This document shows positions 1 to 43,157 of a stretch of 43,157 nucleotides of DNA, in pieces. The stretch's first letter is position 1, and every line of letters starts with the position of its first letter. The notes below the pieces were generated by a model, which did no database searches, was not told the origin of the DNA, and saw only the letters and a list, made by a program, of their open reading frames with translations. The DNA comes from Candidatus Gastranaerophilus phascolarcticola (GTDB taxonomy: Bacteria; Cyanobacteriota; Vampirovibrionia; Gastranaerophilales; Gastranaerophilaceae). Location of the stretch: positions 111,274-154,430 of the forward strand of contig MOYE01000009.1 in assembly GCA_001899335.1 (NCBI GenBank). Reading direction: 5' to 3'. The translations under genes and the position numbers were made by a program.

Positions 1-13
1 GGGGGGGGGGGGG
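1..13. repeat. Poly-G run at left contig end
   Basis: The window begins with thirteen G. Read on the plus strand in frame 1 it gives four glycines followed by D-L-S-D and a TAA stop at 25-27, so it could be the tail of a plus-strand gene, but nothing upstream is visible. The right end of the window and positions 34313-34325 carry similar runs, so this is either a real mononucleotide tract that stopped assembly or a sequencing artefact. Confidence 0.6.
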
Positions 14-47
14 ACCTCTCTGATTAATTTTGTTATGTGTTGAAAAG

Positions 48-1859
48 TTATGAAAACGCGGCAAAAGACCGTTCAACGTTTTTGTCCATAACGCCTTTGA
101 TAGATTCAAGCTCTTTTTCGAGCGCACTATGCTCGGTGTCTAGTTTTCGGATTTTTTGGTCAAATTTTTTATCTTCTCGTTGTATTTCTTTAACGGTTTT
201 TTCGTATTCTGCTTCTGCAAGCGCAATTTTGTCAGAGTCTTCAACCTCTATAATGTCACTTGTGCTTGAATATTCAATGCCCTGCCAGTTGATGTCGCCT
301 TGGGTGCTCAATGTGGCTTGAGATATTGTGACAGTTCCATTTGTAATTGCAAATTGCAGCCAGTTAGAATCAGATGCCAAATTGTCTTCAAGAATAACAA
401 AATTTGCTTTCTTGTCGGCTGTTTTTTCAGCATTTGTTACTGCGTAATAGTCAAATTCAGCTTTATCATTGCTGGTTGAATAAACCTCATCAGAATCAGA
501 CATTCCGTTCATCGCGTACCAAAGGTTTGTATACCATTGTGCAAGCGGTTTATCATAGATTTTAAGAGTTTCTTCCGGCGGCAATGGCTCATCCCGTAAA
601 CTTTTTAACGGTTGTGGTTCCCCTACCGGATAATTTAAGTCTGGTTCCGGCGGCGGTGTCGGAAGTTTTGGAGTGTTTTTTAAGTCTCCGTCTGTGAAGT
701 TAACAAGTAAATCATACATTTTCGCACTCGTAAGTTCACTGCCAAACTCGCTTTGGTTCTTGATAATATACATCATATCAATTGCTTTTTGTAAAACGGA
801 TTTTAAAGAATAAGAATAAGTTCCGTCTCCATTATCTGTTTCAATAAAATCACTCATAAGTGTTTGAAGTTTTGACGGGGTGCTTCCGCTTTCTCTTGCT
901 GCTTGAAGAATATTTTGTTCGCCATCAGTGTTTATGTCGTCATCACCATCGCAAACCATAATCGGTTCACCGTTAGAAGTATAAGTTTTATTTATTACTG
1001 CGCCCATGCTGTTTGCTATTTGTTGTCCTTTACCATCTCCGGCAAGGGTTGAACCTGATACATCACCGCTGCCTATATTGACAGTATCACCGGCACTTGT
1101 TGGGAAATCTTTTGCCGCTCCCGGATTGATTAAATAACCCAGAACATGTTTGTAACAGTTGCCTAAAGGATTGCTTAAAGCTGCAGAATAGCAACTTTGT
1201 GGAGCATCAGAAGTGCCTACAATACCAGAGAATATTGTGTACGGGTCTCCTGCTGCGACACTTTCATCATAATCATTTTTTGCGGTTGTATAATCAATGT
1301 ATGCCTGACTGCTATAATATGTGCTCCATTGGTTAGCAATCCAGTTCGCTTTATCCGAATTATATTGAATCCATTCAGGAGTGTTTTCAGCATTAAAGTC
1401 TGCCATGTATGCATAATAATCATCTCTTTCTTTTTCCCAATTTGTATGGTCTGCTTTGTATGCTGCATCTTCCTGTGCAAACTCGGCTTTACCTCTGTCA
1501 AAAAGACCATAGCAATTGAGGAAATCATACAAATCATCAGATTTTTCAAAATTAGCCGCGTCTTCTGCATTAACAAAAATTTGTTCTTCAGAATTATAAA
1601 GTAAATATTGATTTTTGAGCGGATCGTATTGCGTAAGCGCATTAAATGTTAGCGCCACGTTTTCCTTAATACCTGTTTGGTTATAAGAAATATATTCCAT
1701 TTTTGTTGCACTAAGCGCGTTAATGTACTTTTCGCTAGCTTTCACATTCTGATTAGCCAGTTGAATTTTTGAGTTGGAAATAAATTCTGATTGAAGCTCA
1801 TTGTTATTAAGTCTTCTGGTAATACTAAGTAATCTTGCCTGTGATGCTGAAAGTCCCAT
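48..1859 (-). CDS. Large hypothetical protein with flagellin-like layout (starts MGLSASQARLLS)
   Basis: I do not know a function. The start at 1859 is preferred over the longer frame at 1928 because AAAGGAA lies just upstream of it and the extra 23 residues look non-coding. The protein is 603 aa. A helical N-terminal part opens with MGLSASQARLLSITRRL and contains several SNxKIxLANQ-like stretches. The centre is acidic, rich in Tyr, Asp and Asn, with a proline-rich linker (TPPPEPDLNYP) about two thirds along. The last ~60 residues form a charged coiled coil ending RSFAAFS. Conserved helical ends around a variable middle are reminiscent of flagellin or hook-associated proteins, but no flagellar gene is nearby and no signal peptide is present. 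I recall similar N- and C-termini in Gastranaerophilales hypotheticals (recollection, not checked). Expressed alone, with its upstream region carrying a long inverted repeat. Confidence 0.8.
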   Translation of the reverse strand: MGLSASQARLLSITRRLNNNELQSEFISNSKIQLANQNVKASEKYINALSATKMEYISYNQTGIKENVALTFNALTQYDPLKNQYLLYNSEEQIFVNAEDAANFEKSDDLYDFLNCYGLFDRGKAEFAQEDAAYKADHTNWEKERDDYYAYMADFNAENTPEWIQYNSDKANWIANQWSTYYSSQAYIDYTTAKNDYDESVAAGDPYTIFSGIVGTSDAPQSCYSAALSNPLGNCYKHVLGYLINPGAAKDFPTSAGDTVNIGSGDVSGSTLAGDGKGQQIANSMGAVINKTYTSNGEPIMVCDGDDDINTDGEQNILQAARESGSTPSKLQTLMSDFIETDNGDGTYSYSLKSVLQKAIDMMYIIKNQSEFGSELTSAKMYDLLVNFTDGDLKNTPKLPTPPPEPDLNYPVGEPQPLKSLRDEPLPPEETLKIYDKPLAQWYTNLWYAMNGMSDSDEVYSTSNDKAEFDYYAVTNAEKTADKKANFVILEDNLASDSNWLQFAITNGTVTISQATLSTQGDINWQGIEYSSTSDIIEVEDSDKIALAEAEYEKTVKEIQREDKKFDQKIRKLDTEHSALEKELESIKGVMDKNVERSFAAFS

Positions 1860-1878
1860 ACCGATTTTTTCCTTTCGT

Positions 1879-2047
1879 ACAACATAATATGTATTATGGT
1901 GTGCAAAAGTAGAAAACCTTTGCTGCAAAAGGTTTTACAGCTTTTATTAGGATGACGTATGCGTATAAATATTTTAAAATATGTTGTAAGCGTTAAAGAA
2001 AAAATAGCGGTATACCGATATAGACACCATAATACATATTTTGTTGT
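1879..2047. repeat. 23-bp inverted repeat flanking the upstream region of the 48-1859 gene
   Basis: Positions 1879-1901 and 2025-2047 are reverse complements over 23 bp with one mismatch; the core arm is AATATGTATTATGGTG at 1886-1901. The 123 bp between them hold no gene. They hold a second hairpin (AAAACCTTT paired with AAAGGTTTT, about 1912-1935) and a 10-bp palindrome CGGTATACCG at 2008-2017. The region must contain the promoter of the minus-strand gene starting at 1859. The arms could be paired regulator sites or ends of a small decayed element. Confidence 0.6.
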
Positions 2048-2068
2048 GTTAAGATTTATTGCAAAACG

Positions 2069-2096
2069 TAAAAAAGGGGCAGGTAAAACCTGCCCC
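2069..2096 (-). terminator. Rho-independent terminator of the glycosyltransferase-apt operon
   Basis: GGGGCAGG at 2076-2083 pairs with CCTGCCCC at 2089-2096 across a TAAAA loop. On the minus strand the hairpin is followed by a run of T. It lies 8 bp downstream of the apt stop codon. Confidence 0.9.
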
Positions 2097-2103
2097 TAAG
2101 CAA

Positions 2104-2634
2104 TTAATATTTCAACATTGAAACGATATTATCTGTATGTAATTTTTCTCTGCCGTTAAGGGCTTCTAATTCAATCAGGAACGCAATACCTACGAGGTCC
2201 CCGCCGGCTTTATTGATAAGTTTGCACGCTGCCTCTGCAGTTCCGCCTGTTGCAAGAAGGTCGTCAACGATTAGGACACTTGCTCCTTCAGGGATAGCAT
2301 CTTTATGAATTTCAATTGTATCTGTGCCGTATTCAAGGTCGTAGCTTTGGCTTAAAGTTTCTGCCGGCAACTTTTTAGGCTTTCTGATTGGCACAAATCC
2401 GGCATTTAATTTATATGCAATCGGCATTCCGAAAATAAAACCACGGCTTTCAATACCTGCAACATAGTCGATTTTGGTATCTTTAAATTGTTCGCACATA
2501 TAGTCAATCATAACCTTTAGGGTTTCAGAATCTTTGAGCGCTGTCGTAATGTCTCTGAATACAATTCCCTCTTTTGGAAAATTTTCTACTGCGCGAATTT
2601 TATCTTTTACCATTGCTATTAATTTTTCAGTCAT
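2104..2634 (-). CDS. apt: Adenine phosphoribosyltransferase
   Basis: Salvages adenine: adenine plus PRPP gives AMP and pyrophosphate, in the cytoplasm. The 176-aa length is normal for Apt. The PRPP loop [14 protein letters not shown] is at about residues 120-133, and [10 protein letters not shown] and RKPKKLP, both typical of type I Apt, precede it. An ATG at 2646 is in frame and overlaps the stop of the upstream glycosyltransferase (TAATG), but it has no ribosome-binding site. The ATG at 2634 follows GGAG by 8 bases, so I take 2634. Co-transcribed with the upstream gene and ended by the strong hairpin downstream. Confidence 0.95.
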
Positions 2635-2645
2635 CGTTTTCTCCA

Positions 2646-3974
2646 TTATGCTTTAACTTTAGCTTGTTGTTGTTCTTCCTCCAGCACAAGACCGTGAGCA
2701 GTCTTGCCCCAGTTCATATCTTTTTTCATAAATAAGATTTTAAAACTTATAAATAATACAAGAGGGAACCATATTAAAAGGAAATAAATACTTGTTTGTA
2801 TTGCCTGAATGAAAGCATCCCGTCTTGAAAGGTTGTCATATCTTCTTAGCGAATATCTGATTGTTACGAAAAATCCAAAACCTATTACAGCACCAATGAT
2901 TACTGATGAATATAAAATATGCGGCGGAGCGTCTTTTACCAAGCATTTGAAAGTTCTTATAAAGAGTTCTAAAAGAAACCAGCCCGGCATGATGAATTGT
3001 GAAATATAAATTGTCATATCGAGGCTTGCGCGTAGTGACATATCTTTTGAGGTTAAAACATCCTGACAGTATTCAAGGTATCTTCTGATAGTACCTTCAA
3101 GCCAGCGTCTTCTTTGGCGGTAAAGAGGCAGAATGTAAGCGATACCCTCTTCGTATACAATTGCATCAATGCAAAAACGTATATCCCAGCCTTTAATATG
3201 AAGTCTTGTAGACATATCAAGGTCATCGGTAATTGTATAATTATTCCAGCCGCCTATATCTTCTAAAGCCTCGCGTTTTATAAGTTCACCGTTCCCGCGA
3301 AGTTCAACAGCCCCTTTTACGGAATCTCTGCCAACTTGAAGATATGCGTCCATTGTGTATTCGTTGTTTTGGCAGCGGGTCAACAGGTTGTAATCTTTGT
3401 TTCTGATAACTTTTCTTGCCTGAACAGCACCAACATCTTTTGGCTCAAGCATCGGAACAAGTTTTTTTAAAAAGTCAGGCTCAACTGTTGCGTCAGCGTC
3501 AAAAACCAAAATTGCCTCACCTTTTGCAAATTGCATTGCATCGTTTAACACCGCGGATTTGCCGGGGAACGCGTCTTTTGGACGGATAAACGCTTTTAAA
3601 TTATTGTACTTTTTTTCTAAATCTTTTATAACAGATGCCGTATTGTCAGAACTTCTATCATCAATAACTATAATTTCAAAGTGTGGGTAGTCGATTTTTT
3701 GTACATTCGCAACCGTATGAGAAATAACGCTTTCTTCGTTATGCGCAGGTATCATTATTGTAATAAAGGGTTTATAATTCTCATTAACCGGCTCGGGATG
3801 GTATTTTAGAACACGTTTTTTAACCTTATACGCAAGCGTTGTGGTGACACCGTACAAGAACATTCCAAAACATATAAGCGCCAAACCCCAAACAGTATTG
3901 AAATAGCTTTGATAGATATAAATTGAAACACCAAGTCCCAAGATAATTAAGAGTAATAAAATCCGTTCTTTCAT
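2646..3974 (-). CDS. Processive family-2 glycosyltransferase, membrane-bound
   Basis: A 442-aa membrane glycosyltransferase of the hyaluronan/cellulose/poly-N-acetylglucosamine synthase type. Two N-terminal membrane segments (about 4-22 and 28-47) precede the cytoplasmic GT-A domain, and three follow it (about 322-440). All processive-GT2 signatures are visible: the nucleotide-sugar Asp pair in VIDDRSSD (105-106), DAD at 159-161, the TDD catalytic-base motif at 249-251, and QRRRW at 287-291. It therefore probably polymerises and exports a surface polysaccharide. The sugar cannot be read from sequence. There is no PgaA/B/D or bcs partner gene nearby; it is transcribed with apt, which it overlaps by one to four bases. 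N-acetylglucosamine is one guess among several. Confidence 0.9.
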
Positions 3975-4050
3975 CGCGTCATCTTAAATCCTATATACTA
4001 TTCCATTATACCAAAAAAATGAAAGTTCAACGTTTTTAGCCCCTAAAACG

Positions 4051-4401
4051 TTACACATTTAACATTTTGAAGAAACTTTTCAACTTGCCTTTCCAGTCGT
4101 TACCGTTTGGAATGTTAGCGGATTTGTAGAATTCTTTGTATGAATTTATAATATTGAAAGGTAAATCTTCGCCCTTATCAAGGATTTCAGCAATCATCAT
4201 CAGGTAACTGTCCTGCTCTTCTTTATAAAGTGCATCACGACGGCGTAAATCTTCGTCCGCCTCAAAATGCACTAACGCATGATAAGCAGCCTGAATACTT
4301 TCATCCTCATTGTTGTGCGGAAACTGGTTTATTGCCTCGCGCACACAAAATTTGCCAATCAGGACAGACCTAATCAGTTGTGCTACGTCTTCTCTTTCCA
4401 T
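4051..4401 (-). CDS. Hypothetical protein in a BlaI-type repressor operon
   Basis: Not recognised. It has 116 aa, soluble, acidic and mainly helical, with no signal peptide, membrane segment or cysteine cluster (one Cys). It starts 2 bp after the stop of the BlaI/MecI-like repressor gene and must share its promoter. In classical bla/mec systems the repressor is paired with a BlaR1/MecR1 metalloprotease sensor. This protein has neither the zinc-protease motif nor membrane helices, so it is not that sensor. Target gene or co-factor of the repressor is the simplest inference. Confidence 0.8.
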   Translation of the reverse strand: MEREDVAQLIRSVLIGKFCVREAINQFPHNNEDESIQAAYHALVHFEADEDLRRRDALYKEEQDSYLMMIAEILDKGEDLPFNIINSYKEFYKSANIPNGNDWKGKLKSFFKMLNV

Positions 4402-4403
4402 AA

Positions 4404-4745
4404 CTATTTTACTAACAACTCAAATTTGTTTTCTACAAAACGAATGAGTGATGCAGAATTTCCGTCAAAGAAGTTGTCCATAACTTTTTTGACCGCATCA
4501 AGAGCCATTTCTTCTCTTTGCATAGTGGCTTTATAGAAAAATTTCTTTCCTACTCTGTATCTTACCAAAATACTCTTAACAGTTAATCTGTCCATAACCG
4601 TCTTGATTGTGGTGTAAGCACGCTCAATGCCTTTGCTTGACAAATAATCAACAACGTCCTGAATTGAAATATCTTTATCCTCTTCGTTGCTTGTTAAATC
4701 CCAAATAGAGTTTAAAATGTCAATTTCTAAAGTTCCACATGTCAT
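4404..4745 (-). CDS. BlaI/MecI/CopY-family winged-helix repressor
   Basis: A 113-aa DNA-binding protein. The family pattern is clear: LEIDILNSIWDL at the start, then the recognition-helix region GIERAYTTIKTVMDRL, the wing VRYRVGKKFFYKATMQREE, and a C-terminal helix for dimerisation. BlaI-family proteins repress by binding TACA/TGTA-type dyads and are inactivated by proteolysis from a membrane sensor. No sensor is present here. The promoter upstream has a dyad on its -10 box, so the gene is probably autoregulated. AAGGA lies about 11 bases before the ATG. Confidence 0.88.
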   Translation of the reverse strand: MTCGTLEIDILNSIWDLTSNEEDKDISIQDVVDYLSSKGIERAYTTIKTVMDRLTVKSILVRYRVGKKFFYKATMQREEMALDAVKKVMDNFFDGNSASLIRFVENKFELLVK

Positions 4746-4790
4746 AAGTTCTTTTTCCTTCTTCTTCCTATTTAAAGTATGATTAACGTA

Positions 4791-4824
4791 TTACGATTGT
4801 AACATATTGCGCAGGTTTTTGCAA
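4791..4824 (-). promoter_or_regulatory. Promoter with BlaI-type operator on the -10 box
   Basis: On the minus strand TTGCAA (4824-4819) is separated by 17 bp from TACAAT (4801-4796). The -10 box lies inside the dyad TTACAATCGTAA (4802-4791), whose TTAC/GTAA half-sites resemble BlaI/MecI operators. A 10-bp inverted repeat (4801-4810 with 4821-4830) spans the spacer. Its plus-strand T-run suggests it could also act as a terminator in that direction. Expected control: autorepression of the gene at 4404-4745. Confidence 0.65.
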
Positions 4825-4832
4825 TATGTTTT

Positions 4833-5981
4833 TTAAAACATTTCCAGTAAATTTTCATCTTTTGTTACAAAGTTCTTTTTCTGTCTTGTTTTAAGATTTT
4901 TCTTCTTGGTTTTGTTAGAAACCTTTCTGTATGCATTGTCTATAGAAATTTTTGTAAGCGGGGTACCTTTCTTTTTGTCGAAAAATACCAGCCAAAAATT
5001 CCTGTTTATATTATCTACGGAAAATGAAATATTTCCAACGATTTTTTCGCCCGGTTTTATTTGTTTGAACATAATTTTAGTGTCGCCAAAAATTGACGGA
5101 CGAAAAACGGCGTTGTAGTCGTTGATTAGTGCCATATCAAGCCCGGAAAGGTTTTTATCCGAATGATTTGTAATCATTATTGTCAGGGTAATTGTATTTG
5201 CCACATCAAACGGGTCTTTTTCATGCTTGATGTTGCTGATAAAAATATCAAGCCCCGGATAGAAAAGCTCGTGCTGCATAAGCGCTTCTTCTCGGTAAAC
5301 CGGAAGTTCAACGTTTGATTTGATTTTAACTTTGATTTCGTCACCCGGCGCAATGAGGACATTGTGACCCTTTCTGACTAACGCCATACCAAGCCCGTAC
5401 GCTCCGCCGACAGCCGCACCGGCTGCAAGTGTGTAACCTTGAGAAGCAATAGCCGCCTCAAGACCTAAAAGGTTAAGTGCCACAATCCCGCCAACTACGC
5501 CGCCTGCTGCTGTATAGCCGACATCCTGCGCCACAATTTTCGCGGTTTCAACTACAGGGTTAAGTTTTGTGCTCATGTGACCCTCGATTGGAATTTCTCT
5601 GCCGTCAGGTGTTATGAGGTAATCAAAGTCCATTTCAATCCAGGCTGAACGTCCCAAACTCTTTGCCTCACCGGATTCAATGATTGAACCATGGGCTATC
5701 GTTCCTTTGGGAATTATAACGCCCTTGTCGCCGATTACATCAGTCGTAACTTCTGCAAAAAATTCGTCACCCTCAAAGGTAAGCGCACCGTCAAGAACCT
5801 GTGAAACCGTCATATTAATGACATCCTTACGCTCAAGTTTTTCGATTTCACCGGTGAAGATTTCTTCCTGACGCGGAATGTAGTTTTCGTTGTATTCAAC
5901 GGACGCATCAAAGGTTTCCGCCAGTACAAGCGGTTGACACAATAACACCGATGAAATAACTAAACCCAAAATCTTCTTCAT
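4833..5981 (-). CDS. Exported protein with glycine-rich membrane segment
   Basis: Function unknown. The 382-aa protein has a clear Sec signal peptide (MKKILGLVISSVLLCQPLVLA, cleavage near residue 21). A first beta-rich domain (about 60-140) contains GVIIPKGTIAHGSI and ITPDGREIPIEG. This resembles the barrel-like modules of TrbI/VirB10-type or outer-membrane assembly proteins, but I would not assign it. It is followed by a Gly/Ala-rich segment (about 150-205, AAGGVVGGIVALNLLG...), which looks like a glycine zipper inserted in a membrane, and a second beta domain (about 210-345). The C-terminal 30 residues are strongly basic (KTKKKNLKTRQKK). It stands alone, with a near-consensus promoter and essentially no leader. 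Confidence 0.85.
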   Translation of the reverse strand: MKKILGLVISSVLLCQPLVLAETFDASVEYNENYIPRQEEIFTGEIEKLERKDVINMTVSQVLDGALTFEGDEFFAEVTTDVIGDKGVIIPKGTIAHGSIIESGEAKSLGRSAWIEMDFDYLITPDGREIPIEGHMSTKLNPVVETAKIVAQDVGYTAAGGVVGGIVALNLLGLEAAIASQGYTLAAGAAVGGAYGLGMALVRKGHNVLIAPGDEIKVKIKSNVELPVYREEALMQHELFYPGLDIFISNIKHEKDPFDVANTITLTIMITNHSDKNLSGLDMALINDYNAVFRPSIFGDTKIMFKQIKPGEKIVGNISFSVDNINRNFWLVFFDKKKGTPLTKISIDNAYRKVSNKTKKKNLKTRQKKNFVTKDENLLEMF

Positions 5982-6016
5982 AATGAAATTATACTACAAT
6001 CCTTACGGATAATCAA
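5982..6016 (-). promoter_or_regulatory. Promoter placed for a leaderless transcript
   Basis: On the minus strand TTGATT (6016-6011), 17 bp, TATAAT (5993-5988), then only six bases to the ATG at 5981. Initiation at the usual distance would put +1 on or next to the A of the start codon. There is no Shine-Dalgarno sequence, which agrees with leaderless translation. Confidence 0.7.
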
Positions 6017-6020
6017 ATAA

Positions 6021-6051
6021 AAAAGAAGGGCGCGCGGGTTACCCGCGCGCC
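6021..6051 (-). terminator. Rho-independent terminator after the 6062-6655 gene
   Basis: A perfect GC-rich hairpin lies at 6029-6051, with arms GGCGCGCGGG and CCCGCGCGCC. On the minus strand it is followed by CTTCTTTTTTA. It sits directly upstream of the leaderless promoter of the next gene and isolates it. Confidence 0.9.
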
Positions 6052-6061
6052 TTGTTATATC

Positions 6062-6655
6062 CTAAATGTTGATTTTGCCTGTAAAAATATCCCTCGCAAA
6101 TTGTGTGTAATCTTCTAATACTTTATTGGCTTTTTTCGCAATCAATGCGCCTTCTTCTTTCAAACCTACCGACTCGACTGCTTTTGGAATATCCAGCCTC
6201 ATTCTGCCACCTGCAGCCTTTCCGTTTTTTGTAGTAGTTTCAAGAACACCTTTTTTAAGAGAGCTTACTACCTCATAATCCTGAATTCTTGGGGAATGAG
6301 CAAGGTCATTAAAAGCGCTGTAGCTGAAAACATCACCGTTTCTGCCGGCGTTGAGGCGCATTTTGAAAACGGCATCTTCTTTACCTAAATTAGTCACAGA
6401 ACCTGCGCCGCTTGCTAAAACTTGTTTACCGTCTCGAACTCTGAATGCGCCAACGGTATAACCTCTTTCAGATGCCTTGTATGCTACATCAATTTTAGGG
6501 TCTTTCATTTTACAAAATACTTTTGCTAATTCTTTGCCAGCCTTTGTATCCTGTTTGCCGACAGCTTTTAGAATTTGAGTTTTGCCTAAAGTTACGCGTG
6601 CGGATGAGCCTGTAAGTCTTGTTGCTGTGCTGATTAATTTACTAATATGTCCCAT
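6062..6655 (-). CDS. Hypothetical protein, 197 aa
   Basis: Not recognised. It is a basic, Gly/Ala/Lys-rich soluble protein without signal peptide or membrane helix. The first 35 residues form a possible amphipathic helix (MGHISKLISTATRL). The middle (about 60-125) looks like beta strands (GYTVGAFRVRDGKQVLASGAGS). Two further helices follow, and the C-terminal 30 residues are helical. The start is supported by AAAGGA upstream. Monocistronic: a terminator lies 11 bp after the stop. Unknown function; real gene on ribosome site, codon use and length. Confidence 0.75.
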   Translation of the reverse strand: MGHISKLISTATRLTGSSARVTLGKTQILKAVGKQDTKAGKELAKVFCKMKDPKIDVAYKASERGYTVGAFRVRDGKQVLASGAGSVTNLGKEDAVFKMRLNAGRNGDVFSYSAFNDLAHSPRIQDYEVVSSLKKGVLETTTKNGKAAGGRMRLDIPKAVESVGLKEEGALIAKKANKVLEDYTQFARDIFTGKINI

Positions 6656-6887
6656 AAAAATTTTCCTTTCCTAAATGTTTGTTTTTTACTTATCCCCGGG
6701 TCTTATGTCTTAATAAAAAACTCTCATTCTAGGAAATTGCTAAAAAGTTCAATGCAAAACATCATGAAATAATAAAAACTAGAATTGGTAATACATTCCG
6801 GGTTCATAAAACTTAATATAATATGATTTGGTAGGTTGTATTTTTGAATAAAATGGATGTTCTACTTCCAAAGGAAAGAAAATTTAT

Positions 6888-7217
6888 ATGAATATCAAAC
6901 AGGAACTTGGTGAGAAAATAAAAAGATTAAGAAAACAACGAGGCTTGACGCAAGAACAGCTTGCAGAAATGGTAGATATTTCGCCAAGAAATCTTAGTAA
7001 TATTGAGGTTGGTGTAAGTTTTGTCAAGGCAGAGACGCTGGAGAAGATAATAGATTCGTTGAATGTATCTACGGAGGAGTTGTTTGCGAACGAGCATATT
7101 AAAACAAATCACGAATTAATTCGTGAGATAGACGGTTACGTGAACAAGGTAAAAGACGATAATCGTTCTCTTGAAAAAATTTATAGGATTTTAAAATGCC
7201 TGTTTGAGGATGTCTAA
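6888..7217 (+). CDS. XRE-family helix-turn-helix regulator
   Basis: A 109-aa Cro/CI-type DNA-binding protein. The HTH occupies residues 5-60 with the usual pattern: GEKIKRLRKQRGLTQEQLAEM, then ISPRNLSNIEVG, then the tail helix ETLEKIIDSLNVSTEELF. A helical C-terminal part of 45 residues probably dimerises. AAAGGA precedes the ATG by about 12 bases. A TATAAT at 6817-6822 is a possible -10 box for it with a weak -35. The gene leads into the AT-rich accessory segment, and its nearest neighbours on the same strand are the two small unknown genes at 7336-7874, which it might control. Confidence 0.88.
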   Translation: MNIKQELGEKIKRLRKQRGLTQEQLAEMVDISPRNLSNIEVGVSFVKAETLEKIIDSLNVSTEELFANEHIKTNHELIREIDGYVNKVKDDNRSLEKIYRILKCLFEDV

Positions 7218-7335
7218 AATTATAGGCATTTTCAAAATATGGTCAGTGTAACGAATTGTAAATCCTGAAAGCATAATATATCAAAAAAGATATTGACGGT
7301 TTTTATTTAAATTCAAATAAAAATTGGAGGTTAAT

Positions 7336-7557
7336 ATGAGAATTCAAAGTTTAGGATAAGGAAATTTGATCGGTACCTCAAAATCAGGAATCAGGGTTTT
7401 TCAAGATATCGCAGAAAATGGAACCAGAATTATTAGCTCATTCAAACCGGGCGAAAGTGCTCCATGTAAAACAGTATACAAATATGCAGATTCTATTGTT
7501 GAACATCCTATATTTAGGGAGCCAATAAAATGTCACTGTACAAAATGTATAAATTAG
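7336..7557 (+). pseudogene. Small gene interrupted by TAA at codon 8
   Basis: A good ribosome site (TTGGAGG) precedes ATG 7336, which encodes MRIQSLG and then a TAA at 7357-7359. The same frame stays open from 7360 to the stop at 7555, giving a sensible basic peptide (GNLIGTSKSGIRVFQDIAEN...) with a CxC-x2-C group near its end (KCHCTKCIN). The simplest reading is a nonsense mutation in a ~73-codon gene. Re-initiation at the in-frame TTG 7366, or stop read-through, are alternatives. No family recognised. It overlaps the next gene by 28 bp. Confidence 0.55.
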
Positions 7558-7874
7558 ATGAACCTGTCATTACTATACGCAGTGAGGAGATGTCTAATAA
7601 CCTTGGTGAAAAATTCTTTAAAGAAAAAGAATCTGTATCTGTTCGCGGTGAGCGCATCCAGGCAGGAAAACCTAAGATTTCGTGGGAAAAAATGAGCTTA
7701 GTGCCTTGTGATGGAACGAAGGTTAGACAAGATTTTACTTTATATGAGGATTTTAATATTAAATACCGACAATATCTTGATTACTGTTTTTTAGGTTCAG
7801 TTCCGCAAAGAGGTCTTTGTGATTCTATTGATTATAAAATTGCTCTAGATCGTTCATGTAAAAGAACACTTTAA
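7530..7874 (+). CDS. Hypothetical protein, 114 aa
   Basis: Not recognised. AGGGAG lies 8 bases before the ATG, inside the end of the preceding interrupted small gene, so the two form a translationally linked pair. The product is soluble, has mixed charge, and has no signal peptide or membrane segment. It may be a fragment: the last 25 residues (LCDSIDYKIALDRSCKRTL) do not look like a natural domain end, and degenerate repeat sequence begins right after the stop. Transferred or decaying DNA is plausible. Confidence 0.5.
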   Translation: MSLYKMYKLDEPVITIRSEEMSNNLGEKFFKEKESVSVRGERIQAGKPKISWEKMSLVPCDGTKVRQDFTLYEDFNIKYRQYLDYCFLGSVPQRGLCDSIDYKIALDRSCKRTL

Positions 7875-7889
7875 ATGCGAAAGAGTAAC

Positions 7890-7913
7890 ACTTCAAATGC
7901 GAAATTTGGAAGA
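7890..7913. repeat. Left copy of a short repeat also found at 11309-11324
   Basis: TGCGAAATTTGGAAGA at 7898-7913 recurs exactly at 11309-11324. Related AAATGCGAAA pieces lie just upstream at about 7873-7905. The repeats bracket the MarR-efflux-acetyltransferase segment. Between 7914 and 8137 I see no gene or clear structure. Confidence 0.5.
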
Positions 7914-8137
7914 ATTATATTGACGGAACAGTAAGTTTAATACATTCAGTGATGATAAAAACCTGCAAAAAATCGCAAATTTCAGAAAGATTTAACAAGT
8001 CTACCTTTTTAAAATTTATGGATGGAACTTTATTAATTTCTTTTTGATATTATACCGTTGATTTTCTCCTTTATTGGTTTGTTTTCAAAACTTTGTAATT
8101 CGATGTTTATTTTGATATTTTATGCAACATAACATTT

Positions 8138-8314
8138 TTATTTTAAATTGACTTCATTTAAAACTTCACGCATTTTTTGTAGTGAATTTATTAAGAATTG
8201 TTGTTCTTCAATACTGATTTTGGACAAAACTTCATTTTGTTGTTCTATTGTTAATTCTTTTAAGAGGCTGTCTATGTAAATAATTTCGTTGTAAATTTTA
8301 AAGAACTTTCTCAT
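8138..8314 (-). CDS. 58-codon protein at the end of the MarR-efflux operon
   Basis: A short open frame starts at ATG 8314, five bases after the stop of the efflux gene. GAGG lies about 11 bases before it, inside the last codons of that gene. The product begins MRKFFKIYNEIIYIDSLLKE and continues as a strongly helical, Glu/Gln/Lys-rich peptide ending VLNEVNLK. It has the composition of a coiled coil and no membrane segment. Length, position and ribosome site support a real small gene co-expressed with the pump. Function unknown. Confidence 0.6.
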   Translation of the reverse strand: MRKFFKIYNEIIYIDSLLKELTIEQQNEVLSKISIEEQQFLINSLQKMREVLNEVNLK

Positions 8315-8319
8315 AATAC

Positions 8320-9903
8320 TTAACCTCTTTTTTTATCTGAATGTAAAACAAATAGCATCACAATAATTACTAATCCTAAAATTGCAAAAATTCTAAATGA
8401 ATCAATAAATGCCCATAATGTCGCCTGTTGTCTTAATTGTTGATAAATTAAAGTTTCCGCCATGTGTTTTGCAGTGTAAAAGTCAACTGACTGTATAAAC
8501 TGTCCAATATAGGCTTGTAATCTTTCCATATAAACAGGATTGGTTTCAGTTAAGCTATGCGTTAACATATTTTGATGAATTTGTGAAAATCGAGATAGAA
8601 AAGTCGCAACAATTGAAGCTCCAACTGCTCCACCAACGGTTTTAATAAAGTTTTGAACCCCGGATGCATTGGACATATCTTCTTCTTTAATATCTTTACA
8701 AGATAATGTAATAATTGGTATCATTCCCATTGTCATACCCAATCCATATAACAAGTTTGGAATTACGATTGAAGATGAAGATATATTTAAGTTAATTGTA
8801 CCTAATTGCCAACTACCAATTGAAAGAAACATTATACCTGCAAATGCTATTAATCTTTTATCAATAACAGACCCAAATTGCCCAACGACAATTACACCAA
8901 TCAAGCATCCAACACCTCTTGGCATCATTGTTAAACCTGATGTATAAGCATCATATCCCATCATATTTTGCATAAATTGTGGGAGCATTGCCATAGAACC
9001 CATTAATACAATATTTAAAATTGCTAAAATAAGAGTACCTATATTAAAATTCCAACTTTTAAAAACATTAAAATTCATTAAAGAATCTTTTTGCTTTATT
9101 TGTGAAACTATTAATCCGATTAGAGCTACAATCCAAATAAACGTAAGTTTACAGATAAAAGGTGAACCAAACCAATCGAGGTCATTTCCTTTATCCATCA
9201 TGATTTCAAATGCAACACAAAATGTGACAAGAAATGTTAATCCCCAATAATCAACTTTAGTGGTTGGGTCTTTTTGTGCCCATGGCGGGTCAATAATAAG
9301 TTTCTTTGTAAGCATCAATACAACTATTCCAACAGGAATATTGATAAAAAATATCCAAGGCCAACTCCAATTCTCAGTAATCCAACCTCCAACGACAGGC
9401 CCCAGTATAGGAGCTATAATACAAACCATTCCGAATATTGAAGATGCAACATCCAAATCTTTACCTTTGAAAGATTCAAGCATAATAGCTTGAGATATCG
9501 GAATTAAAATACCGCCGCCTAAACCTTGAATAAATCTTGCAACAACAAGCATAATCATTGAATTTGAAATTCCGCATAAAAAAGATGAAAGAGTAAACAA
9601 AAATACGCACAATAAGAACATATTTTTCCTTCCCATAAATCTGATTAAAAAATCCAACATAGGAATGGTTATGCAGCTTGCAATTAGATAACTTGTTAAT
9701 ACCCAAATGGATTCTTGGCTACTAACCGAAAATGTTCCTGCAATATGAGGAAGGGCTATATTTGCAACTGTTTCATCCAATGCAAACATAAAAGCTGCAA
9801 TCATTGGCGGAATTATACCCAACCATTTTTTTATCTTTTCCTCTTTGCTCATATTTTCTACTATATCTACCACTTTACCACATCCTATTGTTGAAATATA
9901 CAT
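8320..9903 (-). CDS. DHA2-family (EmrB/QacA-type) drug:H+ antiporter
   Basis: A 14-helix major facilitator that exports toxic compounds in exchange for protons. Visible signatures: motif D1 region LDETVANIALPHIAGTF, the WVLTSYLIA of helix 2, motif A-like GRKNMFLLCVFLF, RFIQGLGGGIL of motif B, and the antiporter motif C GPVVGGWITENWSWPWIFFINIPVG. Length (527 aa from 9903) is normal; an ATG at 9852 (MSKEEK) is an alternative start. The upstream gene is a MarR repressor on the same strand, the classic arrangement for a ligand-induced pump. There is no HlyD/EmrA adaptor nearby, so it may act alone in the inner membrane. Confidence 0.92.
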   Translation of the reverse strand: MYISTIGCGKVVDIVENMSKEEKIKKWLGIIPPMIAAFMFALDETVANIALPHIAGTFSVSSQESIWVLTSYLIASCITIPMLDFLIRFMGRKNMFLLCVFLFTLSSFLCGISNSMIMLVVARFIQGLGGGILIPISQAIMLESFKGKDLDVASSIFGMVCIIAPILGPVVGGWITENWSWPWIFFINIPVGIVVLMLTKKLIIDPPWAQKDPTTKVDYWGLTFLVTFCVAFEIMMDKGNDLDWFGSPFICKLTFIWIVALIGLIVSQIKQKDSLMNFNVFKSWNFNIGTLILAILNIVLMGSMAMLPQFMQNMMGYDAYTSGLTMMPRGVGCLIGVIVVGQFGSVIDKRLIAFAGIMFLSIGSWQLGTINLNISSSSIVIPNLLYGLGMTMGMIPIITLSCKDIKEEDMSNASGVQNFIKTVGGAVGASIVATFLSRFSQIHQNMLTHSLTETNPVYMERLQAYIGQFIQSVDFYTAKHMAETLIYQQLRQQATLWAFIDSFRIFAILGLVIIVMLFVLHSDKKRG

Positions 9904-9954
9904 TGCGTACTATTCAACATGATGATAGCAAAAAAATATAATGTGTCAATTTTG

Positions 9955-10470
9955 TTAGAACTTTAAATTAAAATTCTTGATTATCCTTTGAGATAATTCT
10001 AATAGAAAATCTCTTGTTTCGTTTATTTTTTCTAATTCTGAATCACTAATAATCTGACTTGCTGATTTTGAAGATAATTCTTGTGTTTTGTGATACATTG
10101 CTAAACCTTTATCAGTCGCAAAGTTTTTAATTGTTACCTGCTTTTTACCTCTAATGGCTTTCTTTTGGCTTACATAACCGTTATCAATTAATTTTGTTAA
10201 AAGTTTACAAACGTAAGAACGGTTTACCAATATCTTTTTGGCAATATCTATTTGTAAAACACCCGGATTTAAGACAATAGTTTCCAGAACACGCGTTTCT
10301 TCATGTCCGATACCTATATTTGATTCTTTATCAACCTTCTTTCCCGCTTCTGTGCTTGCCTTGATAAGTAGTTCAGCGGCATATAATAAAGAATTACTAT
10401 ATTGTAAGTCTTGGTCTTTCATAAAAAAAATTGTATCATAAAAATGAGATACTATACTTGGAGTTTTCAT
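9955..10470 (-). CDS. MarR-family repressor
   Basis: A 171-aa winged-helix regulator. The DNA-binding core spans residues 60-125: ETRVLETIVLNPGVLQIDIAKK, then recognition helix NRSYVCKLLTKLIDNGYV, then the wing KKAIRGKKQVTIKNFATDKG. Long N- and C-terminal helices for dimerisation flank it. MarR proteins are released from DNA by small phenolic or lipophilic ligands. It lies 51 bp upstream of the DHA2 pump on the same strand, so it most likely controls itself and the pump. Confidence 0.9.
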   Translation of the reverse strand: MKTPSIVSHFYDTIFFMKDQDLQYSNSLLYAAELLIKASTEAGKKVDKESNIGIGHEETRVLETIVLNPGVLQIDIAKKILVNRSYVCKLLTKLIDNGYVSQKKAIRGKKQVTIKNFATDKGLAMYHKTQELSSKSASQIISDSELEKINETRDFLLELSQRIIKNFNLKF

Positions 10471-10566
10471 TGTATGAACACATTACCTCTGAAGATAAAG
10501 GAATGGAACACTATTTCCGACTGTTGTGTCTGTTTCGTATCAATTTAAATCAAGGGGTAACTTTTA

Positions 10567-11097
10567 TTAAATATCCATAGTTTTAGCCAATTTATAAATC
10601 AGATGTATCATTTCTTTATCTCGAACCTTTTTTATAAATTTCCCACAGACTTTTGCTCCAAAATTTTCGGCAACTTTGCGTGAAGGTATATTGTTTGGAC
10701 GAATTTCAAAAATAACATCATTTAAGTTTAAAGTTTCAAAAGCATAGTTTTTTAGTGCGTTAGCAGCTTCTGTTGCGTACCCTTTGTGCCAGTATTCTTT
10801 TTTTAGAATATAACTAATTTCATAATATTGATTACCATCAATTATGTCAGGCATTAATGCAGCTTGCCCAATAATGTTATTTGAAATATTTTCACTCACT
10901 ATGAAATAACCAAGATTGTACTTAGCATAAAGTCCTAAGTTTTTATTAATCCATTCTTGAACATGATTATCTGTAAAATCATACTCCCAAGCATACATAA
11001 CATCTTTATCTTGTAATATTGTTTTTAATTCTTCAAAATCATCTTGAGTTATATATCTTAAATTTAGTCTTTCTGTTTTTAAAAACATATTTTGCAT
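10567..11097 (-). CDS. RimJ/RimL-type GNAT N-acetyltransferase
   Basis: Transfers acetyl from acetyl-CoA to an amine. It has the whole GNAT fold: LKTERLNLRYITQDDFEEL at the N-terminus, the acetyl-CoA loop KEYWHKGYATEAANALKNYAF (Q/RxxGxG/A form), then IRPNNIPSRKVAENFGAK. The substrate could be a protein N-terminus or a small molecule. The frame is open upstream to 11172, but those residues look non-coding; I take the ATG at 11097, with 11088 as an alternative. No ribosome-binding site is evident for either. Upstream lies degenerate repeat DNA. Confidence 0.82.
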   Translation of the reverse strand: MQNMFLKTERLNLRYITQDDFEELKTILQDKDVMYAWEYDFTDNHVQEWINKNLGLYAKYNLGYFIVSENISNNIIGQAALMPDIIDGNQYYEISYILKKEYWHKGYATEAANALKNYAFETLNLNDVIFEIRPNNIPSRKVAENFGAKVCGKFIKKVRDKEMIHLIYKLAKTMDI

Positions 11098-11185
11098 AAA
11101 ATTGATTTTAACATAAAAATGTTTCTTAAAATTTTCCGACTTTTTGGGGAAAATTTCCGACTTAAATTTCAAAAGTCCTGTACCA

Positions 11186-11387
11186 GATTTCGCATTTTAA
11201 CCGTACAAAGGTAAACACCGTCTAAACTTCGGCTATTATTGGGGTTTTGTCAACTGTCCAATCTCGGACAAATTTCGACAGCTCGTGGACTTTTGAGGAC
11301 TGTTGAACTGCGAAATTTGGAAGAGTTCCGACTGCTAATTTTCAAACACGCAGGCTATTTGAGGCGATTTCGCATATTAACCGTACA
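11186..11387. repeat. Direct repeats in the spacer between the acetyltransferase and tRNA-Ser
   Basis: A 22-bp unit (GATTTCGCAT, one variable base, then TTAACCGTACA) occurs at 11186-11207 and again at 11366-11387, exactly 180 bp apart. Between them lies the right copy of the TGCGAAATTTGGAAGA repeat (11309-11324), whose other copy is at 7898-7913. The span 11173-11457 holds no credible gene; it looks like decayed insertion or promoter-duplication DNA. Confidence 0.6.
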
Positions 11388-11457
11388 TTCGTGAAATGTC
11401 CGTTCAAATACAGTTCAAGAGGCATATAAATACAGAAACTGCATGGTAAATAAAAAA

Positions 11458-11481
11458 GCCACCTTAAAAGGTGGCTTTTTT
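11458..11481. terminator. Bidirectional terminator downstream of tRNA-Ser(UGA)
   Basis: GCCACC (11458-11463) pairs with GGTGGC (11470-11475) around TTAAAA, with A-rich sequence before and T-run after, so it can work in both directions. On the minus strand it is just past the tRNA 3' end. Confidence 0.85.
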
Positions 11482-11484
11482 ATT

Positions 11485-11571
11485 AGGAGGAGGTGGGATT
11501 CGAACCCACGGAACGCGTGAACGTTCGACAGTTTTCAAGACTGCTCCAATCAACCGCTCTGGCACTCCTCC
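11485..11571 (-). tRNA. tRNA-Ser (anticodon UGA)
   Basis: A class II tRNA. The acceptor stem GGAGGAG (minus-strand 5' end at 11571) pairs with CTCCTCC ending at 11486. The anticodon loop is CTTGAAA with UGA, the variable arm is long as in serine tRNAs, and the T-arm is GTGGG-TTCGAAT-CCCAC. CCA is not encoded. The base in the discriminator position (11485) reads T on the tRNA strand, where serine tRNAs usually have G; the second tRNA-Ser in this window (39915-40001) has G. Its 3' end faces the accessory segment. Confidence 0.95.
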
Positions 11572-11625
11572 AAGGAGTTTGGATACATTTATTCTATACG
11601 CTGAATTTTTATTGTCAACATTTAA

Positions 11626-11786
11626 TGTCCGAGAAATTTTCGCGATTCGTCAGTATCGCGAAAATTTGGAGTGGCACTCTGCCGAGCAAAACAATTGAGT
11701 ATTGTTTTGTGAGAGGTAGGCAGCGCAGCCACGCACGGCTCGCGGTTCAGCGAGGCGGGAGGTGGCGGAGAACTGCTTTTTACCTT
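11626..11786 (+). repeat. GC-rich dispersed structured element, copy A
   Basis: Shares with 27581-27695 a fixed 5' start (GTCCGAGAAA), a conserved CAGCGCAGCCACG block (11720-11732) and a conserved 3' block AGGTGGCGGAGAACTGCTTTT. Between these are stems that differ in sequence but keep pairing: TTTTCGCGAT with ATCGCGAAAA, AAAACAAT with ATTGTTTT, CTCGC with GCGAG. GCCAC of the middle block can pair with GTGGC of the last block. It is far more GC-rich than its surroundings and lies 35 bp upstream of the M23 peptidase gene. Its translations share only GRWRRTAF with copy B and are not credible proteins. Confidence 0.65.
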
Positions 11787-11820
11787 AGCAAAAAATATTT
11801 TTTAGAGGATTTAGGATATT

Positions 11821-12678
11821 ATGAAGATTTTTGCGCATTCTTTTAACTTTCATAGAAAACTTATTCCGTTTATAACGGCGGTTGGGCTTATGGTCCCTGC
11901 AAAAACTGCTAAAGAAGCCGCCGTTATTTTACCAGACCTGGCACACGTCGTTACTCTTCTGCCGCAAAAATGTGCTGAAAATTTGAATGCCAAAGCTCTT
12001 GAAGGCTTAAAAATTGTCTGTGATACTAATTTTAGAGGCGGTGTAACACACAGGTTTGACGAAAATTCAGTTAAAACTCTCAAAATGCGCATTTTAAAAC
12101 CCGAGGATGAAGTTAAATATAAAGCGCCAATCGAAAATTCTAAAAATGTTTACCTGGAACCTTTTGGAATGTTTTTCGCAAAACGCCCTGACGGTAAAAA
12201 GTCACGACCGCATTTAGGGCTTGATATTTTTGTTAGCAAATTCTCTCGGAAACCTAAGACGCCGGTGCTCGTTCAAGCGCCTTTGGATGGTGTTGTTATT
12301 GCACATAAACGTGCACGTGAAAAGGACAATGTAATTGCGAATGCTGTGGTTATGCTTGGAGTTGACGGTAGAAGATATGCCTTTGACCACCTTGCGCGTC
12401 CAACGGATTATAAGGATTCTGTAGCTCTTCCTACAGTTGGCAAAATTCTAAAGGCGGGAGATCCAATAGGTTATGTGGGTAGTACGGGTGAAACTTCTAT
12501 GTGGCATCTTCATTTTTCTGTTATGACGGATGAGATGCTTGAAAAACAGATGAAAGATAAATTTTGGTTGGATTTGGCGGCACGTACTCAATATGCAACG
12601 TTAAAGGGGCAGGTTGATCCGTTGAATTTTGAGGATGCAGGTCCAATTGCGAAACTAATCAATCAATATCGCCGTTAG
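11821..12678 (+). CDS. M23-family (LytM-type) metallopeptidase
   Basis: A peptidoglycan endopeptidase or division-activator type protein of 285 aa. The catalytic zinc site is visible: HLGLD (H131, D135) and HLH at 229-231 within GETSMWHLHFSV. The core strands QAPLDGVVIAHK, RRYAFDHLARP and AGDPIGYVGSTG match the lysostaphin fold. The N-terminus has a hydrophobic stretch (about 14-30) that could be a signal or membrane anchor, followed by a 90-residue unknown region. All zinc ligands are present, so it is probably active, unlike EnvC-type activators. Its stop codon overlaps the stop of the convergent gene at 12675. Confidence 0.9.
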   Translation: MKIFAHSFNFHRKLIPFITAVGLMVPAKTAKEAAVILPDLAHVVTLLPQKCAENLNAKALEGLKIVCDTNFRGGVTHRFDENSVKTLKMRILKPEDEVKYKAPIENSKNVYLEPFGMFFAKRPDGKKSRPHLGLDIFVSKFSRKPKTPVLVQAPLDGVVIAHKRAREKDNVIANAVVMLGVDGRRYAFDHLARPTDYKDSVALPTVGKILKAGDPIGYVGSTGETSMWHLHFSVMTDEMLEKQMKDKFWLDLAARTQYATLKGQVDPLNFEDAGPIAKLINQYRR

Positions 12679-13319
12679 CTTTCAGTTAACAGATGAAATT
12701 TGTCGCTTGGCAGACGGAACAAATCAGGGTCTATGCAATCATTCTTAAAGCCTAGATGTCTATAAAAACTTCTGCCGCTTTGCAGCGCTTCAAGTTGTAT
12801 TGAGTCCAGTGATTCGTCATGGATTTTTATGATATTTCGTAAAATTGCTTTACCAGCCCCCTTTATTTTATCGGAGACTTTAAACTGAAAGCCTAAAAAC
12901 GATATTAGTTTTTTGTCAGGTTTGCGGATTTTATTATTTTCTGATTTTGTTTCTAAATGATTTATGAAGAAAATATTTCCGTCACGCCAGTCGCAAGTAT
13001 ATGTACCATCGCAGAGTCCTATAATTTGATTAGGATTTAGGTCTTTATGCCCCATTCGCTGACGGGTTAGGGCAAAGGCTCTGCAGCTTCCGTCAGTAAG
13101 ACAGCGTAAATTCGTTAAAATTTCTGCGCCCAGTGCACTGTAAGGATCTTGAGCAACATAGGTTTTTATACTCGGTATGTCGTATTTTTGTTCCAGCTCG
13201 ACAAAATCCACATCTATCTTTTTATAAAAAGGAATGAATGGAAGTTTTTCTTTTATTTTTGTTGTTGAAATATATTTTGCACCAAAGTTTTGTGTTGGTG
13301 AAGAGTTTCTTATTTCCAT
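12675..13319 (-). CDS. GNAT-like acetyltransferase with an N-terminal FGAKY tag
   Basis: A 214-aa protein whose C-terminal half (about 115-205) has GNAT features: IIGLCDGTYTCDW then INHLETKSEN (strands 4-5 region), KGAGKAILRNIIK for acetyl-CoA binding, and SGRSFYRHLGFK for the last helix. The first half is unassigned and contains two Cys. The very N-terminus, MEIRNSSPTQNFGAKY, is low-complexity and looks like a detachable tag; other hypotheticals in this window have a similar short run ending in an FG motif. Substrate unknown. No Shine-Dalgarno is evident. The stop overlaps that of the M23 gene. Confidence 0.65.
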   Translation of the reverse strand: MEIRNSSPTQNFGAKYISTTKIKEKLPFIPFYKKIDVDFVELEQKYDIPSIKTYVAQDPYSALGAEILTNLRCLTDGSCRAFALTRQRMGHKDLNPNQIIGLCDGTYTCDWRDGNIFFINHLETKSENNKIRKPDKKLISFLGFQFKVSDKIKGAGKAILRNIIKIHDESLDSIQLEALQSGRSFYRHLGFKNDCIDPDLFRLPSDKFHLLTES

Positions 13320-13359
13320 AATGGCTTAAAACGCGTAAATGGAAATTTTTGCGGGTAGA

Positions 13360-14550
13360 TTAGAGCAATATTTGGGTTCCGACCATGAAACGGTGGGAGT
13401 CTTCTCTTCCCTGGTTTTGGCAGAAGATGTAGTTGAGAATAAGTTTCAAACCTTGTCCTTTGATAAAGTAGTTTATGCCGGCGGTGTATTCTCGTCTCAT
13501 ATTGTGACCTACGTTTCTGTCCGGATCAAATTGGTCGTATCTGGCTAATATTTGCAATTTTGGGGTGATTTTATAACCTATGGTTGAATAAAAACCTGAA
13601 GTTTGTTTATTGGTATATCCGGCAACCCCGTTGGAACCGTCTGCCTGTGCCCATTCAAAGTTGGCGAAAAATCTTTTGTATTCGTAACCTGCATAAGCGC
13701 CTGCAACAAAGAACTCTCCGCTGCCGTATTGACCGCCGTTAATGCCGCCGCCAAGTTTAAGATTTCCGTATTTGCCGTTTGTTTTGCCAAGCGGTTTAAG
13801 GTTTACCCAGCCTGTAAATTCTACGCCCGGGAAGAATTTTTTAAAATATGTGTCAGAACTGTAGCCGCCAAAATCGTAATCGACTAAATCATAATTACCC
13901 TGAACTCTGATACCGAATTTACGAACTGTACCGTAGGTTCTGGAAATCTGTGAACGATTGACAAACGGGAGGGTATAAGGGCTTTGACCGCCTTCAACAC
14001 CTATAGGGGGACGGGAGTTCCCGAACATTACGCGGTGGTGCGGGATTCTGTTTGTGGCTATGTATAAATCGGCAGGTAAATTTTGCCAAAATGTTCTGTT
14101 ATGAACAGGGTTAAAGTTGAACATAAGGCGAAAGTCTTCTTTCCCGCCTCGAAATTTACCGTCTATACCAACATTCAGGTGACCTTCCGAATAGTCTACT
14201 GTTGTTGGGGCATTATGTCCCATTGAAAGTCCGACTTGCGGCAGAATTGAACCCCACAGGTGAAGGCTTTCAATAGGACCCTTTTGGGTGTGCACAGTTA
14301 ATTTGTCTGCAAGCAGGTGATATGGAATATCAGTTCTTTCAACTTCACCTTCCAGAATTTCGTGAACCTTTTCTTTGAATGTTTTTTCGTGGGGGATTTC
14401 GATATCCTGTATTTTAGGGGTTTCCTGAACTTTCTCTACTTCTGATTCAAGTATGATGTCTTTTAATTCGATTGGCGCAATGTCTTCTATTGCGTGTACG
14501 GGCATAAATGATAATAACGTTAGTGTAAATATTAAAAAAATCTTTTTCAC
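13360..14550 (-). CDS. Outer-membrane beta-barrel (porin-like) protein
   Basis: A 396-aa exported protein: signal peptide MKKIFLIFTLTLLSFMPVHA, then a 60-residue acidic, helical periplasmic stretch, then an Ala/Gly/Tyr-rich barrel. Alternating strands such as KFGIRVQGNYDLVDYDFGGY and KLQILARYDQFDPDRN are typical of phosphate-selective porin-like or OprP-type proteins. The last strand ends HRFMVGTQILL; a terminal Leu rather than Phe is tolerated in some cyanobacterial-type barrels. The start is GTG at 14550 with AAAGG about 13 bases upstream. It follows the Ehr-type operon on the same strand but behind a hairpin. It indicates a didermic cell envelope. Confidence 0.85.
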   Translation of the reverse strand: MKKIFLIFTLTLLSFMPVHAIEDIAPIELKDIILESEVEKVQETPKIQDIEIPHEKTFKEKVHEILEGEVERTDIPYHLLADKLTVHTQKGPIESLHLWGSILPQVGLSMGHNAPTTVDYSEGHLNVGIDGKFRGGKEDFRLMFNFNPVHNRTFWQNLPADLYIATNRIPHHRVMFGNSRPPIGVEGGQSPYTLPFVNRSQISRTYGTVRKFGIRVQGNYDLVDYDFGGYSSDTYFKKFFPGVEFTGWVNLKPLGKTNGKYGNLKLGGGINGGQYGSGEFFVAGAYAGYEYKRFFANFEWAQADGSNGVAGYTNKQTSGFYSTIGYKITPKLQILARYDQFDPDRNVGHNMRREYTAGINYFIKGQGLKLILNYIFCQNQGREDSHRFMVGTQILL

Positions 14551-14575
14551 GGCTAGTCACAACCTTTAAAATTGA

Positions 14576-14600
14576 TTTCGCCCCTTGGTACGGGGCGAAA
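14576..14600 (-). terminator. Hairpin between the Ehr-type operon and the porin gene
   Basis: TTTCGCCCC (14576-14584) pairs with GGGGCGAAA (14592-14600); on the minus strand it is followed by TCAATTTT. It is a moderate terminator and could allow partial read-through into the porin gene. Confidence 0.7.
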
Positions 14601-14617
14601 TTCTACTTATAATTATA

Positions 14618-15349
14618 TTACTTGCAACCTAAATAATCAAGTATTCCGTTGATAATTGTCAGCGGGTGTGCCGGACAGCCCGGAATATACAAATCTACCG
14701 GGTGGCGTTGGAAAAATTCACGGTCGATTTCGTCAGAGTCTTGGAATACACCGCCGGAAATCGCGCAGGCGCCGACAGCGATTACAATTCTTGGTTCAGG
14801 CGTTGAAAGGAATGTATCTTCCAATGCTTTTGCCATATTTTTTGTCACAGGACCTGTGATTACAACGCCGTCTGCGTGGCGTGGAGAGGCTACAAAGTCA
14901 ATACCGTATCTTCCGATATCAAAGTTTGCATTTGAGCAGGCGTTGAGTTCCATTTCGCAGGAATTGCAGCCGCCGGCTGAAACTTGACGCAATTTCAATG
15001 ATTGCCCGAAGACTTTGACTATTTCTTCTTTTGCAGCAATCGGATTGATTTCGCCGTTGACAATTAAATCTTCACGTTTTGTTGCGCTGTATTTGTGGTT
15101 GCGGGTAAATGAAATTGCTCCGTTTGATACGCGGGCGCATTCGCCGCAGAAAATACATTTGCCAAGGTCGATTTTCTTGTCGTCTGTGATTGCGCAGGTC
15201 GGACAAACCTTTTGGCATTCTTCAAGGTTCGTTAGTTTTTCCTCGTCGATTACAGGGATTCCGCGGAATTTAGGTTTAATTTCGCGACCTCTTATGTCTT
15301 TTATTATCTGATTTTTTTGTAAGTGAACAGTTTTTAATGTTTTTAACAT
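14618..15349 (-). CDS. Fused ferredoxin-small subunit (HyfH+HyfI/NuoI+NuoB-like) of Ehr-type complex
   Basis: Electron-input module of the complex, 243 aa. Residues 1-85 are a ferredoxin domain with C45-x3-C49-P and C65-x2-C68-x2-C71, where the usual fourth Cys is S75. Counting ligands, C65, C68, C71 and C49 can hold one [4Fe-4S] cluster, while the set for the other cluster is gone. Residues 118-243 are the NuoB-like small subunit with all four ligands of the proximal cluster: C128-x2-C131, C195 and C225 in IPGCPAHP. In Hyf, Hyc and complex I these are separate proteins. AAAGGAAA precedes the ATG; the gene is last in the six-gene operon. Confidence 0.9.
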   Translation of the reverse strand: MLKTLKTVHLQKNQIIKDIRGREIKPKFRGIPVIDEEKLTNLEECQKVCPTCAITDDKKIDLGKCIFCGECARVSNGAISFTRNHKYSATKREDLIVNGEINPIAAKEEIVKVFGQSLKLRQVSAGGCNSCEMELNACSNANFDIGRYGIDFVASPRHADGVVITGPVTKNMAKALEDTFLSTPEPRIVIAVGACAISGGVFQDSDEIDREFFQRHPVDLYIPGCPAHPLTIINGILDYLGCK

Positions 15350-15363
15350 GATGTTTTCCTTTA

Positions 15364-16794
15364 TTATAGGTCAAATCCACAGTATGAAAGGTCAAAGCTC
15401 TTGTTGCAGACTGGGAAGTCTGAAATCTGGTTATTTCTGACAGCAAGTGCCAAGCCGAACCAGTTGTGGAATGACGGGTCTTTGATTTTGTATTGTTCGA
15501 TTGCGCCGGCTTTATCGGTGATAATTGCGTGGCAAATTTCGCCTCTCCAGCCTTCCGTAAACGTCAAACACATACTGTCTTTTGCGTAATCTGTTTTTAT
15601 TTCAGGTGTTTCAAGGCTTCCGTTTAGTTCTTCAAGCATTTCTAAAATCATTTCTTTAGATTGTTTGATTTCCAAAAATCTCTGGTAAGCTCTTGCCCAA
15701 ACGTCGCCGTTGTGTGCGGAAACCGGTGTGAAGTTCTTGTAATCGCCGTAAATTCTGTTGTCAACGATTACACCTGACGCTCTTGCCGCAGGACCAACCA
15801 TACCGATTTCTTCTGCTTTTTTGGTTGAAACAAGACCGGTATTTTCAAGTCTTGATAAAACGGTTGCGTTACCAAACATTGCATTGCACATTTCAGTTAC
15901 GCGGGAATCGACTTCATCAAGCATTGAAGTGATTTTGCCTTTGAGTTCGTCATCGATATCAAAGTTTACGCCGCCAATTCTCATTAAACCTTTACCAAAA
16001 CGGCTTCCGGAGATTTCAAGCATTGTATTGATAACGAGGGTTCTTGTAACGCCCAGAACATTTGCTGCCATAAGGTAAGCAATATCTCCTGCGATTGCGC
16101 CAATGTCACCGATATGGATTGCCATACGTTCCATTTCGAGTGCAATTTTACGAATTGTTTTAGCGCGAGGGCAGACGTTCATTCCTGAAAGCGCTTCCAA
16201 GCCAGCTGCAAAAGTCATTGAATGACCGATTGTAGTATCACCGCAAATTGATTCTGCAAGCCAAATGTTAGGATTGTTTTTAATCATTTTTTCAACGCCG
16301 CGGTGTTGCCAGCCAAGTTGGATTTCAAGGTGCATTACGCGTTCACCCTGGCATAAAAATCTAAAGTGACCCGGTTCAATAATCCCTGCGTGAACAGGAC
16401 CTACCGCAACTTCGTGTGATTGAAGATCATCGGATTTTAAAAATTCATAACCCTCATTCACTCTGACCGGTTTTAAGAACGGGTGACCTGACGGACGAAT
16501 CCCGTAGTTTTCGTAAATTTCACGTTCAAACATGTGAACTGATGAACGTTTTACTGTCAGTGACGGGTATTCGTTGCCGACAATAGTGCTTGCAATGTGA
16601 AGTTCTGCGTTTTTATCGTCCGCGATTACCGCGTACATATTGTTTTTGTATTCCTCCTGATTGATAAACAGGTTTGCTACGCGGTAGTGGGTGTCTGTTA
16701 CCAAACGTTCAAATTCGCTAAATTCCAATACTGGAATATCTGATTTCTTTATTACTTCGTTATTTTTAAATTTAAGTGTTTTTGTCATTACCAT
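15364..16794 (-). CDS. Large subunit (HyfG/NuoCD-like) lacking nickel-binding cysteines
   Basis: A 476-aa fusion of a NuoC-like domain (about 20-110, ending EIYENYGIRPSGHPFLKPVR) and a NuoD/hydrogenase-large-like domain (from GPVHAGIIEPGHFRF at 132). In [NiFe] hydrogenases two CxxC pairs bind nickel. Here the first site reads ESICGDTTIGH: C184 remains but the second Cys is Thr. The second reads SFDLSYCGFDL at the C-terminus, where D-P-C-x-x-C would be expected. Nickel binding is therefore lost, and the C-terminal maturation peptide is absent. The fold otherwise matches group 4 and complex I, so this is the Ehr-type large subunit. ATG 16794 has AGGTGG 6 bases upstream; ATG 16788 is an alternative. 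Confidence 0.92.
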   Translation of the reverse strand: MVMTKTLKFKNNEVIKKSDIPVLEFSEFERLVTDTHYRVANLFINQEEYKNNMYAVIADDKNAELHIASTIVGNEYPSLTVKRSSVHMFEREIYENYGIRPSGHPFLKPVRVNEGYEFLKSDDLQSHEVAVGPVHAGIIEPGHFRFLCQGERVMHLEIQLGWQHRGVEKMIKNNPNIWLAESICGDTTIGHSMTFAAGLEALSGMNVCPRAKTIRKIALEMERMAIHIGDIGAIAGDIAYLMAANVLGVTRTLVINTMLEISGSRFGKGLMRIGGVNFDIDDELKGKITSMLDEVDSRVTEMCNAMFGNATVLSRLENTGLVSTKKAEEIGMVGPAARASGVIVDNRIYGDYKNFTPVSAHNGDVWARAYQRFLEIKQSKEMILEMLEELNGSLETPEIKTDYAKDSMCLTFTEGWRGEICHAIITDKAGAIEQYKIKDPSFHNWFGLALAVRNNQISDFPVCNKSFDLSYCGFDL

Positions 16795-18041
16795 ATTATA
16801 CCACCTGCGTTTTTAATTAGTTCAAATAGTCCGTTCGGCATGTAAATACCAAGTACAATTGCTGTCGCAATCAGGAAAATTTGAGGTATATAGTTACTGA
16901 TTGGTAATTTTACCGGTTCAGTTTCGTTATTATTTGTTGTATAGTTCATTTTCAATACTGTGTTCATAATTCCGAAGAGGATAATTGTTAACAGCAATAC
17001 GGTTACAACGCACAACACAACTTGTCCGTTAAGCAGGAATTGCTTGATAATCAAAAATTCTGAAAGGAACAGCGGTGATGGCGGAATCGCAAGGATTAAC
17101 ATTGCGCCCAAAAGCCATAACCAGGAGGTGCATTTGTTTTTGCTTACCAAGTCCTTAACCTCATCAACTTCTTTTGTATTGTATAGGTGTAAAATGTTGC
17201 CTGAAGTAAGGAACAGAGAGCTTTTAATCAATGAGTGGCAAAGTACGTGAATCAATGCCCCGATTGTACCTAAGCTGCCCAAAGCAATACCGATTGAAAT
17301 TATACCCATATTTTCTACAGAAGAATAAGCAAGCATTCTTTTGTAGTTTTTAATTCTGTAAACGTAAACCGCAGTGATGAAGATTGAGAGTAAGCCCATT
17401 GTAAGCATTAAAACCTGTACAGTGTGACCTAAACCCGCAAGGCTCATCAATTTAACGAGTCTGAGGATAACGAGAACCGCAGAGTTTAACAATGTTGCGG
17501 ATAACATTGCGGAAACCGGTGACGGCGCTTCAGCGTGCGCGTCAGGCAGCCAGCTGTGAACCGGTGCGAAACCCGCCTTTGTACCAAAACCGATTAAAAT
17601 AAATATGAATGATAATTTTAACCAGAAAGGATTTATTGCCGCAGCGTTTGCGTACAAATCATTATAGAACAATGAGTTTACGCTTCCTGAACCTATAAGC
17701 AATAAAATTATGCCCACGAACGCCAGTGAAATACCGATTGAGCAAAGGAAAACGTATTTCCAGGTCGCTTCAAGTGAGTTTTTTGACTTGTGCAGCATAA
17801 TCAAATATGCGCTGGTTAAAGTCGTTGCCTCTACGAATACCCAAGTTAAACCCAGGTGGTTACTCAAAAGCGCGCCGACCATTGAAAGGAAGAACAAGAA
17901 GAATATTGAATAATATTTCAGGTTTTCCTTAGCGTTTTTGCAGTAGTTGAACCCTTGGTAAAACATCACACAAACGGTTACAACAACAAGTGCAATTAAA
18001 AATAATATGTTTAAACTGTCTAATACAAAATAATTATTCAT
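16788..18041 (-). CDS. Antiporter-like membrane subunit (HyfF/NuoN-like)
   Basis: A 417-aa Mrp-antiporter-type proton or sodium channel subunit with about 12 membrane helices. Diagnostic runs: GFGTKAGFAPVHSWLPDAHAEAPSPVSAMLSA with its membrane Lys, YKRMLAYSSVENMGIISIGIALG, and HVLCHSLIKSSLFLTSGNI. These place it in the NuoL/M/N family, closest in order and size to HyfF, though shorter than E. coli HyfF. It overlaps hyfE by 8 bp upstream and hyfG by a few bases downstream. One of two antiporter-like pumps in this complex. Confidence 0.9.
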   Translation of the reverse strand: MNNYFVLDSLNILFLIALVVVTVCVMFYQGFNYCKNAKENLKYYSIFFLFFLSMVGALLSNHLGLTWVFVEATTLTSAYLIMLHKSKNSLEATWKYVFLCSIGISLAFVGIILLLIGSGSVNSLFYNDLYANAAAINPFWLKLSFIFILIGFGTKAGFAPVHSWLPDAHAEAPSPVSAMLSATLLNSAVLVILRLVKLMSLAGLGHTVQVLMLTMGLLSIFITAVYVYRIKNYKRMLAYSSVENMGIISIGIALGSLGTIGALIHVLCHSLIKSSLFLTSGNILHLYNTKEVDEVKDLVSKNKCTSWLWLLGAMLILAIPPSPLFLSEFLIIKQFLLNGQVVLCVVTVLLLTIILFGIMNTVLKMNYTTNNNETEPVKLPISNYIPQIFLIATAIVLGIYMPNGLFELIKNAGGIIW

Positions 18042-18744
18042 CTTTCGCCATCTCGCTATCTTTTAAATTACAAAGTTGTGAAACATCAGGGTTGCCGTAG
18101 ATATTGCCGATTTCGCCAATCAACAAGCCCAAAATGAATACCGCTATAAACACATCAAGTAAAACACCGAGGTTTACGATTAGCGGCATTTCTTTCGCGA
18201 TTGAAAGTGAAAGAAGGAAGATGCCGTTTTCAAGCATTGCAAACCCGATTACGTGAGTGAGCAATTTCTTTTTGATTGCAATGAAAACAAACGCAGTGAT
18301 AATTGTAGAAACAGATACGCCGAAGTAAAGGCTTGAAATGTTTTGCAAAATATCAGCCTGGCTGCTTGCAATCATAAACCCTGCAAACAGGATTATTGTT
18401 GAAATTACCAAAGTATAGAAGTTAGGGAATTGAGGGTTGTTATCCCTTTTGATGTTACTTTTTTCAGCGACTCTATCCAAAACGTTAGGGATGATAAGTG
18501 CTTTGACAACGAAAGTTTCCACAATTAGGAATGCCGCGCCAACAAGTGTGTCAATGTGTGTGAACAAAGAGGTTATTGCTGCCCAGATGCTTGAAGTATC
18601 AAGTTCGTGGATATGTGAGATTATGGTTATAAAGCAAAGGATTATACCTTGAAGTCTCAACATATTAGTCTGTGCTGCAATACGGCTTGAGGTTGCCATA
18701 TATAACATTGAAATCCCGAATATAACAATTAATAAGTTAATCAT
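18034..18744 (-). CDS. Membrane subunit HyfE-like (NuoK/MrpC-related)
   Basis: A 236-aa protein with about six or seven membrane helices. The second half (LTHVIGFAMLENGIFLLSLS and GVLLDVFIAVFILGLLIGE) carries the NuoK/MrpC-type pattern with membrane glutamates that relay protons. The first half corresponds to the extra helices of HyfE. The ORF starts 1 bp after the HyfC-like gene and overlaps the next gene by 8 bp, which indicates tight translational coupling. Role: part of the ion-translocating arm. Confidence 0.88.
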   Translation of the reverse strand: MINLLIVIFGISMLYMATSSRIAAQTNMLRLQGIILCFITIISHIHELDTSSIWAAITSLFTHIDTLVGAAFLIVETFVVKALIIPNVLDRVAEKSNIKRDNNPQFPNFYTLVISTIILFAGFMIASSQADILQNISSLYFGVSVSTIITAFVFIAIKKKLLTHVIGFAMLENGIFLLSLSIAKEMPLIVNLGVLLDVFIAVFILGLLIGEIGNIYGNPDVSQLCNLKDSEMAKDE

Positions 18745-18745
18745 A

Positions 18746-19651
18746 TTACAGATGTCCTCCGTGCATAATTAATAGAACAAGAGCCATTACAATTAACGCA
18801 GCAACGATTAATGTAAAAGTATATTCTATTATGTGGGTAAGTCTAATTCTAGCGCATAAAGATTCGATTATGCCGATTAAAACAGCGATAGCAAGCGCAA
18901 CAAGCACAGACCCAACGAAGCTTAATGGTGCGATTGTCATTGTGATGATTGTTGTGAAAAGCATCATTTTTAAAGCTGCGCCATATTGAATGAACGCTAA
19001 ATCAACACCAGAGTTATCAAGAACCATAACTTCGTGAATCATAGTTAATTCAAGGTGTGTTTTAGGGTCGTCAATCGGAACTCTTGAACCTTCGATAAGG
19101 ATTATTAAGAATAAAGCGAAAACGGTTGCAAGAGCAATCAAAATCATAATGTCGTTGTTAGACCAGAAAAGGTGCGCGAGTGACGCGAAAGAGTAAACTC
19201 CGTTCAGCGCGCATATTGATGAAATTATGATGAAGAAAGCCGGTTCAATTAATGAAGTGTAGCTAACTTCTCTTGAAGCGCCCATCCCCTCAAAACTTGA
19301 GCCAGTATCCATAGCCGCCGCAACGGAAACGAATTTGCCCAAAGCCAAGAGGTAAGAGAAGAGGATAAAATCACCCTCAAAGTGGATTACCGTAACCAGC
19401 ATTGCCGCAACGATTAAGCAGGCAAGGTTGATTACTGGCGCAACACGGAAAATTCCTGTTGCCGTCTCGCTTATAACTTCACCCTTGTTCATAAGTCTGT
19501 TAAAGTCAAAATAAGGTTGGAAAATGCTTGCGCCTTGTTTTCCTGCGAATTTTGCTTTTACTTTATTAATTACACCAATGAATAAAAATGGAAGTGATAA
19601 TAATAATATCATTTTTAATATTGGAAAAATAATCATTGTTAAAAGTGCCAT
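18746..19651 (-). CDS. Membrane subunit HyfC/NuoH-like
   Basis: A 301-aa NuoH/EchB/HycD-type subunit that joins the redox module to the membrane arm. Seen: FQPYFDFNRLMNKGEVISE (the conserved loop near the iron-sulfur module), the acidic loop LIEGSRVPIDDPKTHLELTMIHEVM, and about eight helices. The frame is open to 19711, but ATG 19651 follows AGGAGG closely and overlaps the HyfB stop as TAATG, so translation is coupled there. Second gene of the operon. Confidence 0.92.
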   Translation of the reverse strand: MALLTMIIFPILKMILLLSLPFLFIGVINKVKAKFAGKQGASIFQPYFDFNRLMNKGEVISETATGIFRVAPVINLACLIVAAMLVTVIHFEGDFILFSYLLALGKFVSVAAAMDTGSSFEGMGASREVSYTSLIEPAFFIIISSICALNGVYSFASLAHLFWSNNDIMILIALATVFALFLIILIEGSRVPIDDPKTHLELTMIHEVMVLDNSGVDLAFIQYGAALKMMLFTTIITMTIAPLSFVGSVLVALAIAVLIGIIESLCARIRLTHIIEYTFTLIVAALIVMALVLLIMHGGHL

Positions 19652-21606
19652 TATATTTTTCCTCCTAATACCAGGCATATTGCGATAATCAATGCAACAA
19701 CGCCGTACCATAAGTATCTTTGAGTGTTACCGCTTTGAATCCAGTAGAACTTAGAGAGTAAGTTTTCATCGAATTTAACAAGCGGGTTGATGATATAGTA
19801 TTCAAAGATATCGTAAATTTTAGATTTGAACGATGTTTTTTCAGGGAACAAGTCCTTGATAGGTTTGAACTCCATAACTCTTACGTAGAACGGATTTAGG
19901 AAGCCTAAGAACGGTCTTGTGAAAGAGGTTGAAGTATATTGAACTTTTGCCGTTCCTTTGTCGTATCCGCAGCCCCAAGTGTTTCTTACGGTAACGGTTT
20001 TGCCGGCAAGGAAAGCCTTTCTAACCAGTAGAAGAACTCCGATTGTAATCAGCAAAGTAATGTTGAAGAATGAGATTACAGTCAGGATTTCAACAGGGTA
20101 TATGAATTGAACGAGTTCGTTTGTCGCCCCGCCAATCAAAAGGATTGAATATTGCGGGAATAAACCGATTAGTGAAAGGATTACGACGAGCGCAATCATT
20201 GGACCAACCATTGACATAGGAACTTCGCTTTTAACGTGTTCAGCTTTTTCGGTTCTAGGGTTTCCTAGGAAAATTGTGCTGTAAGCGCTAGTGAAAGCAA
20301 CCATTGCGGTCGCGCCGACAAACGCTAAACCAGCCATTGCCAAAATCATCACAGGAATTAATAAATAATTAGGTGTGTTGAAAGAGTTCAAGAAACCGTA
20401 ATAGATTAAAAATTCACTGATAAAACCGTTGAACGGAGGCAATGCGCACAATGCCATTGAGCCGATAAGGAAACAGAAAGCTGTTTGAGGCATAACTTTT
20501 GCCAAACCGCCCAGCTTTTCCATATCCTTAGTGTGAGTTTTATTATAAACCGCACCTGCAGCAAAGAACATTAAAGGTTTGAATACCGCGTGGTTTATGA
20601 TGTGCATAAAGCATCCGAGGAAACCTAAGGTTTTTAAACCAATGTTGTGGTATGCAATACCTAAAATTCCAAGCCCGAGAGCGAGGGTAATAATACCCAT
20701 ATTTTCAATTGACGAGTAAGCGAGCATTTTTTTGAAATCTCTTTGCCCTGTAGCGTAGAGGATTCCAAGTAAAGCTGTTGCAACGCCGACCGCAAGGATT
20801 GCATAACCCAAAGCGGCAGACGGTTCGTTTAATAATTGGGTCATTCTTAAAATTCCGTAAATCCCGGTTTTAATCATAACGCCGGACATTAAAGCTGAAA
20901 TATGGCTAGGTGCAACCGGGTGAGCTTTGGGCAGCCAAGTATGAACAGGAACGAGACCTGCTTTGATACCGAACCCGATGAACATAAGCGCATAAATCAA
21001 CGGTGTAACTTGTCCGTTGAAATCAAAGAACCAAATACTTCCGGTTCTGATGTTTAAAAGGACAAAGCCTGCAATTAAAAATAAAACCCCAATGTGCATA
21101 GTAACCAAGTAGCGCATTGCGGTTTTTCTAACACTTGCCTGATCCGCGTCGAAAAGCATTAAGAGGAATGAGCTAAAGCTCATAATTTCCCACGCGATAA
21201 GGAAAGCAAAAACATTTTGAGATAACACGACTAAAATCATTGAGATGACAAAGATGTTAAAACAGAAGTAATGAGAATTAACGCTTTTGCCGGCTTCAAC
21301 GTATTTAGCGAGGTAGCCTTTAGAGTAAATCATAGCGAGCCAAGAAACCACGGCTATGATAAGAACAAAAAAGGCGGATAATCCATCTAATGATAAAACG
21401 ACATTAACGAGAGTATTGCCGAACTCAAACATTAAGTCTTGGTTGTAGCTTTGGCTAACGAAACAGCCCAGGGTTCCGCCAACAGCTAACAAGGTTGCAA
21501 TAGTGTTTAACGCAATAAGGTAGTTACATTTTTGGTTTTCTTTAAAGAAGTATTGCGTAAACGCACCGAATAAATAAGTGATAAGGGCTAGTACAATAAG
21601 TTTCAT
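19651..21606 (-). CDS. Antiporter-like membrane subunit (HyfB/NuoL-like)
   Basis: First gene of the operon, 651 aa. Antiporter core helices: FLIAWEIMSFSSFLLMLFD, GFGIKAGLVPVHTWLPKAHPVAPSHISALMSG, RDFKKMLAYSSIENMGIITLALG and HIINHAVFKPLMFFAAGAV, all conserved in HyfB, HycC and NuoL. The C-terminal ~130 residues include a soluble loop (VRNTWGCGYDKGTAKVQYTSTSFTRPF), common in HyfB/HycC, and a last helix. It pumps H+ or Na+ when electrons pass through the redox subunits. A weak AGGAAAT site precedes the ATG at 21606. Confidence 0.93.
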   Translation of the reverse strand: MKLIVLALITYLFGAFTQYFFKENQKCNYLIALNTIATLLAVGGTLGCFVSQSYNQDLMFEFGNTLVNVVLSLDGLSAFFVLIIAVVSWLAMIYSKGYLAKYVEAGKSVNSHYFCFNIFVISMILVVLSQNVFAFLIAWEIMSFSSFLLMLFDADQASVRKTAMRYLVTMHIGVLFLIAGFVLLNIRTGSIWFFDFNGQVTPLIYALMFIGFGIKAGLVPVHTWLPKAHPVAPSHISALMSGVMIKTGIYGILRMTQLLNEPSAALGYAILAVGVATALLGILYATGQRDFKKMLAYSSIENMGIITLALGLGILGIAYHNIGLKTLGFLGCFMHIINHAVFKPLMFFAAGAVYNKTHTKDMEKLGGLAKVMPQTAFCFLIGSMALCALPPFNGFISEFLIYYGFLNSFNTPNYLLIPVMILAMAGLAFVGATAMVAFTSAYSTIFLGNPRTEKAEHVKSEVPMSMVGPMIALVVILSLIGLFPQYSILLIGGATNELVQFIYPVEILTVISFFNITLLITIGVLLLVRKAFLAGKTVTVRNTWGCGYDKGTAKVQYTSTSFTRPFLGFLNPFYVRVMEFKPIKDLFPEKTSFKSKIYDIFEYYIINPLVKFDENLLSKFYWIQSGNTQRYLWYGVVALIIAICLVLGGKI

Positions 21607-21654
21607 ATTTTCTAATATTTCCTAATATTACCTATCTCTCTTTTTCAAGAATAA

Positions 21655-21682
21655 ATAATACTCCGTAAAGTATAGATTTCAA
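21655..21682 (-). promoter_or_regulatory. Candidate promoter of the Ehr-type operon with internal dyad
   Basis: On the minus strand TTGAAA (21682-21677), 16 bp, TATTAT (21660-21655). The spacer contains the dyad ATACT-n6-AGTAT (21658-21673), a possible operator. The XRE regulator encoded next upstream on the same strand (21755-21970) is an obvious candidate to bind it (inference). Confidence 0.5.
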
Positions 21683-21754
21683 GGGGAAATATTGAAATGC
21701 GTTCACAATTTTAACAAAGCGGAGAAACCTAAGTGCCGCAATAGTTTTCGTTGA

Positions 21755-21970
21755 TTATACGTCTTTAATAAATTCGTTAATATCCACATTAAGGGCGCGG
21801 GCTATGTCAATTATAGTGAGAACAGAAGTTTTATGGTTACCATTCTCAATATTACTAATTGTATCGTTTGAAACTCCAACTAATTCCGCAAGTTTTTCTT
21901 GCGAAACATCTTCTTTAATTCTAATTATCTTGATGTTATAACCTAGAGTTTTCAGACGTGAATTTCTCAT
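21755..21970 (-). CDS. Small XRE-family HTH regulator
   Basis: A 71-aa protein that is almost only a Cro/CI HTH: NIKIIRIKEDVSQEKLAEL, VSNDTISNIENG (recognition helix), then SVLTIIDIARALNVDINEFI. No effector domain. It resembles the many small YozG/HipB-like regulators. It is located 149 bp upstream of the Ehr-type operon on the same strand and divergent from the metG operon, so it could govern either. No toxin partner is adjacent. Confidence 0.88.
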   Translation of the reverse strand: MRNSRLKTLGYNIKIIRIKEDVSQEKLAELVGVSNDTISNIENGNHKTSVLTIIDIARALNVDINEFIKDV

Positions 21971-21987
21971 AACTATATTTTAAGGTA

Positions 21988-22016
21988 TTGACATTTTTGT
22001 TTCCACCGTATATCTT
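21988..22016 (+). promoter_or_regulatory. Promoter of the LuxR-like-metG-aroK-aroB operon
   Basis: TTGACA (21988-21993), 17 bp, TATCTT (22011-22016), 73 bp before the GTG at 22089. The -35 box is perfect, the -10 imperfect. It lies in the spacer shared with the divergent XRE gene. Confidence 0.6.
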
Positions 22017-22088
22017 TATAAAAGACTGAAAACTTTCAGTTAATATGGTAAAATTTAATTGGATTTAGAAAATATTCGGAGGGGTAGA

Positions 22089-22412
22089 GTGGAGATAGAA
22101 CCAAGAGCAATACTGGAATTGTGGGCAAAAAATGTACCTTTGAAAAAACTTGTCAATGCGTTAGAAAAAGAAGATAGGATGAGAAGACGTTACCCTGAAC
22201 CGGAATTGACACTGATTGAGGCAAATGTGTTGGCTGCCATTGCTGACGGCAGGGTTAAGAAAGAGCTTGAAACTGCTATCAATTTGTACGCTGCAAAACA
22301 CGATTACAAGGATTCCTATAACGCTATTGTGAGGCGTTTAATGACTAAATTTGAGGCTTTTACGATTGCGCATGTCGTTTATAAAGCAATGAAAGTTGGT
22401 ATAATTGAGTAA
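22089..22412 (+). CDS. LuxR/GerE-type HTH protein
   Basis: A 107-aa regulator with a C-terminal HTH of GerE type: LTLIEANVLAAIADGRVKKELE, then a longer-than-usual loop (INLYAAKHDYKDSY), then AIVRRLMTKFEAFTIAHVVYKAMKVGIIE. The first 40 residues are a charged helix region with no receiver or PAS domain. The frame is open back to a TTG at 22059, but GGAGGGG lies right before the GTG at 22089, so I choose that. First gene of a run with metG, aroK and aroB. The insertion in the HTH makes the DNA-binding assignment likely, not certain. Confidence 0.7.
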   Translation: MEIEPRAILELWAKNVPLKKLVNALEKEDRMRRRYPEPELTLIEANVLAAIADGRVKKELETAINLYAAKHDYKDSYNAIVRRLMTKFEAFTIAHVVYKAMKVGIIE

Positions 22413-22469
22413 AATTTTCTGTTTATGCTATACTTTTTCCATAATTATATAATAAGAGGGAATTTGAAT

Positions 22470-24038
22470 ATGGAAAAATATTATTTAACTACAGCAATCG
22501 ACTACGTTAACGGCAAACCACATATCGGACACGCTTATGAAAAGATTTTGACAGATATTATCGCACGCCACTATTCACAACGCTGCGAGGACGTTTTCTT
22601 CCTCACCGGAACCGACGAACACGGGGTTAAAATCCAAAAAACCGCTGCAGCTCAAGGCATTACACCAAAAGAACTTTGCGATATGAACGCCCAGTCTTTC
22701 AAGGACGCGTGGAAAGCTCTTGATATTGATTATACAAAATTTATCAGAACTACCGATAGTTATCACGAGGCTGTTGTTCAAAAAATATTCAAAAAACTTG
22801 TTGAACAGGGCGACATCTACAAGCATTCATACGAGGGCTGGTATTGCTCCGGCTGTGAATGTTTCCTGAACCCGAAAGATTTGACTGAAGACGGACTTTG
22901 TCCTGACCACCTTAAAAAACCGGAAATCGTCAGAGAAGAAAATTATTTCTTCCGTCTTTCAAAATACAAAGACGCTATTATTAAACATATTAAAGAAAAC
23001 CCTACTTTCATTGTGCCGGCGTTCAGAGCTAACGAAGTTTTGAACCAGCTTGAAGACATTCAGGATATTTCGGTTTCACGTGCCAAGTCAAACGTAAGCT
23101 GGGGCGTGGATGTCCTGGATGACCCTGAACAGGTAATTTATGTTTGGATTGATGCGCTTTCTAACTACATCACAGCTATCGGTTACGACGTAGAAAACCC
23201 GTCAGAAGAATTTAAAAAATATTGGCCGGTTGACGTTCATGTTATCGGTAAGGATATTTTGAAATTCCACAGTATTTACTGGATTGGAATTTTAATGGCA
23301 TTGGGTCTGCCTCTTCCAAAACACATTTTTGCGCACGGCTGGATTACGATTGATGAATCAAAAATGTCAAAATCTCTTGGCAACGTAATCTCTCCGACAA
23401 GCGTTTTGGAAAGTTTTAACCTCGAAAACGCAGATGCGTTCAGATATTATATGGCAACTTCTGCACCTTGCGGACGCGACGGAAACTATTCTGATAACGA
23501 CTTCAAAGAAAAAGTTAACGCGCACCTTGCAAACAGTATGGGAAACCTCTTAAACAGAACGCTTTCTATGCTTGTTAAATACTTTGACGGTGAAATTAAA
23601 CCGGAATTTACAGTAAACCCTCAATTGAAAAAACTTGCTGTAAATACTGTTGGTTTTGTGGAAAATCATTTTGATAATTTTGCGATTGCGGAGGCTGGAC
23701 AAGAAATTATGGCACTTGTTGACGCAACAAACAAATACGTAACTGACAACGCGCCTTGGACTCTTGCGAAAGAAGAGAAGATGGACGAATGCGGCTCGGT
23801 TTTAAGAACTGTATTGGAAGTTATGTGTACTGTTTCTTCATTAATCTATCCATTCTGTCCAAATATAGCCCGGTCGATGAGTACCCAGTTGGGCTATAAT
23901 TTAGACACAAGGCTTGATGATATTATAAATATGGATTATAATATCATCCAAGACGGAAAGCTGATTAGTAAAGAAGAGATTAAACCGGTATTTTTGCGTT
24001 TGGATAGCGAGTTTGCTGATAAGCAATCAAAAAAATAA
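22470..24038 (+). CDS. metG: Methionyl-tRNA synthetase
   Basis: Charges tRNA-Met with methionine. Class I signatures: PHIGHAYE at 17-24 and KMSKSLG near residue 300. A single zinc knuckle (CSGCECFLN... CPDH) marks the short MetG type. WASHID-type substrate residues are in the central domain, and a helical anticodon-binding domain fills the last 170 residues. At 522 aa it lacks the C-terminal tRNA-binding (Trbp111-like) domain that some bacterial MetG have. ATG 22470 follows AGAGGGAA; the upstream in-frame ATG at 22425 has no ribosome site. Followed after 12 bp by aroK. Confidence 0.96.
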   Translation: MEKYYLTTAIDYVNGKPHIGHAYEKILTDIIARHYSQRCEDVFFLTGTDEHGVKIQKTAAAQGITPKELCDMNAQSFKDAWKALDIDYTKFIRTTDSYHEAVVQKIFKKLVEQGDIYKHSYEGWYCSGCECFLNPKDLTEDGLCPDHLKKPEIVREENYFFRLSKYKDAIIKHIKENPTFIVPAFRANEVLNQLEDIQDISVSRAKSNVSWGVDVLDDPEQVIYVWIDALSNYITAIGYDVENPSEEFKKYWPVDVHVIGKDILKFHSIYWIGILMALGLPLPKHIFAHGWITIDESKMSKSLGNVISPTSVLESFNLENADAFRYYMATSAPCGRDGNYSDNDFKEKVNAHLANSMGNLLNRTLSMLVKYFDGEIKPEFTVNPQLKKLAVNTVGFVENHFDNFAIAEAGQEIMALVDATNKYVTDNAPWTLAKEEKMDECGSVLRTVLEVMCTVSSLIYPFCPNIARSMSTQLGYNLDTRLDDIINMDYNIIQDGKLISKEEIKPVFLRLDSEFADKQSKK

Positions 24039-24050
24039 AAAGAGGTATAT

Positions 24051-24560
24051 ATGAAAAAAAATATCACGTTAATCGGCATGATGGGAGCTGGTAAATCCTT
24101 AATTGCAGAACGCCTGAGTCGTAACTTGAACGGGTATGTTGCAGTTGATACGGATGTTTTAATCGAATATCATCATAACCAGTTTATACCTGATATGTTC
24201 AAAGAAAAAGGTGAAGAGTATTTCAGAGACGCGGAGACCAAAATTTTAGATATGGTTTATACCAAAGATAAAATTGTGGTAGCGCTTGGCGGCGGTGCGT
24301 TTGAGCGCCCGCAAAACCGTGAGAAGATTAAGGCAAACAGCTATGTAATCTATCTCAAGGCGACACCTGAAACGCTTTTTGAACGTATCGGAAATTGCAA
24401 AAACAGACCGCTTTTGAGAAAAGGTTTCACCAAAAAGGAAATCGAAGATATTCTCAACAAGCGCGAGGCAAATTATATGTTAGCTGATTGTGTTGTCGAA
24501 ACCGACGGAAAAACTTCAGATGATGTCGTAAAAGAACTTTTGGGAATTATTAATGACTAA
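24051..24560 (+). CDS. aroK: Shikimate kinase
   Basis: Phosphorylates shikimate at O3 with ATP, step 5 of the shikimate pathway. P-loop GMMGAGKS at 8-15; DTDVLIEYHH (shikimate-binding Asp); FRDAETKIL; the ALGGGAF Walker-B-like loop; and NRPLLRK of the lid region. 169 aa is normal. It overlaps aroB by 8 bp, so the two are translationally coupled. This aroK-aroB pairing is common and supplies adjacent pathway enzymes in equal amounts. Confidence 0.95.
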   Translation: MKKNITLIGMMGAGKSLIAERLSRNLNGYVAVDTDVLIEYHHNQFIPDMFKEKGEEYFRDAETKILDMVYTKDKIVVALGGGAFERPQNREKIKANSYVIYLKATPETLFERIGNCKNRPLLRKGFTKKEIEDILNKREANYMLADCVVETDGKTSDDVVKELLGIIND

Positions 24561-25626
24561 TTTTTCACTAAATTTAAAATCAAAAGAACAAATCTATAAT
24601 ATATATATAGATGATTTTTCTCTTGACGGTTTTAAATCTAAACTTTTGGAAGAAATTAAGTGTAAAAAAGTTCTTGCCGTTATTTCGGAAAAAGTTAATA
24701 AATTATATGGCGATAGGATTTTCCCGCTCAATGAGAAAATTGTATATAAATATATATTACCCGACGGTGAAAAACATAAGAATTTTAAGAATTACCAAAA
24801 GATTTTGAACTTTGCGCTGAAGAACGGCTTTACGCGTAAAGATTGCATACTAGCAATCGGCGGCGGAGTCGTCGGGGATTTGGCTGGGTTCGTTGCCGCA
24901 ACTTATATGCGCGGAATTGATTTAATTCAGGTTCCGACTACGCTGCTGGCATGTGTAGACAGTTCGGTAGGTGGCAAAACCGCTATTGATACTGATTTTG
25001 GCAAAAATCTTGTCGGAGCGTTCTATCAGCCAAAATCGGTTATTATTGATGTAAACTTCCTCCGAACCCTTGACGATAAACAGTTTAAAACCGGCTTGGG
25101 CGAAGTTGTTAAATATGCGTTTATTGAGAAATCCTGCGGATGCGTTGAGTATGAAAATTTAATCAATTATCTGCACGAGAATTTCGAAAAAATAATGCAG
25201 CGTGACATAAAAGTTTTGAAACGCGTAGTCGAAATTTGTGTTGCATTAAAGATTTCAGTGGTTGAAAAGGATGAGAAAGAAACGGATTTGCGCCGTGTTT
25301 TGAATTTCGGGCACACACTCGGGCATGCTATTGAAAAGTTTACCAAATACAAAAAATATACCCACGGTGAGGCGATTGTGCAGGGGATGATTTTTGCATT
25401 TGAACTGGCTCATAAACTTGGTATGATTGATGTTAACTATAAATTCGCGGCAATGGATTTGATATCAAAGTTTGAATTTCGTCCTGTTAAAATGCCGAAA
25501 ATGAAAAAGCTCGTTGAGTTGATGAAAATGGATAAAAAAGCAACTGTTGATGAAATCTTTTTTGTTTTGCCAAAAGATTACGGACAGGTTCAAATTTGCA
25601 GCTTTACACCGCAAGAATTGCTGTAA
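24553..25626 (+). CDS. aroB: 3-dehydroquinate synthase
   Basis: Cyclises DAHP to 3-dehydroquinate using NAD+ and a divalent metal (step 2). NAD loop GGGVVGDLAGFVAATYMRG; substrate region PTTLLACVDSSVGGKTAID; metal ligands Glu in GLGEVVKYA, His in LNFGHTLGHAIE and His in YTHGEA. 357 aa is the usual length. The TAA stop (24-26 of the 25600 block, 25624-25626) abuts the stop of a convergent gene with no spacer, so transcription must end inside coding sequence. Confidence 0.96.
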   Translation: MTNFSLNLKSKEQIYNIYIDDFSLDGFKSKLLEEIKCKKVLAVISEKVNKLYGDRIFPLNEKIVYKYILPDGEKHKNFKNYQKILNFALKNGFTRKDCILAIGGGVVGDLAGFVAATYMRGIDLIQVPTTLLACVDSSVGGKTAIDTDFGKNLVGAFYQPKSVIIDVNFLRTLDDKQFKTGLGEVVKYAFIEKSCGCVEYENLINYLHENFEKIMQRDIKVLKRVVEICVALKISVVEKDEKETDLRRVLNFGHTLGHAIEKFTKYKKYTHGEAIVQGMIFAFELAHKLGMIDVNYKFAAMDLISKFEFRPVKMPKMKKLVELMKMDKKATVDEIFFVLPKDYGQVQICSFTPQELL

Positions 25627-25977
25627 TTATTTTTTAAACGGTTTTTTAATCCAGTTCAACGCGTTAGAAAATTGTGTTCCGACCCATTTAATCGGTTTGG
25701 AATTTTTGAATTTCATTCCTCCGAATACCAAAACGCCGCCAGCAAGGAACGTGAAAAGTAATTTTTTCCAGCCCGGATTATCAATAAGAGGCTTGTCATA
25801 GGTGTCGTTGGTAAGCTGCGGACGCATAGCCGGACCACCCGGAGGCGGTGGCGGAACTCTAAACGCAGGGTTTCCGATATATCTTGGCGGACGCCCGTGC
25901 AAATATGCCGCGCCGTCATAATCAATTATGCCGTTCGCTGCCAGTAAATCTACGTCTGCTACCCAATTTTGTACCAT
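25627..25977 (-). CDS. Proline-rich protein with one C-terminal membrane helix
   Basis: Unknown function. About 116 aa: an acidic N-terminus (ADVDLLAANGIIDYDGAAYL), a proline-rich low-complexity stretch (about 45-55, PPPPPGGP), one membrane helix (KLLFTFLAGGVLVFGGMKF), and a basic amphipathic tail (WIKKPFKK). Orientation would put the Pro-rich part on one side as a flexible binding segment. An in-frame GTG two codons upstream (25983) with AAAGGG 4 bases before it is an equally good start. Convergent with aroB with stop codons touching. Confidence 0.7.
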   Translation of the reverse strand: MVQNWVADVDLLAANGIIDYDGAAYLHGRPPRYIGNPAFRVPPPPPGGPAMRPQLTNDTYDKPLIDNPGWKKLLFTFLAGGVLVFGGMKFKNSKPIKWVGTQFSNALNWIKKPFKK

Positions 25978-26010
25978 AATCACATAACCCTTTTATATAT
26001 AAAGTTTTTT

Positions 26011-26151
26011 ATGTCAGAAAAATTGCCCCGGATTGAAAATCTCCTCCGAATAAAGGATAAATTTGACACTAAAAAGGGGTACTATAAAAAAGTAGGTAAG
26101 TTATTGCCAAATGCGGGCATGCCCGACCATGAAAATTTAACAAAAAATTAA
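26011..26151 (+). CDS. Possible 46-aa basic peptide
   Basis: An open frame starting MSEKLPRIENLLRIKDKFD and ending NLTKN, rich in Lys. It has no ribosome-binding site and no recognised family. It lies in the 345-bp spacer between the 25627-25977 gene and yggS, and could be chance. Kept only because its composition is more protein-like than random AT-rich frames here. Confidence 0.25.
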   Translation: MSEKLPRIENLLRIKDKFDTKKGYYKKVGKLLPNAGMPDHENLTKN

Positions 26152-26181
26152 CAAAATTTTAAGAAATGTTAAATTGGGCGC

Positions 26182-26203
26182 AAACCATGTCATGACATGG
26201 TTT
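26182..26203. promoter_or_regulatory. Perfect 22-bp palindrome upstream of the yggS promoter
   Basis: AAACCATGTCA followed by its exact reverse complement, without a loop, 44 bp upstream of the -35 box at 26248. With no T-run on either side it is a poor terminator. A dimeric regulator site is more likely than a terminator (inference). Confidence 0.5.
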
Positions 26204-26247
26204 CAGGGTGGCTCAAATGGTGTAAAAACTACCTCAAAAATAAAAAG

Positions 26248-26276
26248 TTGTACTCTTAAAATGCTTAAGATACAAT
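26248..26276 (+). promoter_or_regulatory. Sigma-70 promoter of yggS-sepF
   Basis: TTGTAC (26248-26253), 17 bp, TACAAT (26271-26276), 46 bp before the GTG start of yggS. Expected start of transcription near 26283. Confidence 0.65.
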
Positions 26277-26322
26277 TAAATTAAGCGTATATTACGCCTT
26301 GTAGGAGTAAGAGAAAACAATC

Positions 26323-26985
26323 GTGGAAAATATCGTTAGGAAAAACCTTTTACAAATACAAGAAGAGATAGCACCTTGTAAACCAAATATCATTGCTGTA
26401 ACAAAATATTTTGATAAGCAGGCAATAATTTCGGCATACGAAGCCGGCTTGAGAGATTTTGCAGAGGCGAGGGTAAACGATGCAATCGAAAAGATTGAGG
26501 CTTTGCCGGCTGAAGTGAGAGAAAATTCAACATTTCACTTTATCGGACATCTTCAAACCAATAAGGTCGCAAAAGTTGTAAAATATTTCGACTTTATCCA
26601 CTCGGTTGATAGTCTTCACCTTGCACAGAAAATTTCTCAGGAGGCAGCAAAGCTGGGTAAAAACCAAAAAGTTTTTATAGAAGTAAACTTTGCAGACGAA
26701 GAACAAAAATTCGGTTTTTCAAAAGTCGGGCTGGAAGAAGAGTTTGGAGCGCTGTTGGCACTTCCGAACCTTGAAATCCAGGGATTAATGAGTATGTCGC
26801 CGCTGGGTGCCCAGGAAAATTATCTGTTTGAACTATTCAAAGGGGTCAAAAGAGTTCAGGATGAATTGGCAGTGAAATACGGTTTGCAATTACCCGAAAC
26901 TTCAATGGGCATGAGTCAGGATTATATGGTTGCGGTTAAGTGCGGTGCTACAAAGTTAAGAATAGGCAGAAAATTATTTACTTAA
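26323..26985 (+). CDS. yggS: YggS/PROSC-family PLP homeostasis protein
   Basis: Binds pyridoxal 5'-phosphate and buffers its level; no enzymatic reaction is established for the family. The PLP lysine lies in IIAVTKYFDK near residue 28. FHFIGHLQTNK, EVNFADEEQKFGF, QGLMSMSP and the phosphate loop ETSMGMSQDYMVAVKCGATKLRIGR are all family signatures. 220 aa is normal. The start is GTG 26323 with TAGGAG 13 bases upstream. In many bacteria yggS sits beside sepF in the division cluster, as here. Confidence 0.95.
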   Translation: MENIVRKNLLQIQEEIAPCKPNIIAVTKYFDKQAIISAYEAGLRDFAEARVNDAIEKIEALPAEVRENSTFHFIGHLQTNKVAKVVKYFDFIHSVDSLHLAQKISQEAAKLGKNQKVFIEVNFADEEQKFGFSKVGLEEEFGALLALPNLEIQGLMSMSPLGAQENYLFELFKGVKRVQDELAVKYGLQLPETSMGMSQDYMVAVKCGATKLRIGRKLFT

Positions 26986-27016
26986 AATACATAAAAGATA
27001 AACGGAGGAAAAACAG

Positions 27017-27517
27017 GTGGTAGCAGTAACAGAGAAAATCAAATCAATGGTTGACATCTTGGTTAGAGGTTTTGATCAAAGAGAGAACGTATTTGAAGAA
27101 ATGGGTAACGATGTAGAAGAATATACAGAATACCCTACTCAAAACAACTTGGCATTGGAGCCAAATTATTCTTACAGAGAAAACAGGAATGAAGGATTAA
27201 AAGTAGTTCCTCATTCTGGTTACAAATCTCACGAGGTAATGATTTTGGAACCTCGTTCATTCAAAGATTCAGCACAGGTAGTTCAACACTTGATGGAAAG
27301 AAAAACTGTTGTTCTGAACCTCCACCTATTAGATAAAGAACAATCACAAAGAACAATCGACTTTGTTTGCGGCGCAGCACATGCATTGAGCGGTAAACCT
27401 CAAAAAGTTGGTGATTTAGTGTTTGTATTCACCCCAAGCAACGTAACGTTGTCATTTGAAGCACAACAAATTGATGCAAAATTTAACGACTCATTGTGGA
27501 GAGCACCTTTACAATAA
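27017..27517 (+). CDS. sepF: SepF/Cdv2 cell-division protein
   Basis: Cytoplasmic Z-ring partner that tethers and bundles FtsZ in Gram-positives and cyanobacteria. An amphipathic membrane-targeting helix at the N-terminus (VTEKIKSMVDILVRGF), a Tyr/Asn-rich linker (about 25-70), then the SepF core: EVMILEPRSFKDSAQVVQHLMERKTVVLNL, QSQRTIDFVCGAAHALSG, VGDLVFVFTPSNVTLS. 166 aa. Starts at GTG 27017 after GGAGGA. SepF in a cell that also makes outer-membrane proteins points to the cyanobacterial side of the tree. Confidence 0.95.
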   Translation: MVAVTEKIKSMVDILVRGFDQRENVFEEMGNDVEEYTEYPTQNNLALEPNYSYRENRNEGLKVVPHSGYKSHEVMILEPRSFKDSAQVVQHLMERKTVVLNLHLLDKEQSQRTIDFVCGAAHALSGKPQKVGDLVFVFTPSNVTLSFEAQQIDAKFNDSLWRAPLQ

Positions 27518-27552
27518 GTCGCGCATAATAAGAGAGAGATTTTGGAATTTGT

Positions 27553-27580
27553 AAGGCGGTCTGATGACCGCCTTTTGTTT
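27553..27580 (+). terminator. Terminator of yggS-sepF
   Basis: AAGGCGGTC (27553-27561), loop TGAT, GACCGCCTT (27566-27574), then TTGTTT. 36 bp after the sepF stop. Confidence 0.9.
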
Positions 27581-27695
27581 GTCCGAGAAAAACTTGCGTT
27601 TTAACGCGAGTTTTTTGCGTGGCGTGTTAGACAGCGCAGCCACGGCGCGGCCTCACGTGAGTGAGGACGGCAGGTGGCGGAGAACTGCTTTTGTT
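27581..27695 (+). repeat. GC-rich dispersed structured element, copy B
   Basis: Second copy of the element at 11626-11786, shorter by about 45 bp because the middle AAAACAAT hairpin is missing. It keeps GTCCGAGAAA at its start, CAGCGCAGCCACG at about 27632-27644 and AGGTGGCGGAGAACTGCTTTT at its end. Its stems are AACTTGCGT with ACGCGAGTT and CCTCAC with GTGAGG. It lies between the sepF terminator and the tpiA promoter, so it is outside the tpiA mRNA if that promoter is right. Confidence 0.65.
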
Positions 27696-27701
27696 ATCTT
27701 G

Positions 27702-27730
27702 TTGCCTTTTAAAATTTTTCTTTATATAAT
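27702..27730 (+). promoter_or_regulatory. Sigma-70 promoter of the tpiA-fab gene run
   Basis: TTGCCT (27702-27707), 17 bp, perfect TATAAT (27725-27730), 25 bp before the tpiA ATG. AAGGAG falls within the short leader. Confidence 0.8.
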
Positions 27731-27755
27731 ACGTGTAGAAATAAGGAGAAATATT

Positions 27756-28550
27756 ATGTCAAGAAAACCTATTATTGCAGGAAACTGGAAAATGAATTTA
27801 TTACAAGCTGATGCTAAAGCATTGTTTGAAGGCATCAAGTCTTATGTTGCAGATAAATCAGCATCTGTATTGCCAACAATCGTTGTTGCCCCTACATTTA
27901 CATCTTTGTCAGTTGTAAATTCAGTACAATGTGACTGCGGATGCGGCGGCACTAAAATTGCTGTTGCAGGTCAAAATTGCCACTGGGAAACTTCAGGTGC
28001 TTTCACAGGCGAAATTTCTGTTGAAATGTTAGCTGATGCTGGCTGCTCTTATGTAATCATCGGTCACTCTGAAAGAAGACAATACTTCTCTGAAACTGAC
28101 GAAATGATTAACAAAAAAGCTAAATCAATCCTTGCAAAAGGTTTAATTCCGATTATCTGCTGCGGTGAAACTCTTGAACAAAGAGAAGCAGGCGTTACAG
28201 ATTCTTGGATTGCAGGTCAAATCAAAGCTGCATTAGAAGGTATTTCAGCAGAAGATGTTGCAAAATCAGTTATCGCATACGAACCAATTTGGGCTATCGG
28301 AACAGGTAAAACTTGTGATTCAGATGAAGCAAACAGAGTTATTGCTATGATTAGAAACGTTGTTAAAGAAGTTGCAGGCTCTCAAGCTGCTGATTCTATC
28401 AGAATTCTTTACGGCGGTTCTGTAAAACCATCAACAATCGTTGAACAAATGTCAAAATCTGACATCGACGGAGCTTTAATTGGCGGTGCAAGTTTGACTG
28501 CTGAAAGTTTCAACCAAATTATCGAAAACACAATGACAGTTATGGTGTAG
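27756..28550 (+). CDS. tpiA: Triose-phosphate isomerase
   Basis: Interconverts dihydroxyacetone phosphate and glyceraldehyde 3-phosphate. Catalytic Lys in GNWKMN (residue 12), His in IIGHSERRQYF, Glu in AYEPIWAIGTG, phosphate loop LYGGSVKP. 264 aa. The frame is open upstream to 27564 through the repeated element, but the ATG at 27756 has AAGGAG and matches the family start. Codons are more optimised (AT-ending, even) than in the accessory genes, as expected for a highly expressed gene. Confidence 0.97.
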   Translation: MSRKPIIAGNWKMNLLQADAKALFEGIKSYVADKSASVLPTIVVAPTFTSLSVVNSVQCDCGCGGTKIAVAGQNCHWETSGAFTGEISVEMLADAGCSYVIIGHSERRQYFSETDEMINKKAKSILAKGLIPIICCGETLEQREAGVTDSWIAGQIKAALEGISAEDVAKSVIAYEPIWAIGTGKTCDSDEANRVIAMIRNVVKEVAGSQAADSIRILYGGSVKPSTIVEQMSKSDIDGALIGGASLTAESFNQIIENTMTVMV

Positions 28551-28565
28551 CGCGAGCTACACCAT
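28542..28565 (+). ncRNA. Intercistronic hairpin with GCGA tetraloop after tpiA
   Basis: A 10-bp perfect stem includes the tpiA stop codon (ATGGTGTAGC paired with GCTACACCAT) and is closed by GCGA, a GNRA loop. It is followed by TTTCC only, so it is a weak terminator. Processing or mRNA-stability hairpin is more likely, allowing tpiA to be expressed above the downstream genes. Confidence 0.5.
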
Positions 28566-28586
28566 TTCCTAAAAGGAGATACCGTA

Positions 28587-28835
28587 ATGGCACAACAATT
28601 TAATCCGCAAAACATTAAAAAAAGACTTTCTTTATTAGTTTTTATTAAAGGTTCAACAGCTCCGCTGGTTCTATATTCCGAAGATACCCCGGCGCTTTAT
28701 GAAGAATTGAACCAATTATTAAGAACTAATCAGGTTGTTTTAGTGGAAAAAGAAACCACAGGTCCGCTTAAAAAAGTTTGTTTCTATTCAAACCAAATTG
28801 CGGCACTGGCATTACAAGAAGAACAATATGTCTAA
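28587..28835 (+). CDS. Conserved-looking small protein, 82 aa
   Basis: Not recognised. It is soluble with alternating hydrophobic strands (LSLLVFIKGSTAPLVLYS; VVLVEKETTGPLKKVCFYSNQIAALALQ), one helix (TPALYEELNQLLRT), and a length that would suit a small beta barrel. AAGGAG precedes the ATG by 9 bases. Its last bases overlap the yceD start (ATG 28828 within GAACAATATGTC), so the two are translationally coupled. Given its neighbours (yceD, rpmF) a role in translation or RNA binding is a guess. Confidence 0.75.
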   Translation: MAQQFNPQNIKKRLSLLVFIKGSTAPLVLYSEDTPALYEELNQLLRTNQVVLVEKETTGPLKKVCFYSNQIAALALQEEQYV

Positions 28836-29316
28836 TATTATCAGCATAAAAGAGTTAGAAAACACCAAAAACAAATACATGAAAGTTGAGTTCTGCGATT
28901 ATATCGAAGGGCTTGAGCTTGTAGAACCCTTAACCGCGACTTTAGAGGTAAATTCTCTTGGGGATTTCATAGAAATTCACGGAAATGTTAAGGGAATTGT
29001 TAAGTTAGTTTGCGACTTTTGTCTTAAAGATTTTGAGTATAAACTTGATTTTGATATAGACGAAACTTATGCCAAAAACGCGCTGTCAGACAGTTACGGC
29101 GAGGAAATCGAGCTTAAAAACGGACAGTTTGTAACAGATTTATTCGGCAGTGACGAGATTGATATTTGTGACTTATTGTATCAATCTGTAATATTAAATA
29201 TTCCAAATCAAAAAGTTTGTGGTATAAATTGTAATAGGGATAGTTTCCAATCAGAAGACGAGTTGGAAGATCCGCGTTTAGAGGTATTCAAAAACCTCAA
29301 TATTAACCCGAAATAA
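28828..29316 (+). CDS. yceD: YceD/DUF177 family protein
   Basis: The DUF177 protein encoded directly before rpmF in most bacteria, linked in E. coli and plants to 23S rRNA accumulation. Seen: LVEPLTATLEVNSLGDFIEIHGNVKG, the CDFC metal-like pair in VKLVCDFCLKDFEY, the acidic strand IDETYAKN, then DEIDICDLLYQSVILNIPNQKVCGINC with the second Cys pair. About 162 aa. It starts inside the end of the preceding gene; the frame's earlier ATG at 28798 is out of place. Confidence 0.88.
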   Translation: MSNIISIKELENTKNKYMKVEFCDYIEGLELVEPLTATLEVNSLGDFIEIHGNVKGIVKLVCDFCLKDFEYKLDFDIDETYAKNALSDSYGEEIELKNGQFVTDLFGSDEIDICDLLYQSVILNIPNQKVCGINCNRDSFQSEDELEDPRLEVFKNLNINPK

Positions 29317-29348
29317 GTAGTAAAAACAATAAAAAAGGAAAAGAAAAA

Positions 29349-29609
29349 ATGGCAGTACCAAAGAAAAGAACAGGACATTCCGCACAAGGTAAAAGAAGAT
29401 CAAACTGGAAGGCAACAAAACCTACCACAACTGTTTGCCCTAATTGCGGTGAAACAGTTTTAACTCACACAGTTTGCACAAGCTGCGGCACTTATAAAGG
29501 TAAAGTAGTTAGCAAAAAAGGCGCTACCGCGGTAGTTGAAGAGCACAATAAAGCTGAAGAAGTTAAAGCTGAAGTTGTTGAAGAAGAAAAAACTTCAACA
29601 GAAGAATAA
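29349..29609 (+). CDS. rpmF: Ribosomal protein bL32 with acidic C-terminal extension
   Basis: Large-subunit protein L32. MAVPKKRTGHSAQGKRRSNW is the typical start, followed by a zinc ribbon CPNCG...CTSCG with four Cys. bL32 normally ends near residue 57-60; here about 25 more residues follow, mostly Glu, Val, Lys and Ala (EEHNKAEEVKAEVVEEEK), ending TSTEE. The stop is a normal TAA, with no sign of frameshift. AAGGAA precedes the ATG. Confidence 0.96.
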   Translation: MAVPKKRTGHSAQGKRRSNWKATKPTTTVCPNCGETVLTHTVCTSCGTYKGKVVSKKGATAVVEEHNKAEEVKAEVVEEEKTSTEE

Positions 29610-29623
29610 TTTAATTGTAAAAT

Positions 29624-29647
29624 CGCAAAGGGAGAAATCCCTTTGCG
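29624..29647 (+). ncRNA. Intercistronic hairpin with GAAA tetraloop between rpmF and plsX
   Basis: CGCAAAGGGA pairs with TCCCTTTGCG around GAAA (GNRA loop); only TTATAT follows. It may be a processing site or a partial terminator that lets rpmF be expressed above plsX. Confidence 0.5.
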
Positions 29648-29676
29648 TTATATAGAAAATTTGTTGAGAGGGAAAG

Positions 29677-30732
29677 ATGACAAGAATAGCAGTTGATGCA
29701 ATGGGTGGTGACCACGCTCCTTATGAAATAGTTGCAGGTGCTGTATGGGCGGCTCAAGAGTATGGAGTAGGCTTAGAATTAGTTGGAAAGGTTGACGAAA
29801 TCCAAAACGTTTTGGATGAAGTTAAAAACAAAGGCTTTTTAACTGATAAAGGTCGTATGGGTAGAAAACACCGTATAAAAGTTGATTATACGAAACTTGA
29901 TATTAAACTTACGCCTGCATCGGAAGTTATTGAAATGGGCGAACCTGTTGGGCAGGCTATTCGTAAGAAAAAAGATTCATCTATTGTAAAATCAGTTGAG
30001 GCTGTTGCAACCGGAAGTTCAGACGCTGTTGTTGCAGCAGGTTCTACAGGTGCAGCAATGGCATCAAGCCTTTTTGGTCTTGGTCGTTTGCCGGGAATCG
30101 ATAGACCTGCAATTGCGGCAACACTTCCTACAATGGGTAAACCTATTGTCGTTATTGATGCCGGGGCTAACAGCAACTCTACCCCTGAAATGTTACATCA
30201 ATTTGCCGTTATGGGTGAAACTTTCTCAAAACACGTTATTGGTGTTGAAAACCCGCGCGTAGGTGTTTTAAACATCGGTGAAGAGGCTGGAAAAGGTAAC
30301 GAACTTGCGAAAAATACGTTCAAATTGCTCGAAGAATGCAAAGACAGAATTAATTTTGTAGGAAACGTTGAGGGTAAAGAATTATTCGCTAACGTTTGCG
30401 ATGTCGTTGTTTGTGACGGTTTTGTCGGAAACGTTGCGCTTAAAGTTACAGAAGGTACAGGCTCTGTTCTTTTCAAAATGATTAAACACGAATTCAAAAG
30501 CGATTTTATCGGTATGATTTTGGGCTGGCTTGCAAAACCTTTCTTTAGAAGAATATACGCAAGAACCAACTATGAAGAATTCGGTGGAGCTTTATTATTA
30601 GGAGTTAAGGGCATAACTATTATTTCTCACGGAAGAAGTAAGGCTTATGCGATAAAAAATGCCGTCCGCGTAGCAAAAGAATCCGTTGAATCCGGCATTA
30701 ACGAAAAAATAGCTAAATTTTATGAGGAATAA
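29677..30732 (+). CDS. plsX: Phosphate acyltransferase PlsX
   Basis: Makes acyl-phosphate from acyl-ACP for phospholipid synthesis. RIAVDAMGGDHAP at the N-terminus, KPIVVIDAGANSN, VGVLNIGEEAGKGNE, and DGFVGNVALKVTEG, all conserved in PlsX. 351 aa. Ribosome site GAGGG. Five bases separate it from fabH. Confidence 0.96.
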   Translation: MTRIAVDAMGGDHAPYEIVAGAVWAAQEYGVGLELVGKVDEIQNVLDEVKNKGFLTDKGRMGRKHRIKVDYTKLDIKLTPASEVIEMGEPVGQAIRKKKDSSIVKSVEAVATGSSDAVVAAGSTGAAMASSLFGLGRLPGIDRPAIAATLPTMGKPIVVIDAGANSNSTPEMLHQFAVMGETFSKHVIGVENPRVGVLNIGEEAGKGNELAKNTFKLLEECKDRINFVGNVEGKELFANVCDVVVCDGFVGNVALKVTEGTGSVLFKMIKHEFKSDFIGMILGWLAKPFFRRIYARTNYEEFGGALLLGVKGITIISHGRSKAYAIKNAVRVAKESVESGINEKIAKFYEE

Positions 30733-30737
30733 CTAAG

Positions 30738-31748
30738 ATGAGTGAAAAAATTAGACCGTTAAGAATTGCGGGTGTTGGTTACTCTATACCAAAAACTGTT
30801 GTAACTAACGACGATTTGACAAAATTGTATGATACTTCCGATGAATGGATTTATACTAGAACCGGTATTAAAGAAAGACGTTTGGTTTCAGGTGATGAAA
30901 CGGCGATTGATCTTGGTATCGCAGCTGCTAAAAATGCACTTGATAAATCAGGTTTCAAACCGGAAGATATTGACTTAGTTATTGCAGCATCTTCTGCTCC
31001 GCCTCAATTATATCCTGCTATTGCCTGCCATATTCAGGCAGCATTGGGTATCCCTGATTTCGCTCCGTCTTTCGATATTACGGCAGCATGTTCAGGTTTG
31101 ATTTACGGTTTACAAATCGCAAGAGGTTTTATCGGTTCCGGACTTTACAAAAATATTTTAATCGTTGCTACCGATAACAACTCAAGACTTGTTGACTGGG
31201 AAGACAGAAGTGTTTCAATTCTTTTTGGTGACGGCGCAGGTGCAATGGTTGTTACAGAAGCTGAAGACGGCGTTGATGATATCCTTGCTTTAGATATCCG
31301 CGCAGACGGCTCAATCGGCGAGTATATTTATATGGATATGCCTGGCAAAACTTGTCCGCTTGTTGAACCAAATACTCAAAAAGATTGCCATATCAAAATG
31401 AACGGTAAAGAAGTTTATAAATTTGTTGTAAAAGTTTTACCTCAATACATTGATAAATGCTTAAATGAAGCTGGTATGACGCCGGAAGATGTGGATTACT
31501 TAATCCCTCACCAAGCAAACCAAAGAATTATTGAGGCTATGCAGCAAAGACTTCAATATCCGGATGAAAAAGTTATTTCTAATATCAAATATTACGGTAA
31601 CACATCAGCTGCGTCAGTGCCTATTGCGCTTGCAGAAGGTGTTGAAAAAGGTAATATTAAACTTGGAACAACTGCGATTCTGTGCGGGTTCGGTGCCGGA
31701 ATGACTTGGGGCGCTGCAATCGTCCGCTTGAGAGAAGGAATCTGCTAA
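30738..31748 (+). CDS. fabH: 3-oxoacyl-ACP synthase III (FabH)
   Basis: Starts type II fatty-acid synthesis by condensing acetyl-CoA with malonyl-ACP. Catalytic triad C118 (DITAACSGLIYG), H258 (IPHQANQRI), N288 (YYGNTSAAS). 336 aa, GAGGAAT ribosome site. Preceded by plsX, followed by fabD after 12 bp. Confidence 0.97.
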   Translation: MSEKIRPLRIAGVGYSIPKTVVTNDDLTKLYDTSDEWIYTRTGIKERRLVSGDETAIDLGIAAAKNALDKSGFKPEDIDLVIAASSAPPQLYPAIACHIQAALGIPDFAPSFDITAACSGLIYGLQIARGFIGSGLYKNILIVATDNNSRLVDWEDRSVSILFGDGAGAMVVTEAEDGVDDILALDIRADGSIGEYIYMDMPGKTCPLVEPNTQKDCHIKMNGKEVYKFVVKVLPQYIDKCLNEAGMTPEDVDYLIPHQANQRIIEAMQQRLQYPDEKVISNIKYYGNTSAASVPIALAEGVEKGNIKLGTTAILCGFGAGMTWGAAIVRLREGIC

Positions 31749-31760
31749 AAAGGAGAATGT

Positions 31761-32777
31761 ATGACAAAGAAGATAGCGTTTTTATTCCCTGGACAAGGCT
31801 CACAAGCTGTTGGCATGGGAAAAGATTTGTATGAAAATTTTGAAAGTGCAAAGAATGTGTTTGAATGCGCTGACAGCACTTTAGGCAAAAGTGTTACTAC
31901 ATTGTGTTTTGAAGGACCGGAAGAAAACCTTAAACAAACAGTAAACACTCAACCTTGTATCGTTACAATGTCAATTGCGGCGTTGGAAGCATTAAAATCA
32001 CAATTCAATATTCAGCCAAGTTTTGTAGCAGGTCATTCTTTGGGTGAGTATTGCGCAATGTATGCGGCTGGGGTTATGAGTCTTGAAACAACTTTCAAAG
32101 CTATCCAAAAACGCGCTGATTTGATGAATGAATCTGCGACAGAGCCATTATGCGGTTCTGGAAATGCCGGCACGGGTTTGGGCAGATGTGGAAAAGGTGC
32201 AATGGCAGCGGTTTTGAACGCATCAGAAGAACAATTGAAAGCTGCTTTGGAAGAGGGTTCAAAAGTTGGTTACGTTGACGTTGCAAACTACAACTCACCT
32301 GCGCAAGTTGTTATCACCGGTGACAACGATGCTGTTGCAAAAACCAGCGAACACTTACTTGCAAACGGTGTAAGAAGAGTTGTTCCACTTCCTGTTTCAG
32401 GTGCTTTCCACTCTAAATTTATGGAAAAAGCATCCGTTGGTTTTGCAGAATTTGCGTCAAGTTTAGAACTCAATAACGCGTCAGTTCCTGTAATCACAAA
32501 CGTAGACGCACAGGCAACAACAAGCAGCGAAGATTTTAGAACAAAAATGCCTAAACAAATTTGTTCATCAGTATACTGGACGCAAACAATTCAAAAAATG
32601 GTTGAAAACGGTGTTGAATACTTTATCGAAATCGGACCTGGTAAAGTTCTTGCAGGTTTGAATAAGAAAATTGCGCCGGAAGCAAAAGTTTATAACGTTT
32701 CTGATGCGGCGTCATTGGAAGCAACAATTTTAAGTCTTAAAGAAGAAGGAGTTAATGAATTATGTCTGAAAAATTAG
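31761..32777 (+). CDS. fabD: Malonyl-CoA:ACP transacylase (FabD) with an internal insertion
   Basis: Loads malonate onto ACP. FPGQGSQAVGMG near the start, nucleophile S93 in GHSLGEY, catalytic His 217 in SGAFHSKF. 338 aa, about 20-30 longer than usual. The extra piece lies at 125-144, rich in Gly and with two Cys (EPLCGSGNAGTGLGRCG), just before the usual GAMAAVL strand. fabG begins 16 bp before its stop. Confidence 0.95.
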   Translation: MTKKIAFLFPGQGSQAVGMGKDLYENFESAKNVFECADSTLGKSVTTLCFEGPEENLKQTVNTQPCIVTMSIAALEALKSQFNIQPSFVAGHSLGEYCAMYAAGVMSLETTFKAIQKRADLMNESATEPLCGSGNAGTGLGRCGKGAMAAVLNASEEQLKAALEEGSKVGYVDVANYNSPAQVVITGDNDAVAKTSEHLLANGVRRVVPLPVSGAFHSKFMEKASVGFAEFASSLELNNASVPVITNVDAQATTSSEDFRTKMPKQICSSVYWTQTIQKMVENGVEYFIEIGPGKVLAGLNKKIAPEAKVYNVSDAASLEATILSLKEEGVNELCLKN

Positions 32778-33487
32778 CATTAGTAACAGGCGGCTCACGC
32801 GGAATCGGTAAGGCTTGTGCAATGGAGCTTGCAAAAGCAGGTTATGACGTTGTAATCAACTATGCCGGAAATGTTGATGCTGCAAATAAAACAGTTGAAG
32901 AACTTAAAGCGTTGGGTGTTGACGCTGCAGCTTATAAATTTGACGTTTCAAACGCGGAACAAGTTAACGCAGGTATCGCAGAAATCGTTGAAAAATTCGG
33001 TAGAATTGACGTTTTAGTTAACAATGCCGGTATTACACGCGATGGTTTGTTTATGAGAATGAGCGAAGAAAACTGGAACGCAGTTATCAATACAAACCTT
33101 TCAAGCGCGTTCTATGTTTCACAACCTGTTGTAAAAGTTATGATGAAACAAAGAAGCGGCGCTATTGTTAATATGGCAAGTGTTGTCGGTGTTAACGGAA
33201 ATGCAGGTCAAGCAAACTATGCGGCAGCAAAAGCAGGTTTGATTGGTTTGACAAAAACATTGGCAAAAGAACTTGGTTCTCGCGGCATCAGAGTTAACGC
33301 TGTTGCGCCGGGCTTTATCAACACTGATATGACAAAAGATTTAGACACATCTAAATTCTTAGATTTCATTCCGTTGAAACGCCTTGGTGAACCGGAAGAT
33401 ATCGCAAAAACGGTTAAATTCCTGGCAGCAGATACAGATTATATCACCGGTCAGGTAATCGAAGTCGACGGCGGACTTATAATGTAG
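32762..33487 (+). CDS. fabG: 3-oxoacyl-ACP reductase (FabG)
   Basis: NADPH-dependent reduction of beta-ketoacyl-ACP. TGGSRGIGKA cofactor loop, NNAG at 87-90, catalytic S140, Y153, K157, and C-terminal DYITGQVIEVDGGL. 241 aa. The usual next gene, acpP, is absent; a GC-rich segment and a terminator follow. Confidence 0.97.
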   Translation: MSEKLALVTGGSRGIGKACAMELAKAGYDVVINYAGNVDAANKTVEELKALGVDAAAYKFDVSNAEQVNAGIAEIVEKFGRIDVLVNNAGITRDGLFMRMSEENWNAVINTNLSSAFYVSQPVVKVMMKQRSGAIVNMASVVGVNGNAGQANYAAAKAGLIGLTKTLAKELGSRGIRVNAVAPGFINTDMTKDLDTSKFLDFIPLKRLGEPEDIAKTVKFLAADTDYITGQVIEVDGGLIM

Positions 33488-33576
33488 CGCGAGCGAGCTA
33501 AGGGCGAAGGCTGGTGTCGGTTCGCGAGAGCGAAACGAGCAGAGCTGGAGACCCGTTAAACGCGAGTCGAGCAAGA
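33485..33576 (+). repeat. GC-rich segment after fabG
   Basis: About 90 bp much richer in GC than the flanks, beginning at the fabG stop. It contains a TTCGC-GAGA-GCGAA hairpin (GNRA-type loop) and several GAGC/GCTC repeats. The frame after the stop remains open for 23 codons, but the peptide is arginine-rich and not credible. TAGCGCGAGC also appears at the tpiA stop (28548-28557). I suspect a dispersed intergenic element but have no second copy in the window. Confidence 0.4.
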
Positions 33577-33606
33577 CAAAAAAGCGGGTTTTAAACCCGC
33601 TTTTTT
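33577..33606. terminator. Bidirectional terminator between fabG and ferritin
   Basis: GCGGGTTT (33584-33591) pairs with AAACCCGC (33593-33600), with A-run before and T-run after, serving fabG on the plus strand and the ferritin gene on the minus strand. Confidence 0.92.
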
Positions 33607-33607
33607 A

Positions 33608-34117
33608 TTACTTAATATCGTGTTTTTTGATTTCTCGTTTCATAAGGTCATCGTTTAGCATCATTAACGCTGTTTTGTCATCCGAAATATAACGAAGTTT
33701 CTCTAAAATAACTTTTGCATTGCGTTCTTCTTCAACCTGTTCTTTTAAATACCAGTCAAGGAATGAGAGTGCTGCGCGGTCTTTCTCTTCTTCCATTATG
33801 TCGAAGAGTTCATTAATTCTTGCTGTAACGCTTTTTTCGTGGTTATAAGCGTGTTCAAAAACAGCAAGCGTATCTGTCCAATCGTGTTCAGGTTTTTCGA
33901 TAGGTTCAAGCTCTACGGTTCCGCAGCGTTCAATCAGGTAATGATAAATTCCCATTGCGTGTTCGATTTCTTCGTGTGCCTGTACGCACATCCATTGACG
34001 GAAGCCGCACCAAGCGCTTTTGGCAAAATACGCTTTCATTGAAAAATAAAGATATGCTGAATAAAGTTCGTAATTAAGCTGTTTGTTTAATGCTTTTTCA
34101 AGTTTTTGACTAATCAT
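33608..34117 (-). CDS. ftnA: Non-haem bacterial ferritin (FtnA type)
   Basis: Stores iron in a 24-subunit shell. All ferroxidase and third-site ligands are visible in order: E17, E49/E50, H53, E94, Q127, E129/E130. 169 aa, four-helix bundle. AAAGGCGG precedes the ATG. Divergent from the multi-module protein gene, convergent with fabG. There is no haem-ligand Met typical of bacterioferritin, which separates it from Bfr. Confidence 0.94.
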   Translation of the reverse strand: MISQKLEKALNKQLNYELYSAYLYFSMKAYFAKSAWCGFRQWMCVQAHEEIEHAMGIYHYLIERCGTVELEPIEKPEHDWTDTLAVFEHAYNHEKSVTARINELFDIMEEEKDRAALSFLDWYLKEQVEEERNAKVILEKLRYISDDKTALMMLNDDLMKREIKKHDIK

Positions 34118-34228
34118 TTTTACCGCCTTTCATTGGTAATAAATTTATCGCTCGCGGCAAATATTTTTTTATGCGTCAGGGTGGCAAATTTTATTTTGAG
34201 GAATTTTAATACTTTTGACGGTAACGAT

Positions 34229-36115
34229 ATGTATATACAGCCAATTGGAATTTATAATATTAGTCGACAGGTACCTGTGTATAGTAAATCGCAGGTCTCT
34301 CAACCATGTTTCGGGGGGGGGGGGGATTTCCTTAGCCGCGAAATCCCGGCAGTTAAAAGTATCAATGAAATTTTGTCCGGCCTCTATTCGCCTCTGATTA
34401 AAAGTTTTATTTCTGATGAAAAAACGTATTTTTTGAATGTCTATAACAAGTTTCATAATCCTACATTGCCGAAACTTGATATTTCAGGTGATAGTACTCC
34501 AAAATTTTTATTAAGTGGTGTGGGAGATTATAATTTAGAGGTTTCGCAGTTCGTAAACCGTAAGCAAAAACATTTGGAATTAACCTTTTTGCAGGACGGA
34601 AAAGAACCGTTGAGTTTGGTGTTTATGAACGGATTTACCGCAAACAAAAAGGCGCCTGCGGTTCCGATTTCAGAAAGAGAAGTTCGAGATTACAATCTTG
34701 CCGAAACTTTGCCGGTTGTGCAAGACACGTTATCTGAATTTTTGGCTTTGACAAAGAGCGTTGTAAAAGGGGATTTGGGTGATTATACAAAATCGGTTAT
34801 ACAAAAAATTATTTCTAAAACCTCTGCGGTTGATGCAGTGCTTTCCAATTTGGAAACCGGCAAATTAGGTGCTGTTAAACGCAGTTTTAAAAATTATATT
34901 CAGTTCCCGAATAAAAAAGTTTATTTCTTTAAAGAATCTGACAGCGTTGGGGCAAATCGTTACGCATTTATTCCGCACAGAGACGGTGATGAAAGGTTTT
35001 TCCGGTTGGTCGAATACGATATGCAAGGTAGTATTACTGATGCTTATTTGCTTGACGCACAAAAAGGTGTTGTTAAAAACTATTGCCCCCAAAGAGTTTT
35101 TAACATAGCAAATATTTCACATACCCCTCCGCGCAAGCGCTATATGACAAACGATGAAATCGCTGCCTCGCCTGTTGTAAAAAATCTTGAGAAGTATTTT
35201 AATGTTTTAGATTCTTTTGAAGAGCATGTTCTTTCTTCAATGGCGAAAAGTGTTAAAACTTTGGATGAAACCGCGAATTTTTCTGATTATATTTCGTTTA
35301 ATAAGTTAAAACAGGAATTTACTTCGCGTCTGCCGTATGTTTGGAGCAATGATGCTGAACCGTTAAGTGTTACTGGCAAGGATGGTATGAAATATACTTT
35401 AGCGAAAGCCGGTGAATTTCTCAATTTAACTTATGATACACGTTATGGCGAAAGGTTTATTAAATTCAATCCTGAAAATTCTAAAATAATGCAAACCACA
35501 TTAAATGGTGATATATTGCGGGATAAAGAGGGTAATCCGTTATATTACAACCATTATTCCGATACATTTAAGATGAAATCCAAAATTTTGAAATCTTTTA
35601 TTACTTCAGCGTTTGAGCAGTGTAAACCCGAGACGAATACAACACTTGGAGGCGTTGGCGAAAAGTTTAAGGAGGTCCGAGCATTTTGGGACGGGGTTAG
35701 TGCTACGAAGAAAACGGCAGTAAAAAAAGATTATCCGCCTATGGTTGAGGCTCGTGGTGATGTCGGAGGTCTTAGATTTAGAATTAGCTCGCAGGATTAC
35801 CAAATAGGACTTAAACCGCACCGTTTAAATTCAGATGAGTTTATGCGCTTAACTGTTTATGATAAAGACGGAAATATTAAAAAAGCGTTTTTGATAAAGG
35901 ATTTTGAAAGTTTTGTGCATAACTACTGTTTAAGCGGTAATTATACTAAAGATGCGATTTCACGGCTCCCAAGCAACATTGTTTATAAAACCGAAGAACA
36001 GCTTGAAGCTGACGGCTTGAAAAATTATCTCAACCAGTATCTTAAAGAATTGACTGACTTTAAGAAATACCTGGAGGAAAATGTTTATGACCACAGGCTT
36101 GCAAATCTAACATAA
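34229..36115 (+). CDS. Four-module hypothetical protein with an in-frame 13-G tract
   Basis: Unknown, 628 aa. The N-terminus (1-40) is low complexity with CFGGGGD at 27-33, encoded by the G run. After it, similar modules recur: at about 94-180, 241-335, 383-460 and 515-620. The clearest pair shares FFRLVEYDMQGSITDAYLL with FMRLTVYDKDGNIKKAFLI, then a conserved Val/N-Y-C, then helices with KNLEKYF or KNYLNQYL. Each module looks like a small beta sheet followed by two helices. No signal peptide. The frame is open to 34106, but that part overlaps the ferritin gene, so ATG 34229 is likelier. Neither has a good ribosome site. Confidence 0.75.
   Translation: MYIQPIGIYNISRQVPVYSKSQVSQPCFGGGGDFLSREIPAVKSINEILSGLYSPLIKSFISDEKTYFLNVYNKFHNPTLPKLDISGDSTPKFLLSGVGDYNLEVSQFVNRKQKHLELTFLQDGKEPLSLVFMNGFTANKKAPAVPISEREVRDYNLAETLPVVQDTLSEFLALTKSVVKGDLGDYTKSVIQKIISKTSAVDAVLSNLETGKLGAVKRSFKNYIQFPNKKVYFFKESDSVGANRYAFIPHRDGDERFFRLVEYDMQGSITDAYLLDAQKGVVKNYCPQRVFNIANISHTPPRKRYMTNDEIAASPVVKNLEKYFNVLDSFEEHVLSSMAKSVKTLDETANFSDYISFNKLKQEFTSRLPYVWSNDAEPLSVTGKDGMKYTLAKAGEFLNLTYDTRYGERFIKFNPENSKIMQTTLNGDILRDKEGNPLYYNHYSDTFKMKSKILKSFITSAFEQCKPETNTTLGGVGEKFKEVRAFWDGVSATKKTAVKKDYPPMVEARGDVGGLRFRISSQDYQIGLKPHRLNSDEFMRLTVYDKDGNIKKAFLIKDFESFVHNYCLSGNYTKDAISRLPSNIVYKTEEQLEADGLKNYLNQYLKELTDFKKYLEENVYDHRLANLT
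34313..34325 (+). repeat. In-frame poly-G tract (13 G)
   Basis: Thirteen consecutive G, 29 codons into the gene at 34229. At this length the frame is correct (four Gly codons plus the G of GAT). Any change not divisible by three would truncate the product within a few dozen codons. This is the arrangement of a phase-variation tract; sequencing artefact is the alternative. Confidence 0.8.
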
Positions 36116-36167
36116 TCTTAATGGCTTTTTTATTCTAATTTAACAAATCTTTTTTATGCTTTTAAAT

Positions 36168-36950
36168 ATGAAAAAGATTTTATATTGTTTATTAATTTTA
36201 TTCCTCTCTGTAGGAAGTGTATTTGCCGAAGATTTAAGATTTTTGCAAGTTACGGACGTGCATCTTACGCCGGAAAATCGTGAGGAGTTCCATAATCTTA
36301 TAGAAGAATTTAATGCTATGGAAGATAAATATGCAGATTTCGTGGTCTTTTCGGGTGATAACATTGACAGCCCAAGGGAGGAAGATTTGCAGGCTTTTTT
36401 AGATGAGGTGAAACGGCTGAAGTTCAAAGCCTATGTCGTTATAGGAAACCACGATGTTTTTGTTTCGGATGGGTTGGATAAAAAACTCTATATGAAAAAA
36501 GTTAGACGTGAGCTGGGATTTTACCATAGCGCGAAACCACATTATGTTTTCCGCAAAAAAGATGTAGTATTTATTATTGTTGACGGAGCAAAAGAGGTCA
36601 TTCCTGGTCCGAACGGGTATTTTAGAGATAGTGAACTTCACTGGCTTGAGAAAAAATTGCAAAAATATTCGGCAAAGAAAATCGTAATAATACAGCACTT
36701 CCCGCTCCTTGACTACCGTGTTAAAGGGCATATTACCTACAAACGCGAAAAATATTTACAACTTCTTGAAAATTACCCGAATGTTATGAGTATTGTCAGC
36801 GGGCACTTTCACGAAAACCGTGAAGAACGCATAGGAAGCACTTACCACATCGCAACAGAAAATTTTGTCGGTAAGGGCTATTATAAAATTATAGAGGTTT
36901 CACCTGAAAATAATATGGTTTATACATTTTTGGCAAGAACCGGCGAGTAA
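36168..36950 (+). CDS. Exported calcineurin-like metallophosphoesterase
   Basis: A 260-aa periplasmic or surface phosphoesterase. Signal peptide ends at about VFA (residue 20). Metal-binding motifs in order: D30-V-H32 (QVTDVHL), G63-D64-N (FSGDNID), G93-N-H-D96, then HFPLLDYR and GHFHENR. It could act on phosphate esters, nucleotides or lipid phosphates; the class does not fix the substrate. I chose ATG 36168 because the signal peptide begins there; no ribosome site is visible for it or for the ATG four codons upstream. It may sense or scavenge phosphate together with the two-component genes that follow. Confidence 0.9.
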   Translation: MKKILYCLLILFLSVGSVFAEDLRFLQVTDVHLTPENREEFHNLIEEFNAMEDKYADFVVFSGDNIDSPREEDLQAFLDEVKRLKFKAYVVIGNHDVFVSDGLDKKLYMKKVRRELGFYHSAKPHYVFRKKDVVFIIVDGAKEVIPGPNGYFRDSELHWLEKKLQKYSAKKIVIIQHFPLLDYRVKGHITYKREKYLQLLENYPNVMSIVSGHFHENREERIGSTYHIATENFVGKGYYKIIEVSPENNMVYTFLARTGE

Positions 36951-36997
36951 ACACTCTTAACAAAAATCTAATAATATAGTAATATACTATTAATATT

Positions 36998-37693
36998 ATG
37001 ATTGAGAATAGCAAAATTTTAGTAGTAGAAGATGAAGAAAGTATCAGCCAATTAGTAGGAATGGTACTTACTTCCGGTGGATTTAGTAATATCAGGTTTG
37101 TCGGTGACGGAATCGGCGCCCTGAATATAATTGAACAATGGGTCCCGGATATTGTGCTTATGGATGTCATGCTTCCGGGGCTGGACGGGTTGACGTTGTG
37201 CAAAATTGTTAAACAAAATCCGAAATTTAACAGTGTTAAAGTAATAATGCTTACCGCAAGACGCTTGGAAGACGATATCCTTCAAGGCTTTGAAAACGGG
37301 GCGATTGATTATATTACAAAACCCTTTAGCAACAAAGTTTTACTTGCAAGGATTAAGGCACAGCTTATGAGCGGCTGCAGCGAAACTAAATCTGATACGA
37401 TGTTTTATAAAGAGTTTTCTATAAACCGTGATATGCAGGTGGCAAAACTCGGCGATGAAGAAATTAGTCTTACTTACAGTGAATTTGAAATAATGAAACT
37501 TTTTGTTCAAAATCCGGGCAGGGTTTATTCCCGTTCCCAATTGTTAAATGTCTTACGCGGCGATCAGGGGTTTGATATCGCGGAAAGAGCTATTGATGTT
37601 CAGATAGTTAACCTGCGTAAAAAATTAGGGGATTTTGGCTCCAATATTTTAACTGTAAGAGGAGTAGGGTATAAATTAAATGAAAAAGCGTGA
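36998..37693 (+). CDS. OmpR/PhoB-family response regulator
   Basis: Receiver domain 1-120 with E11/D12, phospho-acceptor D56 (VLMDVMLPG), T86 and K108; winged-helix DNA-binding domain from about 130 (LTYSEFEIMKLFVQNPGRVYSRSQLL ... IVNLRKKLGD ... TVRGVGYKL). 231 aa. No Shine-Dalgarno. TTAACA and TAATAT boxes with a 17-bp gap end 12 bp before the ATG, so the leader would be about five bases. Overlaps the kinase gene by 14 bp. PhoB-like by architecture; the regulon is not readable. Confidence 0.94.
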   Translation: MIENSKILVVEDEESISQLVGMVLTSGGFSNIRFVGDGIGALNIIEQWVPDIVLMDVMLPGLDGLTLCKIVKQNPKFNSVKVIMLTARRLEDDILQGFENGAIDYITKPFSNKVLLARIKAQLMSGCSETKSDTMFYKEFSINRDMQVAKLGDEEISLTYSEFEIMKLFVQNPGRVYSRSQLLNVLRGDQGFDIAERAIDVQIVNLRKKLGDFGSNILTVRGVGYKLNEKA

Positions 37694-39059
37694 CAAATTT
37701 TTAATATCTATGCCGCTATATGGTGCCGTTATGGTACTTATCGCCGTCCTAATGGCATTTAACCATTTGGTCGACTTCAATACCTCTTATATGCAGGAAG
37801 AAAGTACTGAACTCAAAATCTTTTACAAACAAATGGAATGGGCACTTAAACCTTATCTTGAAAAAGGTAATCTCCAAATGGTGAAAAGATATTGCTATGA
37901 CTTTAAAGAGGATTCCGATATCCGAATAAGAGTTTTAGACAGCAACAAAAACTTAATTGCGGATTCACGGGAAGGCGAAAAATTACCTGATCCAAATGTT
38001 AAATATTCACATTCGTTTTTCCCTAGAGAAAAATATATGAATTACTCCGGTGAAGTTTTGACAAATTCTACAAAATACTACATTGAACTTATGATTTCCG
38101 AAGAGTCTGTCCTAAAAACTTTACTGGAAGCTCAATGCAATATTATTATATTCTTTATATCGTGTTTTATCTTTCTGTTGTTATGCCTGATTTTTATCGT
38201 TTTAAAAATCCAAATCCCTTTTAATAACCTGCAAAAACAGGTAATAAGTATTGCGAAAGGCGATTTGCAGACGGATATTGAGGTCCCGGAAAGCCGTATC
38301 CTTTACGAACTTGCCAGTGCGGTAAGCGTTATGGCGCAAAAACTAAAAAAACAGATTATACGACTAAGGCAGCTTGAAGAATTCAGAAAAGATTTTATCG
38401 CGAATGTCTCACACGAGGTTAAAACACCGCTTACCGCAATTAGCTCGGCGGTCGAATTAATTGAATCAAAAAAATCTTTGGCAGATAAAGAATCTTTGCA
38501 ATGTTTGGATATCCTAGGGTTCCAAGCAATTCGCCTGAACAATCTTATAAACGATATTCTGACCCTTTCTAAAATTGAAGATCGCCAAACTAATGATGAA
38601 AAACATTTTGATTATTTTAATGTAAATGAGTTAATCCTTAACGTTATACACCATTTGAATATTGATTCTGTAAAAATTAATTTTTTGTCAAATGCCGATG
38701 TTGAATTTTATGGCAATGACCAATTATTAGAACAGGCGGTGAGTAACTTGATAGTGAATGCCGGAAAATATTCGCACAGTGAAACCGTGGATGTCAAACT
38801 GACGAAATTCGATGACCAAATTCGCATTGATGTGACTGACTACGGCATCGGAATTGCATCCGAACACTTAGACCGGATTTTTGAACGTTTTTACCGCGTT
38901 GACAAAGCCAGAAGTCGTGCAACCGGTGGTACCGGTCTCGGGCTTGCAATCGTCAAAAATATTGCCATACTTCACGGTGGTACGGTGGAAGTTAAAAGTG
39001 AACAGGGGCTGGAAACAACGTTTTCTATAATTTTGCCGTTAAATAAAATATCGGGATGA
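37680..39059 (+). CDS. Membrane sensor histidine kinase
   Basis: 459 aa. Helix 1 (about 7-30), extracytoplasmic sensor region 31-150 of unknown ligand, helix 2 (about 153-175), HAMP linker, HisKA with phospho-His 245 in FIANVSHEVKTPL, then ATPase domain with N box LIVNAGKYS, G1 DYGIGI, F box FERFYRVDKARS and G2 GGTGLGLAIVKNI. Closest to the PhoR/WalK layout, without PAS. The partner is the upstream regulator. Its final codons and TGA stop overlap the 3' end of an antisense tRNA-Pro. Confidence 0.94.
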   Translation: MKKRDKFLISMPLYGAVMVLIAVLMAFNHLVDFNTSYMQEESTELKIFYKQMEWALKPYLEKGNLQMVKRYCYDFKEDSDIRIRVLDSNKNLIADSREGEKLPDPNVKYSHSFFPREKYMNYSGEVLTNSTKYYIELMISEESVLKTLLEAQCNIIIFFISCFIFLLLCLIFIVLKIQIPFNNLQKQVISIAKGDLQTDIEVPESRILYELASAVSVMAQKLKKQIIRLRQLEEFRKDFIANVSHEVKTPLTAISSAVELIESKKSLADKESLQCLDILGFQAIRLNNLINDILTLSKIEDRQTNDEKHFDYFNVNELILNVIHHLNIDSVKINFLSNADVEFYGNDQLLEQAVSNLIVNAGKYSHSETVDVKLTKFDDQIRIDVTDYGIGIASEHLDRIFERFYRVDKARSRATGGTGLGLAIVKNIAILHGGTVEVKSEQGLETTFSIILPLNKISG

Positions 39060-39124
39060 CAAGATTCGAACTTGCGACCCCCGCGACCCGAACACGGTGC
39101 GCTACCAAACTGCGCTACATCCCG
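39051..39124 (-). tRNA. tRNA-Pro (anticodon CGG)
   Basis: Acceptor CGGGATG (39124-39118) pairs with CATCCCG, discriminator A at 39051. D-arm GTAGCGCAGTTTGGTAGCGC, anticodon stem CCGTG-TTCGGGT-CGCGG with anticodon CGG, T-arm ending TCGAATC. Nine bases at its 3' end lie opposite the histidine kinase stop codon. CCA is not encoded. Confidence 0.95.
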
Positions 39125-39241
39125 ATAATTTATAGTTATATTTTACATCAAAAATTATAAAAAAATCAATACAATTATTTCTTAATGGGTAATGTTTTTT
39201 CTTTTTGTCTAAAGGTTAATTAAGTGTAAAAGGAGGTAATT

Positions 39242-39544
39242 ATGCCGGAATTCGCGACCCCATTTAGAGGTAATAAATTTGACAGAAAGTTAACGAAAGA
39301 AGAATTAATCAGAGCAATAAGATTTAGTATTGCATCTGAGTATGAGGCAATTCAACTCTATGAACAACTTTCAGAATCTATTGATAATGAAGATGCTAAA
39401 AATTTGCTGCTTGAAGTCGCCGACGATGAGAAAGAACACGCAGGAAACTTTCTATATTTGTTAAAACTTCTATCTCCGGAGGAGGAAAAACATTATAAAG
39501 AAGGTTTTGAAGAGGCTCAAGAAGTGATTAAAGGGGAGAAATAA
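39242..39544 (+). CDS. Short ferritin-like di-iron protein (rubrerythrin/encapsulated-ferritin type)
   Basis: A 100-aa helical hairpin. MPEFATPFRGNKFDRKLTKEEL precedes helix 1 with IASEYEAIQLYEQL, and helix 2 has ADDEKEHAGNFLYLL (E..H pair). Two such hairpins must dimerise to make a di-iron site, as in encapsulated ferritins and short rubrerythrin-like proteins. It lacks the C-terminal targeting peptide for encapsulin, and no encapsulin gene is in the window. Role: iron or peroxide handling (inference). AAAGGAGG precedes the ATG. Confidence 0.85.
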   Translation: MPEFATPFRGNKFDRKLTKEELIRAIRFSIASEYEAIQLYEQLSESIDNEDAKNLLLEVADDEKEHAGNFLYLLKLLSPEEEKHYKEGFEEAQEVIKGEK

Positions 39545-39555
39545 CTCCCCTTTTT
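39531..39555. terminator. Bidirectional terminator after the ferritin-like gene
   Basis: AAGGGGAG (39531-39538) pairs with CTCCCCTT (39545-39552), then TTT. The stop codon lies in the loop. It also ends the convergent gene at 39554. Confidence 0.88.
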
Positions 39556-39817
39556 AGTTTACATTATTGTTTGAATTTTTCTTTTTGTTATGAAACCATT
39601 CAATCAAGCCAATATGAACTAAAGCAAGAGCCCCTGATGCATAAGCAAGGTATTTATGCCATTTAAAACTTTTATTTTTAATAGCGATAACACTTCCAAC
39701 CCCACTGGCAAGTGTAGCATAACCGGTAATGTTTGCAGGATTGAAGTATGAATGTTTTTGAGTATTTTTGACTTGCGCCTGTGTTGGTTGCGCATTTGAG
39801 ATAGCAGAAATAGTCAT
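39554..39817 (-). CDS. Small membrane protein, 87 aa
   Basis: Unknown. The first 30 residues are polar (MTISAISNAQPTQAQVKNTQ...). Two membrane helices follow (ITGYATLASGVGSVIAI and KYLAYASGALALVHIGLIEW) with a short KNKSFKWH loop, and an Asn/Lys tail. No catalytic motif. The polar Asn/Gln/Thr start resembles the tag-like N-termini of other hypotheticals in this window. Confidence 0.7.
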   Translation of the reverse strand: MTISAISNAQPTQAQVKNTQKHSYFNPANITGYATLASGVGSVIAIKNKSFKWHKYLAYASGALALVHIGLIEWFHNKKKNSNNNVN

Positions 39818-39881
39818 AATTCACCGTCCTGCAATTATTGTAATATGCATTTTTTTTAAATGCAAGTATAAATTACACAAT

Positions 39882-39911
39882 AAAAGACAGCTAGGTATCT
39901 AGCTGTCTTTT
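39882..39911. terminator. Bidirectional terminator downstream of tRNA-Ser(GGA)
   Basis: AAAAGACAGCTAG (39882-39894) pairs perfectly with CTAGCTGTCTTTT (39899-39911) around GTAT. On the minus strand it is 4 bp past the tRNA 3' end. Confidence 0.88.
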
Positions 39912-39914
39912 ATA

Positions 39915-40001
39915 CAGAGAGGATGGGATTCGAACCCACGGTGGAATTGCTCCCACACAACCTTTCCAAGATTGCACCTTAAACCGCTCGGACACCTCTC
40001 T
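39915..40001 (-). tRNA. tRNA-Ser (anticodon GGA)
   Basis: Class II tRNA: acceptor AGAGAGG (from 40001) with CCTCTCT, discriminator G (39915), anticodon stem CAATC/GGTTG with loop TTGGAAA, long variable arm, T-arm GTGGG-TTCGAAT-CCCAT. CCA is not encoded. Confidence 0.95.
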
Positions 40002-40020
40002 TTATTCTTTTTTTGTTATT

Positions 40021-41733
40021 CTAACCGAAAAATTTTGACGCGTCAATCTGTTCTGTGCCTTTTATTTTATAACCTGCGAAATTTTTAACATCCCCAAGTT
40101 CATTTATCGCCTGCATATTCGCAACCCTCGATGCTGCCTTTTGCTCTTTCGTTACGTAAAAATCAAATGCGATTATCGGCACGCAACTTATCAAAATACT
40201 GCCCAAATATTTTAAAGCGCCTTTCAAAATCGCATCAAGATTTTTTATACCCGTTGTTTTTGAACCCACGGCGTCAGGAATTCGTGTTAAATACTTAAAG
40301 CCCACAAGTGCGCCTACTGTTGTGCAGATTAAACTCAAAGGCTGTTTCAAGGAATTGCCAACGGCTTCAACATTTTCTGAATACTTTTGTGACATCTCGT
40401 CTACTTTATTAAATGTCTTAAATGTGTTGCGCTGCAAAATTTCGGCTTCTCGCAGCTGATCTGCACTCAATTCAATTTTTTCAAGCGCCTTGTTGAACTT
40501 TTTATCTTCAAGTCCCTCGCTTTTTTGGTATTTTTTGTATGCCTGATTGTCCTTAAAGACTTGCCATAGGAATTTAAAGAAATTAGGGCGTTTTTTGCTT
40601 TTTATTTCAATATTATCAGTGATTTCGGCGTTAACTTTTTCATCGTCAACGTAAATGAGTTGTTCAGGATTTTTTGCCAGTTCCTGTCTTACGTTAAAGC
40701 GTCCGACGCGTGACGCTTGTTTTTGGATTGATGTTGAAAATGCGGCAACTCCTATTGTACCGATTAACCCTAGTGCCCAAGGTGCGATTTTTGCGGGCAT
40801 GTTTTCCGGCTTGACTTTGAGTAAATGGTTTATTTTATTGCTCAACCAGCCTATTCCTAAACCGCAAAGAGGAGAGAATAGTGTTAAGGCATTTGTTGCA
40901 AACTCAACGTTTTCGGCATAATCCTGGGATGCCAGGTCAATTCTTTCAACAAGTTTTGTTAAAATCTGTTGGTCACGTTTTGCTTTTTCAAGCTCATCTG
41001 TGCTTAGTTCAAAATCTGTAGTGATTTCGTCTTCGTGGATTAATTTTTTAAAGTTTTCGTGGTCGAGGCGTTCAATTTCTTCTTGTTTGTTGAAATTTTT
41101 CAGAATATTTATTGATTCTTTGAATGAAAATTTTGGTGTGATGGTTTCGGTTTCTTCTTTGGAGAGCTTTATGTTAGCGCTTTCTTCTTTGACTTTTTGA
41201 AGTTGTTCATCAGTTAGAATAGCAAAGTTTGCAGGATTTTGAAGTTTTGTCTGCATTGCTTCAAGTCTTCCTTTGCGTGATGCGCCGGTTTCAACTTTAG
41301 CCGCCCACGCCATTATCGGAAACGCAGCGAGGGAGGCGATGGCGCCGCCGACCATTGTTGGTACAAGCATTGCTATCATAGCAAGTGTTTCGCTTGTTTT
41401 TGACATTTTATCAAAATATTTGCGAATAGGTTTCAGATACATTGCGCCGAAACCCAGTGCGCTACCGGCAAGTGAAATCGCGCCGAGAATTTGTTGGGAT
41501 ACAATTTCTGTTGCGAGTTCGGTATTTTCTGCACTGGATTGTGAGTATTCGTCTAAAATATCAATTGCTTTTAGCAATGTTTTTCCGCGTTGAATATCTT
41601 CTTTATTTTTTAATTCCGGGTGTTTTTCAAGATATGCAAGCCGTTTTGCTTCCTGTTTGTCGCGTTGCGATTTCCAGTTCGCATATTGGGGCTGAAACTG
41701 TTTATATGCATTATAATCTTTGAACATGTCCAT
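40021..41733 (-). CDS. Triplicated membrane protein, 570 aa
   Basis: Unknown function, but clearly three copies of one unit in a row (about 1-165, 205-355, 385-550). Each has a charged helical lead (DYNAYKQFQ and DNQAYKKYQ in the first and third), then the signature SQxxxEN (64-70, 269-275, 448-454), then two membrane helices, then KxxASRxGR (151-156, 340-345; ASRVAN at 534). Signature-to-signature distance is 87, 71 and 86 residues. Linkers are acidic coiled coil. No signal peptide and no enzyme motif; six or more helices in all. Perhaps a channel or scaffold built by duplication. It stands alone, minus strand. Confidence 0.8.
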   Translation of the reverse strand: MDMFKDYNAYKQFQPQYANWKSQRDKQEAKRLAYLEKHPELKNKEDIQRGKTLLKAIDILDEYSQSSAENTELATEIVSQQILGAISLAGSALGFGAMYLKPIRKYFDKMSKTSETLAMIAMLVPTMVGGAIASLAAFPIMAWAAKVETGASRKGRLEAMQTKLQNPANFAILTDEQLQKVKEESANIKLSKEETETITPKFSFKESINILKNFNKQEEIERLDHENFKKLIHEDEITTDFELSTDELEKAKRDQQILTKLVERIDLASQDYAENVEFATNALTLFSPLCGLGIGWLSNKINHLLKVKPENMPAKIAPWALGLIGTIGVAAFSTSIQKQASRVGRFNVRQELAKNPEQLIYVDDEKVNAEITDNIEIKSKKRPNFFKFLWQVFKDNQAYKKYQKSEGLEDKKFNKALEKIELSADQLREAEILQRNTFKTFNKVDEMSQKYSENVEAVGNSLKQPLSLICTTVGALVGFKYLTRIPDAVGSKTTGIKNLDAILKGALKYLGSILISCVPIIAFDFYVTKEQKAASRVANMQAINELGDVKNFAGYKIKGTEQIDASKFFG

Positions 41734-41795
41734 GGTATTTATTTTAAACCGCTGAAAATATTTTTTTGCTAAATTTTTTATGATAAAGTTATTAT

Positions 41796-43073
41796 ATGAC
41801 AGATATAAAAGTTTCCAAATTATTGAAAGGTTTGCAAGGCTGTGTTGAAATTCCGGCGGATAAGTCTATTTCGCACCGTGCGGTTATGTTTTCAGCTTTG
41901 GCAAGGGGGCGCTCACTGATTAAGAATTTTTCTTCCGGGGCGGATCCGCATTCTACTTTGGAAGTTTTTTCTGGGCTTGGAATTGAGCATAAATTTATTG
42001 ACGAAAAGACGTTGGAGATTTTTTCTGACGGTGTCTTGCACTCACCCGCAAAAGAGCTTGATTGTGGAAATTCCGGTACAACAATGCGTTTAATGTCAGG
42101 GATTTTAGCAGGGCAGAAATTTGACAGCGTGATGATTGGTGATGAAAGCCTTTCAAAACGTCCGATGCGCCGGGTTATTGAGCCGATTGCACTTATGGGC
42201 GGTGAAATCCAATCACACGACGGGCATGCCCCGTTAAGAGTTTTCGGGCGTAGGTTAAAGGGTATTGATTATGTTTCAAAGATTGCATCTGCACAGGTTA
42301 AATCCTGCGTATTGTTGGCGGGGCTTTTTGCTGACGGTTTGACGACTGTTACGGAACCTTGTGTTTCGCGTAATCATACCGAATTAATGCTTAAATACCT
42401 TGGTGCGGATTTGAATGTCGAGGGGAAAAAAGTTTCTATCCGCCGTTCGCTATTGGAAGCTCGCGAGATTGAGATTTGCGGTGATATTTCGTCTGCAGCG
42501 TATTTTATTGTGGCAGGTTTGATTGTGCCGGGTTCTGATATAATTCTTAAAAATGTTGGTTTAAACCCGACCCGTACAGGAATTTTAGATGTAGCAGCGC
42601 AAATGGGCGGGAATATTGAAATTTTGGATGAGCGTGAATGCGCAGGCGAATGTGTAGGCGATATTCGTGTTAAATATTCACAGCTTAAAGCGTGTGAAAT
42701 TGGCGGTGAAATTATTCCGCGTTTGATAGACGAACTTCCGGTTATTGCGGTATTGGCGACCCAGGCGCAAGGGCAGACAATTGTAAAAGATGCAGGAGAT
42801 TTGCGGAACAAAGAATCTGACAGGATTGCGGCGGTTGTCAAAGAGTTAAAGAAAATTGGGGCAGATATTGTAGAAACGCCAGACGGGTTTATTATAAACG
42901 GCAAGACTTCAATCCTTGGCGGAGTGGAGGTTGAAACCTATCATGATCATCGTTTGGCGATGAGTTTATATGTTGCCGGTCTTATTGCCGAAAAAGAAAT
43001 TTTGATTAAGGATTTTCAGTGGGTAGATATTTCGTTCCCTGAATTTTTAAATCTTTTTCAGTCTCTTGACTAA
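41796..43073 (+). CDS. aroA: EPSP synthase
   Basis: Transfers enolpyruvyl from PEP to shikimate 3-phosphate (step 6). DKSISHRAVMFSALA at 22-36, GNSGTTMRLMSG, SLSKRPMRRVIEPL-like run, DELPVIAVLA with catalytic Asp, RNKESDRIAA and YHDHRLAMS. 425 aa. With aroK and aroB (24.1-25.6 kb) it makes three pathway enzymes in this window, but in a separate operon. There is no Shine-Dalgarno before the ATG; A/T-rich boxes lie close upstream. Confidence 0.96.
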   Translation: MTDIKVSKLLKGLQGCVEIPADKSISHRAVMFSALARGRSLIKNFSSGADPHSTLEVFSGLGIEHKFIDEKTLEIFSDGVLHSPAKELDCGNSGTTMRLMSGILAGQKFDSVMIGDESLSKRPMRRVIEPIALMGGEIQSHDGHAPLRVFGRRLKGIDYVSKIASAQVKSCVLLAGLFADGLTTVTEPCVSRNHTELMLKYLGADLNVEGKKVSIRRSLLEAREIEICGDISSAAYFIVAGLIVPGSDIILKNVGLNPTRTGILDVAAQMGGNIEILDERECAGECVGDIRVKYSQLKACEIGGEIIPRLIDELPVIAVLATQAQGQTIVKDAGDLRNKESDRIAAVVKELKKIGADIVETPDGFIINGKTSILGGVEVETYHDHRLAMSLYVAGLIAEKEILIKDFQWVDISFPEFLNLFQSLD

Positions 43074-43116
43074 TTTAGGAACATGTTACATAATGAGACT
43101 AGAAAGGATAGAGAAT

Positions 43117-43157
43117 ATGAAAAAACGAACTGTAAACATTTTGACAGGGGGGGGGGG
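43117..43157 (+). CDS. pfkA: Start of a 6-phosphofructokinase, cut by the contig end
   Basis: MKKRTVNILTGGG followed by the G run at the contig end. PFKs begin with this strand and the phosphate-binding loop ILTGGGDxPGxN (ATP or PPi site), so a PfkA-type enzyme is the best reading on 13 residues. AAAGGA precedes the ATG. The conserved codons TGGGD are written as GGG GGG GGG G, so the terminal poly-G tract falls exactly on the motif. Confidence 0.55.
   Translation, partial: MKKRTVNILTGGG
43147..43157. repeat. Poly-G run at right contig end
   Basis: Eleven G, continuing beyond the window or padded. In the PFK reading about ten would be natural sequence (three Gly codons plus the G of the following Asp). 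Confidence 0.6.

Follow-up and report, generated by a model that had tools for sequence, protein, structure and literature searches.

Within the window analysed here, a 43,157-nucleotide stretch of the Gastranaerophilales genome of Candidatus Gastranaerophilus phascolarcticola (contig MOYE01000009.1, positions 111,274 to 154,430), six uninterrupted open reading frames (ORFs) were confirmed at positions 14618-21606 of the minus strand. Comparisons with Pfam, NCBIfam and PDB identify them as a six-gene operon of the energy-converting hydrogenase related (Ehr) type, composed of HyfB, HyfC (NuoH), HyfE, HyfF, a large subunit in which NuoC and NuoD/HyfG are fused, and a HyfH-HyfI fusion (Table 1), in agreement with the HyfB, C, E, F and G homologues and fused HyfH-HyfI proposed in an earlier note on this DNA. 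The HyfC ORF as called begins too early, the likelier start being the ATG listed in Table 1, which overlaps the stop codon of hyfB in the sequence TAATG and is preceded by AGGAGG. Measured against three close relatives (L002, L004 and L005), all six genes exhibit dN/dS values of 0.03-0.08, a sign of strong purifying selection, indicating that they are maintained and represent neither decaying genes nor sequencing errors. The downstream porin also recurs, as Porin_O_P homologues adjoin Ehr and a FocA-type gene in other genera.

Table 1. Positions of the Ehr genes, the altered large-subunit motifs and the adjacent porin gene in the window.
Feature	Position	Strand	Remark
hyfB/ehr antiporter-like subunit (NuoL/MrpA type)	19651..21606	-	651 aa
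hyfC (NuoH-like anchor)	18746..19651	-	probable start ATG at 19651
hyfE-like membrane subunit	18034..18744	-	236 aa, 7 predicted TM segments
hyfF antiporter-like subunit	16788..18041	-	417 aa
ehrL/hyfG, fused NuoC+NuoD large subunit	15364..16794	-	476 aa
C184-G185-D186-T187, in place of first NiFe motif CxxC	16234..16245	-	G185, D186 conserved; C184 not
N464-K-S-F-D-L-S-Y-C-G-F-D-L476, in place of DPCxxC	15367..15405	-	protein end, no tail
hyfH-hyfI fusion	14618..15349	-	243 aa
Porin_O_P-like outer-membrane porin	13360..14550	-	67 nt downstream of hyfHI

The large subunit is homologous to those of group-4 [NiFe] hydrogenases and complex I. Both of its altered motifs were found exactly as previously described: C184-G-D-T aligns with CGIC of MbhL, HycE and HyfG, while D468-L-S-Y-C472-G aligns with DPCYSC of HycE and HyfG. 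These alterations are common to 119 aligned rows as well as to archaeal and bacterial relatives, and, given the low dN/dS, the objection that they are sequencing errors is not upheld. It had further been claimed that at most one of four nickel ligands is left; the loss stands, but the remaining C184 is not conserved, being Cys in 109 of the 119 rows, Ala in 5, Ser in 4 and a gap in 1, with Ser occupying this position in G045 (L010), which belongs to the window's genus, and none of the four Ni-ligand positions is a conserved Cys. When C184 and C472 are considered together, both are Cys in 107 rows, one is replaced in 6, both are replaced in 5, and the gap at 184 accounts for 1; since both are replaced in some relatives, the two residues could lie side by side without being essential, and a remnant metal site at this pair was rejected. 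Additionally, E140 of this subunit, the equivalent of MbhL E21, is kept in 118 of 119 rows, and alignment to NuoD/Nqo4 places I139 and G185 at the Nqo4 quinone residues H38 and Y87.

The match of the large subunit to PF00374 is weak and below cut-off, and the nearest folds identified by Foldseek are HycE and MbhJ, HycE being the best for this subunit; in the structure model, the C-terminal motif has a pLDDT below 50. The large-subunit tree proposed as a check contains an Ehr clade of 47 rows with 100/100 support, which lies outside HyfG/HycE/MbhL and complex I and thus apart from catalytic [NiFe] hydrogenases, with a long-branch warning at the deep joins. The name of this clade rests on features, the tree rows including no published sequence named Ehr. 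Ligand loss, a clade of its own and an antiporter-like membrane arm back the assignment to the Ehr type, and the observation is confirmed. Ehr complexes, those of Melainabacteria included, are already published, the latter having been reported in 2019 in the available text of PMC6349859.

In the membrane arm, subunits of the Mrp/Nuo antiporter-like type that characterizes Ehr are present. The two such subunits recognized earlier have their key residues intact, with the proton-path residues E140, K215, K246 and E398 conserved in HyfB and E71, K155, N186 and E328 conserved in HyfF, which is about 61 N-terminal residues shorter than its relatives (compared with L060). A counterpart of HyfD of the E. 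coli hyf operon was not found in the operon. A cytoplasmic redox reaction coupled to charge translocation, the hallmark of Ehr, is predicted for this complex.

The fused HyfH-HyfI protein carries ligands for two [4Fe-4S] clusters, namely the inner cluster in the HyfH part (C49, C65, C68 and C71) and the proximal cluster in the HyfI part (C128, C131, C195 and C225), and one of four Cys is left at the outer site of the ferredoxin domain. Among 34 family loci, the outer site is degenerate (two or fewer of the four Cys) in 21 and the inner site is kept in all. The hydrogenase spacing C128-x-x-C131 with C195 and C225 is retained in 120/120 rows, and the adjacent Cys pair for cluster N2 of complex I is absent, this spacing standing in its place. 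Because the outer-cluster ligands are mostly gone, an ordinary two-cluster ferredoxin entry is disfavoured, which weakens the earlier argument from the fused ferredoxin to ferredoxin as donor, although the genome and genus retain ferredoxin-reducing enzymes (2-oxoacid:ferredoxin oxidoreductase genes).

Profile searches were extended over 191 genomes of the family, with 14 control genomes. HypD, the Hyp protein chosen for the maturation search, was detected in 0/191 family genomes, including that of the window, and in 4/14 controls, which extends to the family the earlier statement that no hyp maturation genes lie nearby. The molybdopterin oxidoreductase family PF00384 (11/14 controls positive), Rnf (4/14) and cytochrome bd above cut-off (10/14) were likewise found in 0/191 family genomes. 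POR is present in 188/191 genomes and Ehr in 59/191, while a separate complex I is carried by other genomes of the family. In the genus of the window, [FeFe] hydrogenase was found in 0/7 genomes, and Ehr is the sole ion-pumping ferredoxin oxidiser found. Ehr occurs in 19 of the 22 genomes that lack [FeFe] hydrogenase, all of them members of genera g1, g20 and g23.

A FocA-type channel of the FNT family, encoded outside the window, closely accompanies Ehr, being present in 47/59 genomes with Ehr versus 0/132 without it, counts of genomes that are not independent and have no species tree behind them. An earlier count of all FNTs gave 49/59 versus 1/132, from which non-FocA types were removed: the genes of G077 and G101 belong to different FNT subtypes that have no Y-L-R, while G125 holds a fragment resembling that of G101. 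G145, whose gene is split across two contig ends, was counted as FocA-type, and the weak sub-cut-off hits of G027 and G181 enter neither count. The association holds among genomes with PFL (26/31 with Ehr versus 0/40 without) and among those without PFL (21/28 versus 0/92), and the idea that the channel is an exit for PFL formate only was consequently rejected. Comparison within genera gave 13 higher, 0 lower and 5 ties. In 18 of the 47 genomes no more than 8 kb separates the channel gene from hyfG, and in 6/6 nearby loci that were read it is divergent from hyfB and beside a porin; in other genomes, that of the window included, it is distant from Ehr or on another contig, so hitch-hiking alone does not explain the link. 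The neighbours of the channel gene in the window's own genome gave no functional hint. This tight link is absent from the earlier note.

The C-terminus of the channel reads Y-L-R/K in 44 of the 47 genomes and Y-I-R in two, the last being a fragment, and the FocA pore residues, in their usual numbering, are present. In the accessible part of PMC5572259, a C-terminal Y-L-R/K is tied to formate-translocating FNTs. Judged by these residues, the channel would transport formate. Bicarbonate is a possible substrate as well, because LCIA is nearest to the genome's own FNT (43% identity, followed by FocA proteins at 37-39%) and two relatives score 260 and 244 bits, below the cut-off of 290 for the FocA equivalog TIGR04060. 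The channel is not obligatory for Ehr, given that 12/59 genomes with Ehr have no FocA-type gene and that the annotation of Variovorax and Allomeiothermus, the gene tables of which are incomplete, shows no FNT of any kind up to 11 kb from Ehr.

The sequences themselves show that this is an Ehr complex, that the NiFe and quinone residues have been lost and those of the pump are intact, that two [4Fe-4S] sites are complete and that the channel co-occurs. The interpretation preferred here, at about even odds (a probability of roughly 0.5), is that Ehr is a ferredoxin-fed ion pump, the chamber of which transforms or responds to a small C1 anion, formate being the likeliest. Electrons supplied by 2-oxoacid:ferredoxin oxidoreductases would come in through the inner cluster in the HyfH part of the fusion and pass through the proximal cluster to some small diffusible compound held in the emptied chamber, the potential drop would drive the antiporter-like subunits HyfB and HyfF, and the anion would cross the membrane through the FocA-type channel. 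A formate-type C1 species is the candidate acceptor, and the reaction may run in either direction. A formate-linked rather than hydrogen-linked pump is likely because nickel ligands are absent and, in the family genomes searched, the FocA-type gene was never found without Ehr. According to the available text of PMC7894505, Ehr subunits of Geobacter sulfurreducens reached higher levels with formate than with hydrogen, and that of PMC6349859 describes fdhA regions in Ehr-bearing genomes of Saganbacteria and Riflemargulisbacteria. Against the formate reading, the chamber has no conserved redox-active group for two-electron turnover of a substrate. The published formate links also stem from FDH-containing organisms, which likewise speaks against it.

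Several other explanations have to be weighed. In an unlikely but serious one, Ehr is a ferredoxin:NAD(P)+ oxidoreductase that replaces Rnf through an unlinked flavoprotein, the FNT merely exporting fermentation acids; this agrees with the absence of Rnf, with the frequency of Ehr in genomes without [FeFe] hydrogenase and with the ferredoxin:NADP+ role of the related Mbx repeated in the available text of PMC6349859. However, a Pfam scan of the operon and the 14 other proteins of the window found no flavin- or NAD-binding subunit there, and the FNT tracks Ehr even without PFL.

Some FNTs conduct HS-, and an MBS-like sulfur reductase of related architecture, reducing polysulfide or disulfide at the proximal cluster and releasing HS- through the FNT, is a rather improbable alternative. 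MBS similarly lacks the NiFe and quinone residues, but its proximal cluster has three Cys and a shortened loop and it has no Glu equivalent to MbhL E21, as described in the part of PMC7684303 available, whereas the complex studied here has the four-Cys hydrogenase spacing, E140 and a FocA-like channel ending in Y-L-R/K.

Somewhat more doubtful still is a quinone-reducing, complex I-like enzyme. The alignment to NuoD/Nqo4 and the fact that complex I also has only the proximal cluster by its chamber are set against the replacement of H38 and Y87, the lack of cytochrome bd above cut-off and the separate complex I of other family genomes. A bolder version of the formate reading, which must be considered a long shot, is that Ehr itself interconverts CO2 and formate, as a CO2 reductase that depends on ferredoxin, pumps ions and contains no Mo, W or Ni; its site would consist of the proximal [4Fe-4S] cluster and a chamber with the conserved D186/K465/S470/Y471/D475, and formate would exit by the FocA-type channel. 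If this were true, the gut-dwelling relatives of cyanobacteria that lost [FeFe] hydrogenase would dispose of electrons as formate instead of hydrogen. The absence of HypD and molybdopterin FDH from the 191 family genomes defeats the two remaining readings. The FDH-Ehr supercomplex that the available text of PMC6349859 proposes for Riflemargulisbacteria and Saganbacteria would fit the formate-type channel but is very improbable and was rejected, being contradicted in this family by the lack of any PF00384 match. The weak PF00374 match and the HycE fold might point to a catalytic [NiFe] hydrogenase whose sequence contains errors or whose ligands are unusual, but this was dismissed on the shared ligand loss, the absence of HypD and the tree position.

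The complex resembles several known systems in part. Published Ehr (Geobacter sulfurreducens GSU0739-45; Melainabacteria, Saganbacteria and Riflemargulisbacteria) shares the Hyf/Ech-like subunits, the antiporter-like arm and the absence of Ni/Fe-coordinating residues, and, in the accessible text of PMC7894505 and PMC6349859, either shows an abundance linked to formate or shares its genome with FDH genes, whereas in this family the FocA-type channel is found instead of FDH, and in the window the outer ferredoxin cluster is degenerate and HyfF shortened. E. coli hydrogenase-4/FHL-2 (hyf) displays the same subunit order B-C-E-F-G-H-I, the NuoC-NuoD fusion in HyfG and a formate channel gene, focB, following it, reminiscent of the pairing of Ehr with the FocA-type gene; the window operon differs in lacking the CxxC/DPCxxC ligands, HyfA, HyfD, FDH and HypD, and in its HyfH-HyfI fusion. 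The MBH of P. furiosus (6cfw) is the best PDB sequence match for both peripheral subunits, and its E21 and proximal-cluster spacing are kept, but the NiFe site is lost and the ferredoxin-like part has ligands for one cluster rather than two. P. furiosus MBS/Mbx (6u8y) is likewise NiFe-less and ferredoxin-fed with two antiporter-like subunits, as the text available from PMC7684303 indicates, and differs in the proximal-cluster and E140 features mentioned above. Respiratory complex I (Nqo4/NuoCD) has a common fold and ancestry, whereas the operon lacks the quinone pair H38/Y87, the adjacent-Cys N2 motif and an NADH module.

New elements are the family-wide absence of HypD, FDH and Rnf, the lack of [FeFe] hydrogenase in the genus, the link to the FocA-type channel and the degenerate outer cluster. 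The [NiFe] hydrogenases that the available portion of PMC4040986 attributes to Gastranaerophilales of the koala gut may instead have been subunits of Ehr or of complex I. The predicted Ehr ion pump is widespread in a gut lineage that is described as having no respiratory chains in the accessible text of PMC5877343, and its link to the channel in genomes without FDH, Rnf, HypD and above-cut-off cytochrome bd points the chemistry of Ehr to a formate-type small anion.

The Ehr operon comprises six genes on one strand, and all the components named in the earlier note, homologues of HyfB, C, E, F and G together with a fused HyfH-HyfI, are present. The probable start of hyfC overlaps the stop of hyfB as TAATG and is preceded by AGGAGG, the large subunit occurs as a single copy in the genome (GCA_001899335.1), and dN/dS relative to three close relatives (loci L002, L004 and L005) is 0.03-0.08 for each of the six genes. 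Over the large subunit, five loci reach 88-92% identity; the record titles name Candidatus Gastranaerophilales or Melainabacteria for four of them and Fusobacterium sp. for the fifth. In this last one (L004, JAMPIJ010000007.1) the operon is 90% identical with the same gene order, and the underlying metagenome-assembled genome is probably mislabelled. Ehr complexes are already known, and excerpts of a 2019 report describe four Melainabacteria genomes carrying them (PMC6349859).

Coordinates of the features discussed
Feature	Location	Coordinates	Strand
Six genes: HyfB, HyfC, HyfE, HyfF, NuoC-NuoD/HyfG fusion, HyfH-HyfI fusion	window	21606-14618	minus
HyfF	window	16788-18041	minus
FocA-type channel (FNT) gene, own genome	L072	9462-10343	
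694-aa ORF of split pyruvate formate-lyase, own genome	L087 (contig C8)	7978-10062	
84-aa ORF of split pyruvate formate-lyase (C-terminal half), own genome	L087 (contig C8)	7705-7959	
Two different Ehr-like clusters, Variovorax sp. PBL-E5 plasmid 3	L076	5731-13015; 16427-23254	
FNT and Porin_O_P-like genes, divergent, upstream of hyfB	L052, L057, L060, L061, L062, L067		

In a tree of 56 large subunits, a kind of check that the earlier note had proposed, a branch with support of 100/100 separates the 47 Ehr-type rows from HyfG/HycE, MbhL and complex I; how the deep groups are ordered is uncertain, since the program warned of long branches where they join. Both altered nickel motifs described earlier, C184-G-D-T at the first site and D-L-S-Y-C-G in place of the last, were confirmed, and the subunit terminates at L476 without a tail. 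In an alignment of 119 rows (the query and 118 of the 120 listed homologues, two of 400 aa or less being dropped), 109 rows have Cys at position 184, 5 have Ala, 4 have Ser and 1 has a gap, while G185 and D186, as well as E140, the equivalent of MbhL E21, are conserved in 118, and S470, Y471, G473, D475 and L476 in all 119. Ser also occupies position 184 in another genome of the same genus (G045, locus L010), and other Ehr proteins carry Ser, Ala, Val or Gly there; no set of nickel ligands is therefore under selection. The quinone residues H38 and Y87 of complex I align with I139 and G185. At the proximal cluster, C195, C225 and the hydrogenase-type spacing C128-x-x-C131 are kept in every one of 120 rows, whereas the corresponding site of the NiFe-less sulfane sulfur reductase MBS of P. 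furiosus has a shortened three-Cys loop, according to excerpts of its description (PMC7684303). Judged from these residues, the chamber fits none of the three chemistries described so far, those of protons, quinone and MBS-type sulfur.

The fusion was aligned in 120 rows (the query and 119 of the 120 listed homologues, one being shorter than 220 aa). In its ferredoxin-like half, the ligands of what we take, by complex I structures, to be the inner cluster (C49, C65, C68 and C71) are all present in 119 rows; at the presumed outer cluster, 52 rows keep all four Cys, 40 keep three and 28 keep no more than two, the window's clade having a single one. Among 34 family loci (30 best matches and five others, a non-random set from which L025 gave no hit), the inner cluster is complete in every case, and the outer cluster retains all four Cys at 13 loci, two at 10, a single one at 9 and none at 2; degenerate outer clusters occur in genera g1, g5, g7, g12, g15, g18, g23, g25, g33 and g39. 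Plasmid-borne Ehr-like clusters of Azospirillum and Rhizobium (L078, L079) have a short NuoB-type proximal-cluster subunit, and their annotation shows no gene for a ferredoxin-like HyfH within the cluster; Variovorax carries two Ehr-like clusters nearly in tandem. HyfB and HyfF retain the TM5 Glu, TM7 Lys, TM8 Lys/Asn and TM12 Glu positions of E. coli NuoM and HyfF, whose roles in antiporter-like subunits we assume. HyfF lacks about 61 N-terminal residues relative to L060, as it does in genome G041 (L051); in that genome and the window's genus, the two most N-terminal TM segments predicted for relatives are missing.

One set of 191 family genomes, at least 80% complete and drawn evenly from a larger group, was used for every search. 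The large-subunit query matched in 85, of which the 59 with E < 1e-90 were counted as Ehr genomes; weaker matches at the 12 loci examined belong, by gene order and size, to an 11-subunit complex I. At one of these (L039), Pfam confirms NuoA, B, C, D, H, I, J and K, with no match in the two upstream ORFs scanned. Such complex I-like clusters (L039-L050), in which an NADH module is not evident, occur in many Gastranaerophilales genomes, and 16 genomes hold both systems, sometimes side by side. The absence of hyp maturation genes noted earlier extends across the family, HypD being found in 0/191 genomes (4/14 controls), and the own genome has no PF00374 match. A study of koala-gut Gastranaerophilales, as excerpted (PMC4040986), reported NiFe hydrogenases; these fit badly with the lack of HypD and may instead be subunits of Ehr or of complex I. 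Also absent from all 191 are molybdopterin oxidoreductases (11/14 controls), Rnf/Nqr (4/14) and, above cut-off, cytochrome bd (10/14; one weak family fragment). The 2-oxoacid:ferredoxin oxidoreductase POR is present in 188, with two copies in the own genome, one of them sharing an operon of three genes with POR_N/PFOR_II and TPP-binding subunits. [FeFe] hydrogenase occurs in 169 of the 191 and is missing from the other 22, which are all seven members of the window's genus and 15 further genomes (two absences deduced). Ehr is found in 19 of these 22 vs 40 of the 169, an association that is only suggestive because just three genera (g1, g20 and g23) account for the 19; one genome of the window's genus (G135) has neither.

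At 6 of the 18 Ehr loci examined outside the genus, divergently oriented genes for an FNT and a Porin_O_P-like protein lie upstream of hyfB; in L051 and the window's genus, the same porin is found downstream of hyfHI. FNT genes above cut-off occur in 50 genomes, 49/59 with Ehr vs 1/132 others, and FocA-type genes, a count that leaves out three genomes with an FNT fragment or an FNT of another subtype, in 47/59 vs 0/132. The difference holds with pyruvate formate-lyase (PFL; 26/31 vs 0/40) and without it (21/28 vs 0/92), and across 18 genera of mixed Ehr content the FocA-type rate is higher in Ehr genomes in 13, tied in 5 and lower in none. The FocA-type gene lies less than 8 kb from hyfG in 18 genomes, at 10-141 kb on the same contig in 6 and on another contig in 23, including the own genome; the pairing is therefore not merely a single travelling cassette. 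Among the open-licence PMC papers listed in literature searches, none links Ehr with an FNT channel in its title or the opening of its abstract.

The FNT is FocA-like by NCBIfam and PDB comparison, yet below the FocA equivalog cut-off. By percent identity the own copy is nearest to Chlamydomonas LCIA (43%, 235 positions), followed by FocA of V. cholerae (39%), FocA of E. coli (37%) and NirC (32%), the LCIA and V. cholerae values covering aligned parts only; bicarbonate is a possible cargo. The C-termini of the 47 FocA-type channels read Y-L-R/K in 44 and Y-I-R in 2 (G045 and G071), one being a fragment, and excerpts of an FNT study describe Y-L-R/K for FocA-related, formate-translocating members (PMC5572259). 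Formate from PFL is an obvious cargo in the 26 genomes with PFL, Ehr and the channel, and not in the other 21. The own PFL is split within its glycyl-radical domain, near radical-SAM activase-like and ODP/flavodiiron-like ORFs; PFL parts are separate ORFs in many family genomes.

Links between such complexes and formate exist elsewhere. Ehr subunits of Geobacter sulfurreducens are more abundant on formate than in hydrogen-containing conditions, as excerpted (PMC7894505), Saganbacteria and Riflemargulisbacteria with Ehr have genomic regions with fdhA and nuoE/F-like genes, in excerpts of PMC6349859, and hyfR and focB lie downstream of hyf in E. coli. Formate dehydrogenase is present in all of these, whereas none was found in the family here, so the channel's cargo would be met by Ehr or by an unrecognised enzyme. 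NAD(P)+ or sulfur is a possible electron acceptor. POR, the retained inner cluster and the lack of Rnf and, in the window's genus, of [FeFe] hydrogenase point to ferredoxin as the donor, and Ehr would likely be an ion pump fed by ferredoxin whose substrate or product is a small C1 anion, most likely formate.
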